The notes under the pieces were generated by a model. The model worked only from the letters and a program-made list of their open reading frames with translations. It did not search any database and was not told where the DNA came from. The translations under genes and the position numbers were made by a program. Below, in pieces: positions 1 through 64,000 of a stretch of 64,000 nucleotides of DNA. How positions within the stretch are numbered: position 1 is the first letter of the stretch; each line of letters starts with the position of its first letter. This DNA comes from an uncultured Eubacteriales bacterium (GTDB lineage: Bacteria > Bacillota > Clostridia > Saccharofermentanales > UBA5734), in NCBI GenBank assembly GCA_903835065.1, contig CAILLO010000022.1, positions 1 to 64,000 on the forward strand, given 5' to 3'.

Positions 1-66
1 CGGTTCATGCCGGGACCCGTGAAGAAGCGCGTGTAGTGTAACGACTCGAAAGCACGAAATCCTGGA

Positions 67-734
67 ATGCCTGCCCCGTGGGCGTTACAGGATTTCTCTC
101 TACTTCAAACTGTCAAACTCGAGCTCGAGAAGCGGGAGCCCGAATTCGACCGGAAGATGGGGACGTGCTCATCGTCTACAAGCAGATCGAGATCCAGTTC
201 GAGAGCGAGGAGGAGACCGGAACCATCGTCATCTCCTACGACGAGAAGCCCGGCATCCAAGCCATAGGGAATACCTGCGCCGATCTTCCGCCGACAAGGA
301 AACATGGATTCGTGGGACGTGACAGCGAATACCGGCGGATGGGCACGGTGTCGCTGCTGGCCGGCATGGACCTGCTGACTGGCGAAATCATCCCGCTCGT
401 CAGGGACACCCACAAGAGCGCCGATTTCGTGGCATTCCTGAAGATTCTGGACGGGAAGTACGGCAAGGACAAGAAGATCAGGATCGTATTGGACAACCAT
501 AGCGCCCACACCTCGAGAGAAACGCGCAGCTATCTGGACGAGCATCCCGGTCGATTCGAATTCGTATTCACCCCCAAGCGTGGTTCGTGGCTCAACATGA
601 TCGAAAACTTCTTCGGCAAGTTCGCGAGAGTCTGTCTGCGAGGCATCCGGGTCGAGACAAAGGACGAATTTGATGATTTGCATATTCATCTGCAAAAACG
701 TTGTACTAGGTCCACCCCAGGGCGACCGGGTTGA
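67..734 (+). pseudogene. IS630-family transposase remnant (5'-truncated, frameshifted)
   Basis: The translation carries the DDE-type catalytic blocks of IS630/Tc1 transposases: SYDEKPGIQA near 233-262, LDNHSAHTS near 490-516 and TPKRGSWLNMIENFF near 571-615. The end of the helix-turn-helix/linker part (KLELEKREPEFDRKM) is readable in the frame of position 67, while the rest (DVLIVYKQIE onward) is in the frame of position 78. The switch falls on a GGGG run at 159-162, consistent with loss of one G. The frame upstream is closed by a stop at 34-36, and the C-terminus loses family similarity after about 690. No terminal inverted repeats were recognised. A dead insertion sequence is much more likely than a programmed frameshift element because the N-terminal domain is missing. 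Confidence 0.8.
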
Positions 735-883
735 TTCGGACCTGTTGTGGATTCCAAGGGATACGGGAAAGGCAGGTCGCCGGTGCGGCCTGCCTCTTTC
801 ATGCTCGGACCTTCGGGAATCCCTTGAGGAGCCTGCTTCGACGCTTCAAGGAATATTGTCTCTTCCACCCTCATGAGTCCGAT

Positions 884-924
884 AAAGCCCCCTGCCATCC
901 GATGAACGGACAGTAGGGGGCTTT
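884..924 (-). terminator. Bidirectional stem-loop terminator after the giant prepilin gene
   Basis: AAAGCCCCCT at 884-893 pairs exactly with AGGGGGCTTT at 915-924. It lies 65 bases beyond the stop of the large prepilin gene on the minus strand and can also serve the transposase side. The flanking A/T runs are short (TTT). Confidence 0.7.
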
Positions 925-988
925 CCTGGGGTAGAACTTGGAAGCGGGTCGCAAGGGGAGGACGTCCGCTATCCGGATCGACTCCGCA

Positions 989-3900
989 TCAGTTCGCGAC
1001 CGTCCACGATTTGTTCCCGGTACGTTTAATTGTAATCGTGCGAGAGGTTCCATCGCTGCCGTACACCAGGACGAAGTAGTTCGTGTTCAGCTGGAACGTC
1101 CCGGAGGTCCTTGTGAAAATCACCGTGTTGCCGGAGACCGATGTCGAGTACCCGGCGAACGTCGGGTTGAAGTCCGCACTGGTGATCGTTTCGTTGAAGG
1201 TGATCGTGACGCTTGTCGTGTTTCCACTGATGCCCGTCGCCCAGACCGGGACGGAGACCGCGCAGGTGTCCGTGAATCCACCTTCCGTCGTCGTCACGGT
1301 GACTGTCGCGACGCCCCCCCCGACCGCGGTCACGACCCCGGTGCGGCTGACCGTTGCGACGCTCGTATTGCTACTGATCCAGTTCACCGTCTGCACCGTC
1401 GCGTTGGAAGGAATGAAGGTCCACGTCAGGGTTGCCGTCGACCCTTGGTTGATGCTCAGGGTGGAATTGTTCAGCGTGATCCCCGTCACCGCGATTCCGG
1501 CCGTGACCGTGCAGGTGTCGGTGAAGGATCCGTCGGACGTCGTGACCGTGATGACGGTCGTGCCACCGATCGTGGCATTGCTCTTGACCGTCACGAGGCC
1601 GCTCGTGCCGACGGTCGCGACGTTCGTGTTGCTGCTCGTCCAGGTGACGTTCTGGTTCGAGGCGTTGGCGGGCGCGATCGTGGCCGTCAGCTGCGAGGTC
1701 CCGCTACGGGGCACCGTCACGGCCGAACGGTTCAGGGTGACGTCGGTCACCGGCACGTTGACGGTGACGAAGCAGGTCGCCGAGAACCCTCCGTCCACCG
1801 TGGTGACCGTGATCGTCGCCGTTCCATTGGCCACGCCGGTCACGAGACCGCTGCTGCTGACCGAGGCGACGCTCGGGTTGTTGCTCGACCAGGTCACGTC
1901 CGTCACCGAAGCGCCGGATGGCACGATCGTCGCGACCAGCTGGTAGGTCGCACCCTTGTTGACGGTGCGGGTCGCGACGTTCAGCGTGACGCCCGTCACC
2001 GGGTTGCGGACGGTGACCGTAGTCGTATCTGTATATCCGCCGACCACCGTGGTCACGGTGATGGTACAGTTGCTTCCCAGCGTCGCGGTGCCCTTGACCG
2101 TGACGAGTCCGCTCGTGCTGACCGTCGCGACATTTGAATTGCTCGTGCTCCAGGTGACGGACGGATTCGTCGCGTCCGCAGGCGCGACCGTCGCGATCAG
2201 CTGGTACGTGTTGCTTCGGTTGAGAATGACGGACGAGACGTTCAGCGTGACGCCCGTCACCGGCACATTCACCGTGACCAGGCAGTCGTCGGTGAACCCT
2301 CCGTCCACCGTGGTGACCATGATCGTCGCCGTTCCATTGGTCAAACCGGTCACGAGGCCGCTGCTGCTGACGGTGGCGACGCTCGGGTCGCTACTAGACC
2401 AGGACACGCCCTTCACCGTGGCGCCGGACGGAGCGACTGTCGCGACCAGCTGGTAGGTTGCGCCCTTGTTGACGGTGCGGGTGGAGACGTTCAGCGTGAC
2501 GCCCGTTACCGGCGTGCCGGCCGTGACCGTGCAGGTGTCGGTGAAGGATCCATCGGACGTCGTGACCGTGATGATGGTCGTGCCACCGATCGTGGCATTG
2601 CTCTTGACCGTCACGAGGCCGCTCGTGCTGACGGTCGCGACGTTCGTGTTGCTGCTCGTCCAGACGACGTTCTGGTTCGAGGCGTTGGCGGGCGCGATCG
2701 TGGCCGTCAGCTGCGAGGTCCCATTGCGTGGCACCGTCACGACCGAACGGTTCAGGGTAACGTCGGTCACCGGCACGTTGACGGTAACGAGGCAGGTGTC
2801 GGTGAAACCGCCGTCCATGGTGGTCACCGTGATTGTGGCGGATCCGCTGCCCACCGCCGTCACGCGGCCGCTGGCGTTCACCGTGGCCACGCTGGCGTCG
2901 CTGGTGCTCCAGCCAACGTTCTGGTTGTCCGCGGAGGCCGGAAGCACCGTCTGGTTCAGCTGGAAGCCGCTCCCGACGTTCAGGGTATAGGCGTGCAGGT
3001 CAAGGCCCACGCTCGTGACCCTGCGGGGACCGACCGTCAACGTCAACGTCATGGTCTTGGTCGGGTCGAGGACGGCGGTGCCGGTCCGCGTCACCGTTCC
3101 GACGATGCTCGTATCCACGTTGTTGATATTCCATGTGACGGCCACGTAACGTTTGGACCCGTCGACCAGGTCGGCCACGACGGTCGCAGGCAGCGTGAAG
3201 GGCAATCCCTTCTCCACGGTAGTGGAAAAATCCTCGAGTCTGGCGATTCCCTGTACGTTCAAGGTCAATGTCGTGGTCTTGGTTCCGTCGGCGACCGCGG
3301 TCGCCGTGTAGACCTTCGTCCCGGTCGTGGAGGTGTCGGCGGTGGTCGGAACCCAGACGACGGCGACATTCTGCATCGTGCCGTTGGTCATGTACGCCTG
3401 GACGGTCGAAGGCAGCGTGTAGTTCTCGCCCTTCACGGCGTTGTCGACGATCGGCTTGAGCGAGTAGATCCCGTTGACCGGAGGAACCGGTTCATACTTG
3501 TTCTCGAGGTAGGTCAGGACGCTGGCGGAGTCGGTCGTCGAAAGCGTTCCGCTGTAGAGGATGATTTCAGCGACGTCCACGTTGGAGTAGTTCGTGCTTC
3601 CATTGAAGCCGATCGACAGCGCCGTGCTGTTCGTGATCGCGGATCCGATCGTGCGGGTTCCCGTCTTCGCCGTGCCGTCGTCCATCTGGAGGTTCAGCCC
3701 GCTGGTCGAGGCGGAGCCCATCAGAATATGCCAACCACCGTCCAGCGCGACGTTGGCATCGGTGCTGAGTGAATTGGTGCCGCTGGAGTTCTTGATGTAC
3801 CAGCCGAGCTGGTTGCTCGAGGTCCAGCCGACCGACCAGCCGGTCGTGCTGCTCAGCTTCGAGACGATCGTCTTGCCGGACGTCGTGGCAGCGCTGCGCG

Positions 3901-4996
3901 CCACGACAATCACGGTCATGTTGTTCTGGTCCAGCGAATTCGCGTCCGCGACGGTCAAGCCCTTGCTCCCGTCGAACTGTACGTATTTCGCGTAGGTCTC
4001 ATATTGATTGTTCCCCGATGCGAAACTTCCCATGTCGGCTTCAATCAGCTTGGGCTGCAGGGAGGTCGTCGACTGGACCGCATTGTTGGTGTTCCCGGAA
4101 AGATCGGTCCATTTCTTCACGGAAAAGGTGGTGACGGGAACGCCGTTCACGGTGGTCGTCGCGGACACGACCGCCGACGAATCCTCCTTGGAGATCATCG
4201 AGGCGTCGAGATGGAGCATCAGGTTGGAGATCACGGGCAGGCCGTTGATGAAGACCGGATTGCTGACGACCGTGTCGCCCATCTTACCGGTCGTCGACGC
4301 CGGAGTAATCGTGTAGACGATATGCCGGCCCGCGTAGGTCGACAGGATCGTCGCCAGGCTATACCCGGATTCGCCCTTGATCAGGACGTAGTCGTCGGGG
4401 AATCTCGGATAGATCGTGCCCTTTTCGATTTCCTGGGCGCCCGTGACCATGGGGATGTTGAAGCCCTCGCGCGACACGTACCAGCGGTTGATGTTCGTCA
4501 GGTTGACGTTGCTCGGATCCACAAGGGTGAAGCTCGAGGCGACCTGCAGGAGATTGGTTCCCGCATAGGCGAAGGGCAGCGTGTTCGTTCCGTCGGTCAA
4601 GGAAATCCCCACGCCGGTCGCCGTCGCGACGGCGAATTCCGGCATCCGATTGTCCGCGACGATGGTGTCCAGGTTGACCGTGTTGTTCCCGACGTGGATT
4701 GCGAACTGGTTCGGATACCCGTACACGGTCCGCTGGTTCGCCGTCCCCTGGAACAGGATGTAGGCCGTCCTCGTCTGCCCGCTCGGAGACGTCCCGCTCT
4801 GGATCGCCGTCCGGACGTCCGTGATCGTCTGTTCGGCGCTCTGCTGCGCCGCATAGAGGTCCTCCGTCATCTTGCGGGTCTGCACCAGCATGGAGTACTG
4901 GTTCGTCAGACCCGGCATCAACATCGCTGCGATGATTCCAAGCAACGCGATCGAAAGCAGGATTTCGATCAGGGTCAATCCTCTTCTGCTTTTCAC
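989..4996 (-). CDS. Giant prepilin with LamG-like domain, two Big_4-type and seven Big_2 Ig-like repeats
   Basis: About 1335 residues, far longer than a usual pilin (about 150). The N-terminus is a class III (type IV) prepilin leader: a short basic peptide ending KSRRG, then LTLIEI with Glu at +5 and a hydrophobic helix to about residue 30. After a pilin-like region come a concanavalin A/LamG-like domain (about 256-505), two Big_4-like Ig domains (about 513-658), seven Big_2 Ig repeats of 83-86 residues (about 660-1252) and a distinct 85-residue C-terminal domain. I chose the GTG at 4996, preceded by GAGG at an 8-base spacing; the GTG at 5005 overlaps that Shine-Dalgarno. It is the last gene of the pilus cluster. 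I infer an exposed pilus-tip adhesin: prepilin peptidase would process it, the helix would seat it in the pilus, and the Ig stalk would project the lectin-like head. Confidence 0.85.
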   Translation of the reverse strand: MKSRRGLTLIEILLSIALLGIIAAMLMPGLTNQYSMLVQTRKMTEDLYAAQQSAEQTITDVRTAIQSGTSPSGQTRTAYILFQGTANQRTVYGYPNQFAIHVGNNTVNLDTIVADNRMPEFAVATATGVGISLTDGTNTLPFAYAGTNLLQVASSFTLVDPSNVNLTNINRWYVSREGFNIPMVTGAQEIEKGTIYPRFPDDYVLIKGESGYSLATILSTYAGRHIVYTITPASTTGKMGDTVVSNPVFINGLPVISNLMLHLDASMISKEDSSAVVSATTTVNGVPVTTFSVKKWTDLSGNTNNAVQSTTSLQPKLIEADMGSFASGNNQYETYAKYVQFDGSKGLTVADANSLDQNNMTVIVVARSAATTSGKTIVSKLSSTTGWSVGWTSSNQLGWYIKNSSGTNSLSTDANVALDGGWHILMGSASTSGLNLQMDDGTAKTGTRTIGSAITNSTALSIGFNGSTNYSNVDVAEIILYSGTLSTTDSASVLTYLENKYEPVPPVNGIYSLKPIVDNAVKGENYTLPSTVQAYMTNGTMQNVAVVWVPTTADTSTTGTKVYTATAVADGTKTTTLTLNVQGIARLEDFSTTVEKGLPFTLPATVVADLVDGSKRYVAVTWNINNVDTSIVGTVTRTGTAVLDPTKTMTLTLTVGPRRVTSVGLDLHAYTLNVGSGFQLNQTVLPASADNQNVGWSTSDASVATVNASGRVTAVGSGSATITVTTMDGGFTDTCLVTVNVPVTDVTLNRSVVTVPRNGTSQLTATIAPANASNQNVVWTSSNTNVATVSTSGLVTVKSNATIGGTTIITVTTSDGSFTDTCTVTAGTPVTGVTLNVSTRTVNKGATYQLVATVAPSGATVKGVSWSSSDPSVATVSSSGLVTGLTNGTATIMVTTVDGGFTDDCLVTVNVPVTGVTLNVSSVILNRSNTYQLIATVAPADATNPSVTWSTSNSNVATVSTSGLVTVKGTATLGSNCTITVTTVVGGYTDTTTVTVRNPVTGVTLNVATRTVNKGATYQLVATIVPSGASVTDVTWSSNNPSVASVSSSGLVTGVANGTATITVTTVDGGFSATCFVTVNVPVTDVTLNRSAVTVPRSGTSQLTATIAPANASNQNVTWTSSNTNVATVGTSGLVTVKSNATIGGTTVITVTTSDGSFTDTCTVTAGIAVTGITLNNSTLSINQGSTATLTWTFIPSNATVQTVNWISSNTSVATVSRTGVVTAVGGGVATVTVTTTEGGFTDTCAVSVPVWATGISGNTTSVTITFNETITSADFNPTFAGYSTSVSGNTVIFTRTSGTFQLNTNYFVLVYGSDGTSRTITIKRTGNKSWTVAN
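1501..1770. repeat. Copy A of near-identical 270-bp repeat (Big_2 repeat 6)
   Basis: Aligns without gaps to 2521-2790. I count 12 differences in 270 bases. The offset is exactly 1020 bp, or four Ig repeats. Other repeats in the gene are clearly more diverged at the DNA level. Confidence 0.8.
2521..2790. repeat. Copy B of near-identical 270-bp repeat (Big_2 repeat 2)
   Basis: Partner of 1501-1770. Neighbouring repeats 3 and 5 (about 2280-2520 and 1765-2010) also resemble each other, so a block of repeats seems to have been duplicated or converted recently. Confidence 0.8.
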
Positions 4997-5021
4997 TTGG
5001 TCCACCTCGTTTGCCTTGGGT

Positions 5022-6434
5022 CTACAGTTTCGGTCCCTGCAGGTACCACAGATCGTTGACGATGTCCTCGCGAATCTTGGTGAACACCTGGTTCAGGACG
5101 GTCTGGCTACCGGCGCGGAAAATACGGTCGGTAGTCGCTCCACAATCGGAAGCGACTTCGTTGATGTCGGAGAGTTCCGAGGAAATGGACGAGAAGCCGA
5201 TCACGTAGGTCTTGGCGAATTCGCCTTGGGAAAGCATGCCGCCGAGCAGGGCATTGTAGTCCTGCCCCTTCGAATCCAGCGACGAGCCGTTGCCGGCGAT
5301 CTGTCCGGAGGACGTGTTCTGGGGAGAGGTGTCCAGATATCCTTCGTTCACGTTCTGGTTGTCGACGACGAAATTCCGGTTCTTGTTGCTGAGGACGCTC
5401 GCGAACGTGGTCACGCCATCGGTCAGGAAGATCACGTAGTTCCTGACGATCGTGTTCGCAGGGACATCCGTCATGTGCGCCTTGAGGTTCCAATAGGCCC
5501 GGCGGAGGCCGTCTCCGGTGTTCGTGCCTCCGAGGGCCGTGAACGAGTTGATGAGACTCGTGAAGCTGGAGAGGTTGGTGTGGGCGTTGTAGAAGGCGCC
5601 GGGGTTGTTGGCCGACGTCGCGAAGGGCACGAGGCACACGTCGATGTTGTCCTCGAGTCCGAAGGAATTGAGCAGGGTCTGCGTCTCGCTCCTGAGAATC
5701 GAGATCCGGCTGGGGTTCCCGGTATAGCCGGCCAGGTTGTCCGCCATGCTGCCGGATACGTCGAGGACCATCGCGATATGCCCCACGACGTTCGCGGCGC
5801 GGTCCTGGATCCGGAAGGCGATCGCGACGGCCGGATCGAGCGGGGTGGACAGGTCGACGACCTGCAGGGAATTGACCGACTCGACCTGGGACGAGACGGA
5901 GAACTGCGCCCGAGGCTGGCCGAACTCGTCGAGGCTACCGGCCGGGTAGCTCTTGATGGAGAACTGGAGCATGCTGTCCGCCTGATTCGGGTTCACCATC
6001 ACGAAGACGATCTCATAGTCCACGTCGGCCTTGGCCGTCAGGAGAACATAGGGGATATGCGTGTCCGTGGCGCTGTCGTAGCGGTACTGGACGATCTGCT
6101 TGCCGTAGACCGCCGGGTTGCCGTTCTGGGCGGGCGTGATCAGCACTTGCTGGATACCGATGTAGTCCCAGCCGGTATCAAGGTTGTCGGCCCGGAAGCT
6201 GGATTGGGGAATCGTGAACACGGCGGACGCATAGCGGATCACCGAAGTGGTCTTCTGCATGACGAGTCGCGTGGAGAACTGGAAATCATATTCGTCGTTG
6301 CTCGCCTTGAGCGTCCCCGTGCCGAACCAGAGAATCAGGGTGGCGGTCATGGCGACGACGCCCAGAAGGGCCATGACGACGATCAGTTCAATCAACGTGA
6401 AGCCTGATTGGTTCCGGACCGGCAGACTCTTCAT
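5022..6434 (-). CDS. Prepilin-like protein with von Willebrand factor A domain
   Basis: 470 residues. Leader MKSLPVRNQSG then FTLIELIVV (Glu at +5), so it should be cleaved by prepilin peptidase after Gly11 and inserted as a minor pilin. Residues 215-465 form a VWA domain with a complete MIDAS metal site: DVSGS at 225-229, the conserved Thr in GGTNTGDG (302-309), and LTDG at 337-340. VWA domains in surface proteins bind ligands or matrix through a divalent metal, and VWA modules are known at pilus tips (PilY1, Gram-positive tip adhesins). It starts 34 bases after the PilX-like gene and ends 25 bases before the LamG/Ig prepilin, so the three are probably cotranscribed and assemble together. 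Tip adhesin function is inferred from architecture. Confidence 0.85.
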   Translation of the reverse strand: MKSLPVRNQSGFTLIELIVVMALLGVVAMTATLILWFGTGTLKASNDEYDFQFSTRLVMQKTTSVIRYASAVFTIPQSSFRADNLDTGWDYIGIQQVLITPAQNGNPAVYGKQIVQYRYDSATDTHIPYVLLTAKADVDYEIVFVMVNPNQADSMLQFSIKSYPAGSLDEFGQPRAQFSVSSQVESVNSLQVVDLSTPLDPAVAIAFRIQDRAANVVGHIAMVLDVSGSMADNLAGYTGNPSRISILRSETQTLLNSFGLEDNIDVCLVPFATSANNPGAFYNAHTNLSSFTSLINSFTALGGTNTGDGLRRAYWNLKAHMTDVPANTIVRNYVIFLTDGVTTFASVLSNKNRNFVVDNQNVNEGYLDTSPQNTSSGQIAGNGSSLDSKGQDYNALLGGMLSQGEFAKTYVIGFSSISSELSDINEVASDCGATTDRIFRAGSQTVLNQVFTKIREDIVNDLWYLQGPKL

Positions 6435-6468
6435 CGGAATCCCCTTTTTTGAGCCGAGGCGCGGAAGG

Positions 6469-6933
6469 TCACGAGCTCTTCCGTATCAACGGGTTCGAAT
6501 ACTGGAAGGCCAGCGTCGAGGTCTTCATCGTCGACGAGCCGCTCAGCGTCGCGAGACATTGGATCGTGATCCAGCGCTCCGAGTTCACCGCGGACGCGGA
6601 GATCGTCAGGTCGACGGAACCGTTGGGCAGCGAAAGGTGATCCGACAGGGTCTGGGGGGACGTGACCGACGGGTTGTACTTCTGGTAGAGCAACGTGTCG
6701 TTCGCGCCGCCCGTGCCTTGCTGCATCAGGGAGGAGAGGCACAGGTCGATCCCGGACTGGGCCAGGTAGTAGACCTGGAGGTCCCGTTCCTGCGCCCTGG
6801 CCTGCACCAGGTTGTTGTTGACGATGTTCCCCACGATCATGGCGAAGATCATGATCACGGCGAACACGATGATCACGAATGCCAGTGCGGCACCTTTCTT
6901 CTTCCCTGTTCGGAACGTGCGAGAAATCTTCAT
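6469..6933 (-). CDS. PilX-like minor pilin
   Basis: 154 residues. A basic leader ending KKKG is followed by AALAFVIIVFAVIMIF, a hydrophobic N-terminal helix without Glu5, as in PilX/GspK-type minor pilins that prime or cap pilus assembly. The rest is a small soluble domain beginning with a helix that runs into LVQARAQERDLQVYYLAQSGID, typical of this class. The ATG has a GGAG ribosome binding site 8 bases upstream. It opens the minor-pilin transcription unit, with its own extended -10 promoter at 6976-6984 separated from the major pilin by a strong terminator. Assignment as PilX-like is by general architecture; a type II secretion pseudopilin is the alternative. Confidence 0.7.
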   Translation of the reverse strand: MKISRTFRTGKKKGAALAFVIIVFAVIMIFAMIVGNIVNNNLVQARAQERDLQVYYLAQSGIDLCLSSLMQQGTGGANDTLLYQKYNPSVTSPQTLSDHLSLPNGSVDLTISASAVNSERWITIQCLATLSGSSTMKTSTLAFQYSNPLIRKSS

Positions 6934-6975
6934 GACGCATTCTCCGGGCGGGTTTTAAGGTTCTTTCGTGCAGAT

Positions 6976-6984
6976 ATTATAGCA
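6976..6984 (-). promoter_or_regulatory. Extended -10 promoter of the minor-pilin operon
   Basis: On the minus strand TGC is followed by a perfect TATAAT (6976-6981). No good -35 is seen, as usual for TGn-type promoters. The predicted start near 6969 gives a leader of about 36 bases to the ATG at 6933. Confidence 0.65.
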
Positions 6985-7090
6985 CGGGGGTCAATCCGGC
7001 TTGAGAGCGTTCGTTACAGTCGACGGCCGAAACCGGACCTCCGAACTGGAATCAGGTGGCCTCTGGACGGGCGATCAAATGGGTTTCGAG

Positions 7091-7124
7091 AAGCAGGGAG
7101 CCCGGCAATCCGGGCTCCCTGCTT
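7091..7124 (-). terminator. Strong hairpin between major pilin and minor-pilin operon
   Basis: AAGCAGGGAGCCCGG pairs with its exact complement around a CAAT loop, a 15-bp perfect stem. It lies 19 bases after the pilin stop. The T-run is short on either side, so it may terminate partially or protect the pilin mRNA 3' end. Confidence 0.75.
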
Positions 7125-7142
7125 CATCTTGAATTGTTTCGA

Positions 7143-7523
7143 TTAGGAGAGCTTGCCCGTGCCCTGGTTGAAGGTAGCAGTCAAAGCATTGCCATTATTA
7201 ATGGAAACTGTGACTGTAGTAGCGGTAACAGAGACTTTGAATGTGTTGCCAGTAGCATAGCTCTTTGGGACTGGCCAGGCCGAGACATAGGCGGCGATGT
7301 CACCCGTCGAGGAAGTGAAGTCCGCGGCCGCTCCACCCTGGGACAGGACCATCATGCCGGCATTGTAAAGCATCTTGGCGTTGGCGACGTCGGTCGCCTG
7401 ATTGGCCTTGCCGATGAACCCGCTGATGGTGGGGACGAGGATGGCGGCCAGGATGGCGAGGATGGCGATGACGACGATCAGTTCGATGAGGGTGAAGCCT
7501 TTCTTGTTCCTGTGGATTTTCAT
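7143..7523 (-). CDS. Major type IV pilin
   Basis: 126 residues. Leader MKIHRNKKG then FTLIELIVVIAILAILAA, a canonical type IV prepilin with Gly at -1, Phe at +1 and Glu at +5. The globular part is short (about 90 residues), as in Gram-positive type IV pilins, and has no Cys pair. Ribosome binding site GGGAG lies 7 bases before the ATG. The gene stands first in the cluster and is bounded downstream by the hairpin at 7091-7124, which fits high expression relative to the minor pilins. No assembly ATPase, platform protein or prepilin peptidase is encoded in the window, so those must lie elsewhere. Confidence 0.88.
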   Translation of the reverse strand: MKIHRNKKGFTLIELIVVIAILAILAAILVPTISGFIGKANQATDVANAKMLYNAGMMVLSQGGAAADFTSSTGDIAAYVSAWPVPKSYATGNTFKVSVTATTVTVSINNGNALTATFNQGTGKLS

Positions 7524-7859
7524 TCTCTTTCTCCCTTCGTTTCTACCGGTCTAATTTCCTCTGCTCCAGAGATGCCCCCGCTCGATACCAACCCGGACGG
7601 CTGCATCTCAAAGGCACGTCGACAAGAATATCGGGAGCAAAGTCTGCACGGGAGCGGACGACCCGCGAAACGGGTGCGAACGGTCCTACGGGCGCCAATC
7701 GGCAAACGCATCTCTGATCCCTCCACTCCAGGAACCAGGGCCGGTTGCACCACTCGCTATCCACCGTCCAGGTGCCCAGAAATCGGACGGTGTGTCGTCG
7801 CTTCCCCGTAGAAACCCCGAAACCCCACTCGATAAAGGGTTTCTGAGAAATCTGGCTTC

Positions 7860-7890
7860 ATCATAGTCCCGCCTCCCCCCCCCTTGTCAA
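7860..7890 (-). promoter_or_regulatory. Candidate pilin promoter with G9 homopolymer in the spacer
   Basis: Minus strand: TTGACA (7885-7890), 19-base spacer, TATGAT (7860-7865). The spacer contains nine consecutive G (C at 7875-7883 on the plus strand). Seventeen bases would be optimal, so tract length changes of one or two bases would tune or switch the promoter. Confidence 0.4.
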
Positions 7891-8076
7891 ACGACAATAG
7901 GTTACAGTTTCCTTCCGTTCCTGTAATATTCGCAAAGCCGGTCGGAGCCCGGAATTGGCGCATTCCGCGTGGCATGGAATCCAACCGCATTGAAACGGAA
8001 TGGAATATCGATCCGAATATCCGCGCCTCCCTGAGGATTCCCGCCCGGCCTGACGCTCAGCGGACGTTCCGTGAGG

Positions 8077-8082
8077 TATAAT
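8077..8082 (+). promoter_or_regulatory. -10 element upstream of the coiled-coil membrane gene
   Basis: Perfect TATAAT 50 bases before the chosen GTG start at 8133. The -35 position has no clear match. Confidence 0.4.
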
Positions 8083-8132
8083 GGTCGAAAAGGACACGTC
8101 CGACTCGGGACGTGCGGGTGTGGAGGCAGACA

Positions 8133-9881
8133 GTGGACCAGGGATTGGCCGTGTTCTTCAGCGAACCTCAACTCTTTTTTCCCGTCCTGGCTTTTTCCAT
8201 CCTCCTGCTCGGGGCGGGTGGATATCTGGTGTACAAGATCGTCGCCATATTCGCGGACCGCGTCCATTCCCTCCGCTGGCTCACGGGCACGGTGGCCGGG
8301 TTCGACCGCTGCCGCATCGCGAACTGGCCGGAGATTCGTGCCCTGGTCTTCCCCGAGACCGAACCGGGCCTCTCGGCGGCCTTCGAACGGATTGACACCG
8401 ATTCCGCTGATCTTTTCCACGGCGCATGGATTCCTCGACCTCTACCCTATATGAAGCCTCTCAACATGATTCCGCCGCGGGAAGCCTGGTTGCTGTCGAA
8501 GGATGCCTTTCTCCTGGCGCCGGCCGCAGGCATCGTGGCCTCGATCGTCTCCGTCCTTTCCGGATTCGCCTTCCGTTCCCAACTCGTCCTGGACGGTCGC
8601 GTCGGAGCGCTTCTACTCGATTGCGCGATTCCGGCGATGCTCGGCATATTCCTCCTGCTCTGCAGTTCAGTCCTCTTCTTCGCCCTTTCGGCCTGGCTCA
8701 AGGGGACGCTCGCTTCCCTCACGAGGGAAATCGCGCACAAGGTTCCGGTATATTCGGATTCCCTGGCCGTGGCCGCACTGCTCGATTCCTTCATGCAGTA
8801 CGACCGGCAGATGGCTGCAGCGGTCGGCTTCCTCGACGACAGCGTCGCGGACCTGGCATCCCACAAGCTGTCGGAAGCCGTCGCGGAGGCCGCCGAGAGG
8901 ATCATGACGACGGCCGTGGCGCCGGCGGTCGAGAACCTCAACGCCTCGATGGTCCGCGTCGCCGAACAGCTCGACCGGAACCAGCAGGAGGGCATGCGGC
9001 TGCTCGCGAAGGAATTCGCCGTCGCACTGTCCGAGGACTTCCGGGTCCACTTCGCGCCGGTGTCCGAGCAGCTCGACACCGCGTCCGCGCAGCTCGTGCG
9101 GGCCGAGAAGAACTTCGAGTCGACCCTGACAATGATCAAGCAGCTCCGCTCGGAGACCGCCGCCCTCGTCGAGGAGATGGTCAAGTCCGAGAAGGTGCTG
9201 GAGACGTCGCGCTCGGGATTCCTCAGCGAGATCGTCGGCGTCGCCGAGAACCTCAACACGCTGGCCGCCGCCTCCGACCGCATGGCGTCCGTATATGAGG
9301 GCAACGAGACCAGGCTGTCGGCCGCCGTCGGTCACATGTCCACCTCGATGGACCAGCTCGGCGACCGCGTCGTCTCGCTCTTCGAGAACGCCGGCGCGAC
9401 GTCGAAGCAGACCGCGGAGCAGGCCGCCGCCGCCCTGATGGCGAACGAGGCGCACCTCGAGGAGATGCGCAAGCAGATCACGATCCTGTCGGACGAGCTC
9501 GCGACGCGCATTGACCAGGTGATCATCGGGTTCGGCAGCGTGACGGGCGAGACCCTGTCGGGCTTCCGCGAGACACTCGACGCCCAGAACGAGGCCTTCA
9601 CGTCCAACGTCAAGGAGCTCCTCACCCAGATGGAGGAGGAGTCCCGCAGCATGAGCCTCTACGCCAAGGAAATCGACGTCGACCTGACCGAGCTCAAGTC
9701 GACGTTCAAGGACTCCGTCGGACTGTTCAACCAGGGGATGACCGAGGAGATCCAGAAGACACTGGGCCAGTTCGACACCGGCCTCGCCGAGATCGTGAAG
9801 CGGCTGGCCGTCTCCTCCGCCGAGATCGGCGATGCGGTCGAGGCGCTGCCGCAGGCGCTTCGCGGCATCGCACCGCGCTGA
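8133..9881 (+). CDS. Three-helix membrane protein with long coiled-coil domain, unknown function
   Basis: About 582 residues. Hydrophobic segments lie at about 14-38, 127-147 and 161-188, followed by about 380 residues rich in Ala, Glu, Ser and Thr with heptad-like spacing and almost no Pro or Gly (predicted coiled coil). The layout TM1, soluble loop of about 90, TM2-TM3, long tail resembles MotA/TolQ/ExbB-type proteins and especially long-tailed relatives such as ZorA, but I do not see the conserved channel motif between TM2 and TM3, so homology is only a suspicion. The tail also recalls methyl-accepting or RmuC-like coiled coils. GGAGG at 8122-8126 sits 6 bases before GTG 8133, which decides the start over the upstream GTG at 8112. 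The next gene starts 16 bases downstream, implying a joint function. Confidence 0.75.
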   Translation: MDQGLAVFFSEPQLFFPVLAFSILLLGAGGYLVYKIVAIFADRVHSLRWLTGTVAGFDRCRIANWPEIRALVFPETEPGLSAAFERIDTDSADLFHGAWIPRPLPYMKPLNMIPPREAWLLSKDAFLLAPAAGIVASIVSVLSGFAFRSQLVLDGRVGALLLDCAIPAMLGIFLLLCSSVLFFALSAWLKGTLASLTREIAHKVPVYSDSLAVAALLDSFMQYDRQMAAAVGFLDDSVADLASHKLSEAVAEAAERIMTTAVAPAVENLNASMVRVAEQLDRNQQEGMRLLAKEFAVALSEDFRVHFAPVSEQLDTASAQLVRAEKNFESTLTMIKQLRSETAALVEEMVKSEKVLETSRSGFLSEIVGVAENLNTLAAASDRMASVYEGNETRLSAAVGHMSTSMDQLGDRVVSLFENAGATSKQTAEQAAAALMANEAHLEEMRKQITILSDELATRIDQVIIGFGSVTGETLSGFRETLDAQNEAFTSNVKELLTQMEEESRSMSLYAKEIDVDLTELKSTFKDSVGLFNQGMTEEIQKTLGQFDTGLAEIVKRLAVSSAEIGDAVEALPQALRGIAPR

Positions 9882-9897
9882 ACCCGGGCGAAGGCGC

Positions 9898-11223
9898 ATG
9901 AACGCCCCCACCGTGTCCGCTCCCGCGGCGCCGGCCGCCCTTCCCTCCTTCTTCTCCGCGCTGCAGAAGGTCCGCGACCGCTTCCTGCTTCCGCCCGAAC
10001 AGGTCGACCGCTATTCGGCCGACGAGGTCGACGAGCTCCTGGCCGGCGTCCAGGCCCTCCGGGGCGGGCCCGCCGCCTGGAAGCGCAACGCGATGCTGAT
10101 TCCCCGCCGTCAGGTTTCGCTCCTCTTCCCCGCCCTGCTGCGCACCGAGGACGCGGAGCTGATCGAGCGGCTCCAGCTCGTGCTCGAAGCCCGCGCGACG
10201 CCGTCGCTGCACGCGCTCGGCTGGGCCCACTTCCAGCACGGCTACGAGGACGCCCGCATCGTGACGGCCTTCCAGCGACTGCACGCCGCGCTGTCCCCCA
10301 AGGACGCGAAGCGGGTCCCCCCGATCCCGCCGGGCGACGGCGGACCGGTCGACTGCTCGCTGTCGCAGCGGATCTACGAGAAGATCAAGGAGTCGCGCAT
10401 CTCGGAGGTCGACCCGTACTTCGCGCAGTACGGGATCCTGCCGGACACGGCTTTCGCCCGGGCCATCCTGACGCTCTTCTTCTCGACCTGCCCCGACGAG
10501 GGCTTCGTGCGCAACGAGGACGCCTTCGTCCGCATGCTGCCCGGCCTCGACGCCGACGGCGGATTCCTGGTGATGGCCCAGTACCTCAAGGAGCACCGCA
10601 TCGGAACCCGCTACCGCACGCTCAACGAGGGCATTCTCGCCGGAATCGGCCCGCCCGACTCGGGGCACGCCGTCTGGAGCAAGGTGCCGGAGAAGACCCG
10701 GGCCAAGTTCTGGAAGTGGATGGTCGCGCGCGCCGTGGAGGACCACCTCGCGGACAACCCGCGCAAGTTCGGGCTGCTCGTGCGCTACATCCCGTACATC
10801 GAGACCGTGCGCCAGCTCTACGAGAATATCCTGGTCATGGGATTCGGCGCATTCTACCTGGTCGACGACCGGCTGGCACCGGGGACGACGTACTTCTACG
10901 ACAAGGCGGCCTACGAGCTGTGGGCCGAGTCGATGGAGAATTCGGAGATGACCGAGGAGGAGCTGGAGCAGTACGGCAAGCCGTCGGTGCCCGCCCCCTC
11001 CCCGACCGAGAAGGCCCCGCTCGACGAAATCCTGCCGTCCCTGCCGGTGCAGGCGGCGAAGCGCATCGTCATGGAGGCATTCAAGGCGAGCGCCGTACTG
11101 ATCGACTGCCGGGAGGTCGGGCTGCTGTTCGCGCGCGATTTCCTCGACGACGCGCTGGGCATCAGCCGGCGCGGCAAGGAATCGGCGGCCCGGGCGGGCG
11201 GAGCCGCCAGTCGGCTGTTCTAG
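9898..11223 (+). CDS. Soluble partner protein of the coiled-coil membrane protein, unknown function
   Basis: 441 residues, mostly helical, with no signal peptide or membrane segment and no P-loop. A low-complexity Ala/Pro N-terminus (1-15) and a Pro/Ser linker near 360-375 (PAPSPTEKAPLD) divide it into a large domain of about 340 residues and a C-terminal helical domain. Conserved-looking stretches include WSKVPEKTRAKFWKWMV and GTTYFYDKAAYELW. A helical repeat ending in a Trp/Arg-rich segment is remotely reminiscent of the EH-signature proteins (ZorC) that accompany ZorA, but I cannot confirm this. GAAGG lies just upstream of the ATG. It is convergent with the V-ATPase operon, with only 13 bases between stop codons. 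Confidence 0.75.
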   Translation: MNAPTVSAPAAPAALPSFFSALQKVRDRFLLPPEQVDRYSADEVDELLAGVQALRGGPAAWKRNAMLIPRRQVSLLFPALLRTEDAELIERLQLVLEARATPSLHALGWAHFQHGYEDARIVTAFQRLHAALSPKDAKRVPPIPPGDGGPVDCSLSQRIYEKIKESRISEVDPYFAQYGILPDTAFARAILTLFFSTCPDEGFVRNEDAFVRMLPGLDADGGFLVMAQYLKEHRIGTRYRTLNEGILAGIGPPDSGHAVWSKVPEKTRAKFWKWMVARAVEDHLADNPRKFGLLVRYIPYIETVRQLYENILVMGFGAFYLVDDRLAPGTTYFYDKAAYELWAESMENSEMTEEELEQYGKPSVPAPSPTEKAPLDEILPSLPVQAAKRIVMEAFKASAVLIDCREVGLLFARDFLDDALGISRRGKESAARAGGAASRLF

Positions 11224-11236
11224 GTCGTCTTTCTGG

Positions 11237-11917
11237 CTACGCGTTGCCCGCCAGCCTTTCCCGCTCCGCGCGTTCCGCCACCGCCCGCTCCACCAGCCGG
11301 TCCTTGACCTTCATGAGGCGCGTGCGGGCGCCGCGCTCGTTCTCTTCGAGCTTGGCGGTGATCGAGTGGATCGTCTCCACGAGGGACGGGATCAGGATGT
11401 ACTCGAGCGAATTCACGCGGCGGCGCGTGCGCTCGATCTCGTCGGCCAGCAGCTGGGCGGCCTTCTCGGCCGCGGCCAGGGACAGCATGCCCTCGAACGC
11501 CCCGCGCAGCGCGAGGATCGCGCCGTCGAGCTCGCCGCTCGTGGAGGCGAGGCCGTAGGGCGGCACGTCGCTGCGGGCGGCGTCCTGCGGCTCGGGCAGG
11601 AACACCGGCACCTCGACGCTCATGACGTTGAGCGTGTCGAGCCCGAGCATCAGCGGCGCGCTGCCCATCATGAGGGCCGACTCGACCGCCTCCGGCCGCA
11701 TGGTCGCGCGGGCCAGCACGAAGCCGCGGTGCGCGGCGGCGAGCTGGCGCTCCATGGCCTCGCGGCGCGTGCGGTTCTCGCGCACGACGTCGAGGAATCG
11801 CTTCATGAGCTCGTCGCGCTTGTCCTTGAGCAGCTTGTGCCCGCGGCGCGCCACCACCAGGCGGCGCTTCAGGCGCAGCAGCTCCATCCGGGTCGGGTTG
11901 ACGCGGATCTCGGCCAT
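11237..11917 (-). CDS. ntpD: V-type ATPase subunit D
   Basis: 226 residues, the normal length. The N-terminus (VNPTRMELLRLKRRL..ARRGHKLLKDKRDEL) and C-terminus (RRRVNSLEYILIPSL..TIHSITAKLEE) are the two helices that form the antiparallel coiled-coil central shaft of V1. The shaft turns inside A3B3 and transmits torque to the membrane ring through subunits F and C. Last gene of the operon, 6 bases after subunit B, as in Enterococcus ntp. Confidence 0.95.
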   Translation of the reverse strand: MAEIRVNPTRMELLRLKRRLVVARRGHKLLKDKRDELMKRFLDVVRENRTRREAMERQLAAAHRGFVLARATMRPEAVESALMMGSAPLMLGLDTLNVMSVEVPVFLPEPQDAARSDVPPYGLASTSGELDGAILALRGAFEGMLSLAAAEKAAQLLADEIERTRRRVNSLEYILIPSLVETIHSITAKLEENERGARTRLMKVKDRLVERAVAERAERERLAGNA

Positions 11918-11923
11918 CTCGGC

Positions 11924-13315
11924 CTACTCCCTCTCGCCTTCGGCGTCCTTGCCGTAGTACTGCTCGATGTATTCGTCCTTGATGCGCTTGAGTTCGTTCT
12001 TCGGCAGCATGGACAGGAGCTTCCAGCCTATGGCGAGGGTCTGCTGGATCGTACGGTCGGTCGTGAAGCCCTGCGAGACGTAGTCGCGCTCGAAGGCTTC
12101 GGCGAAGCGGGCGTAGATGCGGTCGACCTCGGACAGGGCGGCCTCGCCGAGGATCTGCGACAGCTCCTTGGCGTCCTTGCCGCGGGCGTAGGCGGCGAAG
12201 AGCTGGTTCATCGTGTCGGCGTGGTCCTCGCGCGTCTTGCCCTTGCCGATGCCCTTGTCCTTGAGGCGCGACAGCGAAGGCAGCACGTCGATCGGCGGCT
12301 GGACGCCCTTGCGGTGCAGCTCGCGCGACAGCAGGATCTGGCCTTCCGTGATGTAGCCGGTGAGGTCGGGGATCGGGTGCGTCTTGTCGTCCTCGGGCAT
12401 CGTGAGGATCGGGATCAGCGTGATCGAGCCCGGCTTGCCCTTCTGGCGACCGGCGCGCTCGTACAGCGTCGCGAGGTCGGTGTAGAGATAGCCCGGATAG
12501 CCGCGGCGGCCCGGGACCTCCTTGCGGGCGGCGGACACCTCGCGAAGCGCCTCGGCGTAGTAGGTGATGTCGGTCAGGATCACGAGGACGTGCATGTCCT
12601 GCTCGAAGGCCAGGTATTCGGCGGCGGTCAGGGCCATGCGGGGTGTCGCGATGCGCTCGATCGCGGGGTCGTTCGCGAGGTTGACGAACAGGACGGTGCG
12701 GTCGATCGCGCCGGTGCGGCGGAAGTCCTCGATGAAGTAGTCGGCTTCCTCGAACGTGATGCCCATGGCGGCGAACACGACGGCGAACTTCTCGTCCGTG
12801 CCGAGCACCTTGGCCTGGCGGGCGATCTGTGCGGCGAGGCGTGCGTGCGGCAGGCCGGACGCCGAGAAGATCGGCAGCTTCTGGCCGCGGACCAGCGTGT
12901 TGAGGCCGTCGATGGCGGAGATGCCGGTCTGGATGAACTCGGAGGGGTAGCTGCGGGCGGCCGGGTTCATCGGGAGGCCGTTGATGTCGAGGCGCTTGTC
13001 GGGAAGCACCGGCGGTCCACCGTCGGTGGGGCGGCCCATCCCGTCGAACACGCGGCCCAATATGTCCTTCGAGACCGGGAGCTCGAGGCCGCGGCCGAGG
13101 AAGCGGACGACCGTCTCGGCGAGGTTGATGCCGACGGTGTTCTCGAACAGCTGGACCAGCGCGTCGGTGCCGTCGATCTCGAGCACGCGGCAGCGGCGGA
13201 TCTCGCCGTTCGGCAACTCGAGCTCGCCGAGTTCGCCGAAGGTCACGCCCTCGACCTGCCGGACCAGCATCAGGGGTCCGGCGACTTCGTAGATGGTGCG
13301 GTATTCGCGGCTCAT
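11924..13315 (-). CDS. ntpB: V-type ATPase subunit B (non-catalytic)
   Basis: 463 residues. Starts [18 protein letters not shown]; the ATG overlaps the TGA of subunit A (ATGA, 13312-13315). It has the F/V-ATPase nucleotide-binding family fold with a degenerate P-loop ([18 protein letters not shown]) as expected of B, plus the signature [27 protein letters not shown]. It alternates with A in the catalytic hexamer and carries the regulatory nucleotide interface. A much longer reading frame continues upstream to 13756, but it only shadows subunit A. Confidence 0.96.
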
Positions 13316-15093
13316 GCGCGTTCCCCCTGCTGCCTGCGGCCGCGGAGCTGGTCGGCCAGCTCCTTCTCGACCGCGTCCGCCGTCTCGGCGAAGCGGTCCT
13401 CGTGGACGTACTTGAGGCGGGCGATCCGGTCGCGGGCCGGCAGCTCGGTCACGGCGCGGATCGGCATGCCCTGTTCGAGCGCCTTGGCGCCGAGCTCGTA
13501 GTAGCGGAGCACCAGCTGGAGCATGCGGAACTGCTTGGGCAGCGAGGTGTAGGTGTCGACCTCGTCGAAGGAGTTCTGCTGCAGGAAGTCCTCGCGGATG
13601 GAGCGGGCGGCCTCGAGCTTGAGGCGGTCGGCCGGCGACAGCGAGTCGATGCCGACGAGCTTCACGATCTCCTCGAGCTCGGACTCCTCCTGGAGCAGGC
13701 GCATGGCGAGGGCGTGCAGGCGGCTCCAGTCGGGCGAGACGCTGCGGTCCATCCACTCGTCGACGCGCTCGTCATAGAGCGAGTAGCTGACCAGCCAGTT
13801 GATCGCCGGGAAGTGGCGCTTGTACGCGAGCTGGGCGTCGAGGCCCCAGAAGACCTTGACGATGCGCAGCGTCGCCTGCGCGACGGGGTCGGACAGGTCG
13901 CCGCCGGGGGGCGACACGGCGCCGATGGCGGTGAGGATGCCCTCGCGGGCGTCGGAGCCGAGGCAGGTCACGTGGCCGGCGCGCTCGTAGAACTGGGCGA
14001 GGCGGGAGCCGAGGTACGCGGGGTAGCCCTCTTCGCCGGGCATCTCCTCGAGGCGGCCGCTCATCTCGCGCAGGGCCTCGGCCCAGCGGGAGGTCGAGTC
14101 GGCCATCAGCGCGACGCTGTAGCCCATGTCGCGGAAGTACTCGGCGATCGTGATGCCGGTGTAGATGCTGGCCTCGCGCGCCGCGACGGGCATGTCGGAC
14201 GTGTTGGCGATCAGCACGGTGCGCTCCATGAGGGGGCGGCCGGACTTCGGGTCCTTGAGCTCGGGGAACTCGAGCAGCACGTCGGTCATCTCGTTGCCGC
14301 GCTCGCCGCAGCCGATATAGACGACGATGTCGGTCTCGGCCCACTTGGCGAGCTGGTGCTGGATCACGGTCTTGCCGCTGCCGAATGGGCCGGGTACGGC
14401 GGCCGTGCCGCCCTTGGCGACGGGGAAGAACGCGTCGATCACGCGCTGGCCCGTGACCATGGGGCTCCTCGGGGCCATCTTCTCGACGTAGGGGCGGCCC
14501 TTGCGGACCGGCCAGCGCTGCAGCATGGCGACGTCGCGGCGGGTGCCGTCGGCGTGCTTCAGGCGGGCGATCGTCTCGACGATCGTGCGGGGGCCGGAGA
14601 GGATCTCCTCGACGGTGCCGGACAGGCCGGGCGGGACCATCACCTTGTGCAGGACCAGCGCGGTCTCCTGCACGGTGCCGAGGACGTCGCCCGGGACGAC
14701 GACGGCGCCCGCGGCGACGGCCGGGACGAAGTCCCACTTCCTGTCGGCGTCGAGCGACGCGATCCGGATGCCGCGCGTGATGTTGTTGCCGACCTGCTCG
14801 CGGATGCGCTCGAGCGGGCGCTGGATGCCGTCGAAGATGGTGCCCAGCAGCCCCGGCGCGAGCTCGACGGACAGCGGCGCCCCGGTCGATTCCACCGGCT
14901 CGCCGGGCCCGAGGCCGGCCGTCTCCTCGTAGACCTGGATGCTGGCGCGGTCGCCGTGGATCTCGATGATCTCCCCGATCAGTTGCATCTTCGCCACGCG
15001 CACGACGTCGAACATCTCCGCGTCGCGCATGCCTTCGGCGACGACCAGGGGGCCCGACACCTTGACGATCCGTCCCTTGCTCAGCGTTTTCAT
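13312..15093 (-). CDS. ntpA: V-type ATPase subunit A (catalytic)
   Basis: 593 residues, the family's usual length. P-loop GPFGSGKT at 235-242, then the V-ATPase-specific bulge (non-homologous region, about 120-200) that distinguishes A from F-ATPase beta. [15 protein letters not shown] and [16 protein letters not shown] supply the catalytic Glu and Walker B regions. Hydrolyses (or makes) ATP in the A3B3 head. Its ATG overlaps the stop of subunit F (15090-15093) and its own stop overlaps the B start, so translation of F, A and B is coupled. Confidence 0.97.
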
Positions 15094-15437
15094 CGATCCG
15101 TCTCCTTGCCTTCCGGGGCGCGGTCGAAACCCAGGATATCCACGCCCACGGCCTTCTTCACGGTCTCCTTCACCTGTTCCATCCCGAGTCCCAGCGTTCC
15201 GCGGGTCGAGGGGATCGGCACGACGGCCGGCAACTTGCGCAGGCGCAGCGCCTCCAGCTCGTCGGGCACGAGGACCGCCGCATGTTCCGTGATGAACAGG
15301 ACGGCGCAGTCCTGCCGGAGGGCCTCCTGGACGGCGGCCGAAATCTCCTCGCGGGTCTCGGCGACCAGCACGACGAGACCCAGCGCGCGGAATCCCATCA
15401 CGCTGTCCCGGTCCCCGATCACGCCGACACGATACAT
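15090..15437 (-). CDS. ntpG: V-type ATPase subunit F
   Basis: 115 residues. Begins [21 protein letters not shown], the Rossmann-like fold of V-ATPase F, and has [18 protein letters not shown] and the basic C-terminal helix. It binds the D shaft and couples it to the C (d) subunit. In E. hirae nomenclature this is NtpG. Lies between C and A as in that operon. Confidence 0.92.
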
Positions 15438-15459
15438 GCCTTCTCCTTCTCCCCGCCCG

Positions 15460-16641
15460 CTACAGGACGAACGGCTCGCGCAGCAGCGGCAGCGCGCCCT
15501 CGGTCGGCAGGCCGTTGCGCAGGAGCAGCATCACGATGCGGAAGTTCCTGGCCTCGGTCTCCTTGGCGAAACGGTGGGCGACGAGCCACTCCGGCCCGTA
15601 GGGGATGCTCTTCACGGTGCGGACGTACTTCATGAGGCAGTCGTCGGCGGCCTTGCCGTAGCGCGACGTGGCGCCGATCCCGCCGTTCTCGGCCTCGGGG
15701 GCCGTGGCGGCCGCGAGGGCGTCGCCGCAGCCGGCGGCGCGGAAGCGGTCGGCGATCGCGTCCTCGGTCGCGTCGAACAGGCGCAGCACGTCGGACTCGG
15801 GCACGGACCCGCCCGGCAGCAGCGTCCGGTCGAGGACGTCGCGGTCGAGCGCGGCGGCGCGCACGCGCAGCAGCACGCCGAGGTTCACGAGGTCGGTCTT
15901 CAGCTGTATCAGGCCGGTCACCCAGGGGCACTCGAGGAGGTCGGCCCGGCGCTGCGCCTCGGCGGCCTGGGCGCGGTCGACCTCGGCATCGATGCGGTAG
16001 GGGTCGCCGGTCCGCATGTACGCTTCGTACGCGGCGGAAGCGGCCGTCTTGAGCCAGAGGGGTATGTAGGCCATCGCGGCGTCGCGCAGGGCCTCGAACA
16101 GCTTCTCCGGCGGCACCGTGGAGGGGCGCAGGACCTGCGTCGCGGCGCGCGAGAACGAGGCCTCGCGGGCGACGGCCGGCAGAGGGGTGCCGGTCCGCGG
16201 ACCCTGGCCCGGGTCGCTGGCGCCGAAGCCGGCCTCGCTGACCTTACGCTCCGGCTCCGGCCAGAAGACCGACAGGTCCTTGAGGAAGAGCTTGAGGTTG
16301 TGCGCGTCGTTGGATATCAGCAGCAGGTCGAGGAAGTCCCCGTCGCCTTCGCGGCAGAGCTCCCGCAGTCCCCGGTCGTCGGCGGCCATCCCCTCGGACA
16401 GGCTCGTCTCGAGGTCATCGGCCGGCGGGTAGCCGGCTTCGGCGAGCAGGCGCGCCAGGTCGGCGACGTCCTTCACCTCGGCGAGGCGCGCCGTGCGGGC
16501 CGCGTCGGGGCTCTTCCCCCACAGCGCGGCGAGCCGGCCGCCCGCGAAGGCGTAGTCGACGTCGTGGCGCCGGACGCGGCGCTTCCCGGGCGGAGGGTAC
16601 GACCCCGGGACGAGCGGCGGGAACGAGGCGAAGGCTTCCAT
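15460..16641 (-). CDS. ntpC: V-type ATPase subunit C (d subunit)
   Basis: 393 residues from the ATG at 16641, which has GGGAG 7 bases upstream; the frame extends to 16680 but without a ribosome binding site. V-ATPase C/d features: YAFAGGRLAAL near the start, SNDAHNLKLFLKD in the middle, ECPWVTGLIQLKTDLVNLGVLLR, and EWLVAHRFAKETEARNFRIVMLL at the end. This funnel-shaped protein links the central shaft to the membrane ring. Slightly longer than the usual 330-380 because of an Ala/Gly-rich insertion around residues 300-325. Confidence 0.9.
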   Translation of the reverse strand: MEAFASFPPLVPGSYPPPGKRRVRRHDVDYAFAGGRLAALWGKSPDAARTARLAEVKDVADLARLLAEAGYPPADDLETSLSEGMAADDRGLRELCREGDGDFLDLLLISNDAHNLKLFLKDLSVFWPEPERKVSEAGFGASDPGQGPRTGTPLPAVAREASFSRAATQVLRPSTVPPEKLFEALRDAAMAYIPLWLKTAASAAYEAYMRTGDPYRIDAEVDRAQAAEAQRRADLLECPWVTGLIQLKTDLVNLGVLLRVRAAALDRDVLDRTLLPGGSVPESDVLRLFDATEDAIADRFRAAGCGDALAAATAPEAENGGIGATSRYGKAADDCLMKYVRTVKSIPYGPEWLVAHRFAKETEARNFRIVMLLLRNGLPTEGALPLLREPFVL

Positions 16642-16654
16642 GCGCGGACTCCCG

Positions 16655-17248
16655 TCAGACCGAAAGGCGCGCAGCCGCAACGGACTCGAGGTCCTCCTGC
16701 GACTGCTTCAGGAGCATCTCGAAGGTCAGGTTGGAGGAGACGTCGCCCTGGGCGACCACGAGACCGCCGCGCGACGCGTGGTGCGCCTCGGCCTTGCGGA
16801 ACGCGACGCCCGCGAGGGTCGGGCGCTGCGCGGCCTCCCGCAGCGCGAGGTCCGCGGCGCCGGACGCGAGGTCCTGCGCGGCGAACGCCACGGTGCCGCC
16901 GGCGCGGCCGTGCCGCTCCAGCAGGTCCGCGTAGAGGGCGGCCTTGCGGTCGGGGGGCAGCCGTTCGAGGTCGTCGAGCGCCTTCGCCAGCACCTCGGCG
17001 ACGAGGTCGCGGCGCGCCGCCAGCAGGATCCGGCGGCTCTCGAGCGAGACCGCGGAGGCGCTGCGGCGGGCGAGGGCGGCGCGTTCGGCGGCGAGCGTCG
17101 CCTCGGAGGCGGCGCGGACGCGCGCGATCGCGGCGTCGGCGTCGCGCTCGGCGGCGGCGACGGCCGTCGCGCACTCCTTCACAATCTCGTCCGCGCGGGC
17201 GCGGGCTTCGGCGAGGATCTTCTCCTCGATGAGCTCCAGGCCCTTCAT
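16655..17248 (-). CDS. ntpE: V-type ATPase subunit E (peripheral stalk)
   Basis: 197 residues. Long Ala/Glu/Arg N-terminal helix (about 1-85) followed by a small globular domain (DRKAALYADLLERH..GGLVVAQGDVSSNLTFEMLL), the architecture of subunit E. Pairs with subunit G/H to make the peripheral stalk that holds A3B3 against rotation. Start overlaps the K stop (ATGA at 17245-17248). Confidence 0.92.
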   Translation of the reverse strand: MKGLELIEEKILAEARARADEIVKECATAVAAAERDADAAIARVRAASEATLAAERAALARRSASAVSLESRRILLAARRDLVAEVLAKALDDLERLPPDRKAALYADLLERHGRAGGTVAFAAQDLASGAADLALREAAQRPTLAGVAFRKAEAHHASRGGLVVAQGDVSSNLTFEMLLKQSQEDLESVAAARLSV

Positions 17249-17751
17249 CTATGGATGCCGAGGAGGATCATGAGCATCGAGGCCAGCAGGGCGAGGATCG
17301 CGTAGGTCTCGACCATGGCCGCGAGGACGATGCCCTTGGACTGCTCGTCGGGCTTGTGGGCGACCATCAGGATGCCGTTGGCCGCGACGCGTCCCTGGGA
17401 GATCGCGGAGGTGTACTCGACGATCATGACCGGGAGGCAGGCCGCGAAGAACAGGAGGCCCTGCGTGGTGGTCAGCGACGTGTAGGTGCCGTCGAGGAAT
17501 CCGGCCTTGACCATGACGATGAACCAGGTCAACAGGCCGTAGATGCCCTGCGTGCCCGGCAGCGCCTGCAGGATCAGGAGCTTGCCGAAGAGTTCCGGCT
17601 TCTCGCTCAGGACTCCGGCCGCGGCTTCGCCCGCGATGCCGACGCCTTTCGCCGAGCCCCAGCCGGAGCCGACGGCGGCGAGCGAACCGCCGAGGAAGGC
17701 CAGCACGGGACCGTTCAGGAAGATGGTCGATAGGGTGGTCAGGAAGTCCAT
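17245..17751 (-). CDS. ntpK: V-type ATPase proteolipid subunit K, Na+-type ligand set
   Basis: 168 residues, four membrane helices in two fused hairpins (the 16-kDa type). The carrier Glu is E148 in AAMVETYAILALL. The residues that coordinate Na+ in E. hirae NtpK (L61, T64, Q65, Q110, E139) all have counterparts here: L64, T67 and Q68 in LQALPGTQGIYG, Q119 in SAISQG, and E148. The first hairpin lacks a carboxylate, as in NtpK. From this I predict a Na+-translocating ring. It lies between I and E, 19 bases after I. Confidence 0.95.
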   Translation of the reverse strand: MDFLTTLSTIFLNGPVLAFLGGSLAAVGSGWGSAKGVGIAGEAAAGVLSEKPELFGKLLILQALPGTQGIYGLLTWFIVMVKAGFLDGTYTSLTTTQGLLFFAACLPVMIVEYTSAISQGRVAANGILMVAHKPDEQSKGIVLAAMVETYAILALLASMLMILLGIHR

Positions 17752-17770
17752 GATCGTACCCCTCTCTTTC

Positions 17771-19714
17771 TCAACCGACGACGTCGGTATGCTTGCGTTT
17801 CTGGCGCAGCGGCTCGAACGCGTGGCCGCCGCCCTCGAAGAACTTGCCGAAGAACTCGACGTAGGTGAGTCGGCTCGTGTGCACGTAGGCGCCCAGCGTG
17901 GACAGGGCGAGGTTGAGGCCGTGCCCGGCGAGCGCGACGAGGATGAACATCGGGATGCCGATCCAGGTGAAGCCGGCGATGGAGCCCATCATGTTGATGA
18001 CCATCGCGATGACGCTGCCCGCGAGGCCGAGGGCCAGGATACGGGAGTAGCTGAGGATGTCGCTGAAGTATCCGGTGATGCCGTATAGGTTGTACAGCCC
18101 CTTGAAGCAGCGGACGAGGAACCGCTTCGAGTCGCGGGCGCTGAAGAGGATGATGGTGGCGGAGCCGAGGATCGCCATCCCCGTGCCGACCATGCCGATG
18201 ACGCCGCCGACGGCGATCAGGCCGAGCCCGATCAGGCAGACGTACCAGGAGCCGACGTCGAGCACCGCGTCCCAGGGCTTGCCGCGCAGGACGAGGATGT
18301 AGGCCTTGGCGGCGAGGCCGGTGAAGACGTGGAAGACGCCGATCACCATCGCGACGACCATCATGCGGACCGGGTCCTTGAGCGGGTCGAACCAGAGTTG
18401 CGGGAAGGCGGCCTTCTGGCCGGACAGGACGGAGACGATGTCGCCGAAGAAGCTGCCGAACAGCAGCCCCGAGACGATTGCGGCGAAACTGCCCTGGAAC
18501 ATGAACTGGCACATCTGCCGCATGTTGCCCTGGACCTTGACGCCCCAGATCAGGAATGCGGTGCCGAGGGCGAGGAGCAGGCCGTAGCCGGCGTCGCCGA
18601 GCATCATGCCGAAGAGCAGGAAGAAGTAGGGCGCGACGAGCGGATTCGGGTCGATCTCGCTCGAGTTGGGCGTGCTGAACATACGCGTGATCACTTCGTA
18701 CGGCTGCACGAGGCGCGCGTTGCGGAGCAGGATGGGGAAGTCCTCGCCGGGCTCGGGCTTGCGCAGTTCGACGGCGACCGGGAAGGACCCCTGCAGGGCG
18801 GATTCGACGGTCGCGGAGATCGGCGCGGGCACCCAGCCGGACAGGACGAACACGGAGCCGGTGCGGCCGACGCGGGCCTCGGCCAGGAGGCGCTCCTGCC
18901 GGGTCGTCGCGCCGTCGAGCAGGATCTCGAATTCCTGGACCCACTGCGCCGCCTCGAACCGCTCGGCCTCGAGCGCCTCGATGCCGGCGGAGATCGCGGC
19001 GCGCTCCTCCTCGAGCGAGGCGAGCCAGTCGGCGGGCGTCCGGCCGCGGCCCTGCACGGGGACGGTCAGTCGGGCGAAGCCGTGGCGCTTCAGGAGGTTG
19101 CGGACGTCCTCCTCCTCGTCGCGCAGGACGGCGACCGCGATGCGCTCGACTTCCTCGTCGCGGGAGAAGACCTCGAAGTGGCTGGCGGGGTGGTGCTCGG
19201 CGAGCTGTTCCTCGAATTCGGCGCAGCGGTCGCCGCAGGGCAGGGTGCCGAACCAGACGCGCACGCGCGCGGTGCCCTCGTCGGTCAGGTCCATCGCGAC
19301 GTCGCTCCAGGGGCGAAGCAGGTCGCCCATCGCGCGCAGGCGGGCGAGGCGGCCCTTGTCGGCGGCGATGCGCTCGGTGTTGCGCTCGAACGTGTCGACG
19401 GCGGCCCAGAGCTCGCGCTCGCGACCTTCGACGGCGTCGACCTCGGTCTGGGCGATCCGTCGCTTGAGGGTGAACATCGGCTTCTTCCGGGGGCGGACCT
19501 TCCGGGCCATCTCGAGGACGGCGGACAGGCGTGCGATCTCGCCCGCGACCTCCCGCAGGGCGACGTCGTTGCGGGTGGGGACGAGGCCCGTGTCGCTGCG
19601 GGAAGCGAGATCCTCGACCTGGACGGCGCCGAGGCGCTGGAGGGCGTGGAGCACCCCGTCGTGGGCCGACATCGGGCCCGCCGCGGTGATGCGGCGCATG
19701 CTAACGACCGGCAT
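17771..19714 (-). CDS. ntpI: V-type ATPase subunit I (a subunit)
   Basis: 647 residues. The N-terminal half (about 1-330) is a soluble, coiled-coil-rich arm starting MPVVSMRRITAAG; the C-terminal half (about 340-620) has seven or eight membrane helices including FFLLFGMMLGDAGYGLL and the helix near 550-600 (SYSRILALGLAGSVIAMVINMM) with the Arg essential for ion release. It forms the two half channels beside the K ring. The start overlaps the end of the G/H gene by 14 bases; a second Met at 19699 is possible but the family begins as chosen. Confidence 0.95.
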   Translation of the reverse strand: MPVVSMRRITAAGPMSAHDGVLHALQRLGAVQVEDLASRSDTGLVPTRNDVALREVAGEIARLSAVLEMARKVRPRKKPMFTLKRRIAQTEVDAVEGRERELWAAVDTFERNTERIAADKGRLARLRAMGDLLRPWSDVAMDLTDEGTARVRVWFGTLPCGDRCAEFEEQLAEHHPASHFEVFSRDEEVERIAVAVLRDEEEDVRNLLKRHGFARLTVPVQGRGRTPADWLASLEEERAAISAGIEALEAERFEAAQWVQEFEILLDGATTRQERLLAEARVGRTGSVFVLSGWVPAPISATVESALQGSFPVAVELRKPEPGEDFPILLRNARLVQPYEVITRMFSTPNSSEIDPNPLVAPYFFLLFGMMLGDAGYGLLLALGTAFLIWGVKVQGNMRQMCQFMFQGSFAAIVSGLLFGSFFGDIVSVLSGQKAAFPQLWFDPLKDPVRMMVVAMVIGVFHVFTGLAAKAYILVLRGKPWDAVLDVGSWYVCLIGLGLIAVGGVIGMVGTGMAILGSATIILFSARDSKRFLVRCFKGLYNLYGITGYFSDILSYSRILALGLAGSVIAMVINMMGSIAGFTWIGIPMFILVALAGHGLNLALSTLGAYVHTSRLTYVEFFGKFFEGGGHAFEPLRQKRKHTDVVG

Positions 19715-20057
19715 GGGCCTCGAGGATCCTTGCGGCGACCGCCTGGGCGGCGCTGTCGATCAGGGGTGCGGCGTCGCGGCGAATCCGCCCGGCTTGCTCG
19801 GTCGCCTCGGCGGCGGCGGCTTCGCGCGCGGTCGCGGCGGACTGTTCGGCGTCCCGGATCGCGGCGGCGCGGCGGTCGGCCTCGTCGCGGCGGGCCTGCT
19901 CGACGCGGCTGGCGGCGGCGTCCTGGCCGTCGCGCAGGGCGGTTTCAGCGGTCTTGGCGGCCTCGTCGACGATCGCGGCGGCGGCGGCTTCGGTCGCGCG
20001 GACACGGTCGAGGAAGGCGAAGTCGGGGTGAACGGAGACCGGCGTGTCGTCGGGCAT
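19701..20057 (-). CDS. ntpF: V-type ATPase subunit G/H (peripheral stalk)
   Basis: 118 residues from ATG 20057, which follows GAGG at a short spacing; the frame extends upstream to 20231 but across the promoter. Almost entirely Ala/Glu/Arg helix, as expected of the G/H subunit that coils with E. First gene of the operon in the order G-I-K-E-C-F-A-B-D, the same as E. hirae ntpF-I-K-E-C-G-A-B-D. Assigned partly from position, since sequence conservation in this subunit is low. Confidence 0.8.
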   Translation of the reverse strand: MPDDTPVSVHPDFAFLDRVRATEAAAAAIVDEAAKTAETALRDGQDAAASRVEQARRDEADRRAAAIRDAEQSAATAREAAAAEATEQAGRIRRDAAPLIDSAAQAVAARILEAHAGR

Positions 20058-20362
20058 TGCTGCACCTCGTTCTGCTCGGGTCTGCGGGGAGGGGTTCTCG
20101 TCGAGGTCGCGCTGAATCGCTCGAGAGCATTTCCAGTGTATCGGAGAGGAGCCCGAAGGGCAAGGCGCCCGCCTGCGCGAACTTCCCCAAACTTCCCCAG
20201 TCCCCGGTCGGCTCTGGCATGACAATGGCATGACAATGGTTCTCTAGAAGCTGCCCTTTTGGCGAGTATGTCGAATGATATCTACTCGTGAAAAGGAGTG
20301 GTTCTGAAACGGAGACATGGGGGCATGCGCCCACACGAGCAGGGGGGCTGCAAGCGTGTGCT
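20058..20362. other. Intergenic region with V-ATPase promoter and short tandem repeats (305 bp)
   Basis: Contains the sigma-A-type promoter at 20135-20163. Upstream of it are two direct tandem repeats: ACTTCCCCA twice (about 20180-20199) and CATGACAATGG twice (about 20218-20239). No gene and no strong terminator is visible for either flanking unit. Confidence 0.6.
20135..20163 (-). promoter_or_regulatory. Promoter of the V-ATPase operon
   Basis: Minus strand: TTGCCC (20158-20163), 17-base spacer, TACACT (20135-20140). The leader to the ATG at 20057 would be about 70 bases. Confidence 0.6.
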
Positions 20363-22090
20363 CTACATGTCCAGCGAGACGATCCAGGCGGCGCCCCTGG
20401 CGCGGACCAGCGCCCACGCAGCGAAGGCGACGACCGCCGGGACGCCGAGGACAACCAGGAGCCCGAGCCAGAACGGCATCGGCCACACGAAGACCGGGAC
20501 CAGTCCGGCCGCCACGACGGCGAAGGAGATGAACATCTGGTAGATGACGTTGAGGTTCTGCTTGACCGCCTTCTGCTCGTTGTCCCAGTGGAGCTTGGGC
20601 CACTGGAGGTCGAAGACGATGCCGATCGTGTTGGGCAGGACGGCGCCGATCACGGCGGCGATCAGGAGCAGACCCACGAACCACAGCGGCGGGCCGACCA
20701 GGAAGACGACCATGACGATCGTGATCAGCGTCGCGCACAGCGACAGGAGGACGCCGGTCGCGACCTTGCAGGCGATCTGCGTGAGGTAGGACATCGGGAT
20801 GGTCTTCATGAACCAGGCGCTGGACCCGTCGCGGGAGAGCGCGGACGCCGCGATGCCGTTGGTCGCGGCCGCGAAGACCATGATCGCGAAGCACACGCCG
20901 AGCGCCTGCGCGGCGAAGGTGGTCCCCTGCGCGAAGACGCCGGTCCGGATCATGTCGACCAGGCCCGCGAGGTCCTTGTCCTTCGTGCCGCCGGCGAGGA
21001 ACGGGATGAGCAGGAAGAGCGGGAAGATGAAGTTGAAGAGCACGTTGTTCAGCAGGAAGATCGGCGTGCGGACCAGGATCCGCAGCTCCTTCTTCACGTA
21101 GGTGACGACGGCGGGGGCGGAGACCGTGCCGCGGGCGAACTCGCCGGTGGAAAGGCGGCGGCTGCGGGAGGAGGAGGTCCCGGCGTCGAGGACGCCCGGG
21201 AAGTACAGGAAGTTCCCGACGAGCAGGAAGGCCCCGAAGGCGGCGGCGCAGACGGAGAGGAACAGGAGCAGGTAGCCCAGGCCTTCAAGCGAGCCGGAAG
21301 TGACCAGGGCGCGGGCGGCGAAGCCGGTACCGGGGAACAGGCTGCTCGTGATCTGGGCGACGTTGCCGCCGTCCTGGCCGAAGAGCTTCAGGACGAACGA
21401 GGGGTCCTGGACCTGGACGAGCTTCTGGATGCCGAAATTGAACCCGAGCGCGAGGCCCAGGATCAGGAGGCTGACGACGATGTTGAAGACGTCGCGGTTG
21501 CGCGCGAAGCGGGTGAAGCGCATGACCACCATGACGATCAGCGAGGCGATCGCGAGGGGGATGACCGGCAGCACGAGGTAGACGACGGTCGCGTAGAGGT
21601 AGAAGGCGACGCCCGCGCCGCTGCGGATGCCGAACGTGAGATAGAGCGGGGCGACGATCATGAGGGCGCCGATGTATTCGTAGACGGTCGTGACGAGGAA
21701 CTTGGAGCCGAGGATCTCGTGGGGGCGCAGGGGCAGCGGCAGGAGCTTCTCGATGTCGCTCGAGAAGTAGAAGACGCTGAGGATGTAGAAGATGCCGAAG
21801 AAGAAGACGACGATGGCGCCTGCGCCGGTGGCCACCCCGATGATCGCGGCCTGGAGGTGGAAGGTCTCCAGGGCGGTGTAGATGACGTTGGCGAACAGGG
21901 CGACGGACACGGCGATCGGGGCGAACAGCAGCGGGAAGAGGACGGCGACGGGGAAGCGCCGGCGAGGACGGGCGGGCGCGGTCGCGGAGCCGGGCTTCGG
22001 GGCGCGCATGTCGGCGCGCCGGGTGTCGCCGCCCATGCCGAGCCCGTAGGACTTGAGCATGACCCAGGTGAGTCGCAGCAGCTTCTTCAT
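20363..22090 (-). CDS. ABC transporter permease (large ABC-2-like membrane subunit)
   Basis: 575 residues with about 12 hydrophobic segments and cytoplasmic loops rich in basic residues, for example the N-terminal RRADMRAPKPG region. The segment SSDIEKLLPLPLRPHEILGSKFL is typical of bacterial ABC-2-like permeases in which the full membrane domain is one long chain. Starts 16 bases after the ATPase stop, with GGGGGAG 6 bases before the ATG. With 22107-22871 it forms an exporter or ABC-2 system of unknown substrate. Confidence 0.85.
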   Translation of the reverse strand: MKKLLRLTWVMLKSYGLGMGGDTRRADMRAPKPGSATAPARPRRRFPVAVLFPLLFAPIAVSVALFANVIYTALETFHLQAAIIGVATGAGAIVVFFFGIFYILSVFYFSSDIEKLLPLPLRPHEILGSKFLVTTVYEYIGALMIVAPLYLTFGIRSGAGVAFYLYATVVYLVLPVIPLAIASLIVMVVMRFTRFARNRDVFNIVVSLLILGLALGFNFGIQKLVQVQDPSFVLKLFGQDGGNVAQITSSLFPGTGFAARALVTSGSLEGLGYLLLFLSVCAAAFGAFLLVGNFLYFPGVLDAGTSSSRSRRLSTGEFARGTVSAPAVVTYVKKELRILVRTPIFLLNNVLFNFIFPLFLLIPFLAGGTKDKDLAGLVDMIRTGVFAQGTTFAAQALGVCFAIMVFAAATNGIAASALSRDGSSAWFMKTIPMSYLTQIACKVATGVLLSLCATLITIVMVVFLVGPPLWFVGLLLIAAVIGAVLPNTIGIVFDLQWPKLHWDNEQKAVKQNLNVIYQMFISFAVVAAGLVPVFVWPMPFWLGLLVVLGVPAVVAFAAWALVRARGAAWIVSLDM

Positions 22091-22106
22091 GACGCGCTCC
22101 CCCGCC

Positions 22107-22871
22107 CTACTTCGCCGCGTCCGGGGAAAGGCCGCCGTTCCCGTTCTCGTCGCTGGTCAACTCGAGGAACATGCTTTCGAGCGAGGAGCCGGCCGAGGCG
22201 AAGTGCTCGCGCATCTGATCGATCGAGCCGCAGAAGAGGATCCGGCCCTTGTCGATGATGGCGACGCGATCGCAGACCTTCTCGGCGACGTCGAGGACGT
22301 GCGTGGAGAAGAACACGGTGTGCCCCTTGTCGGCGTGCTGGCGCATCATCTCCTTGAGTTCGAAGGAGGAGCGCGGGTCGAGGCCGGTCATCGGTTCGTC
22401 GAGGATCCAGACGGGCGGCTCGTGCAGCAGCGCACCGAGCAGCACCAGCTTCTGGCGCATGCCGTGGGAGTAGCTCTGGATCCGGTCGGGCATCGCCTTG
22501 GCGAGGCCGAAGCGCTCGGACAGCGCGACGATGCGTTCGCGACGCGTCGTCTGGTCGACGCCGTAGAGGTCGCCGATCCAGTTGAGGTACTCGATGCCCT
22601 TTAGCCTCGGGAACAGATTCGGGTCGTCCGGAACGAAGCCGAAGCGGAGTTTGGCCTCGATCGGCTCCTTCACGATATCCTTGCCATCGACGAGGATCGT
22701 GCCCTCGTCCGGGTGCAGGATGCCGGTGATCATCTTGATCGTGGTCGTCTTGCCGGCGCCATTGGGGCCGATGAAGCCGAAGATCTCGCCCGGGCTGACC
22801 TCGAGGGAGATGCCGTCGACGGCCTTGACGCCGTTGCCGTAGGACTTGCTGACCTTCTGGATGGAGATCAT
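22107..22871 (-). CDS. ABC transporter ATP-binding protein
   Basis: 254 residues from MISIQKVSKSYG; ATG 22871 has GGAAGG 7 bases upstream. Walker A GPNGAGKT at about 36-43, signature region YSHGMRQK, Walker B VWILDEP, then the H-loop in FFSTHVLD. The ABC-2 subfamily (CcmA/NodI type) is indicated by overall sequence and by the cotranscribed permease. It energises transport by the 20363-22090 protein. Confidence 0.92.
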   Translation of the reverse strand: MISIQKVSKSYGNGVKAVDGISLEVSPGEIFGFIGPNGAGKTTTIKMITGILHPDEGTILVDGKDIVKEPIEAKLRFGFVPDDPNLFPRLKGIEYLNWIGDLYGVDQTTRRERIVALSERFGLAKAMPDRIQSYSHGMRQKLVLLGALLHEPPVWILDEPMTGLDPRSSFELKEMMRQHADKGHTVFFSTHVLDVAEKVCDRVAIIDKGRILFCGSIDQMREHFASAGSSLESMFLELTSDENGNGGLSPDAAK

Positions 22872-22970
22872 GGAGGAGCCTTCCTTTCGCATGCCGACGG
22901 CCGATGGGGATGCCAAGGGATATCGTACAGCAGGAAGCGGGTGGATGGAAGAGCAAGGCTCCAGAGTCAA

Positions 22971-23110
22971 TTGTAACGATTTCGAAAGAAAAGGAGCTGT
23001 TTGTAAAGAAAAATTTCATTCCGTATCGGTATTGACGGTAGCGATCCGAATCGTAATTGTTTATAATGAATTTAGTGCTACTGTAATTGTTTTTGAAGAG
23101 CCGTAACGGT
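22971..23110 (+). promoter_or_regulatory. Phased direct repeats and -10 element of the Fic gene
   Basis: Ten-base units resembling YYGTAAYKGT occur at 22971, 23051, 23081 and 23101, with weaker copies at 23001 and 23021. All offsets are multiples of 10, so they lie on one face of the helix. A perfect TATAAT at 23062-23067 sits between two copies; the -35 region is poor (TAGCGA). This arrangement suggests a cooperatively bound repressor or activator. The stretch is conspicuously A+T-rich for this window. Confidence 0.55.
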
Positions 23111-23124
23111 TTTGGGAGTTGCCG

Positions 23125-24627
23125 ATGAGCACTTCAGGTTTCCGACCCGCTGGCTATGATTTTCTCATCGACCGATACGGAGTGGATCCGATTCCGAATC
23201 TTCACCACTCCGGCGTCAGCGCTACCGGTGGCTTCCGAATCGTCAGGGCTGATGATCGGGTTGAAGCGACCTACCCGCTTGCCTATTGGCCAGGAGATCG
23301 GGTCGGAGATCACCTTGAATTCGCGCTCAAAATCGATGGCATCAATCTTGGAGTCCTGAACGATCTGTTCAAAGTGATTCCCGAAGAGGAAATCGTCGGA
23401 TTCGTCTCTTCGAAACCCACGGGGATCTACTCGCGTAGGATCTGGTATCTGTATGAATTCCTGATGGACCGGAAGCTTCCTCTACCGGATCTCCACCAAG
23501 GGAACTACATCGATCTCCTTGATACCGACAAATACTATGCGACAACCAAGCCGGTCCGTGTGGGCCGACAAAGAATGCTGGACAACCTCCTCGGAACACC
23601 GGCCTTCTGTCCCTTGGTCCGAAGAACGGAAATCCTCGTCGAAATGGAAGCGCTGGATCTCATGTCCCATACAGAGGAATTGATCCGCGATTATCCGCCG
23701 GAACTGCTCCGGCGTGCCTTGAATTATCTCTATACGAAGGAGACCCGCTCGTCCTTCCTGATCGAGAACATCCAGCCGAATGGGAATCGGACGGAGAAGT
23801 TCGTCGGTCTGCTGCAGATGGCGGAAGAGCGGGACTTCCTGGAAGCGTCTGCTCTGGTGGGAATCCAGAACCAGATCGTCGACCCCCGGTTCGCGGAGTC
23901 GGGCTACCGAACAGAACAGAACTTTGTCGGCCAATCGGTTTCGCTCACGAGACAGGTCGTCCACTATGTCTGCCCGAAGCCGACGGATGTCCCGAGTCTC
24001 ATGGAGGGTCTCGTCGAGTGCCACCGCCGCCTGATGGGCAGCGGGGTTCCAGCTGTCGTCCATGCCGCCGTGATTTCGTTCGGTTTCGTCTACCTTCACC
24101 CGTTCCTTGACGGGAACGGCCGATTGCACCGTTTCTTGATCCACAACATACTGTCGCTTCGGAAGGTCGTTCCCGAAGGCCTCATGTTTCCGGTCTCGGC
24201 TGCGATCCTGAAGGACCCGCGTGAATACGACCGGACGCTGGAGGTCTTCTCGAAGCCGCTGATGAAGCGGATCCGCTACCGGCAGGACCTTCGGGGGCGA
24301 ATGGAAGTCGAGGGGGATTCGGTAGGATTCTATCGCTTCCTGGATTTGACTTTCCAGACGGAGTCCCTCTATGGTTTTCTGAAGAAGGCTATCGAGACCG
24401 AACTCGTCGAGGAACTCGGTTTCCTCTCGAACTTCGACCGTACGAAACGCGCAATCCAAGGCATCCTCGACATGCCGGACGCGAAGATCGATCTTTTCAT
24501 CGGCCTCTGCCTGCAGAACCAGGGGCGCTTGTCCGCTCGAAAGCGCGAATCGCACTTCGATTTCCTGACTGACGATGAAATCGCAGAAATGGAACAAGCC
24601 GTCCGGGACGGCTACGAATTGGGGTGA
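23125..24627 (+). CDS. Fic family protein (AMP transferase type)
   Basis: 500 residues. Canonical Fic active site HPFLDGNGRLHR at 325-336 (catalytic His325, Gly-Asn-Gly anion hole, final Arg). An N-terminal inhibitory motif S-x-x-x-E-N is present at 210-215 (SFLIEN), whose Glu would block ATP placement, so it looks like a self-inhibited class II Fic enzyme. Such proteins transfer AMP to Ser, Thr or Tyr of a target; the target cannot be read here. The C-terminal 120 residues are probably a winged-helix module. ATG 23125 follows GGGAG by 6 bases; a TTG at 23119 is less likely. Lower GC than neighbours and an adjacent broken gene suggest horizontal acquisition. No antitoxin gene is adjacent. Confidence 0.9.
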   Translation: MSTSGFRPAGYDFLIDRYGVDPIPNLHHSGVSATGGFRIVRADDRVEATYPLAYWPGDRVGDHLEFALKIDGINLGVLNDLFKVIPEEEIVGFVSSKPTGIYSRRIWYLYEFLMDRKLPLPDLHQGNYIDLLDTDKYYATTKPVRVGRQRMLDNLLGTPAFCPLVRRTEILVEMEALDLMSHTEELIRDYPPELLRRALNYLYTKETRSSFLIENIQPNGNRTEKFVGLLQMAEERDFLEASALVGIQNQIVDPRFAESGYRTEQNFVGQSVSLTRQVVHYVCPKPTDVPSLMEGLVECHRRLMGSGVPAVVHAAVISFGFVYLHPFLDGNGRLHRFLIHNILSLRKVVPEGLMFPVSAAILKDPREYDRTLEVFSKPLMKRIRYRQDLRGRMEVEGDSVGFYRFLDLTFQTESLYGFLKKAIETELVEELGFLSNFDRTKRAIQGILDMPDAKIDLFIGLCLQNQGRLSARKRESHFDFLTDDEIAEMEQAVRDGYELG

Positions 24628-24726
24628 CCTTTGCCTGTTCAGGATTCCGAATGGCCAAGAAAGCGACATGATTCTACAAAAGCATGCATTTCAACCAGAA
24701 AATCGCTTCATGGCTTTCAACCGGAA

Positions 24727-24754
24727 TTGTTTTTCCCCAGTCGCGTGATACTAT
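24727..24754 (+). promoter_or_regulatory. Promoter of the NYN remnant
   Basis: TTGTTT (24727-24732), 16-base spacer, TACTAT (24749-24754). It lies in A+T-rich sequence 90 bases before the broken gene. Confidence 0.4.
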
Positions 24755-24789
24755 GAAGGTGCGAGCAGCGATGCCCGCAGGATTCGAAT

Positions 24790-24821
24790 GGGATAGCATG
24801 ACCCTTGTGGCTTGCTATCCC
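24790..24821 (+). terminator. Perfect inverted repeat between promoter and NYN start
   Basis: GGGATAGCA (24790-24798) pairs exactly with TGCTATCCC (24813-24821), followed by TTTAGCTTTT. It could be an attenuator, an intrinsic terminator or an operator. Confidence 0.45.
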
Positions 24822-24842
24822 TTTAGCTTTTCAGGGGGGCCG

Positions 24843-25090
24843 ATGCTTCGCACCTACGTATTCATAGACCAGATGAACTTCGAAATCGCGGTCAATGATC
24901 TTTGCAGAGAATAGAAGCGCGCTGCGACATCGCCGTCTTCGTCAGCGGAGATTCGGATTACATCAGCATCTATGGGGTTCTGAAGACGATCGGTAAATTG
25001 ACGGTCGTGGCTGCAGTGAAAAACCAGAACCTCAACCGGATCCTCCCGCACGTCGATAGTCACATGATCATGATCTGGTCTTTCTCGAGA
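24843..25090 (+). pseudogene. NYN-domain nuclease remnant (internal deletion)
   Basis: Two in-order pieces of a NYN/PIN-like RNase (LabA/Maf1-type) are in different frames. The first starts at ATG 24843 (MLRTYVFIDQMNFEIAV, the Asp-containing first strand) and stops at 24914. The second, around 24902-25080, reads CDIAVFVSGDSDYI, the second metal-binding block, then LTVVAAVKNQNLNRILPHVDSHMIMI. Intact NYN proteins have 60 or more residues between these blocks, so an internal deletion with frameshift is likely, and no catalytic protein can be made. Belongs with the Fic gene to a low-GC island. Confidence 0.65.
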
Positions 25091-25134
25091 ACTGTGAGCG
25101 CAAGTTCACATGACTTGCGTCAAGAAGGGCTCGC

Positions 25135-26034
25135 CTACATCAGCAGCAGCATCTCCCGCAGGGCGCGGCAGGCGGCGGCCGTCGAGATGCCCGACGCGTC
25201 GAGCTGGGGCGCGAGCTCCACGAGGTCGGCGCCGACGATCGTCGGGCGCGCCTCCGCGATCTCGTCGAAGGCGGCCTGCAACTCGCGGAACGTGGCGCCG
25301 CCCGGTTCGGGCGTGCCCGTGCCCGGGAGGGCGCTGGGGTCCAGCACGTCGAGGTCGACGGTGAAGTAGACCGGCGTCCCTTCGGCGGCGAGGCGGCGAC
25401 ACAGCGCGCCGACGCCCAGCAGGGCGTCGCGGTGGAGGTCGAGGTGCTTCCGGGACCAGGCGAATTCCTCGCGGGTGCCCGAGCGGATGCCGAACGAGTG
25501 GATGCGGCCGTCGCCCAGCAGGTCGTGCGCGCGGCGCATCACGCAGGCGTGGGACAGCGGCTCGCCGAGGTAGTCCTCGCGCGTGTCGGAGTGCGCATCG
25601 AAGTGCAGCACGTGCAGCGCGGGGTGCGCCGCGAGGGCCGCGCGCAGGGCGCCGAGCGTCACGAGGTGCTCGCCGCCGATCATGAAGGGGACCTTCCCTT
25701 CGGCGTAGATGCGGCGGGCGGTGGCCTCGATGCGGCCGAGGGCGGCGACGGCGTTGCCCGGGGCGAGTTCGAGGTCCCCGGCGTCGTGCACGGCGCGGTC
25801 CTCGAGGTCGGCGTCGCGGTTCGGGCTGTAGGTCTCGAAGCCCATCGACTCGACGCGCATCTGCATGGGGGCGAAGCGCGAACCGGGCCGGTAGGAGACG
25901 GTGCCGTCGAACGGGGCGCCGAACAGTACGACGTCGGCCTCGGCGCGGGGCGTCGCGGCGCCGAGGAAGCACTGCGGCCAGGTCGGGCGCGCGGCGTCGT
26001 CGGTCAGGCCGGGATAGTCGAGGTGTCCTTCCAT
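25135..26034 (-). CDS. speB: Agmatinase
   Basis: 299 residues. Ureohydrolase metal motifs: GGEH at 120-123, HFDAHSD at 144-150 and TVDLDVLDP at 225-233, giving the binuclear Mn site. Hydrolyses agmatine to putrescine and urea. Its position after speD, speA and speE makes agmatinase more likely than arginase or guanidinobutyrase. Start ATG 26034 lies 5 bases after the speE stop; GGAGG is 12 bases upstream, somewhat far. No clear terminator follows; the gene borders the NYN remnant. Confidence 0.9.
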   Translation of the reverse strand: MEGHLDYPGLTDDAARPTWPQCFLGAATPRAEADVVLFGAPFDGTVSYRPGSRFAPMQMRVESMGFETYSPNRDADLEDRAVHDAGDLELAPGNAVAALGRIEATARRIYAEGKVPFMIGGEHLVTLGALRAALAAHPALHVLHFDAHSDTREDYLGEPLSHACVMRRAHDLLGDGRIHSFGIRSGTREEFAWSRKHLDLHRDALLGVGALCRRLAAEGTPVYFTVDLDVLDPSALPGTGTPEPGGATFRELQAAFDEIAEARPTIVGADLVELAPQLDASGISTAAACRALREMLLLM

Positions 26035-26039
26035 GGGGA

Positions 26040-26909
26040 TCAGGCGCCTCCTTCCTCGGAGAGCAGCGCGGCCACGTACGGGGGCAGCGCGAAAGCGCCG
26101 ACGTGCATGCCGGCCGAATAGTAGCGCGTGGGCATGGCGGACGTGCCGGCCGGCGCGTCGGCGCAGCGGTCCTGCACGGGACGCGGGCCCTTGGAGGCGA
26201 AGCCGAACAGCCACATGCCGGACGGGTAGGTCGGCATGTGGAAGTGGTAGACCTCGCTGACCGGGAAGGTCTCGCGCAGGCGCTTGTGCGCGCGGCGCAT
26301 CGACTGGGCGTAGGTCTCGTAGAACGGGCTCTCGTGCTGGTTGACGAGGATGCCGTCGGGGCCCAGCGCGCGGAAGCAGTCCTGGTAGAACTTGCAGCTG
26401 AAGAGGCCCTCGCCGGGGCCGATAGGGTCGGTCGAGTCGACGAGGATCAGGTCGTAGGAGGCGTCGGGGACCTCCTTCAGGAAGCGGACGCCGTCCTCGA
26501 AGAGCAGATTGATGCGCGGGTCGGCGTCGATCGCGGAGGCGACCGATGGGAGGAACTGCTGGCACAGGCGGACGACGCGCTCGTCGATCTCGACGAGGTC
26601 GACCCGCTCGAGGCCGGGATAGCGCACCAGCTCGCGCAGCGTGCCGCCGTCGCCGCCGCCCACGATCAGGACCTTCTTCGGGTCCTTCGCGACCGACATC
26701 GGGACGTGCACCAGCATTTCGTGGTAGTGCCGCTCGTCGCGCTCGGCGACCATCATCAGCCCGTCGAGCGTGAAGAACTTCCCGAACGTCGCGGACTCGA
26801 AGAAGTCGATCCGCTGGAACGGGGTATCCTCGCCATACAGGTGGCGGGCCTTGATCGAGAGCCGGACGTCGCCGGTGTGGTCCTCGGTGAACCACTCGAA
26901 TTCCTTCAT
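26040..26909 (-). CDS. speE: Spermidine synthase
   Basis: 289 residues from MKEFEWFTEDH. Aminopropyltransferase landmarks: GGGDGG at 84-89 binds decarboxylated S-adenosylmethionine, VDLVEIDE provides the acidic ribose contact, and DSTDPIGPGEGLF at 158-170 is the catalytic gate that binds putrescine. Transfers an aminopropyl group to putrescine made by SpeA and SpeB. The frame upstream of 26909 overlaps the speA stop region and was rejected; the chosen ATG has a G-rich ribosome binding site. Confidence 0.95.
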   Translation of the reverse strand: MKEFEWFTEDHTGDVRLSIKARHLYGEDTPFQRIDFFESATFGKFFTLDGLMMVAERDERHYHEMLVHVPMSVAKDPKKVLIVGGGDGGTLRELVRYPGLERVDLVEIDERVVRLCQQFLPSVASAIDADPRINLLFEDGVRFLKEVPDASYDLILVDSTDPIGPGEGLFSCKFYQDCFRALGPDGILVNQHESPFYETYAQSMRRAHKRLRETFPVSEVYHFHMPTYPSGMWLFGFASKGPRPVQDRCADAPAGTSAMPTRYYSAGMHVGAFALPPYVAALLSEEGGA

Positions 26910-26956
26910 GCCGTTGCCCCTCTCCCCTCCCGGCCAGGCCGGAAGGCGCTTCGGCG

Positions 26957-28432
26957 TCACGCGCCGAGGATGCGGACGAACCGCGGGTTGTCCTGTTCGT
27001 TGATGATCGTGCCCTTGTTCTCGAGGATGAACTCGTACTGCCGGATCACGTCGCGCGTCAGGCGCTCGCCGGGGATCACCAGCGGGATGCCGGGAGGATA
27101 GGCCATCAGGGACTCGCCGCTGATCTCGCCTTCGGCCTCGGAGATCGGGACGATGCGCGACGGCGCGTAGAAGGCGTCGCGGGGCGGCACGACCAGGCGC
27201 GGGCGCGGCAGGGCGACGATGCCCAGCGGGTCGGAGCCCCAGGCCTCGAGCGGCGGGCGCCGGCCGAAGTACTCGCGCGACAGCGCCTCGAAGGCCTCGG
27301 CGAGGCGGGCGAGCGTGCCCGCGTCGTCGGCGAACGAGCAGATGGCGAGCACGGTGTGCGGCTCGGACAGCTCGAGCTGGATGCCGTACTTCTCGCGCAT
27401 CGCGCGGTACGCCTCGTAGCCGCTGATCCCGAGATCGTTGACCTTCACGGCGATCTTGGTCCCGTCGTAGGCGAAGATGCCGGGCCGGCCGACGTCGGCG
27501 GCGGACAGCACCTCGAGGCCGGGCACCGCGGCGATCCGTCCGCGCGCCGCCGCGACCTGCGGAAGCAGGCGGGACAGGCGCTCCTGGCCCTCGGTCGCGA
27601 GCAGGGCGCGCGTCGCGTCGAGGCTCGCCATGAGGAGGTAGGAGGCGCTCGTGGTCTGCATGAGGTTGATCGCGCCGCGCACGGTCTGGTGGTCCACCAG
27701 GCCCTCGTTGACCAGCAGGGCCGAGCTCTGGGTCAGCGAGCCGCAGGTCTTGTGCAGGCTCATGGTCGACAGGTCGGCGCCGCAGTCCATCGCGCTGGCC
27801 GGCAGGTCCTCGTGGAAGTGCAGGTGCGCTCCGTGCGCCTCGTCGACGAGCACGGCGATCCGGCGACGGTGGCAGTAGGCGACGATCGCGGCGAGGTCGG
27901 AGGCCGCGCCGTAGTAGGTCGGATTGACGACGAGCAGCGCCGCGGCGTCGGGGTTCTCGGACACGGCCTCCTTCACGGCGTCGAGCGTGATGCCGTGGGA
28001 GATGCCCCAGCGCGGGTCGGTCTCGGGCTGCAGGAACACGGGCACGGCGCCGGTCAGGATCAGCGCGTTGATCGCCGACTTGTGGACGTTGCGGGGCAGT
28101 AGGATCTTCGCGCCGGGCTGGCAGGCGGAGAAGATCATGGCCTGGACGCCGAAGGTCGAGCCGTTCACGAGGAAGAAGGCCTCGTCCGCGCCGTAGAGGT
28201 TCGCGAGCAGGCTCTCCGCGTCCTTGATCACGCCGCGGGGGTGATCCAGCAGGTCGAGCTCGGGCATGGAGTTCATGTCGAGCCGCAGTCCCTGCCGGTC
28301 GAGCGCGTCGGAGAAGCGCGTCCGCAGGGCGCCCTTCTTGTGGCCGGGCACGTCGAACGACAGGTTGCCGTTGTCGGCGGCGCGAGAGAGCGCCGTCAGG
28401 AGCGGGGTCTTCTTCTGGTGCGTGTAGTGCAT
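26957..28432 (-). CDS. speA: Arginine decarboxylase (Orn/Lys/Arg decarboxylase fold I)
   Basis: 491 residues, the short form of the aspartate-aminotransferase-fold decarboxylases found in Gram-positives (Bacillus SpeA type). DVPGHKKG near the N-terminus, DEAHGAHL at 197-204 for PLP, and Lys228 in SLHKTCGSLTQSS as the Schiff-base lysine. Lysine decarboxylase is the paralogous alternative, but agmatinase and spermidine synthase downstream argue for arginine. Starts 10 bases after speD. Confidence 0.9.
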   Translation of the reverse strand: MHYTHQKKTPLLTALSRAADNGNLSFDVPGHKKGALRTRFSDALDRQGLRLDMNSMPELDLLDHPRGVIKDAESLLANLYGADEAFFLVNGSTFGVQAMIFSACQPGAKILLPRNVHKSAINALILTGAVPVFLQPETDPRWGISHGITLDAVKEAVSENPDAAALLVVNPTYYGAASDLAAIVAYCHRRRIAVLVDEAHGAHLHFHEDLPASAMDCGADLSTMSLHKTCGSLTQSSALLVNEGLVDHQTVRGAINLMQTTSASYLLMASLDATRALLATEGQERLSRLLPQVAAARGRIAAVPGLEVLSAADVGRPGIFAYDGTKIAVKVNDLGISGYEAYRAMREKYGIQLELSEPHTVLAICSFADDAGTLARLAEAFEALSREYFGRRPPLEAWGSDPLGIVALPRPRLVVPPRDAFYAPSRIVPISEAEGEISGESLMAYPPGIPLVIPGERLTRDVIRQYEFILENKGTIINEQDNPRFVRILGA

Positions 28433-28442
28433 CGTGCCGCCC

Positions 28443-29291
28443 CTAGATCGAGGCGAAGTTCCGGCCGTAGTAGATCTCTTCCATCTCGCGGTGGATCCGC
28501 TGCTCGATGCGCCGGCGCTCGCCCGCGTGCAGTTTGGCCTTGGTCGTCCCGAACAGGTAGTTGTCGAGGTCGAAGGCGCGCAGCATGCACTTGGTGTGGA
28601 AGATGTTCTCCTGGTAGACGTTGACGTCCATCATGTGGTAGCTGTCGTGGATCTCCTGCGGCAGGTAGCTCTGGATCGAGTGGATCGGGTGGTCGATGAA
28701 GAGCTTCTTGCCCGTGAAGTCGCGCGTGAAGCCGCGCACGCGGTAGTCGATCGTCATGATGTCGGCGTCGAAACTGTGGATCAGGTAGTCCAGCGCGTTC
28801 AGCGGCGAGATGCGGCCGCAGGTCGACACGTCGATGTCGATGCGGAACGTGCTGATGCCGAGCACCGGGTGGTACTCGGGGTAGGTGTGCACGGTGATGT
28901 GGCTCTTGTCGAGGTGCGCGAGCACGGTGTCGCGGGGCGGGGTCGGGCCGGAGGGGCCGTCGCCGCCGGGGCCGCTGGTGCTGCCGGTCGGGCCGGAGCC
29001 GCCGAGCTGCTCCTCCTCGCAGATCAGGATCGTCACGGACGAGCCCTGCGGGTCGTAGTCCTGCTTGGAGATGCTGAGAATGGTCGCGCCGATGATCTGG
29101 TTCACGCTCTCGAGAATCGTGGTCAGGCGTTCGGCGTTGTACTGCTCGTCGATGTATTCGATGTACGCGTCGCGGTCCTCGACGGTCCGCGCGTAGCACA
29201 GGTCGTACAGGTTGAAGCTCAGGGATTTGGTGAGGTTGTTGAACCCGTGAAGCTTGAGCTTGGTGGGGTTCGCCTGCGGGATCTTCTCCAT
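28443..29291 (-). CDS. speD: S-adenosylmethionine decarboxylase proenzyme, E. coli type
   Basis: 282 residues, the long class 1A form. [19 protein letters not shown] at the start, self-cleavage expected between Lys129 and Ser130 in [12 protein letters not shown] to give the pyruvoyl cofactor, catalytic Cys158 in STCG, and [15 protein letters not shown] near the end. It supplies decarboxylated AdoMet to SpeE. Odd: residues 97-119 are a Gly/Ser/Pro/Thr linker just before the cleavage site that E. coli SpeD lacks. AGGAGG lies 6 bases before the ATG. First gene of the polyamine operon. Confidence 0.95.
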
Positions 29292-29599
29292 TCGGTTCCT
29301 CCTGACGCCTAGTTCACGCCTGGAAGGCGGAAACGCGTCCCGGAGTCGGCACGGTCGGAGTCCCGGGGGATCCGGGTCCGGCGGCAGGTGCCACCTCCAG
29401 AAGAGAGCGTCTGAGCGTCCAGGCAATGTACCCGACTTCAACGGGCCAGGGTCCGGGTCGTCGTCCGCGTTCCGGACGTGCGTCCCCTTCCATGGTTGCA
29501 GGAACAGTCAGGCTCCTTGGTGAACCTGTCTTGGGCTCTTTCCGGCGGTCCTCCCTCGCGGGCGGGCCGTCGTCTCCCGTGCCTTTACTGTCTTTCCGC

Positions 29600-29628
29600 A
29601 TCATAGCAGAAACCCCCCCGGACAACAA
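29600..29628 (-). promoter_or_regulatory. speD operon promoter (extended -10)
   Basis: Minus strand: TTGTTG (29623-29628), 17-base spacer containing G7, then TGC preceding TATGAT (29600-29605). It overlaps the terminator hairpin of the uxaC unit. Confidence 0.55.
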
Positions 29629-29643
29629 GAAATCCGAGGGGGT
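29606..29643 (-). terminator. Terminator of the uxaC transcription unit
   Basis: CCCCC and CGGA (29613-29622) pair with TCCG and GGGGG (29633-29642) with one mismatch; on the minus strand TTTCTG follows. About 45 bases beyond the uxaC stop. Confidence 0.6.
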
Positions 29644-29687
29644 CCCGAACGGGGTGTGCTCCGAGCGTGGACGGCGGTCGCCGGCAC

Positions 29688-31157
29688 CTAGAGTACGAAG
29701 AAGGTCACGGCATTGCGGTAGCTGATGTCCCGGGCCATCCCGCCGACGAGGTCGAAGTCCCGCGGCGCCTCCCCGCGCTCGATCCAGCGGCCGAGCAGCC
29801 CGCACAGGATGCGGCGGAAGTACTCGTGGCGCGGATAGGACAGGAAGCTGCGCGAGTCCGTGGTCATCCCGATGAAGTCGCCGAGCACGCTCTGCTCGGA
29901 CAGGGCCTGGAGCTGGTTCTCCATGCCGCGTCGGTGGTCGTTGAACCACCATGCCGACCCGAACTGGATCTTGCCGCGCTGGCCTTCGCCCGGGAAGCAC
30001 CCGGTCAGGCAGGCCAGGGCCTCGTTGTCGGACGGGTTCAGGTTGTACAGGACCGTGCGGGGCAGCTCGCCGGTCGCGTCGAGCGCGGCGAGGAAGCGGG
30101 CGGTCGCCTGGATGCCGACCGGGTCGCCGATCGCGTCGAAGCCGGTGTCGGGTCCGAGCACGGGGAACAACCGGGTGTTCAGGTTGCGGGAGCAACCGAC
30201 GTGCAGCTGCATCGCCCAGTCGAGGCGGTGGTAGAGGCGCCCGAGGAAGGTCATCACGACGGAGCGGAACGCGGTCTCCTCGTCGGCCGTCGGCGGGATG
30301 CCGGACAGGGCGCGGCCGAGGACGCGGTGCGCGTCGGCGGGCGTCGCGGTCTCGGAGAACGCCGGCGGGTCCTGCGCGTGGTCGGACACCTTGCAGCCGT
30401 GCGCCGCGAAGTGCTTCGCGCGGGCCTCGAGGGCGGCCTGCAGGGAGTCGAGGCCGTTCACGGGGAAGCCTGCGGACGCGGACAGGACCTCGATGCTCCT
30501 GCGGAAGTCGGCGCCGCGGACGCGGAGGTAGCGGTCGGGGCGGAAGGTCGGGCGGACCGAGACCGCGCCTGGCGTTCCCGCGCCGGCCCCGGCGATCTTC
30601 GCGTGGAACTCCAGCGTGTCCGCCGGGTCGTCGGTCGTGCATACGGTGCGGACGTCCGTCGCCTTCATGAGCTGGCCGGCGGTGAGACCGCCCGGTCCGA
30701 GCTTCCGGTTGCAGGCGTCCCAGATCTCGTCCGCGGTCGCAGGGGACAGCAGCAGGTCGACGCCGAAGGTGCGCGACAGCTCCATGTGCGTCCAGTGGTA
30801 GAGGGGGTGGCCGATCAGGCGGGGCAGCGTCGCGGCGTAGCGGTCGAAGCGGGCGCGGTCGGTCGCGGCTGGGTCGGACGCCCCGGCGGCCCCGGCGGAG
30901 GCCGGACCGGTCGCCTCGACCTCGCGGGCGCCGTCGGCGCGCATCATGCGCCACTTGTAGTGGTCGCCGTAGAGCCAGGCCTGGGTGATGTTGTCGAAGG
31001 TCCGGTCGGAGGCGATCTCGGACGGGATCAGGTGGCAGTGGTAGTCGCAGATCGGCTCCTTCTCGGCGTAGTCGTGGTAGAGCCGCACCGCGGCGGGCGT
31101 GTCGAGCAGGAAGTCGTCGTGGATGAAGGGGCGGGTCGGGGTCGAGGATGCGGCCAT
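29688..31157 (-). CDS. uxaC: Uronate isomerase (glucuronate/galacturonate isomerase)
   Basis: 489 residues, usual length. Amidohydrolase-superfamily protein with FIHDDFLLDTPAAVRLYHDYA at the start, CDYHCHLIPSEIA carrying the metal-type HxH, HWTHMELSRTFGVD, and the family-typical end SYRNAVTFFVL. Converts D-glucuronate to D-fructuronate and D-galacturonate to D-tagaturonate. It follows an SDR of the mannonate/fructuronate reductase type by 21 bases, so the pair gives the first two steps of hexuronate catabolism. A low-complexity Ala/Gly insertion near 80-100 is unusual. UxuA is not in the window. Confidence 0.93.
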   Translation of the reverse strand: MAASSTPTRPFIHDDFLLDTPAAVRLYHDYAEKEPICDYHCHLIPSEIASDRTFDNITQAWLYGDHYKWRMMRADGAREVEATGPASAGAAGASDPAATDRARFDRYAATLPRLIGHPLYHWTHMELSRTFGVDLLLSPATADEIWDACNRKLGPGGLTAGQLMKATDVRTVCTTDDPADTLEFHAKIAGAGAGTPGAVSVRPTFRPDRYLRVRGADFRRSIEVLSASAGFPVNGLDSLQAALEARAKHFAAHGCKVSDHAQDPPAFSETATPADAHRVLGRALSGIPPTADEETAFRSVVMTFLGRLYHRLDWAMQLHVGCSRNLNTRLFPVLGPDTGFDAIGDPVGIQATARFLAALDATGELPRTVLYNLNPSDNEALACLTGCFPGEGQRGKIQFGSAWWFNDHRRGMENQLQALSEQSVLGDFIGMTTDSRSFLSYPRHEYFRRILCGLLGRWIERGEAPRDFDLVGGMARDISYRNAVTFFVL

Positions 31158-31178
31158 GGGGGGTCCCTCCTTGTCGTG

Positions 31179-32000
31179 TCAGACGCCGGAAAAGGCGGAG
31201 AAGCCGCCGTCCACGGGGACGACGATGCCGGTGACGAACCTCGACGCGTCGGAGCAGAGCCAGACCAGTGTGCCGGCCAGGTCGTCGGGTTCGCCGAAGC
31301 GGCCCATCGGGGTCGAGTGGAGGATCGAAGTGCCGCGCTCGCTGAGCGTGCCGTCCTCCGGGTTCGTGAGCAGGAAGCGGTTCTGCTCGGTGAGGAAGAA
31401 GCCGGGGGCGATTGCGTTGACGCGGATCAGGTCCCCGTGGGCGCGGGCGAGGTCGACGGCCAGCCACTGCGTGAAGTTGCTGACGGCCGCCTTGGCCGCG
31501 GAATAGCCGGGAACGCGGGTCAGCGGGCGCATCGCGTTCAGCGAGCTGACGTGGACGATCGCGCCGCCGCTGGGGTTCCGGACGATCGCCTTGCCGAAGA
31601 CCTGCGCGGGGATCACGGCGCCGGCCATCAGGTTGAGGTTGACGACTTCCGCGAGCGCGTCGGCCGACAGGTCGAAGAAGTCGGTGCCGGCGTTGGTCGT
31701 CGCGTCGGGGCGGTTGCCGCCGACGGCGTTGACGAGGATGTCGACCTTGCCGAACTCCTCGAGGATCCGCACGCGGGCCGCCTCGAGCGACGGGCGGGAT
31801 TTCGCGTCCATCTCGAAGGGCATCGCGCGGCCCTTGTAGCCCGCGAGGCAGCCGCAGTTCTCCACGGCGTTCGCGAAGCGGCGGTCGCCGAAGGCGACGT
31901 CGGCGCCGGCGGACATGAGGGCGTGGGCCATCGCGCTGCCGAGGACGCCGCTGCCACCGAGCAGCACGACGGTCTTGCCGGTCAGGTCGAAGAGTTCCAT
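31179..32000 (-). CDS. SDR-family oxidoreductase, probable D-fructuronate (mannonate) reductase
   Basis: About 273 residues. Rossmann NAD(P) motif GGSGVLGSAMA near 15-25, NAVGGN for the NNAG position, catalytic Ser in VSSLNAM and YSAAK for the Tyr/Lys pair, and IAPGFFLTEQNRFLL. The last motif is typical of SDR-type mannonate oxidoreductases. Specificity is inferred from adjacent uxaC. I prefer ATG 32000 with AAAGGA upstream; ATG 32012 is directly abutted by its AGG. Confidence 0.85.
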   Translation of the reverse strand: MELFDLTGKTVVLLGGSGVLGSAMAHALMSAGADVAFGDRRFANAVENCGCLAGYKGRAMPFEMDAKSRPSLEAARVRILEEFGKVDILVNAVGGNRPDATTNAGTDFFDLSADALAEVVNLNLMAGAVIPAQVFGKAIVRNPSGGAIVHVSSLNAMRPLTRVPGYSAAKAAVSNFTQWLAVDLARAHGDLIRVNAIAPGFFLTEQNRFLLTNPEDGTLSERGTSILHSTPMGRFGEPDDLAGTLVWLCSDASRFVTGIVVPVDGGFSAFSGV

Positions 32001-32111
32001 AGTGCAGGCCATCCTTTCGGGGGGCGGGCTCCGGGTCGTCCCGGGGGGCGGATTCCGGGTCGTCGATTCCAGTGTACCGCAAGTTCGCGGGCACGGATGG
32101 CCCGATATTGC

Positions 32112-32140
32112 TTGCCAATCGGCTTTTCTTGCCGTACGCT
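32112..32140 (+). promoter_or_regulatory. Promoter of the AraC-family regulator
   Basis: TTGCCA (32112-32117), 17-base spacer, TACGCT (32135-32140), 25 bases before the GTG start. The divergent uxu unit begins about 160 bases away, so one regulator site could control both. Confidence 0.5.
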
Positions 32141-32164
32141 CGGGGGGATGGGAGGTGGTCCGAC

Positions 32165-33025
32165 GTGGGACGTTTCCAGCGGGAATTCGATTCGCGCCAG
32201 TACATGCTGGCCGTCGACATGGAGTTCTTCCATTACCGGAACTCCAAGCTCCTCAACATCGAGTACCACAACCACGATTTCTACGAGATCTACTTCCTCG
32301 TCTCCGGCCGGATCACCTACTACGTCGAGGGCCGCTCCTACGTGCTCTCCCCCGGCGACGTCCTGCTGCTCAGCGACCAGGAGATGCACCGCCCCTCCCA
32401 GGCCGGCGAGGACGCCTACGAGCGCATCGTGGTCTGGGTCCGCCCGGAGTACCTGCGGTCGCTCGGCAGCCCGGACTTCTCCCTGGCGGAGTGCTTCGAG
32501 GGGCTGCCCCACAAGGGCGGCAACCAGCTCCGGATGGACCCCGCGACCCTCCAGGAGTTCCGCGAGGGCCTAGACGACCTCGAGGAGTCCTACTGGAGCG
32601 AGGAGCCGGGCTCGGACCTCCTGCGGCGCGCGTACTTCACCGAGGTGATGGTCCGCCTCAACCGCGCCTACCGGGCGTCGCTGGAAGGGCGCGCCGTGCA
32701 GGACGGCGAGGTGTCGGCGGCGCCGTCGACGCGCACGGCCCGGCTGATCCGCTACATCAACGACAACATCGGGGAGGACCTCGGGCTGGACCGCCTCGCG
32801 GCCGAATTCTACGTCAGCAAGTACCACATGCTGCGCGAATTCCGGCGCCACACCGGCGTGACGATCCACCAGTACGTGCTGACCAAGCGGCTGATCCTCG
32901 CGCGCCACCACCTGCGCCGGGGCATGCCCGTCGCGGAGGTGTGCCGCCTGTGCGGCTTCCGGGACCCGTCGAACTTCGCGCGCCTCTACCGGCGCGAGTA
33001 CGGGAGATCGCCCAAGGAAGAGTGA
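32165..33025 (+). CDS. AraC-family transcriptional regulator
   Basis: 286 residues. N-terminal cupin-type sensor domain (HNHDFYEIYFLVSGRITYYVEGR..LSPGDVLLLSDQEMHRP) and a C-terminal double helix-turn-helix from about 190 (LGLDRLAAEFYVSKYHMLREFRRHTG..VAEVCRLCGFRDPSNFARLYRREYG). Such regulators sense sugars. Divergent from the hexuronate genes and probably their activator. GTG 32165 has GGGAGG 9 bases upstream; the frame extends further to 32072 but without a ribosome binding site. Confidence 0.9.
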   Translation: MGRFQREFDSRQYMLAVDMEFFHYRNSKLLNIEYHNHDFYEIYFLVSGRITYYVEGRSYVLSPGDVLLLSDQEMHRPSQAGEDAYERIVVWVRPEYLRSLGSPDFSLAECFEGLPHKGGNQLRMDPATLQEFREGLDDLEESYWSEEPGSDLLRRAYFTEVMVRLNRAYRASLEGRAVQDGEVSAAPSTRTARLIRYINDNIGEDLGLDRLAAEFYVSKYHMLREFRRHTGVTIHQYVLTKRLILARHHLRRGMPVAEVCRLCGFRDPSNFARLYRREYGRSPKEE

Positions 33026-33037
33026 AAAGACGTTGGC

Positions 33038-34345
33038 CTAAAAGATCCTTCTGCGGTCGATGACCCGCTTGGCCTTGCCTTCGCTGCGCGGCAGCGTCTT
33101 CGGCTCGACGAGGCCGACCATGGCCCACAGCCCGAGCGTGTCGTGGATCGCGTGCGCCAGGCGCGACTCGGTCTCCTCGACGGGCGACTCCTCGTCCGAG
33201 AAGAACTGCGGGGTCATCTCGATCTGGATCTCCATCTGGTCGAGGTTGTCGATGCGGTCGACATGGATCAGGTAGTGCGGGTCGACTTCGCCGAAGGACA
33301 AGAGCACGGACTCGATCTGCGACGGGAAGACGTTGACGCCGCGGATGATCAGCATGTCGTCGGAGCGCCCGGTCACCTTCTCCATGCGCGGGCTCGTCCG
33401 GCCGCAGGCGCACGTCCCGGTATGGAGCACGGTGAGGTCGCCCGTGCGGTAGCGGACCAGGGGCAACGCCTCCTTGGTGATGCAGGTGAACACGAGCTCG
33501 CCGCGCTCGCCGTCCGGCAGGACCGCGCCGGTCGCGGGGTCGATGATTTCGGGAAGGAAGTGGTCCGCGCAGATGTGCATGCCCGTGAGGCACTCGCAGT
33601 CCATCGAGACGCCCGGGCCGATGATCTCGGACAGGCCGTAGACGTCGTAAGCCTTGAGGCCCAGCCGCGACTCGATCTGGCGGCGCATCTCCTCCGACCA
33701 GGGCTCGGCGCCGAAGATGCCGACGCGCAGCTTCAGGTCCTCCTTGCGGACGCCCGACGCCTCGAGCTCGTCGGCGAGGTGCAGCGCATAGGAGGGGGTG
33801 CAGCACAGGACGGTCGCCTGGAAGTCGACCATGAGCTGGATCTGCCGCGACGTGTTGCCGCCGGAGATCGGGACCACGGTCGCGCCGACCTTCTCGGCGC
33901 CGTAGTGGAAGCCGAGGCCGCCGGTGAAGAGGCCGTAGCCGTAGGCCACGTGGACGACGTCGCGCTTCGTGACGCCGACGTTCGTGAGCGAGCGGGCCAC
34001 CACCTCGGACCAGGTCTCGATGTCCCGGGCCGTGTAGCCGACGACCGTCTGCTTGCCCGTCGTGCCCGACGAGGCGTGGATGCGGACGACGTCCTCGAGC
34101 GGAACGGCGAAGGTGCCGAAGGGGTAGTTGTCGCGCAGGTCGGTCTTGCGCGTGAACGGCAGCCGCGCGAGGTCGTCGACGCCGCGGACGTCGGACGGCG
34201 CGAGGCCGGCCGCCTCCATGCGCTGCGCGTAGTACGGGACGTGGGCGCAGACCCGCTCGATCATCTCGGTGAGTCGCCGGCCCTGCAGGTCGCGGAGCTT
34301 CTCGGGGGCGAGGCATTCCATTTCGGGGTTCCAGCAACGCGTCAT
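33038..34345 (-). CDS. paaK: Phenylacetate-CoA ligase
   Basis: 435 residues, usual length. ATP/AMP-binding loop SSGTTGKQT at 92-100, [17 protein letters not shown], and [20 protein letters not shown], all diagnostic of PaaK. Activates phenylacetate (or an aryl acid) to its CoA thioester with ATP. The rest of the paa pathway is absent here; in anaerobes a lone PaaK usually works with indolepyruvate ferredoxin oxidoreductase in aromatic amino acid metabolism. ATG 34345 follows GGAAGGA. Confidence 0.93.
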
Positions 34346-34364
34346 GTCGGTGTTCCTTCCCGGG

Positions 34365-35666
34365 TCAGAGGGCGCCGTAGATCGTCTCCGCGAGGGCGAA
34401 GTGCCCCGCCGTGCCCGGGTGGACCCGGTCGTTGGAGAGTTCGTAGGTCGAAAGGTGTCCGAGCAGCGCGTCGAACGCGGCCTGCGCATCGACGCAGGGG
34501 AGCCCGGACCGGGCGGCGGTCTTCTTCTCGATCGCCCCGAAGCGGTCGACCGTCGTGCGGAGGGCGTCGTCCTTGCGGAGCTCGAGAAAGTAGGGCGTGA
34601 CGAGCAGGATCGACTTGACCCGGTCCCGGGTCATCCGGACCAGCGTCTCGAGGTTCTCCTCGAATTCCGCCTCGCCGACCTGCGCTTCCTTGAGGAAGGG
34701 GCGGTGCAGGGCGCGCGCGCAATCGTTGACGCCGACCAGCAGCACCAGCCGGTCGGGCGCGAGGTCCAGGACGTCGGTCTGCCAGCGCTCGAGCAGCTCG
34801 CGCGTGGAATCGCCGGAGACGCCCATGTTGACCGTGCGGATGCGCAGTTCGGGGTGGCGCGTCTGGAGCAGGGCGTCGAGCAGGTTCACGTAGCCGTCGC
34901 CCAGGGACCCGGGGCTGCCTTCGCCGATGCGGCGGGCGCGGTTGCAGTCGGTGATCGAGTCGCCGACGAAGAGGAGCTTGTCCTCGGGGTCGAGCCGGAG
35001 CGCGGACGTGGAGCGGACGGGCTCCTCGCCCTCGAGGGCCTCGTAGATCGCGGCGGCGACGGCCTCGTGGCCCAGCGTGCTGGGGTGCACGCGGTCGAAG
35101 CAGATCATGACGGAGTGCACGTGGGCGAGCAGGCGGTCGATCGCGGCCTGGGCGTCCACGAAGACGAGGCCGTGGCGGCGGGCGGCCTCCCGCATGATGC
35201 CGGCGTAGCGGTCCATGGCGGCGCGCATCGGGTCGAGGCGCGAGGGTTCGACGAAGAACGGCGAGACGAGCACCATCCGGGGCACCGACGGGAGCGTCGT
35301 CTCGATCAGGGTCTCCAGATTCGCGGCGTATTCGGACTCGAGGATGTGCGTCTCCGGCATCGTCGGGCGGTCGAAGCGGCGCCAGACGTCGTTCGCGCCG
35401 ACCATGAGCACGACGCGGTCGGGCGAGAGATCGAGCACGTCGCGCTGCCAGCGGGCGATCAGGTCGCGGGTCGTGTGGCCCTTGTCGCCCATGTTCACGA
35501 CGCGCAGGCCGAGCTCGGGGCGCCGGGCCTTCACCCGGGCGTCGAACAGCGCGACGAAGCCGGTCCCCAGCGCACCGAGCACGCCTTCGCCCACGGGGTA
35601 GGACCGTCCGCAGTAGGTTATGGAGTCTCCGATGAAGACGATCTTCTCTTCCCTGGCGAGGGTCAT
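34365..35666 (-). CDS. Tandem-duplicated SGNH/GDSL hydrolase
   Basis: 433 residues made of two homologous SGNH hydrolase domains of about 210 residues each. Domain 1 has [26 protein letters not shown] and [10 protein letters not shown]; domain 2 has [26 protein letters not shown] and [10 protein letters not shown]. Both keep catalytic Ser, Gly, Asn, Asp and His, so both can be active esterases. Most family members have one domain. No signal peptide, so cytoplasmic. The ATG overlaps the stop of the acyltransferase gene (35663-35666), and I suspect a shared role in lipid or acyl-ester metabolism. Confidence 0.88.
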
Positions 35667-36901
35667 GCGGGTTCCTCCTGGGACGTCCTTGCGCCCTTCC
35701 GGGCTGACTCCTCGCGGAGGTGGTCGATCGCGTGCGAATAGGAGATGACCTGACACCCGTTCTCGAGATAGAAGCGGTAGGTCGTCTTGTCCATGACGAT
35801 CTCGAAGTTCTCGCCGTAGTCGGCGGAGATGCCGAGGATGCCGGGCAGCGGGAAGGTCTGGGCGATCGGCGTCCCGGCGTTCATGCCGCTGTAGCGGAGC
35901 CCGGCGCGGTCGAGGACGATCGACCCCTCGCCGGCGTCGCGGAACGGCTGCTCGAGGTCGGAGATGCGGAGCCGCACGCGGCTCTCCATGCGGAAATCGG
36001 GCTCGGCGGCGGTCCGGGCCACCTCGGCGCGCTGCCAGGCGTTCCAGGCCGACGCGTCCTCGAAGACGACGCTCTCGGGGGTCTCGGGGGCGAAGAGGCC
36101 GTACTCGTCCATGACGGCGGCGTTGCCGCAGGCGCTGCAGAACAGGCGGTCCCCCTTCGAGCGCATCGTCCAGTCGGCCCGGCAGCGGGGGCACTTGTGC
36201 AGGACCGAGTCGACGCTCTCGGCGAGCGCCTTGCCGCGGAAGGGGATGCGGGCCGTGCGCTGCCAGTCGTATTCGTTGTAGTGGATCGCGGACTCGATGG
36301 CCTCGCGGATCTTCTCGACCGGAAGGCCCTTCGCCTGGTCGGCGTCGAGGAGGACGCGCGATTCGACGGTCACGTGGCCGCGGCGGTTGCCCGAGGTCGT
36401 CCAGCGGGGCCGGGACAGGTAGGCGCCCTTGGAGATCACGACGACGACCGGCATTCCGGCCTTCTTCACGAGCTTGGACAGCGCGTCGCGGACGCGGAGC
36501 GTGGAGCCGTCGGCCGAGCGGGTGCCTTCCGGAAAGATGCCGATCACGCCCTTGAGGGAGATCACGCGCAGCATCGCCTTGAGGGCCGTGGGATCCGACC
36601 GGAACTGGATCTTGGGAATCGCGCCGACGCCGCGCAGCAGCCAGCCCACGAGGGAGTGGCGGAAGAACAGGTTGGAGGTCAGGAAGCTGATGCGGAAGGG
36701 GTGCAGGGCTCGGGACATGTTGAAGGGGTCCCAGATCGAGGGGTGGTTGCCGATCACGAGGAACGGGGGCTTCAGGGCGCGGACGGCCGGGTCGCGGACG
36801 ACGCGGACGCGGTAGGCGATCGCGAGATACGGGTAGAGGACGATCTCGGCCAGGGCGTACAGGAATCCGTCGGGCAGGTGGATCTCCCGTTCCTTGCGCA
36901 T
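35663..36901 (-). CDS. PlsC-type acyltransferase with C-terminal zinc ribbon
   Basis: 412 residues. Acyltransferase motif I NHPSIWD (His-x4-Asp) near 52-58 and motif III FPEGTRS near 120-127, as in 1-acyl-glycerol-3-phosphate acyltransferases. Typical PlsC is about 200-250 residues. Here a second half contains a CPRC..CSAC zinc ribbon and a predicted beta domain (about 290-400) that I do not recognise. ATG 36901 is preceded by GGAG and GAGGAG; a GTG two codons earlier is less likely. Confidence 0.82.
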   Translation of the reverse strand: MRKEREIHLPDGFLYALAEIVLYPYLAIAYRVRVVRDPAVRALKPPFLVIGNHPSIWDPFNMSRALHPFRISFLTSNLFFRHSLVGWLLRGVGAIPKIQFRSDPTALKAMLRVISLKGVIGIFPEGTRSADGSTLRVRDALSKLVKKAGMPVVVVISKGAYLSRPRWTTSGNRRGHVTVESRVLLDADQAKGLPVEKIREAIESAIHYNEYDWQRTARIPFRGKALAESVDSVLHKCPRCRADWTMRSKGDRLFCSACGNAAVMDEYGLFAPETPESVVFEDASAWNAWQRAEVARTAAEPDFRMESRVRLRISDLEQPFRDAGEGSIVLDRAGLRYSGMNAGTPIAQTFPLPGILGISADYGENFEIVMDKTTYRFYLENGCQVISYSHAIDHLREESARKGARTSQEEPA

Positions 36902-36927
36902 CTCCACTCCTCTCCATCGGGCGCCGT

Positions 36928-36956
36928 TTGGCGGCCGTCCGATTCCGCGCTACAAT
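36928..36956 (+). promoter_or_regulatory. Promoter of the lipoprotein gene
   Basis: TTGGCG (36928-36933), 17-base spacer, TACAAT (36951-36956). It overlaps the divergent plsC promoter region. Confidence 0.5.
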
Positions 36957-36966
36957 GCATATAGAA

Positions 36967-36975
36967 CTTATAGCA
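36967..36975 (-). promoter_or_regulatory. Extended -10 promoter of plsC/SGNH operon
   Basis: Minus strand TGC followed by TATAAG (36967-36972). Predicted start near 36960. Confidence 0.5.
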
Positions 36976-37045
36976 CCCGCGAGCCGCGTTGTCATCGTCC
37001 GCAGCCCACGAAACCCGTGGGCCGCAGGGCAAGGAGGGACCTTCC

Positions 37046-38077
37046 ATGGCGCACTCCCGCACCGCCGCAGCCGCCGCGCTCGTCGCGCTCGTCGCGCTCG
37101 CCTTCGGGCTCTCCGCGACGCTTTCGGCCTGCGGACTCCCGAACGCGGCGACCCCCACCCCGGCCGTCGGGACGACTCCGACCTCCGCGCCCACATCGGC
37201 CGCGACGTCCGCGGCCACGCCCACGCCGACCTCGGGCCCTCTTCCGACGCTGACGTTCGGTCCGACCGCGGCCGGCGGCGTGGAGGACGCCTTCGCGAAG
37301 TACCTCGCCGCGCTGCCGACCGACGCCCTGCAGAGCGGCGTCGACGCCCTCGCCCAGTACAAGGTCCGGATCGGCGCCGCCACGGCGGCCCTGAACCTCG
37401 ACGCCGTCTTCGGAGACTACCTGGGATTCGAGTACGCGCTCGGATTCGGGCTGATGAACGACTTCTCCGCGCTCGATGCCGCCCGCAAGGCCGACAAGGC
37501 CAAGTTCGACGCCGGTCTCGCGGCCGCGGGCCTCGTGGCGGTCGACGTCGACGGCTCCTTCGTCATCGAGCCCGATTTCCAGGTGATCCAGGCGCAGCTG
37601 TCGGCCTTCCTCACGCCGATCGGCGAGAAGTACTGCCTCATGATGGTCGCGAACCAGGACAACCCCGTCGTGCTCGGATACTCCGAACTGAACGTGTCCC
37701 TGGCGGCGATCGGCGACACGCTGGCCGACTGGGACGCCCTGGTCCTGGAACTGGGCGGGCACGCGTATCCGCCGACCGACTCCATGTACAAGGGCCAGTT
37801 CGTCGTCCAGGAGATCCGGCGCGGCTACCAGCTCGACCTTCTCTCCTATGACATCTATGCGAACATGCCCATGTTCGACGCGAACGACGTGCTGACCCAG
37901 GACTTCCGGGACGCTTACAGCGCCTTCCTCGCGAAGCATCCGGACACGGAGAGCGCCCAGCTGGTCTCCGACTACGTCGCGGCGCTCGAGAGCCACGGCT
38001 GGAAGCGCAACGCGGAGGCGACCGCGGTTCTCACGGCCGCCGGGCTGGCCTACCTGTCCACCGAGCAGATCGGCTAG
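37046..38077 (+). CDS. Lipoprotein with Thr/Pro linker, unknown function
   Basis: 343 residues. Type II signal peptide: basic start, hydrophobic core (7-24), lipobox LSAC with Cys29. Residues 33-70 are a Thr/Pro/Ala/Ser linker, as in wall-spanning lipoproteins. The rest (about 75-343) is a soluble, mostly helical domain without a motif I recognise. GGAGG stands 8 bases before ATG 37046. Its stop is 2 bases from the stop of convergent tex. Confidence 0.85.
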   Translation: MAHSRTAAAAALVALVALAFGLSATLSACGLPNAATPTPAVGTTPTSAPTSAATSAATPTPTSGPLPTLTFGPTAAGGVEDAFAKYLAALPTDALQSGVDALAQYKVRIGAATAALNLDAVFGDYLGFEYALGFGLMNDFSALDAARKADKAKFDAGLAAAGLVAVDVDGSFVIEPDFQVIQAQLSAFLTPIGEKYCLMMVANQDNPVVLGYSELNVSLAAIGDTLADWDALVLELGGHAYPPTDSMYKGQFVVQEIRRGYQLDLLSYDIYANMPMFDANDVLTQDFRDAYSAFLAKHPDTESAQLVSDYVAALESHGWKRNAEATAVLTAAGLAYLSTEQIG

Positions 38078-38079
38078 GG

Positions 38080-40284
<2,205 letters not shown>

Positions 40285-40342
40285 CGAGGCACCTCCTGGG
40301 GGGGTTCAAGGCCGTACGGCGCGGCCGCGTTTCCGTCGGCTG

Positions 40343-40373
40343 ATTATATCCTCCCCTGCGCCTGTGGTACAAT
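40343..40373 (-). promoter_or_regulatory. tex promoter overlapping the divergent MFS promoter
   Basis: Minus strand: TTGTAC (40367-40372), 18-base spacer, TATAAT (40343-40348). The same bases give TACAAT (40368-40373) as a -10 on the plus strand for the MFS gene, so the two promoters would compete. Confidence 0.6.
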
Positions 40374-40463
40374 ACGGAAGGTCGTGCGCGCACGGCACAG
40401 GGGTTCCGCACCGGAACCCTTCGGGTCACCGCCCGATACGAGCGCAGGAGGTTCAACGGCATC

Positions 40464-41975
40464 GTGAAGGAGAACCGCACACCCCCCGTCGAAGAGCCGG
40501 ACGTTTCCCAGACCCAGGTCTCCACCGATTTCGGCCCGTCCGCCAACACCGCCGGAATCGGGATCCTCGAAGAGGTCCTGCACCACAAGCCCGGGTCCCC
40601 GAGCCTGCTGCGCCTGTGGAACCGTTCCTTCGTGCTCCTGTGGCAGGGGCAGCTCGTCTCCGAGTTCGGCAACGTCGCATTCAACGCCGCCCTCAGTTTC
40701 TGGATCCTCGCCGTGACGGGTTCCACCGCCGAGATGGGCCTCGTGCTCGCCGTCTTCGCGCTCCCCTATCTGCTCGTGACCCCGTTCGCGGGCGTCTACG
40801 TGGACCGCGCGAACCGCCGGTCGATCATCATCGTCACCGACCTGCTCCGCGGCATCGTGATGACCGCGATGGCCCTGCTGATCCTGTTCAAGGTCTTCCC
40901 GTTCTGGCTGATCTTCCCGGTCGGGCTGCTCGTCGGCACCTGCGGCGCCTTCTTCATGCCCGCGCTCAACTCCGCGATCCCCGACATCGTGCCCCAGCAC
41001 CAGCTGGTACGCGCCAACTCGCTGCGCAGCCTCACCTCGAACTTCGTGAACATGGTCGGCAACGCCCTCGGCGGCATCGTGTACAGCCTGATCGGCGCCC
41101 CGATCCTGTTCCTCTTCGACGGCATCACCTTCCTCGTCACCACCGTCGCCGAGCTGTTCGTGCGCATCCCCAAGGTCAACCGCACCGAGCACAAGGCCAA
41201 GCTCACCTATTTCGAGGACCTGAAGGACGGCTTCCGGTTCATGTTCCGCTTCGCCGGCCTGCGGTTCATCCTGATCGAAGCGATCGCGCTCAACTTCTTC
41301 CTGACGGTCGGGTCGATCCTGCTGACGCCCTTCTTCATGCGCATGAGCACCAACGGGCAGGCGGCCGCCGATTGGGCGATCCTGCAGAAGACCGAGCTCG
41401 GCAAGGCCTTCCTCGAGAACATCGCCGGTTCCGGCGCCATGCTCTTCGGCTTCGCCGCCGGCTCCTTCGTGCTCGGCAACCTGCTCGGCGCCGGCATCAC
41501 GGCGATCGCCCAGATCCGGCCCCGCCAGCGCTCCTTCGCCGTCGCGCTGACCGGGATCGTCGGCTGCCTGTGCATGATCGTCGTCGGCCGCATGCAGACC
41601 TACATCCCGATCCTGTTCCTGATGGCGAGCGCCGGAATCTGTGTCGCCGTGGCCCTGACCCTCCTCAACACCGTGCTGCAGACTTCGGTCCCGCAGGACA
41701 TGCGCGGCAAGACGTTCGGCCTCCTCGCCGCCGCGATCGGCGCCTCCTCCCCGCTGGCGATGGCCATCGGAGGCGTCGTGGGCGAATACGCCGGCGCCGG
41801 CACGACGATCTCCCTGGCCTTCGTCCTCGCCCTGCTGATCAGCCTTCCGCTCGCCTTCGCGAGGAACGTCCACGCGATGGTCAATTTCGATCCGGAGACA
41901 CAGAGCCTCGACGATATCCTGCGGGAGCAGATGCGCCGCTCCCGCGCCCGCAAGGGAACCCCGTCCCCGGACTGA
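40464..41975 (+). CDS. MFS transporter (efflux type)
   Basis: 503 residues, 12 predicted membrane helices after a hydrophilic 60-residue N-terminal extension. VDRANRRSIIIVTDLLRG is the loop 2-3 signature of major facilitator drug or siderophore exporters (EntS-like). The conserved first helix pattern (LRLWNRSFVLLWQGQLVSEFGNVAF) also fits. Substrate unknown. GTG start follows AGGAGG by 12 bases. It precedes the Yip1 gene by 17 bases. Confidence 0.85.
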   Translation: MKENRTPPVEEPDVSQTQVSTDFGPSANTAGIGILEEVLHHKPGSPSLLRLWNRSFVLLWQGQLVSEFGNVAFNAALSFWILAVTGSTAEMGLVLAVFALPYLLVTPFAGVYVDRANRRSIIIVTDLLRGIVMTAMALLILFKVFPFWLIFPVGLLVGTCGAFFMPALNSAIPDIVPQHQLVRANSLRSLTSNFVNMVGNALGGIVYSLIGAPILFLFDGITFLVTTVAELFVRIPKVNRTEHKAKLTYFEDLKDGFRFMFRFAGLRFILIEAIALNFFLTVGSILLTPFFMRMSTNGQAAADWAILQKTELGKAFLENIAGSGAMLFGFAAGSFVLGNLLGAGITAIAQIRPRQRSFAVALTGIVGCLCMIVVGRMQTYIPILFLMASAGICVAVALTLLNTVLQTSVPQDMRGKTFGLLAAAIGASSPLAMAIGGVVGEYAGAGTTISLAFVLALLISLPLAFARNVHAMVNFDPETQSLDDILREQMRRSRARKGTPSPD

Positions 41976-41992
41976 CCCCTCCAGGAGGACCC

Positions 41993-42979
41993 ATGGCCCG
42001 ATACTGCTTCTACTGCGGCCGCGAACTCGAACCCGACGAGAAATGCACCTGCCGCACCTCCGGCTCGGCCGGCGGTAGCGGGCCGTCCGGAGCGAAAGCC
42101 GGGGGCAGCGGCGCGTCCGGCGCTGGCCCGAAGGCCTCCCGCACGGCTCCCCCGCCGCCTCCGCCCCGCCCGAAGCAGCAGGCCCCCCGCAAGTCCGGCT
42201 TCTTCAAAGCCTTCTTCGGCTTCTTCGCGGGCCCGCCCAAACCCCCGAAGGCGTCCCGACCGGGCGCCGGGTACGCGCAGCGCCCGACGAAGGGCCCGGC
42301 GACGCCACCCGGGGTCTTCCTGCGCGCCCGCCTGTCCGAATTCGGCGGCTTCTTCGTGCGCCCGGCCCAGACGATCCGCCGGGTCGCCGGCGGCACCTCG
42401 ACCGGCACCGTCGTCCTCTACCTGCTCCTCCAGGCGGTCGTGTCGGCCGGAGCCGCCCTCGCGTTCTCCGGACGCGCCGCCATGGACGGATTCCTCGCGT
42501 TCCTGCTGACCGGCGGCGTCCAGGGATTCCGCACCGCCACGGACCTCGCCGGCGGGGGCGCCCTCGTCGCCCCCGCCGTGTTCGCGTCCGTCGTGCTGCA
42601 GGACCTCGCGCTGGCCGGGATCCTCGCCCTCGCGCTGCGCTTCCTGCTGCGCACGCCGGTCTCGTTCCGCCGCGTGCTCGGCGCTCTGGCACCGGCCGCG
42701 TTCTTCAACGCGGCCCTGACCCTGCTCGCTCTCGTCTCTTCGCTGGGCGCGTCCCTTCCGGCGACGCAGCTGCTGCTCGCCGGTCTCGTGCTCGGATTCG
42801 TCGCACTGTTCCTGGGACTGCTGGCGGTCACGGGCCAGGGGGAGGACCGGGTCCTCGCGCTGCTGTTCTTCTCGCTGCTGCTGTTCTATGCCTTCCTGGC
42901 GGTCCTCTCCGGATACGCGGGCGCGCTGTTCCCGGCGGCGACGACGCCGATCGGCACGGGGACCGGCGTCACGTACTGA
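41993..42979 (+). CDS. Zinc-ribbon and Yip1-domain membrane protein
   Basis: 328 residues. N-terminal zinc ribbon CFYCGRE..CTC (4-20), a Gly/Ala/Pro-rich linker (25-70) with a poly-Pro stretch, and a C-terminal Yip1-like domain of five hydrophobic segments (about 135-310). Function unknown; the fold occurs in bacterial membrane proteins next to envelope genes. Paralogous in architecture to 60952-61743. Confidence 0.75.
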   Translation: MARYCFYCGRELEPDEKCTCRTSGSAGGSGPSGAKAGGSGASGAGPKASRTAPPPPPPRPKQQAPRKSGFFKAFFGFFAGPPKPPKASRPGAGYAQRPTKGPATPPGVFLRARLSEFGGFFVRPAQTIRRVAGGTSTGTVVLYLLLQAVVSAGAALAFSGRAAMDGFLAFLLTGGVQGFRTATDLAGGGALVAPAVFASVVLQDLALAGILALALRFLLRTPVSFRRVLGALAPAAFFNAALTLLALVSSLGASLPATQLLLAGLVLGFVALFLGLLAVTGQGEDRVLALLFFSLLLFYAFLAVLSGYAGALFPAATTPIGTGTGVTY

Positions 42980-43004
42980 CGGGTCCGCGATCGGATTCGT
43001 GCGG

Positions 43005-43041
43005 AGCCCCGGCCCCCGGAGACGGATCGGCCGGGGCTTCT
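43005..43041 (+). terminator. Rho-independent terminator after the Yip1 gene
   Basis: AGCCCCGGCC (43005-43014) pairs exactly with GGCCGGGGCT (43029-43038), then TCTTCT. It can also serve the convergent URO-D gene. Confidence 0.8.
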
Positions 43042-43042
43042 T

Positions 43043-44119
43043 CTAGTATGCCTTCACGGCCTCCATCAGGTCGTTTGCGGTCGCCCGGTCCGGCACGCCG
43101 GTCACGTTGTAGAAGACGTTGCGGGGCAGCGTCTTCGCCTCGAGCGCGGGCGCGAAGGCGTCGAAGGGATAGGCCAGCCAGATGGGGACGTCGCCGCGGC
43201 GGCGGGCGAGCTCGTCCAGCTTCAAGTACACGGGCGGGTTGAAGGGCTCGTCGCCGAAGACGATCAGACGAAGGCCCTTCAGGGTCGTCGCGCCTTCGAG
43301 CAGGTGGTGGCCGTTGCTGTGCAGGTGGACGATGCCGCCGTCGAAGCGCGCGAAGATGCGCTCGACCGGCTCCCTCCCCCACTCCTCGCACAGGGCAGGA
43401 GATGCCAGGTGGAACGGGTCGATGCTCTCGCCGAGGCTGCGGCCGGGCAGCCACTGTGCGAGGTTGCTGCAGGTGCCGCCCTCGAGGAGGCCGACCACCT
43501 CGAAGAAGCGCCGGTGCACCCAGGTGTTGACCCGGTCGGCGAAGTCGAAGACGCGGCGGACCTCCTCGGGGTCGTCGACGAGGTCGAGGTAGGCGTTCGT
43601 CGCGCCCCGCAGCTCGACCAGGAAGTTCATCCCGTTGATCAGCGTGAAGTGGCTGATGCCGAACCGGCCGGCCGCGCCCTTCGCGAAGACGCGGAGCTGC
43701 TCGTCGTAGCGCCGCGCCCAGGGTCCGTCCTCGTCGAGGGTCAGGGACGCGATCTCCGACAGGTCGCCGACGAACGGCAGGGTCATCGACGAGACCCAGC
43801 CCCACGACGGGTCGTTCAGGTAGCGGACGTCCTTCGCGCCGACGAGGGCTCCGTAGAGCCCCTGGTCGCACTCGGAAAGGTAGGCGCAGGGGATGGAGTC
43901 GTCCGCGAGGTCGGCGCCGACCGAACAGTACGCGTCCCAGAAGGCGATGCGCTCGCGCGGGTCGGGGTAGTCGACGAGGCCGGCCTTCGTGCTCGCGGAA
44001 TACGCGTCGAGCGCGGGGACCGGCACGTTCATCTTCGCGAAGATGCGGTCCTGGGCGCCGCGGTCGTAGAAGGCGGACAGGCGTTCGAGGACCTCGCGGT
44101 GGTTGCGCTTGTACAGCAT
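43043..44119 (-). CDS. Uroporphyrinogen decarboxylase (URO-D) superfamily protein
   Basis: 358 residues. TIM-barrel URO-D/MtaA/CmuA family: DLVDDPEEVRRVFDFAD, GGTCSNLAQWLPGRSLGESIDPFHLASPALCEEW, HLHSNGHHLLE, and IVFGDEPF. The haem-pathway Asp/Arg set of true HemE is not evident, so a corrinoid methyltransferase-like or sugar-related role is more likely. ATG 44119 follows GGAGGG by 8 bases. Monocistronic, convergent with the Yip1 gene. Confidence 0.78.
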   Translation of the reverse strand: MLYKRNHREVLERLSAFYDRGAQDRIFAKMNVPVPALDAYSASTKAGLVDYPDPRERIAFWDAYCSVGADLADDSIPCAYLSECDQGLYGALVGAKDVRYLNDPSWGWVSSMTLPFVGDLSEIASLTLDEDGPWARRYDEQLRVFAKGAAGRFGISHFTLINGMNFLVELRGATNAYLDLVDDPEEVRRVFDFADRVNTWVHRRFFEVVGLLEGGTCSNLAQWLPGRSLGESIDPFHLASPALCEEWGREPVERIFARFDGGIVHLHSNGHHLLEGATTLKGLRLIVFGDEPFNPPVYLKLDELARRRGDVPIWLAYPFDAFAPALEAKTLPRNVFYNVTGVPDRATANDLMEAVKAY

Positions 44120-44226
44120 GGGGGCGCCCTCCGGGGACGGACATACGGAAGCGGCCGGCGTTCGCTGCTTCCACACTACCATGGGGATGGCCCGCGCGGT
44201 ATGCACGGAGATGTGGACGGATTGCA

Positions 44227-44259
44227 GGAGGCCGCCCCGCGCGGTGCGGGACGGCCTCC
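44227..44259 (-). terminator. Hairpin after clpC
   Basis: GGAGGCCG (44227-44234) pairs with CGGCCTCC (44252-44259) with further internal CCCGC/GCGGG pairing. No T-run follows on the minus strand. Confidence 0.45.
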
Positions 44260-44294
44260 GGGGGGCGGTCGTGCGGATCCGGCGCCTTCCGGCG

Positions 44295-47018
<2,724 letters not shown>

Positions 47019-47046
47019 GGTGGAATTCTCCTTTCGGTGGAGGGGG

Positions 47047-48066
47047 TCACAGACAATCGCGGATCGTGGCCGCACGGGCCGCGTCGCGCTCGTCGGGGCC
47101 CATCGGGCGCCCGACCGTCTTCTGCAGGGTGGCGGGCCCGACCCCGAGGGTCAGGCGGTTGAGGGTCTCGACGCGGATATTGCGCAGGAGGCCGAGCGAC
47201 ACGCCGAGGCGGATGTCGGACAGCTGCTGCAGCGCCTCCTCGGACGAGATCTTCCGGGCGTACTTGAGGATGCCGTAGGCGCGGTTCACGCGGTCCTCCA
47301 GCGTCAGCGGCTGCAGGCGGTAGAGTTCCTTGCGGATGCCCCGCTCCTGTTCGAGTCCCTGGACCACGAGGCGCTTGAGGTCCGCGACCGTCTCCTCCTC
47401 GCTCACGCCCAGGGTGATCTGGTTGGAGACCTGGAAGATCGCGCCGGTCGCCTCGCTGTTCTCGCCGTACAGGCCGCGCACCGTGAAGCCGATCTTGCGC
47501 AGCGACTCGACGACGGCGGCGATATAGCCGGTCATGACGAGGCCGGGTAGGTGGACCATCACCGAGGCGCGCATGCCGGTGCCGGTGTTGGTCGGGCAGG
47601 CCGTGCCGTAGCCGAACTGCGGGTGGAACCCGATGTCGAGCTTCTCCTCGAAGAGGCGGGCGAGGCGCAGCGCGTCGGCGTAGCTCTCGTCGAGGGCGAA
47701 CCCGGCGCGCATCGCCTGGATGCGGACGTGGTCCTCCTCGTTGACCATCATGGAGATCGATTCGTCGCGGTTGACGAGCGTGCGGCGCCCCGTGCCCCCG
47801 GCGGCGAACTCCTTGCTGATCAGGTGCTTCTCGACCATCGAGACCCGGTCGGTCTCCTCCATCGCGTCCATCTCGAGCGAGGCGAACTCGCGCTTGAGGT
47901 TGGCGCTGGCGCTGAACAGGGCCTCCTCGATGCGGTCGGCGACCTCGCGGGCCGTTGCGGGCGACAGCTTGTGCGGGAAGGGGAATTCCTTGAGGTTGCG
48001 GGCGAGGCGGACGCGGCTGCTCAGCACGATATCCCCTTCGGGGCCGGCTCCTTCGTACCAGTTCAT
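47047..48066 (-). CDS. mcsB: Protein arginine kinase McsB
   Basis: 339 residues, usual length. Guanido-kinase fold: SSRVRLARN, RDESISMMVNEEDHVRIQ with the acidic catalytic pair near 110, and TACPTNTGTGMRASVMVHLPGL with the active-site Cys. The allosteric phospho-arginine-binding motif RDxxRA is present at the C-terminus (RDAARA). It phosphorylates arginines on CtsR and damaged proteins and so marks them for ClpCP. ATG overlaps the mcsA stop (48063-48066). Confidence 0.97.
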   Translation of the reverse strand: MNWYEGAGPEGDIVLSSRVRLARNLKEFPFPHKLSPATAREVADRIEEALFSASANLKREFASLEMDAMEETDRVSMVEKHLISKEFAAGGTGRRTLVNRDESISMMVNEEDHVRIQAMRAGFALDESYADALRLARLFEEKLDIGFHPQFGYGTACPTNTGTGMRASVMVHLPGLVMTGYIAAVVESLRKIGFTVRGLYGENSEATGAIFQVSNQITLGVSEEETVADLKRLVVQGLEQERGIRKELYRLQPLTLEDRVNRAYGILKYARKISSEEALQQLSDIRLGVSLGLLRNIRVETLNRLTLGVGPATLQKTVGRPMGPDERDAARAATIRDCL

Positions 48067-48779
48067 GCCTTCGTCCCCCCTTCCTTTCCGGGTTCGAGCG
48101 CGCGGATCCGGTCGCGGATCCGGGCGGCCTTCTCGTAGTCCTCCGCCTTCACGGCCTCAGCCTGCTCGCGGCGCAGCGCCTCGAGACCGGACTCGGCGGC
48201 GGTCGCGGCGGGGCGGGTCGGTACGGCTGTCGCGGCCGGCGCGGTCTCGACGGGAGGCTTCGCGGCCGCGGAGGCGTCCGCCGCCTGCGCGTCGCCCTCG
48301 GGCCGCTTCTTCGGGATGCGGACCGGGCGCTTGAGCAGCCGCTTCTTGTCCTCGGCCGCCGTCTCCTCGGGCTTCGGCGCGGCGGGCGCGCCGTCCGGGC
48401 GGCGCCCCACGTGGGTCTCGCCCGCCTGGATGCGCCGGATCACCGGCAGCAGGCGCTGTCCGAACTCGTCGTAGCAGTGGCAGCAGCCGAGCAGCCCTCG
48501 ATTGCGGAACTCCTCGAAGCTCGTGCCGCAGTAGGCGCAGCGCTCGACCTGCTGGGCCGCGCTCGCCGCGCCGGGCATGCCGCCGGCCATCTTGAAGAGA
48601 TTGGTCGCTCCGCTGCCGAACAGGTCTCCCGCGAAGATCCCGGCGACGCCGTCCGGCTCCCCGAGGTACCCCTGCTCCTTGGCGCACACGGGGCAGAGGT
48701 CGATGCGCGTCGTCTTCCCGTTGACGTTCTGGGTGATGTGAATCGTCGCTTCGCGCTTCTTGCAGGACGGACAGGTCAT
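48063..48779 (-). CDS. mcsA: McsA, zinc-binding activator of McsB
   Basis: 238 residues. Zinc fingers CPSC, CPVC, CAYC and GCCHCYDEF in two pairs, an Ala/Pro linker (125-195) longer than in B. subtilis, and a C-terminal UVR helix pair (LEALRREQAEAVKAEDYEKAARIRDRIRALE). Required for McsB activity and stress sensing. ATG 48779 has AGGAGG 8 bases upstream. Confidence 0.95.
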   Translation of the reverse strand: MTCPSCKKREATIHITQNVNGKTTRIDLCPVCAKEQGYLGEPDGVAGIFAGDLFGSGATNLFKMAGGMPGAASAAQQVERCAYCGTSFEEFRNRGLLGCCHCYDEFGQRLLPVIRRIQAGETHVGRRPDGAPAAPKPEETAAEDKKRLLKRPVRIPKKRPEGDAQAADASAAAKPPVETAPAATAVPTRPAATAAESGLEALRREQAEAVKAEDYEKAARIRDRIRALEPGKEGGTKA

Positions 48780-48793
48780 CGTCGCCACCTCCT

Positions 48794-49255
48794 TCAGCTC
48801 ACGTACAGGCTGGTCAGCATGTACTTCATGACATCCATGCGCACGCGGTCGCGCAGTTCCGGCGGCACCTCGGCCAGGGCCTGGTCGGACAGGGCCGCGG
48901 AGAAGATCCGGCCCGACGTGCAGTCGAGGACGCGGTGGTCGGTCAGGTGGTCGATCAGCACCTGCGCGCCGTGCGAGGACAGGTACGACCCCGACGCGTT
49001 GAGCACGTGCATCAGGAAGGCGCCCGGGTCGTTCTCGGTCACGCGCCGGATGCGGATCCAGCCCCCGCCGCCGCGCCGGCTCTCGACATAGTACCCCTGG
49101 CCGTTGCCGAAGCGGGTCGTGAGGACGTAGGAGATCTGGGAGGGAACGCAGTGGACGCGGCCCGCGAGTTCGTTGCGGGTCGTCTCGAGGCGTCCGTCGT
49201 TCTCCTCGATCATCTGCTTGATCATGCCTTCGATCAGGTCGCTGAGACTGGGCAT
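48794..49255 (-). CDS. ctsR: CtsR, class III heat-shock repressor
   Basis: 153 residues from MPSLSDLIEGMIKQM, the family start, at ATG 49255. Winged helix-turn-helix with RNELAGRVHCVPSQISYVLTTRF and the Gly-rich beta-wing (SRRGGGGWIRI) that acts as thermosensor. Represses its own operon and other clp genes until McsB/ClpC remove it. First gene of the four-gene operon; mcsA starts 14 bases downstream. Confidence 0.96.
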   Translation of the reverse strand: MPSLSDLIEGMIKQMIEENDGRLETTRNELAGRVHCVPSQISYVLTTRFGNGQGYYVESRRGGGGWIRIRRVTENDPGAFLMHVLNASGSYLSSHGAQVLIDHLTDHRVLDCTSGRIFSAALSDQALAEVPPELRDRVRMDVMKYMLTSLYVS

Positions 49256-49317
49256 CGGGATCCTCTCCTCCAGGTCCGCGGCACTATCGCCGCAGAAACG
49301 TCGCACAATTCTTTGTC

Positions 49318-49334
49318 TTTGTCTTTCCTTGTCC
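49318..49334 (-). promoter_or_regulatory. CtsR operator (variant heptad repeat)
   Basis: Minus strand GGACAAG, then GAA, then AGACAAA: two heptads spaced by three bases as in the consensus RGTCAAA-NAN-RGTCAAA but with A in place of T at position 3. A third GACAAAG follows. It sits right after the -10, over the transcription start. Confidence 0.65.
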
Positions 49335-49344
49335 TTCTGACTCG

Positions 49345-49373
49345 ATTATAGCCGCGTCCCTCTCCCATTTCAA
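49345..49373 (-). promoter_or_regulatory. ctsR operon promoter
   Basis: Minus strand: TTGAAA (49368-49373), exact 17-base spacer, TATAAT (49345-49350). One of the strongest sigma-A-type promoters in the window. Leader about 80 bases. Confidence 0.8.
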
Positions 49374-49422
49374 GGAGCGGGACGGGTCCGGCGCGTTCCG
49401 TCACCTGCGTGACGGAGCGGAC

Positions 49423-50862
49423 TCAGGGAGCTTCGGGTTCCGGGAGCGCGGGGTCGGGGGACAGGACGGGCAGGGCGTCCGCCGGCACGTTCACGAGGTC
49501 GTGGATCCACTTCTTCGACAGGAACCGCCAGAGGCTGGCGACCCCCTTGACCAGCTCGTCGACGCTGGTGCACAGGTAGACCGCGAACAGGGGCCAGCCG
49601 AACACGAGGCCGCCGAGGCTCGCGAGCGGGACCGCGATGAACCACAGCGCGCCGACGTCGAGGAGCATCGCGACCACCGTGTCTCCACCCGCCCGGAGCA
49701 CCCCGACGATCGAGACCATCGTGAAGGACTTCATCCACAGCGTGGCGGAGCCGAGCGCGACGAGCACCATCGCGTGGTCGAGGACGGCCCCCTGGATCCC
49801 GAACCAGGGCAGCACGTAGGGGCGCGTCAGGAACACGACCGCGCCGATGCCGACCGCGAGCAACGGGGCGATCGCGAGGCTCAGGCCGCCGTAGCGGAAG
49901 GCGAGGTCCTTGCGCCCGGCGCCGATCTGCTTGCCGACGATCGCGGCGGCGGCGTTGCCCATGCCGACGGCGAGGACGAAGGCGAGGCGGTCGATGGTCG
50001 AGGAGACGGTGACGGCGGCGATCACGTCGGTGCCCATGTGCGCGTAGATCGCGGGATAGATCGAGATGCCGAGCACCCAGAGGCCCTCGTTGCCGACGAC
50101 GGGCAGCGAGACTTTCAGGGCCCTGGACAGGAACCTCGCGTCGACCCGGAAGATCTGCCGCCAGGTGACGGCGGCGGGCAGCCGGAGCCCGTAGACGATG
50201 CCGATCGTGATGACGACCTCGACGACGCGCGCGACCAGCGTCGCGGTCGCCGACCCCTGGACGCCCATCTTCGGCGCCCCGAAGTTGCCGTAGATCAGCA
50301 TGTAGTTGAGCAGCGTGTTGAGGCCGAGGGCGATCGTCGTGGGCCACAGGGGGAGCTTGGCGTGCTCCGTGCAGCGCATCGACCCGTAGAACATGAAGGA
50401 CAGTCCCGCGAGCGGGTAGGACGGCGCGATGCGACGGAGGAAGACGATGCCCTGGTCGACCACGGCGGGATCGGCGGTGAAGATCCTCATGAAGAAGCCC
50501 GGGAACGACGCGGTCGCGACGGCCACGACCAGCGCGAGTCCCCCGCTGACGAGGAGGCCGAGCCCGGTCGCGCGACGGACGCCCTCGAGGTCCTTCCTCC
50601 CCCAGTACTGGGCGATGAAGACCGTGAGGCCGCTCGAGACGCCGAACAGGGCGATCGCGAGGATGAAGTAGATCGAGTTGGCGAGGCCGACCGCGGCGAG
50701 GGAGGTCTCGTCGAGCCGGGCGACCATGATGTTGTCGATCAGGTTGAGGCTGGCGCTGATCAGGCCCTGCACCGAGATCGGCAGGGCGATGCGGACGAGC
50801 GAACGGTAATAGTCCCGGTCGCGGTCCAGATGCCTGGATAGGGCCAGGGGACGGAGGGCCAT
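49423..50862 (-). CDS. MATE-family multidrug efflux transporter
   Basis: 479 residues with 12 predicted membrane helices in two homologous halves. N-terminal signature RIALPISVQGLISASLNLIDNIMVARLDETSLAAVGLAN is diagnostic for MATE (DinF/NorM) proteins, including the Asn/Asp of helix 1-2. Exchanges Na+ or H+ for a drug or metabolite; Na+ would match the Na+-type V-ATPase. ATG 50862 follows GGAAGGAAG. It is divergent from the substrate-binding protein gene. Confidence 0.93.
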   Translation of the reverse strand: MALRPLALSRHLDRDRDYYRSLVRIALPISVQGLISASLNLIDNIMVARLDETSLAAVGLANSIYFILAIALFGVSSGLTVFIAQYWGRKDLEGVRRATGLGLLVSGGLALVVAVATASFPGFFMRIFTADPAVVDQGIVFLRRIAPSYPLAGLSFMFYGSMRCTEHAKLPLWPTTIALGLNTLLNYMLIYGNFGAPKMGVQGSATATLVARVVEVVITIGIVYGLRLPAAVTWRQIFRVDARFLSRALKVSLPVVGNEGLWVLGISIYPAIYAHMGTDVIAAVTVSSTIDRLAFVLAVGMGNAAAAIVGKQIGAGRKDLAFRYGGLSLAIAPLLAVGIGAVVFLTRPYVLPWFGIQGAVLDHAMVLVALGSATLWMKSFTMVSIVGVLRAGGDTVVAMLLDVGALWFIAVPLASLGGLVFGWPLFAVYLCTSVDELVKGVASLWRFLSKKWIHDLVNVPADALPVLSPDPALPEPEAP

Positions 50863-50933
50863 CGTGCGCTTCCTTCCGGGATCCTCCGTTGCCGGAGCGG
50901 CGACGGCGGGAGGGGCCCGCCGGGGGTTCTTCC

Positions 50934-50942
50934 ATGATACCA
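50934..50942 (-). promoter_or_regulatory. Extended -10 promoter of the MATE gene
   Basis: Minus strand TGG followed by TATCAT (50934-50939). Leader about 65 bases. Confidence 0.45.
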
Positions 50943-50981
50943 CAACATCGCGCGGGGACTGCCTTGCAGGGCGTTCCGAAT

Positions 50982-50989
50982 GGTATACT
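50982..50989 (+). promoter_or_regulatory. Extended -10 promoter placing the start at the ATG (leaderless)
   Basis: TGG-TATACT with the hexamer at 50984-50989. Standard spacing puts the transcription start at or next to the A of ATG 50996. No Shine-Dalgarno lies between. Confidence 0.6.
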
Positions 50990-50995
50990 CCGCCT

Positions 50996-52558
50996 ATGGG
51001 ACGGACTCAGAAAGGCAGGCGCAGGCGCCCGGTGCGCCCGTGGGCGGTCGGATTGGCCACCGCCTGCCTCGTCGCGCTCGGACTCGGCGCGGCGGCCGCC
51101 TCCGGCGCGTTCGTCCCGGAAGCGGGCCCCACCCCCACCGGCCTGCCCGCGCTGCACGACGTGCCCGCGGCGGCCCTCGCGCGCGGCCGCACAGTCGTGG
51201 CCGGCGAAAGCGGCGGATTCGGGAACGTGGACCCGCTCTATGCGGCGAGCGAAGGCGACGTCGACCTCTGCGCGGCGCTCTTCGCCCCACTCGAGCGGCT
51301 CGGCGCCGACGGCGCCCCGGTCCTGTGCGCCGCCGCGACGAAGGTCGTCTCGTCCGACGGCACCTCCGTCGTCTTCACCCTCGACCCGACCCGCACGTTC
51401 CCCGACGGCACGCCCGTCCTGCCCTCCGACGTCGCCTTCACCTACCGCGTCCTCGACGACCCCACCTACGACGGTCCGCTGCGGGGACGCTTCGACGCGG
51501 TCCTGTCCGTCGAGGCCGACGACGCCGCCGGCACGGTGACCTTCACGCTGGCGCCCGGCACGCTGCCGGACGGTTCCGACGCCCGGCTGTTCACGCTCGG
51601 CCTCCTCGAGTCCTCGCACTACGCGTACCCGAGGGGCAAGGCGGACCGCCTCCGCGATTCCGAGGCGGCCCCGGCCGGCGCCGGCGACTGGCGGCTCGAG
51701 TCGCTGTCGGCCGACCGCGCCGTGCTCGTCCCGCGCGACGCTTCCTCCACCGGCGTCGAGCGCCTGATGCTGCTCGCGGTCGACGAGGAGCGCAAGATCG
51801 CCGCGCTCGCCGCCGGTACGATCGATATCGCCCGGGTCCTGCGGTCCGACCGGTCGGAGGCCCGCGTCGCCGCCCTCTCCGGGTGCTCGGAGACGCCGTA
51901 CGCCGGCGCGACTTCGCTGTTCCTGCTGGTCGGCGACTCCCTCGCCGGCGACGCCGCGTCGATGACCTCGTCCGTGCGGCTCGCCCTGCTCTCCGCCGGC
52001 GACGCGCTCGCGGCCCGCTGGGCGAAGGACGACGCGACGGCGCCCGCCGCGTCGCCGGCGGATGGTGCGACGCATCCGCACCTGCTGTATTTCCGCGGCG
52101 TCGAACCCGCCGGGATGGCGCTCGCCGACGCGCGGGCCCGCGAGGCGGCCGCGGCCCTGAGCCGCGTACTGCCCGTCGGGACGCCGGCCTTCGTCCCCGT
52201 CGCCGTCGGATGGCCCGAACTCGCCGCGCTCGCCGCAGGGGGCGGTTCCTTCGACGCGATGCTCCTCCCCGTCGCCGAGGACGGGCGCACGCCGGCCGCG
52301 TTGCGGCTCGCCTCCGACCGCGCGGCCCTCGGAACGGGGTCCGACGCGGACGCCACGGTCCTGCTGCGCGCACCCGGCACGCTCCTCGCCAGCCGGCGCC
52401 TGTCCGGCCTCGCGGCCAACGCCTTCGCCAGCCCCTACCTGCCGGTCGGGACCGGATTCATGGATTCCTTGAAAGGCCTGGAATTCCTGGACCTCGACGG
52501 CTCGCCCCTGGCGACCGCGACGGCCACTCCGACGCCGACCCCGGCGCCGTCCGCCTGA
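50996..52558 (+). CDS. Substrate-binding-protein-like exported protein (SBP family 5 type)
   Basis: 520 residues. N-terminal basic stretch and hydrophobic segment (17-40) form a signal peptide or anchor without a lipobox. The body resembles peptide/nickel-binding proteins (SBP_bac_5): VVAGESGGFGNVDPLYAASEGD, then DPTRTFPDGTPVLPSDVAFTYRVLDDPTYDGP, a standard ladder of that family. No permease or ATPase genes are adjacent, and the C-terminus ends in a Thr/Pro tail (PTPTPAPSA), so it may not serve an ABC importer. The ATG lies 7 bases after a TATACT and has no ribosome binding site, suggesting leaderless translation. Confidence 0.8.
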   Translation: MGRTQKGRRRRPVRPWAVGLATACLVALGLGAAAASGAFVPEAGPTPTGLPALHDVPAAALARGRTVVAGESGGFGNVDPLYAASEGDVDLCAALFAPLERLGADGAPVLCAAATKVVSSDGTSVVFTLDPTRTFPDGTPVLPSDVAFTYRVLDDPTYDGPLRGRFDAVLSVEADDAAGTVTFTLAPGTLPDGSDARLFTLGLLESSHYAYPRGKADRLRDSEAAPAGAGDWRLESLSADRAVLVPRDASSTGVERLMLLAVDEERKIAALAAGTIDIARVLRSDRSEARVAALSGCSETPYAGATSLFLLVGDSLAGDAASMTSSVRLALLSAGDALAARWAKDDATAPAASPADGATHPHLLYFRGVEPAGMALADARAREAAAALSRVLPVGTPAFVPVAVGWPELAALAAGGGSFDAMLLPVAEDGRTPAALRLASDRAALGTGSDADATVLLRAPGTLLASRRLSGLAANAFASPYLPVGTGFMDSLKGLEFLDLDGSPLATATATPTPTPAPSA

Positions 52559-52570
52559 CCCGCCGACCCG

Positions 52571-53311
52571 TCAGTCCAGGTCGACGTCGCTCTCCAGCTT
52601 GCGGATCATCCTCGGCAGCGCGTCCTTCGACGCACCGGCCGGCTTATCCCGGTTCCGGTGGTCGTGGAGCAGCGTGAAGCCTTCGAGCTCGCCCGCCAGC
52701 CGATCGAAGTTGTCGCCGGTCACGCGCGCCAGCACCTTCGCGAAGTACTCCGCCTGGCCGTCGTCGAGGTGCTTCGCGGCGCCTCGCAGCAGGTCGGCGG
52801 TGTGGGTCAGGCAGAAGCCCTTGCAGGTGTCGAGCTTCGTGCGGAACTCCTTCTCCTCGAAGTACTGCCACAGCACCACGTCGACGTAGCGGGCCATCGT
52901 CTCCTCGACGCGTTCGCACATCGCGCACGTCGAGACGCGCGCCTCGATGCGGCCGGCGGCCTCGAGGAGGTTCTCCCGGATGCCGGTCCGCTTGAGGAAG
53001 CCTCCCTTGCCGCGCGGGACGGCCTTCGCGAGCGCCTCCTTGGCGGCGGTCGCCGACTCCAGCGCGTGCGTGTGGAGCAGCAGCGCCAGCCCGAGCCGGT
53101 TCTCGCGCCGGTTGTACAGCGCGGCCGCGTGCTCGCGGCAGAAGCCCTTCGCGTTCGTGGAGACGCGCACGTCGGGCTCCATGAGCGAGGCGCCGAGGAA
53201 GTACGTCACGAGGTCGTCGGACAGTTTGCGCTTCATCCGGCACAGCGCGCACTCCCCGTCCTCCGCGAAGGCGTCGTTCACCGGTATCGTGTAGATGCGC
53301 TCCCTGATCAT
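52571..53311 (-). CDS. Cys-rich protein with duplicated CxxC...FCxxH motif (DUF6062-like)
   Basis: 246 residues, cytoplasmic. Two copies of a metal-type motif: ECALCRM with KGFCREH (about 21-60) and TCAMCERV with KGFCLTH (about 128-170). Each pair offers three Cys and one His, a probable Zn or Fe site. Resembles the uncharacterised DUF6062 family as far as I recall. GGAGG is upstream of ATG 53311. Divergent from the ogg gene with overlapping promoters. Confidence 0.75.
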   Translation of the reverse strand: MIRERIYTIPVNDAFAEDGECALCRMKRKLSDDLVTYFLGASLMEPDVRVSTNAKGFCREHAAALYNRRENRLGLALLLHTHALESATAAKEALAKAVPRGKGGFLKRTGIRENLLEAAGRIEARVSTCAMCERVEETMARYVDVVLWQYFEEKEFRTKLDTCKGFCLTHTADLLRGAAKHLDDGQAEYFAKVLARVTGDNFDRLAGELEGFTLLHDHRNRDKPAGASKDALPRMIRKLESDVDLD

Positions 53312-53372
53312 GCGGTCGGCCTCCTCCGGTTCCCGGCCGGCGCGGGCCTTCCGCGGCGGGGGTTCCAGGGTC

Positions 53373-53379
53373 TATTATA
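53373..53379. promoter_or_regulatory. Overlapping divergent -10 elements (Cys-rich gene / ogg)
   Basis: TATTAT (53373-53378) on plus and TATAAT (53374-53379) on minus share the same bases. Each is followed by a gene within about 65 bases. -35 elements are weak. Confidence 0.4.
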
Positions 53380-53406
53380 GGGCAAACGGACTTGCAGGGA
53401 GGTTCC

Positions 53407-54501
53407 ATGGAAATCAAGGGGTTCCGGGTCGCAGAATCCACCGCCCCCCGCCCGGGCGACGCCGCGCGCGTGCCCGTCCTCGTCGTCCGCGACGTCGGCG
53501 ACCTGTCGCCCTTCGGCTTCGACCTGCGCGGCACGCTGGAGAGCGGCCAGTGCTTCCGTTGGCGCCGCCTCCCCGACGACGCCCCGCGCCTCTCCGCCGC
53601 CTCGGCCGGCCCGCGCTACGCCGGCGTGGTCCGCGGCCGCGCGGTCGCCGCGTCCCTGTCGGCCGGCGGGCGGGACCTCGTCCTCGAGAACGGCACGGCC
53701 GAGGACTTCGCCGACGTCCTCCTCCCCTACTTCGACCTTGAACGCGATTACCGGCCCATCCTCCAGGCCGTCGCGAAGGACCCCTTCATGGAGGCGGCCC
53801 TGCGCTACGGCGGCGGCGCCCGGCTGCTCGTGCAGGAATTCGACGAGACCTTGCTCTCCTACCTCCTGTCCGCCCAGAACAACATCCCGCGCATCATGGG
53901 TCTCGTCGAGTCGCTGTCCGCCGCCTACGGGCGGGTCCTGACCGGCACCGCCTGGCTCTCCTCCCCGGGCCGCGCCGCCGCGCCGGACGGCTCCCTCTTC
54001 GCCTTCCCGACGCCCGACGCGCTCGCCGCGGCCGCCGCTCGCTGCCGCGGGCGGCTCGCCGACTGCCGCCCGGACGCCCTGTGCGCCGGCGCCTTCGCCG
54101 GCTACCGCTGCCCCTACCTGATGCGCACCGCACAGCGGCTCCTCGAGGGGGGCGCCGTGCCCTCCCCCGACGCGCTGCGCCGTCTCCCGGCGGCCGAGGC
54201 CCGCGCGGCCCTGCGCGTCCTGCCCGGCGTCGGCGCGAAGGTCGCGGACTGCACGCTGCTGTCGAGCGGCCTGCACACCGAAGTCTGCCCCGTCGACCGA
54301 TGGGTGGAACGGGTCGTCCGGACGGTCTATCTGGGCGGGGACGCGAAGGCCGACGCGAAGAAGGACACGACGGACGAGGTTCGCCGTTTCGTCGAGGGAT
54401 ATTTCGGTGCGGAAGCCGGATTCGCGCAGCTCTGGTTCTTCCTCTACGCGCGGTCGGGCGACGGGCTGTCCGCCGTCGGGACCGGCGGCGCCGGGGGGTG
54501 A
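53407..54501 (+). CDS. ogg: OGG1-type 8-oxoguanine DNA glycosylase/AP lyase
   Basis: 364 residues. N-terminal OGG domain with SGQCFRW, then SAQNNIPRI (the Asn-rich DNA-intercalating loop region), and helix-hairpin-helix LPGVGAKVADCTLL whose Lys is the catalytic nucleophile, followed by PVDRW with the conserved Asp. Removes 8-oxoguanine and cleaves the strand. Long for the bacterial OGG/AlkA group because of Ala-rich insertions. Its last 58 bases overlap the 3' end of the convergent P-loop gene. Confidence 0.9.
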   Translation: MEIKGFRVAESTAPRPGDAARVPVLVVRDVGDLSPFGFDLRGTLESGQCFRWRRLPDDAPRLSAASAGPRYAGVVRGRAVAASLSAGGRDLVLENGTAEDFADVLLPYFDLERDYRPILQAVAKDPFMEAALRYGGGARLLVQEFDETLLSYLLSAQNNIPRIMGLVESLSAAYGRVLTGTAWLSSPGRAAAPDGSLFAFPTPDALAAAAARCRGRLADCRPDALCAGAFAGYRCPYLMRTAQRLLEGGAVPSPDALRRLPAAEARAALRVLPGVGAKVADCTLLSSGLHTEVCPVDRWVERVVRTVYLGGDAKADAKKDTTDEVRRFVEGYFGAEAGFAQLWFFLYARSGDGLSAVGTGGAGG

Positions 54502-55511
54502 GCCTGCGGCGCGTGGACCACGCGCCGGGCACGCACGTCGACGGTCATCACGTTGATCGAGGTGTATTTCTCGATCTCGCGCACGATGCGGTTCTGCGAC
54601 TCGCGCAACACCTCCTGCGCATTGAATCCGTAGTAGAGGGCCAGTTCGGCCTTGATCTCGGCGCCGTAGGCGTCGTTCCCGGCTTCGAACCCGATCAGCC
54701 CGGCCACGCCGCGCACCCGCTTCAGGATCAGTTCGGTCATGCTGCGAAGCGCCTCGTCGGAGATCGTGTACTGGCCGAGGCTCGAGAAGGTCGGCCGCAC
54801 GACCGTCCGCTCGGATTCCGCCGGTACGGTCGAGACCGTTCCGGTGCCGCGGTCGCGGCGGCGGAGCAGGCGCGTCAGGGGCTCGGAGAAATAGCCGGAG
54901 AATTCGTGCTTGATCTCGAGGCTCGGCACCGGAATCGCGTGCTTGCCCTCGCGCATGCGCGTGCTGACGGCGGTGCGGATCTCGTCCTCCGTGCTCACGT
55001 CCTCGATGTGGATCCGTTCTACGGGCACCGGAAGCCAGAGGTTCTCGCAGATCCGGTCGATCATCGCATCGGAGGTGCCGAGCAGCATGAGCTTGTCGGG
55101 CGCCTGCTCCTGGATCGAGCGGCGCATGACGGAAGCACGCCCCTCCTCGACGAAGAGCGCCTGGCGGACGGATTCGAGGCGCGAGTTGGCGCGCTTGGCG
55201 GACAGGCCGGCGACGATTCGGCCGCCGTGGATCAGCAGGCCGTCGTCGATGATATAAGTGATTCCATTGGTGCGCGCGACCTTGAGGGCCCGCGTGCTCT
55301 TGCCCGTGCCCGACGAGCCGATGAAGGCGACCGTGTGGATCGTCGACAGCGCCTCTCGCATCGCCTCGCGGGCCTTGTCCTCCTCGGCCGCCTGCCGGGT
55401 GGCGGGCGTGCGCGACACGGCCTCGGCGATCCTTCCGATCGTGCCGCGGATCACCGGACCCCTGCGGTCCTTCTCCTTGTCCTTTTCCCTGTCCTTGCCG
55501 GATTCCTTCAA
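54444..55511 (-). CDS. P-loop ATPase fused to Asp23-family domain
   Basis: 355 residues. Charged Lys/Asp/Glu N-terminus (1-20), then a P-loop kinase-like domain with Walker A GSSGTGKST at 65-73 and a second region (KLMLLGTSDAMIDRICENLWLPVPVERIHIEDVST, 140-174), followed by an Asp23/Gls24 (alkaline shock) domain at about 240-330 (YTISDEALRSMTELIL..GVAGL..VLRESQNRIVREIEKYTSINVMTVDV). Asp23 proteins act in envelope stress and are usually stand-alone. Cotranscribed with yebC, 37 bases upstream. Substrate of the ATPase unknown. Confidence 0.85.
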   Translation of the reverse strand: MKESGKDREKDKEKDRRGPVIRGTIGRIAEAVSRTPATRQAAEEDKAREAMREALSTIHTVAFIGSSGTGKSTRALKVARTNGITYIIDDGLLIHGGRIVAGLSAKRANSRLESVRQALFVEEGRASVMRRSIQEQAPDKLMLLGTSDAMIDRICENLWLPVPVERIHIEDVSTEDEIRTAVSTRMREGKHAIPVPSLEIKHEFSGYFSEPLTRLLRRRDRGTGTVSTVPAESERTVVRPTFSSLGQYTISDEALRSMTELILKRVRGVAGLIGFEAGNDAYGAEIKAELALYYGFNAQEVLRESQNRIVREIEKYTSINVMTVDVRARRVVHAPQAHPPAPPVPTADSPSPDRA

Positions 55512-55548
55512 GCGTCCCGTCCTTCAGGCGTCTTCGCGACGCCTTTCG

Positions 55549-56274
55549 TCAGGAATCCCAATTGGTGAAGACCTCCTGGACGTCGTCGAGCTCCTCGAGC
55601 ATCTCGACCATCCGTTCGAGCTTCTCGACCGTGTCCGGGTCCTCGACCTGGGCCCAGGTGACCGGGACCATCCGGATCGAGGCGTCCAGGAACGCGTACT
55701 TCTTCGCTTCGAGGTTCGCCTTCACGGCGTAGTAGTCGGCGGGGGAGGTCTCGATCTCGTAGCCCTCGTCCTCTGCGGTGAAATCCTCGGCGCCGGCATC
55801 CAGCGCGTCGGACATCACGGCGTCCTCGTCCGGCCGCTCCTCGCGGTCGACGAGCAGGACGCCCTTCTCCTGGAAGAGGAAGGAGACGCTGCCCTTGGTG
55901 CCGAGGTTGCCGCCGAACTTGTCGAAGATATGGCGGATGTCGCCGGCCGTGCGGTTGCGGTTGTCCGTCGCGGTCTTCACGATCACGGCGACGCCGCCGG
56001 CGCCGTAGCCCTCGTAGGAGATCTCCTCGAAGTTCTCGCCCTCGGCCGCGCCGGCCGCCTTCTTGATGCTGCGCGCGATGTTGTCGTTGGGCATGTTCGC
56101 GCCCTTGGCCTTGGCGATCACGTCCTTGAGCTTCGAGTTCGCCTCGGGGTCAGCTCCGCCGTTGCGCACGGCCACGGCCAGTTCGCGGCCGAGCTTCGTG
56201 AACATGCTGCCCTTGACCGCGTCCGCCGCGCCTTTGCGCCGCTTGATGTTCGCCCACTTGCTATGTCCTGACAT
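55549..56274 (-). CDS. yebC: YebC/TACO1-family regulatory protein
   Basis: 241 residues, usual length. Starts MSGHSKWANIKRRKGAADAVKG and contains IAKAKGANMPNDNIARSIKKAAG and SYEGYGAGGVAVIVKTATDNRNRTA, all diagnostic. Family members assist translation of proline-rich stretches or regulate transcription; the Pro-rich linkers encoded here make the translation role attractive. AGGAGG is 5 bases before ATG 56274. Confidence 0.97.
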   Translation of the reverse strand: MSGHSKWANIKRRKGAADAVKGSMFTKLGRELAVAVRNGGADPEANSKLKDVIAKAKGANMPNDNIARSIKKAAGAAEGENFEEISYEGYGAGGVAVIVKTATDNRNRTAGDIRHIFDKFGGNLGTKGSVSFLFQEKGVLLVDREERPDEDAVMSDALDAGAEDFTAEDEGYEIETSPADYYAVKANLEAKKYAFLDASIRMVPVTWAQVEDPDTVEKLERMVEMLEELDDVQEVFTNWDS

Positions 56275-56312
56275 GGAATCCTCCTCGATTCGGGTTTCTC
56301 TGCCGTTCCATT

Positions 56313-56990
56313 CTACCTTCCCGAGCCGGTGCGGGACAAGAGCCGGACGGGGATCCCCGCGTCGTCGAGCACGGCCTCGACGGTTCCGAGGGATTCGACC
56401 AGTGCCGACCCGGACGTCCAGTCGTCGATCCGCCGGCGGAAGGCCTCCTCGCCGCCGGGTGGGACGAGGGCCGTGAACTCCGCGTCGAGCGCGCAGGAGA
56501 GGTCCAGGAGACCCGTCCCGGCCGCCCGGAGCCCGCGCTGCACGCGTTCCAGGTCGCCGTACCGCACCGTCGTCCGGAACCTGCCGCACGGCGCGACGTC
56601 CAGGACGCCTGCGGCTTCGACCGCCGACGACGCGGCTCGGCCATAGGCGCGGACGAGTCCGCCGGTCCCGAGCGGCGTGCCGCCGTAGTAGCGGACCACG
56701 ACGACGCAGGCGTCCTCGATGCCGCGGTGCAGCAGGGTCTCGAGCACCGGAAGCCCGGCGGTCCCCGAGGGTTCGCCGTCGTCCGAGTGCTTCTGGAGCC
56801 GGCGCTCGCCGCCGAGGATCCAGGCCGGGACATGATGGGTGGCATCCGGGAATTCCGCCCGGATGCCACCCAGAAAGGCCGTCGCCTCGGCTTCGTCCGC
56901 AATGGGGGCGCAGACTCCGTGGAACACGGAACGACGTTCCTCGAACCGGACCCTCGCCTCGCGGGCGACGGTCCGATAGGCGTCTCTCAT
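56313..56990 (-). CDS. IMPACT/YigZ-family protein
   Basis: 225 residues. UPF0029 N-domain with SVFHGVCAPI, HHVPAWILG..KHSDDGEPSGTAGLPVLETL and VVRYYGGTPLGTGGLVRAY, then a C-terminal DUF1949-like domain. Related to eukaryotic IMPACT, a modulator of Gcn2; in bacteria the role is unknown, possibly linked to ribosomes. Starts 4 bases after the Nudix-like gene. Confidence 0.93.
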   Translation of the reverse strand: MRDAYRTVAREARVRFEERRSVFHGVCAPIADEAEATAFLGGIRAEFPDATHHVPAWILGGERRLQKHSDDGEPSGTAGLPVLETLLHRGIEDACVVVVRYYGGTPLGTGGLVRAYGRAASSAVEAAGVLDVAPCGRFRTTVRYGDLERVQRGLRAAGTGLLDLSCALDAEFTALVPPGGEEAFRRRIDDWTSGSALVESLGTVEAVLDDAGIPVRLLSRTGSGR

Positions 56991-56994
56991 CGGA

Positions 56995-57408
56995 TCACAC
57001 GCACTCCTTGTACTTCTGGTAGGAGAGCATCAGGAGGGACTTGTCCTGGCTGTACGTGACCCGCTCCATCGCCTCGTCGACCGGGATGAACTCCCCTTCG
57101 AAGAATTTCTGCGAGACGTTGGGGACGACTTCGGCCGAATCGGCCCGCATGATGTACCAGGTGATCTTGTTGCAGACGGGGCGCTGGCGCGACACCGAGA
57201 AGAACTCGTAGTTGGTGCGGCCCGCCGTCGCGACGATCCGGGCCCGGACGCCGGCCTCGAGGTTCACGCGGGCGACGGCGACGTCGTCCGGGTAGTCGCC
57301 GTTGCGGATCACGCCCTTCGGGAAGACCCATTCGCCTTTTTCGTTCTTGAGGACGAGGACCTTTTCGCCGTGGAAGACGACGCCTCCGGCACAACTGCGG
57401 ACCAGCAT
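56995..57408 (-). CDS. Nudix-fold protein with degenerate Nudix box
   Basis: 137 residues. Nudix fold: RSCAGGVVFHGEKVLVLKNEKGEWVFPKG, the beta-sheet and entry to the Nudix box. The box itself (G32 to V54) has D instead of the first E, AR in place of RE, and L in place of the next E; only the last Glu and the Gly remain. Loss of metal ligands suggests a non-catalytic binding protein. Opens the Nudix-IMPACT-yebC-Asp23 operon. AGGAGG lies near the ATG. Confidence 0.8.
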   Translation of the reverse strand: MLVRSCAGGVVFHGEKVLVLKNEKGEWVFPKGVIRNGDYPDDVAVARVNLEAGVRARIVATAGRTNYEFFSVSRQRPVCNKITWYIMRADSAEVVPNVSQKFFEGEFIPVDEAMERVTYSQDKSLLMLSYQKYKECV

Positions 57409-57462
57409 GGACTACCTCCTACCGGGCGGGAAGTCCAGGGCCTTCCCTGCCGCTCTGGATTC

Positions 57463-57471
57463 ATTGTAGCA
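57463..57471 (-). promoter_or_regulatory. Extended -10 promoter of the Nudix/yebC operon
   Basis: Minus strand TGC followed by TACAAT (57463-57468). Leader about 50 bases. Confidence 0.5.
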
Positions 57472-57581
57472 GAAAAAAGGCGTCCCATGACCGGCGGGGC
57501 TTCCGCCGGCGCGCGTTTTCGGGTAGGATAGCCTTGTCCGACCGAAGGCCGGAGAGCCTTCCGGGACAGAGAGGGAACGAG

Positions 57582-58946
57582 ATGCCAGCTTCCCTTCGGC
57601 ATACCGATTACAAGCGGTCCGGCAAGGGTCGCTCCATCCTCCTGATCGCGCTTCTCGTCGTCGCGGCGGCCGTCCTCGGGATGTACGCCGGAGGCGTCTT
57701 CGACGCGGCGCCCGCGCCGACCGGCTCCGTCACGCCGACCGTGGCCGCGACGTCGACCCCGGACCCCGGCGACCCGACGGCCACCCCCGGTCCGACCTCC
57801 ACGCCGTCAACCGCACCGGCGCCGACCGACGGCACCTATCCGACGCCCGACTTCTCGAAGAACCTGTCGGATCCGGCGGACTTCTTCGGTCCGCTGCCCG
57901 TCGTCGCGGACCCGAAGGCGGTCGTGCACGTCCCCGTCCGCGCGCTCTACGTCGGCGGCGCGGCCAAGATGACCCAGAACCTCGCGCTGATCGAGAGCTC
58001 CGAACAGCTGAACGCAATCGTGGTCGACCTGAAGGAATCCAACGGCGTCTATTTCCAGACGACCAACAAGCTCGCCCGGGAAATCGGGGCGGTCAAGGGC
58101 GGCGTCGACCTGCCGAGCCTCGTCGCGAGCTGCCACGCCAAGGGCATCCGCGTGATCGGCCGCATCGTGGTCTTCAAGGACCCGATCCTCGCGAAGGCGC
58201 GCCCCGACCTCTGCCTGCAGGACCAGAGCGGCAACACGCTCCTGTTCGTCAACGAGAGCGGTCTCGCCTTCGTGAGCCCGTACAAGCAGGAAGTCTGGGA
58301 CTACAACATCTCCCTCGCCAAGGAAGCGGTCTCGCTCGGCGTCGACGAGATCCAGTTCGACTACGTCCGCTTCCCCACCGGCGCGACGAAATCCGGCGCC
58401 CCCGTCTACATCGGGCCGACCGGGATGTATCCGACGCGCGTGCAGACGATCAACCGCTTCCTCGCCAAGGCGAAGGTCGAGATCTCCGATGCCCTGGGCA
58501 CCCCCCTCGGAGCCGACGTCTTCGCGATCATCCTCTCCAGCAGGACCGACAGCACCACCCTCGGCCAGGACTGGGCCTCGATCGGCATCGTCCCGGGAGT
58601 CGACAACCTGTGCCCGATGATCTACCCCTCCCATTACGCGAACAGCGCATCCAACGGCAAGGGCACCTACCTGAACGGCGTCCTCTATCCGAAGCCCGAC
58701 CTCGAGCCCTACGGCGTGATGTACAACGCGCTGCTCCTCGGCAAGAAAGCCGCGCAGCAGGCGGGCTATTCGACCGTCCGCCCCTATCTGCAGGCCTTCA
58801 CGGCCACCTGGCTGCCTTCCGGCTACTACCAGTCGTACGGCGCCGACCAGATCAAACAGCAGATCAAGGCGATCACGGACGCCGGCTTCACCGAGTGGAT
58901 CTGCTGGAACTCGACGGCGAGCTACCCGGCCTCCGCCTTCAACTAG
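57582..58946 (+). CDS. Membrane-anchored DUF4015-type putative glycoside hydrolase
   Basis: 454 residues from ATG 57582, which has GAGGG 6 bases upstream. One N-terminal membrane segment (about 18-40), a Thr/Pro/Ser linker (about 45-88), then a TIM-barrel domain of the DUF4015 putative glycosidase family: VRALYVGG, LNAIVVDLKESNGVYF, GIRVIGRIVVFKDP, DEIQFDYVRFP and IYPSHY. Conserved acidic residues in VDLKES and QFDYVRFP are candidate catalytic groups. Probably acts outside the cell on a glycan or cell wall. Monocistronic with a strong terminator at 59005. Confidence 0.88.
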   Translation: MPASLRHTDYKRSGKGRSILLIALLVVAAAVLGMYAGGVFDAAPAPTGSVTPTVAATSTPDPGDPTATPGPTSTPSTAPAPTDGTYPTPDFSKNLSDPADFFGPLPVVADPKAVVHVPVRALYVGGAAKMTQNLALIESSEQLNAIVVDLKESNGVYFQTTNKLAREIGAVKGGVDLPSLVASCHAKGIRVIGRIVVFKDPILAKARPDLCLQDQSGNTLLFVNESGLAFVSPYKQEVWDYNISLAKEAVSLGVDEIQFDYVRFPTGATKSGAPVYIGPTGMYPTRVQTINRFLAKAKVEISDALGTPLGADVFAIILSSRTDSTTLGQDWASIGIVPGVDNLCPMIYPSHYANSASNGKGTYLNGVLYPKPDLEPYGVMYNALLLGKKAAQQAGYSTVRPYLQAFTATWLPSGYYQSYGADQIKQQIKAITDAGFTEWICWNSTASYPASAFN

Positions 58947-59004
58947 CGTGCCTGGGGTCCGGCCGGTCGGCCGGGTCCCGCGCCGCTCCGCCCCGGACAT
59001 AGGG

Positions 59005-59040
59005 AAAGCCCTGCAGGAGGAGGAGCCTGCAGGGCTTTCT
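59005..59040 (+). terminator. Rho-independent terminator of the DUF4015 gene
   Basis: AAAGCCCTGCAGG (59005-59017) pairs exactly with CCTGCAGGGCTTT (59026-59038), followed by CTG. A+T-flanked, 13-bp stem. Confidence 0.85.
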
Positions 59041-59048
59041 GTTGGAGG

Positions 59049-59091
59049 AAGAAGAGGGCGGCCCGGTCCATGCCAGTAGATCGGGCCGCCC
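59049..59091 (-). terminator. Terminator of the SHOCT gene
   Basis: GGGCGGCCCG (59056-59065) pairs with CGGGCCGCCC (59082-59091). On the minus strand TCTTCTTCC follows. Confidence 0.75.
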
Positions 59092-59105
59092 CCGGAGGGG
59101 GCTGT

Positions 59106-59402
59106 TCAAGGCTTGAGCAGTTCGTCCTTCATCTTCCGGTAGGTCTCGTCGTCGACTTCGCCGCGGGCGTAGCGTTCGTTGAGAATCTTCAGGGCGCCCA
59201 CCGTGGCGGGCGAGGCGGGCGGGGCTTCCATCGGGCTCCCGGGGCCGTGCCTGTGGTGGCGCAGGGCCCTGACGATCAGGACGACGGCCAGGACGACGAG
59301 GGCGACGACGAACAGGCAGTGGAGTCCGAATCGCATGAATTCGATGACCGGGTAGCTGGCGTAGCCGTTCAGTCGTCCGTCGAGAATTCTCATCATCCAC
59401 AT
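59106..59402 (-). CDS. Small SHOCT-domain membrane protein
   Basis: 98 residues. One membrane helix (about 22-45, HCLFVVALVVLAVVLIVRAL), a His/Pro-rich linker, and a C-terminal SHOCT domain (ALKILNERYARGEVDDETYRKMKDELL). SHOCT is a short oligomerisation module with unknown detailed role. AAGGA lies 7 bases before ATG 59402. Single gene between two terminators. Confidence 0.85.
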   Translation of the reverse strand: MWMMRILDGRLNGYASYPVIEFMRFGLHCLFVVALVVLAVVLIVRALRHHRHGPGSPMEAPPASPATVGALKILNERYARGEVDDETYRKMKDELLKP

Positions 59403-59561
59403 GGGGCATTCCTTCTTTCCACTCGCGAGCGGTCCCTCCGGTTCGGGTCGGGCCGCTTTTTCTTTTGTCTATGGTCCTAGCATACCGCCCGATGGTGACG
59501 GGATTGCGATGCGGGTGTGAAGATTCTATGAACGGTTGCGACTTCGCGGAAGAGTGCCCCG

Positions 59562-59603
59562 GAAAAAAGGCTCCCCCCCGGCCGGTGGGCCGGAAGGGAG
59601 CCT
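59562..59603 (-). terminator. Rho-independent terminator of serS
   Basis: AGGCTCCC (59568-59575) pairs with GGGAGCCT (59596-59603) with inner CCGGCC/GGCCGG. On the minus strand a run of T (A at 59563-59568) follows. Confidence 0.88.
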
Positions 59604-59640
59604 CGGAGCGCCGTCGCTTGCCGCCTGGCGCGGAATGCGC

Positions 59641-60939
59641 CTACTTCTTCTCGAGCCGTTCCTGGCCGCCCATCCACTTGCGGAGGACCTCCGGAATGAC
59701 GACGGAACCGTCGGCGCACTGGCCGTGCTCGACGATCGCGGGCAGGATGCGGCTGGTCGCGAGACCGGACGCGTTGAGCGTGTGGACGAACTCGGGCCTG
59801 CCGGTCTCCTTGCGGCGGAAGCGCATGCTGCCGCGCCGCGCCTGGTAGTCGCCGGCGTTGGAGGCCGAGCTGACCTCCTTGTAGTCGTTCATGCTCGGGA
59901 TCCAGACCTCGATGTCGTAGGTCTTGCGCATCGCGTCGCTGCAGTCGCCCGCGGCGAGCTTGCTGACGCGGTGGTGCAGCCCGAGGCCCTGCACGAGGCG
60001 CTCGGCCTTGCCGACCAGCTCCTCGAGGGCGGCCTCTGAGTCCTCCGGCCGCGTGTACTGGAACATCTCGATCTTGTTGAACTGGTGGCCCCGGATCATC
60101 CCGCGCTCCTCGGCCCGGTAGCTCCCGGCCTCCTTGCGGTAGCAGGGCGTGTAGGCGAAGTACTTGAACGGCAGCGCGTCCTCGTCGAGGATCTCGTCGC
60201 GGTGCAGGTTCACGAGGGCGGTCTCGGCGGTCGGGAGGATGAAGTGCGTGAAGCCGGCGTCGCCGCCCGCTCCCTCGTCGGCGCGCAACTGGAAGACGTC
60301 GTCGCGGAATTTCGGGAACTGTCCGGCCGTATAGCCGCAGGCCTCGTTGAGGATGTGGGGCGGGAGGATGAATTCGTAGCCGTCCGCGAGGTGCTGCTCG
60401 ATGAAGTAGTTCAGCAGGGCCCATTCGAGGCGGGCGCCGTCGCGGCGGTATACCCAGAAGCCGTTGCCGCCGAGCTTGACGCCGCGGGCGTAGTCGATCA
60501 GGCCGAGCGACTCGACGATGTCGACGTGGTGCCGGGCCGGGAACGCGAACTGCGGCTTTTCGCCGAAGACGCGCACGACGCGGTTGTTCTCCTTGCCGCC
60601 GGCGACGACGTCGTCGAACGGCAGGTTCGGCAACGTGTCGAGGAAGGCCTGCTGCTCGGCGTCCATGCGGGCGACCGCCTCGTCCTTCGCTCGAATCCCG
60701 TCCGACACGAGCTTCATGCGGGCGAGCGTCTCCGTGACGTCCTTCCCGGCCTTCTTGAGCTGCGGGATCTCGGCGGAGACGCGGTTCTTCTCGGCCTTGA
60801 GGTTCTCGACCTCGAAGATCGCCTCGCGGCGCAGGCGGTCCTTCTCGAGGAAGGGGCCGAAGTCCACGGCGAACCCCTTCCGGGCGAGTCCCTCGCGGAC
60901 GTATTCGGGCTGGGTGCGGATCAGCTGGATGTCGAGCAT
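59641..60939 (-). CDS. serS: Seryl-tRNA synthetase
   Basis: 432 residues. N-terminal two-helix coiled-coil arm (about 28-100) that grips the tRNA-Ser long variable arm, then the class II core with motif 2 (YRKEAGSYRAEERGMIRGHQFNKIEMF) and motif 3 (TLNASGLATSRILPAIVEHGQ). Charges tRNA-Ser. Starts 12 bases after the Yip1 gene with AAGGAG; no T-box leader precedes it, so expression depends on the upstream gene's promoter. Confidence 0.98.
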   Translation of the reverse strand: MLDIQLIRTQPEYVREGLARKGFAVDFGPFLEKDRLRREAIFEVENLKAEKNRVSAEIPQLKKAGKDVTETLARMKLVSDGIRAKDEAVARMDAEQQAFLDTLPNLPFDDVVAGGKENNRVVRVFGEKPQFAFPARHHVDIVESLGLIDYARGVKLGGNGFWVYRRDGARLEWALLNYFIEQHLADGYEFILPPHILNEACGYTAGQFPKFRDDVFQLRADEGAGGDAGFTHFILPTAETALVNLHRDEILDEDALPFKYFAYTPCYRKEAGSYRAEERGMIRGHQFNKIEMFQYTRPEDSEAALEELVGKAERLVQGLGLHHRVSKLAAGDCSDAMRKTYDIEVWIPSMNDYKEVSSASNAGDYQARRGSMRFRRKETGRPEFVHTLNASGLATSRILPAIVEHGQCADGSVVIPEVLRKWMGGQERLEKK

Positions 60940-60951
60940 GCTGCGTACTCC

Positions 60952-61743
60952 TTAATAAAGCGTCGGGACGAACTCCAGTCCGGAGATCCCGAGACCGACC
61001 AGATAGCCGAGGGCGGCGAAGACGAGGGCCTGCAGGACCAGCAGCAGTACGCCGCCGACGGCCAGACGGCTGTCGTCGATCGTCTCGGTGACGGCGCGGC
61101 AGGCGAAGAGGGAGAGTAGGATCGCCCCGATCCGCGCGGGCTCGGAGACCACGTAGGGGTAGGCGCCCAGGATCTCGTACGCGACGGTGCCCGGCAGGAC
61201 GAACTGGAGGGCGATCGAGACGGGGATATAGACGGTCAGGGCGACCGCGAAGGGAATCGAGGCGGCGCCGAAGCCGGCGAGCGCCTTTCCGTAGGTCGTC
61301 TTCTGGCCGGATGGACTCTTGCGGGCCAGAACGGCGAGGACGAGCGCCGAGAGGAACAGGGCGACCAGCGTCGTCACCGGCGCGAGCGCGGACCGGCCGA
61401 GCACCTTGATCAGCGCGAGGGGCAGGTCCTGGGTCGGCAGGTTCAATTGGTAGACCAGGATCAGGTCCGAGATCAGCTGCGCCAGGAACAGCGCGAGGGT
61501 GATCCACAGAATCGCGAGCCAGGCCGGGCGAAGGTTCCGGTCGACCCAGACCTCGCGCAGCGCGCCGGCGGGGTCGGAGAGGAACCGGCGCCCGAACGTC
61601 GGCCGGGCGGTGGGGGCCGCCGCTGCGGAACCCGAGGGGGCGGGGGTAGCGGGGAAATCGGAGGACCGGGCCTTATCCTGCGCGCAGTCGTCGCAGAGGG
61701 GTCCGGGTTCCGTCGCCTTGCCGCAGTTCTCGCAGAATGGCAT
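60952..61743 (-). CDS. Zinc-ribbon and Yip1-domain membrane protein (paralogue)
   Basis: 263 residues. Zinc ribbon CENCGKA..CDDC (4-21), short linker, and five hydrophobic segments of a Yip1-like domain (about 70-255). Same architecture as 41993-42979. ATG 61743 sits after GGAGGTGGCGACC, nearly the same initiation region as mcsA. Function unknown; it is the promoter-proximal partner of serS. Confidence 0.78.
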   Translation of the reverse strand: MPFCENCGKATEPGPLCDDCAQDKARSSDFPATPAPSGSAAAAPTARPTFGRRFLSDPAGALREVWVDRNLRPAWLAILWITLALFLAQLISDLILVYQLNLPTQDLPLALIKVLGRSALAPVTTLVALFLSALVLAVLARKSPSGQKTTYGKALAGFGAASIPFAVALTVYIPVSIALQFVLPGTVAYEILGAYPYVVSEPARIGAILLSLFACRAVTETIDDSRLAVGGVLLLVLQALVFAALGYLVGLGISGLEFVPTLY

Positions 61744-61774
61744 GGTCGCCACCTCCTTCGGAATCGGTGCATCC

Positions 61775-61783
61775 AGTATATCA
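61775..61783 (-). promoter_or_regulatory. Extended -10 promoter of the Yip1-serS unit
   Basis: Minus strand TGA followed by TATACT (61775-61780). It abuts the last codon of the M29 gene upstream. Confidence 0.5.
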
Positions 61784-62938
61784 CGGCTCCTGGCGCTGGG
61801 AACCGGCCAGGAACGCCTCCGGATTCAGCCCTTCCAGGCCGTCCGCCACGAACAGCCCGTCCTTGCGGATGAGCCGGCCGTCGAAGAGGATCTCGCCGCC
61901 GCCGTGCTCGGGGCGCTGGATGCAGACGAGGTCCCAGTGGATGCTCGAGCGGTTGCCGTTGTAGGCTCGCTCGTAGGCCGCGCCGGGCGTGAAGTGGAAC
62001 GAGCCGGCGATCTTCTCGTCGAACAGCATGCTGCCGAAGGGTTCGAGGATGAGCGGATTCGTGCCGAACGAGAACTCGCCGACATGGCGCGCGCCCTCGT
62101 CGGCGTCGAGGATGCGGGCGAGGGCCTCGTCGTCCCCGGCGCAGGTCGCCTCGACGATCCGCCCGTCCTCGAACCGGAAGCGGATGTCCGAGAAGTCGCG
62201 GCCCCAGTAGTTCGAGGGGACGTTGTACGAGACGACACCGTTGACCGAGTCGCGCACGGGTGCCGTGTAGACCTCGCCGTCCGGCAGGTTGCGCAGGCCG
62301 TGGCTGCAGACGACGGGGATGCCCCGGATCGAGAAGGAGAGGTCGGTCCCGGGTCCGCGGATCTCGACCCGGTCGGCGTCCTCCATGAGCGCGGCGAGCT
62401 TCTTTTCGGCCTCGTGGAGGCGCGCGTAGTCGATCGTGCAGACGTCCATCACGTAGTCGAAGAAGCGGTCGTAGGACATGCCGGCCTTCTGCGCCTGCCC
62501 GGGGGTGGGCCAGTAGAACAGCAGCCAGCGGCGGGCGTTGATGATGATGTCCTGGACTTCGCGCAGGCCGGCGCCCATCATGCGCGTCTTCTCCGGCGCG
62601 ACGTCGGTCAGTTCGCGGTCGTTCTCGGGGGCGCGGATCGCGAGGTTGGCCGACAGGTCCTCCCAGCGGCGCTTCTCCCAGGCGGCGGTCATGCGCAGGA
62701 ACTCCTCGGAGGCGCCGCCGTCCTGCGGGTCGAGCCGGTCCGCCAGCAGGCGGCGGATCTCCTCGTCCTCGAGCTTCACGGTCGCGAAGGCGCCCAGTCG
62801 GGCGGCCTCCTCGAGCAGCGCCTTGACGAGCGGTCTGGCCGTCGTCGCGGCGTCGATCTGGAACCTCGCGCCCGGCTGAAGGTCGAGCGAGTGGGTGAGC
62901 ATCAGGTGGGCGAGGCGGTCGAGTCTGGCGTCCTTCAT
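61781..62938 (-). CDS. M29-family aminopeptidase (thermophilic metallo-aminopeptidase type)
   Basis: 385 residues. Metal and catalytic motifs in order: NLPDGEVYTAPV, VGEFSFGTNP, EKIAGSFHFTPGAAYE and SSIHWDLVC, supplying the Glu, Glu, His, His and Asp of the AmpS/PepS dinuclear site. Removes N-terminal residues from peptides in the cytoplasm. ATG overlaps the GNAT stop (62935-62938). The frame runs on to 63721 but there it shadows the GNAT gene. Confidence 0.92.
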   Translation of the reverse strand: MKDARLDRLAHLMLTHSLDLQPGARFQIDAATTARPLVKALLEEAARLGAFATVKLEDEEIRRLLADRLDPQDGGASEEFLRMTAAWEKRRWEDLSANLAIRAPENDRELTDVAPEKTRMMGAGLREVQDIIINARRWLLFYWPTPGQAQKAGMSYDRFFDYVMDVCTIDYARLHEAEKKLAALMEDADRVEIRGPGTDLSFSIRGIPVVCSHGLRNLPDGEVYTAPVRDSVNGVVSYNVPSNYWGRDFSDIRFRFEDGRIVEATCAGDDEALARILDADEGARHVGEFSFGTNPLILEPFGSMLFDEKIAGSFHFTPGAAYERAYNGNRSSIHWDLVCIQRPEHGGGEILFDGRLIRKDGLFVADGLEGLNPEAFLAGSQRQEP

Positions 62939-64000
62939 GGCTGGTTCCCTTCTTTCTTCCGGAGGCTGGCCATCGTCCAGAGCCCGGTTTCCTTGAATCC
63001 GAGGCGCCGGTAGATCCCCCCGGCGACCGGGTTGCTGTAGAACAGGCAGAGGAACGACCTCCCGCCGGCCAGGACGTCGCGGCAGAGCTCCGAGACCACG
63101 CGGGTGGCGAGCCCCTGGCCGCGGAAGCCGGGGTCGGTCGCGACGGCCACGACCATGGCGGAGGCCGAGTTCTCGGCGACCGTGGCGGCGGCGGAGACGA
63201 TGCGCCCCTCGCGGCGGATGTAGTAGTAGCGCCCCTTCTGATCGGCGATCGTGCGGCGCATGGCGACGAGTTCGCTGTCCCGACGGTGCTTCGTCTCGAA
63301 TTCGTCGATCCCGCAGTACAGGTCGACCAGCTCCTCGGCGTCCGAGGCGACGGCCCGCACGACCTCGTCGGAGACGGGCGGTCCGCCGGCGTCCCGCACG
63401 GTCTCGAGGCGGGAAAGGTGCGTGTCCCGGAAGCGGAGTTCCGGGAGGAAGGGCCGCAGGCGTTCGAGGACCTCCTTCTTGCCGGACAGCATGCGCGACG
63501 GATATTTCCCGATGGTCCGGAGCAGCGGCTGCGGGTCGAAATCGGCGTACCGGCTGTAGGCGATGTAGGACTCGTTGTAGCGGAGGAGGACGGAGTCGAC
63601 GCGGCCGTTCCGCTCGCAGGCGTAGACGTCCTGGAAGGGGCGGTCGAAGCCGTAGCCCTCGACGTCGCCGATCAGGAACAGATTCACGTCGGGTTCGGCC
63701 GCGACGTAGTCCATGAGCCAACCCCGGTCCGCCTCCTCGAGGCGGCGCAGGTCGTGCGCGCGGAAGAACGCCTCGACGGCGTCGACGCCTTCGCGCACCC
63801 GGAAGAGGCGCGCGTCGGCGGCGCCGATCTTGCCGTGCGCCACGGCGTCCATTCTGTCGAAGTCCGCGGCCGCCTCGGGGAAGTCGTCGGAGTCGACGTC
63901 GTTCTGCTCGAAGACGGCCCAGCGTCGGACGCCTTCGGCGTCGCGCACCGCGGCCGCCTGCTCCTCGCGCCCGCGGCAGCCCGCACGGGTCTCCGCGTAG
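62935..64000 (-). CDS. GNAT-family N-acetyltransferase (start uncertain, runs to window edge)
   Basis: At least 338 residues. The C-terminal 130 residues are a GNAT domain with the acetyl-CoA loop VATDPGFRGQGLATRVVSELC and the terminal YSNPVAGGIYRRLGFKETG. The preceding region (VNLFLIGDVEGYGFD) matches the family in which GNAT follows a degenerate first repeat. The frame is open to the edge of the window, and the segment before about 63740 does not look like the usual N-terminus, so the true start or a fusion partner may lie outside. Translationally coupled to the M29 peptidase. Confidence 0.75.
   Translation of the reverse strand, partial: YAETRAGCRGREEQAAAVRDAEGVRRWAVFEQNDVDSDDFPEAAADFDRMDAVAHGKIGAADARLFRVREGVDAVEAFFRAHDLRRLEEADRGWLMDYVAAEPDVNLFLIGDVEGYGFDRPFQDVYACERNGRVDSVLLRYNESYIAYSRYADFDPQPLLRTIGKYPSRMLSGKKEVLERLRPFLPELRFRDTHLSRLETVRDAGGPPVSDEVVRAVASDAEELVDLYCGIDEFETKHRRDSELVAMRRTIADQKGRYYYIRREGRIVSAAATVAENSASAMVVAVATDPGFRGQGLATRVVSELCRDVLAGGRSFLCLFYSNPVAGGIYRRLGFKETGLWTMASLRKKEGNQP

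What the first reader, a model, noticed from the sequence alone, without database searches (positions are those of the whole stretch)
8133..11223. Two-gene cassette: membrane coiled-coil protein plus soluble partner, possibly a new system
A protein with three membrane helices and about 380 residues of coiled coil is followed 16 bases later by a 441-residue soluble protein. The layout (TM1, loop, TM2-TM3, long cytoplasmic tail, then a helical partner) recalls ZorA with ZorC of Zorya anti-phage systems, but there is no peptidoglycan-binding ZorB and no helicase, and the channel motif is not apparent. It could be a minimal motor-like sensor/effector pair or an unrelated membrane scaffold.
Basis: partly seen in the sequence, partly recalled or inferred. 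Interest (0 to 1): 0.65.

Follow-up and report, generated by a model that had tools for sequence, protein, structure and literature searches.

The report
ZorA–ZorC pair without motor partner
Two neighbouring bacterial genes turn out to be distant relatives of ZorA and ZorC, two parts of the Zorya anti-phage defence machine; they lack the machine's motor partner and its DNA-attacking part, are kept under selection in many Clostridia, and in several lineages sit inside type IV pilus gene clusters, which suggests that these defence parts also have a second life as a pilus-linked membrane scaffold.

Summary
In detail: gene A (8133-9881 +, 3 TM plus about 380 residues of coiled coil) and gene B (9898-11223 +, 441 aa, soluble, helical). 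Predicted folds of A and B match ZorA and ZorC first in the whole PDB (probability 1.00 each). Profiles built from A and B hit ZorA and ZorC of intact zorABCD operons over nearly full length. It is nevertheless not a Zorya system. There is no ZorB, ExbD or MotA/ExbB family member in the genome, and no ZorD beside the pair. The invariant TM3 serine of ZorA is lost, and the Glu/His 'EH signature' of ZorC is gone. The pair is under purifying selection (dN/dS 0.1-0.2), tightly coupled (B directly downstream of A in 45 of 46 loci) and inherited vertically in three families of one Clostridia order. In the window's genus, a paralogous clade and three unrelated families it lies in type IV pilus clusters (pilB-T-C-M-N-O-A-B; A-B-pilB-T-C-M; beside pilins). 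Best reading: a motor-less ZorA-ZorC membrane-rod scaffold, pilus-coupled in some lineages. The function is inferred, not shown.

The parts
8133..9881 (+). Gene A: ZorA-like membrane protein, 582 aa from GTG 8133 (longest ORF from 8112): TM1, ~90-residue loop, TM2-TM3, ~380-residue coiled-coil tail, conserved ~60-residue tail tip
   Evidence: (best PDB fold = ZorA)
9684..9863 (+). Conserved C-terminal tail tip of A (FDxxLAExVxRLxxTTAEIRDAVDALPxAL); aligns end-to-end with the last 60 residues of E. coli ZorA
9898..11223 (+). Gene B: ZorC-like soluble helical protein, 441 aa, lacking the EH signature residues
   Evidence: (best PDB fold = ZorC 8r68)
8122..8126 (+). GGAGG ribosome-binding site of gene A
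   Evidence: sequence
7143..7523 (-). Divergent major-pilin-like gene (N_methyl, class III signal) next to A
6469..6933 (-). Small membrane-anchored PilX-like ORF in the same divergent cluster (named by reading its sequence only)
5022..6434 (-). Prepilin-like protein with von Willebrand factor A domain
989..5005 (-). Prepilin-like protein with Ig-like (Big_2/Big_4) repeats

Best explanation
A and B are homologues of ZorA and ZorC that form a two-component complex without the Zorya motor. Shown: homology; tight pairing; purifying selection; absence of ZorB, ExbD and MotA/ExbB relatives from the genome and of ZorD from the loci; loss of the TM3 ion-path serine and of the EH residues; presence in type IV pilus gene clusters in several lineages. 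Inferred: A assembles, like ZorA/ExbB, into an oligomeric ring whose tails bundle into a rigid cytoplasmic rod; B docks on it; with no ion path and no peptidoglycan tether the rod is a static scaffold, not a rotor. In the window's lineage and other pilus-linked lineages it probably anchors or positions the pilus assembly machine (PilM-N-O and the PilB/PilT ATPases). In lineages whose pair has moved away from the pilus genes it serves another envelope role.
For: Fold: A's model matches ZorA (8qyd, 8qyh, 8qyk, 8qyy; prob 1.00) ahead of ExbB/TolQ; B's model (pLDDT 85) matches ZorC 8r68 first (prob 1.00; other listed hits at most 0.57). Sequence: B profile hits ZorC of intact zorABCD operons (E 1e-15, 3e-12) and A profile hits ZorA (operons checked with PADLOC); profile-profile B vs ZorC E 3e-14 over 289 columns, A core vs ZorA core E 3e-9 over 207 columns; A tail tip vs ZorA tail tip, best of 177,635 PDB sequences. 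Not a motor: no ZorB in this genome, no ExbD, no PF01618; ZorA TM3 Ser 5/5 becomes 0/40 Ser, 4/40 Thr. EH: Glu 5/5 becomes 0/26 (20 Asp); His invariant in ZorC but absent. Selection. Vertical inheritance: families f1, f3, f4 each one clade in both trees. Pilus clusters: L063 pilB-T-C-M-N-O-A-B, L064 and L070 pilM-N-O-A-B, L119 A-B-pilB-T-C-M-N-O, L031, L117, L118, L120 and the window beside pilins and/or pilB-T. L069: pilO, then A, then a ZorB-like gene whose motor Asp is Tyr.
Against: The pilus link is not general: family f2 (over 100 genomes) has PilM and PilB but no pair, while f4 and many f1/f3 genomes have the pair but no PilM; their pairs sit beside fatty-acid synthesis, IMPDH or ddl/recG genes. 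The TM2 Ser/Thr position is retained in 28 of 40 A proteins. Oligomeric state, A-B binding and pilus function were not tested. The model of A has low confidence in its tail (pTM 0.42).
Confidence: 0.55

Rival explanations
1. A stripped-down Zorya-like defence system: A-B senses envelope or pilus disturbance by phage and recruits an effector encoded elsewhere.
For: Homology to ZorA and ZorC; type IV pili are common phage receptors (general knowledge); genuine zorABCD operons exist in the same phylum.
Against: No ZorB in the genome and no ZorD at the loci, while in tested Zorya I deletion of each component abolishes protection (PMC11890865). Ser and EH residues lost. Vertical, family-wide distribution and housekeeping or pilus neighbours rather than defence islands. 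Not found in plasmid, phage or viral collections.
Confidence: 0.2
2. The pair works with an ion-driven or peptidoglycan-binding partner encoded elsewhere (trans-acting ZorB/ExbD substitute), so it is still a motor.
For: ExbB-family fold; TM2 Ser/Thr mostly kept; one relative (L069) has a ZorB-like gene directly after A.
Against: No ZorB- or ExbD-like protein in 51 and 56 of 58 relatives, this genome included, while the ZorB search finds the one in L069. TM3 Ser lost; the L069 ZorB has Tyr at the motor Asp position.
Confidence: 0.1
3. An unrelated membrane coiled-coil scaffold that only resembles ZorA because all coiled coils look alike.
For: Coiled-coil segments give spurious profile hits (apolipoprotein, spike).
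Against: The membrane core, not the tail, carries the fold match and the profile match; B has no coiled coil and independently matches ZorC.
Confidence: 0.03
4. A decaying remnant of a Zorya operon.
For: Missing ZorB and ZorD, lost signature residues; one broken copy in G368.
Against: dN/dS of 0.10-0.21 for both genes, conserved new motifs (YDRxM, RQExGM, tail tip), retention across families.
Confidence: 0.03

Closest known systems
Zorya type I (ZorABCD)
   Same: A is homologous to ZorA (membrane core, coiled-coil tail, tail tip) and B to ZorC; same gene order with A before C
   Different: No ZorB between them, no ZorD after them; ion-path TM3 serine and EH signature lost; vertical, pilus-linked or housekeeping context
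ExbB / TolQ / MotA (PF01618) ion-driven stator family
   Same: Three-helix ExbB/TolQ layout and fold
   Different: No PF01618 match in the genome, no ExbD/TolR/MotB partner, channel motif degenerate
Type IV pilus inner-membrane platform (PilM-N-O, PilC)
   Same: Encoded in the same operon in several lineages
   Different: A and B are not homologous to Pil proteins, many pilus-bearing relatives lack them, and many A-B bearers lack PilM

Membership tests
Zorya type I | ZorA homologue with MotA/ExbB-like membrane core and long tail | tested here: met
Zorya type I | Ser/Thr ring of ZorA lining the ion path (TM2 Thr, TM3 Ser) | tested here: not met
   TM3 Ser 5/5 in ZorA, 0/40 Ser (4 Thr) in A; TM2 position Ser/Thr in 28/40. 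Role of the ring: PMC11890865
Zorya type I | ZorB (single TM with Asp, OmpA-like peptidoglycan-binding domain) | tested here: not met
   none in G000 or in 51 of 58 relatives; the positive case L069 was recovered
Zorya type I | ZorC homologue | tested here: met
Zorya type I | EH signature (Glu and His) of ZorC | tested here: not met
   Glu 5/5 becomes 0/26; His invariant in ZorC, absent in B; PF15611 below cut-off
Zorya type I | ZorD helicase/nuclease in the operon | tested here: not met
   ZorD found in all genuine zorABC loci fetched, in none of the A-B loci
Zorya type I | Location in defence islands / mobile, patchy distribution | tested here: not met
Zorya type I | Anti-phage activity | not testable with these tools
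   needs plating assays
MotA/ExbB/TolQ (PF01618) | Match to the family profile | tested here: not met
MotA/ExbB/TolQ (PF01618) | Family fold | tested here: met
Type IV pilus machinery | Encoded within pilus operons | tested here: met
   (window clade, f1para clade, families f75, f83, f105)
Type IV pilus machinery | Co-occurrence with pilus genes across genomes | tested here: not met
Type IV pilus machinery | Physical or functional contact with Pil proteins | not testable with these tools
   needs pull-down or knock-out

The most novel reading that the evidence does not exclude
A ZorA-ZorC (in one relative ZorA-ZorB) module is a previously undescribed subcomplex of type IV pilus machines in Clostridia. 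It is a dead stator turned into a cytoplasmic rod, so Zorya and this pilus module share an ancestor, and either the defence system was assembled from a pilus-associated scaffold or the scaffold was domesticated from Zorya.
Probability: 0.35. Interest if true: 0.85.

Novelty: new variant of a known kind. Interest (0 to 1): 0.7.

Why it matters
Zorya is treated as a dedicated anti-phage motor in which ZorA only makes sense with ZorB and an effector. A conserved, selected ZorA-ZorC pair without either suggests that the ZorA rod and ZorC form a functional unit of their own and lets one ask what ZorC does apart from defence. The repeated placement inside type IV pilus operons links a phage-defence machine to pilus biology and gives a testable route to the origin or domestication of Zorya. 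It also warns that ZorA profile hits alone do not mean Zorya.

Tried and rejected
PF01618 and PF15611 searches alone say nothing; the relationship only shows through family alignments and folds. Coiled-coil hits (apolipoprotein, spike, JetC, LmuB) were discarded as composition noise. A profile search of PDB sequences with B found nothing, but the fold search did. A general pilus co-occurrence was tested and rejected. Trans-encoded ZorB or ExbD was tested and rejected for this genome. Mobile-element carriage was tested: none in viral contigs, plasmids or phages. L124 and L126 A-profile hits are other coiled-coil proteins without B. The PilT hit at window 26957-28432 is spurious, as the ORF reads as a lysine/ornithine-decarboxylase-like protein. 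Literature searches for Zorya together with pili found no such report among held papers (titles and abstracts only, the papers were not read through); the 2018 and 2024 primary Zorya papers are not held.

Full report
WHAT IS THERE. Gene A runs from GTG 8133 (GGAGG six bases upstream; longest ORF from 8112) to 9881 on the + strand; gene B runs from ATG 9898 to 11223. The genome is a 2.5 Mb Clostridia assembly; records of its relatives bear titles such as Mageeibacillus and Clostridiaceae MAGs. A has three hydrophobic segments in the ExbB/TolQ layout (TM1, about 90-residue loop, TM2-TM3) and then about 380 residues of helix. B is soluble. Convergent to B lies a V-type ATPase operon (named by reading the sequences). 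Divergent from A lie prepilin-like genes at 7143-7523, 5022-6434 and 989-5005, all with the N_methyl motif, and a small membrane ORF at 6469-6933.

THE PAIR IS REAL. Relatives of A and B were found across the order (65 of 188 genomes have A; nearly all of families f1, f3 and f4, none of f2). B is directly downstream of A in 45 of 46 loci where the contig allows a judgement, usually overlapping by 4 bases or separated by under 30 (the exception is L049). Seven close pairs of genomes give dN/dS of 0.10-0.18 for A and 0.14-0.21 for B. Trees of A and of B each recover f1, f3 and f4 as single clades, which points to vertical inheritance.

WHAT IT IS. Single-sequence profile searches are uninformative, apart from weak ZorA hits whose best-matching stretch is the C-terminal end. 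The last 67 residues of A, as a profile, find ZorA (8qyk; also 8qyd) as the best of 177,635 PDB sequences, aligned end to end (E 0.004). Family profiles hit genuine zorABCD operons: in L121, L122 and L123, between ZorB and ZorD, stands a gene that the B profile hits over nearly its full length (E 1e-15, 3e-12, 2e-12), and the gene before ZorB is hit by the A profile. PADLOC models name the operon parts of L121 ZorA1, ZorB1, ZorC1 and ZorD1. Profile-profile comparison gives E 3e-14 for B against ZorC over 289 columns and 3e-9 for the A core against the ZorA core over 207 columns. AlphaFold2 models were compared with the PDB blind: for A the first four hits are ZorA (prob 1.00), followed mostly by ExbB and TolQ; for B the first is ZorC 8r68 (prob 1.00; other listed hits at most 0.57). 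Homology to ZorA and ZorC is therefore established to my satisfaction (about 0.95).

WHY IT IS NOT ZORYA. Zorya I needs ZorA, B, C and D, the ZorB aspartate, and ion flow past a Ser/Thr ring in ZorA (PMC11890865). Here ZorB is missing from the loci and, by a profile that does recover a divergent ZorB in G011, from this genome. ExbD and PF01618 are missing too. ZorD is missing from all A-B loci. The TM3 serine, invariant in five ZorA, is never Ser in 40 A proteins (4 Thr) and is preceded by Pro in 30; the TM2 position stays Ser/Thr in 28. The Glu and His that are invariant in the ZorC set are gone from B (Glu to Asp in 20 of 26). In family f3, B has lost the C-terminal part that would carry them. 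From memory (Doron et al. 2018, not held) these Ser/Thr and Glu/His positions are essential for Zorya I; I did not verify that text.

WHERE IT SITS. In most f1, f3 and f4 genomes the pair lies beside fatty-acid synthesis, IMPDH or ddl/recG genes. In other branches it is part of type IV pilus clusters: pilB-T-C-M-N-O-A-B in L063; pilM-N-O-A-B in L064 and L070; A-B-pilB-T-C-M-N-O in L119; next to pilins and pilB-T in L117, L118 and L120; next to pilins with pilC-M-N-O in L031, the same genus as the window; next to pilins in the window, whose pilB-T-C-M lie on contig C60. These are at least three separate clades in the A tree and come from four families. In L069 the gene after pilO and A is a ZorB-like protein whose motor Asp reads Tyr (S-Y-L-M for S-D-L-M). 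The link is not a law: f2 has pilus genes and no pair, f4 has the pair and no PilM.

HOW IT MOST LIKELY WORKS. Shown: ExbB/ZorA-type membrane core with a conserved tail tip, a ZorC-type partner, no motor partner and a degenerate ion path, strong conservation, pilus operons in several lineages. Inferred: A forms a ring with a bundled cytoplasmic rod; B binds it; the assembly is a static scaffold that, where pilus-linked, organises the pilus inner-membrane machine. I put 0.55 on this reading, of which the pilus role is the weakest part. A stripped-down defence function keeps 0.2.

LIMITS. The models were made without templates from 25-29 sequences; A's tail is of low confidence. The motif comparison rests on five ZorA and five ZorC sequences. 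The phylum sample shows pilus-linked pairs with B in 4 of 398 genomes besides this one, plus one remnant in G368, and genuine zorABCD in others, so the direction of evolution is open. Trees were quick searches with long branches.

Noticed in passing
L069:160-2738 (G011 contig C426): A type IV pilus PilO gene followed by a ZorA-like and a ZorB-like gene; the ZorB has Tyr where the motor Asp should be. A pilus operon with ZorA and ZorB; the contig ends there.
   Followed up: partly
L054-L062 (family f3): B proteins of this family keep only the N-terminal helical half of ZorC and carry a long low-complexity N-terminal extension.
   Followed up: no
window 989-6434 (-): Unusual prepilin-like proteins: one of 1338 aa with Big_2/Big_4 repeats and one of 470 aa with a von Willebrand factor A domain, possible pilus-tip adhesins.
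   Followed up: partly
L121, L122, L123, L125, L169, L170, L171: Intact zorABCD operons in other families of the same phylum; the ZorC genes of L121 and L122 match the PADLOC ZorC models only weakly and are recognised mainly by context.
   Followed up: partly
L168 (G368) 9844-10194: Remnant of B with an internal stop beside pilT-pilB, no A detected: the pair has decayed in this genome while the pilus genes remain.
   Followed up: no
L032 and L034 (G008, G014): A second A-B pair of the window's clade, with an 863-aa A in L032, in genomes without PilM, upstream of an ABC1-family atypical kinase gene.
   Followed up: no
window 78-734 (+): Reads like a DDE transposase fragment at the contig start, about 250 bases beyond the Big_2 prepilin gene.
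   Followed up: no
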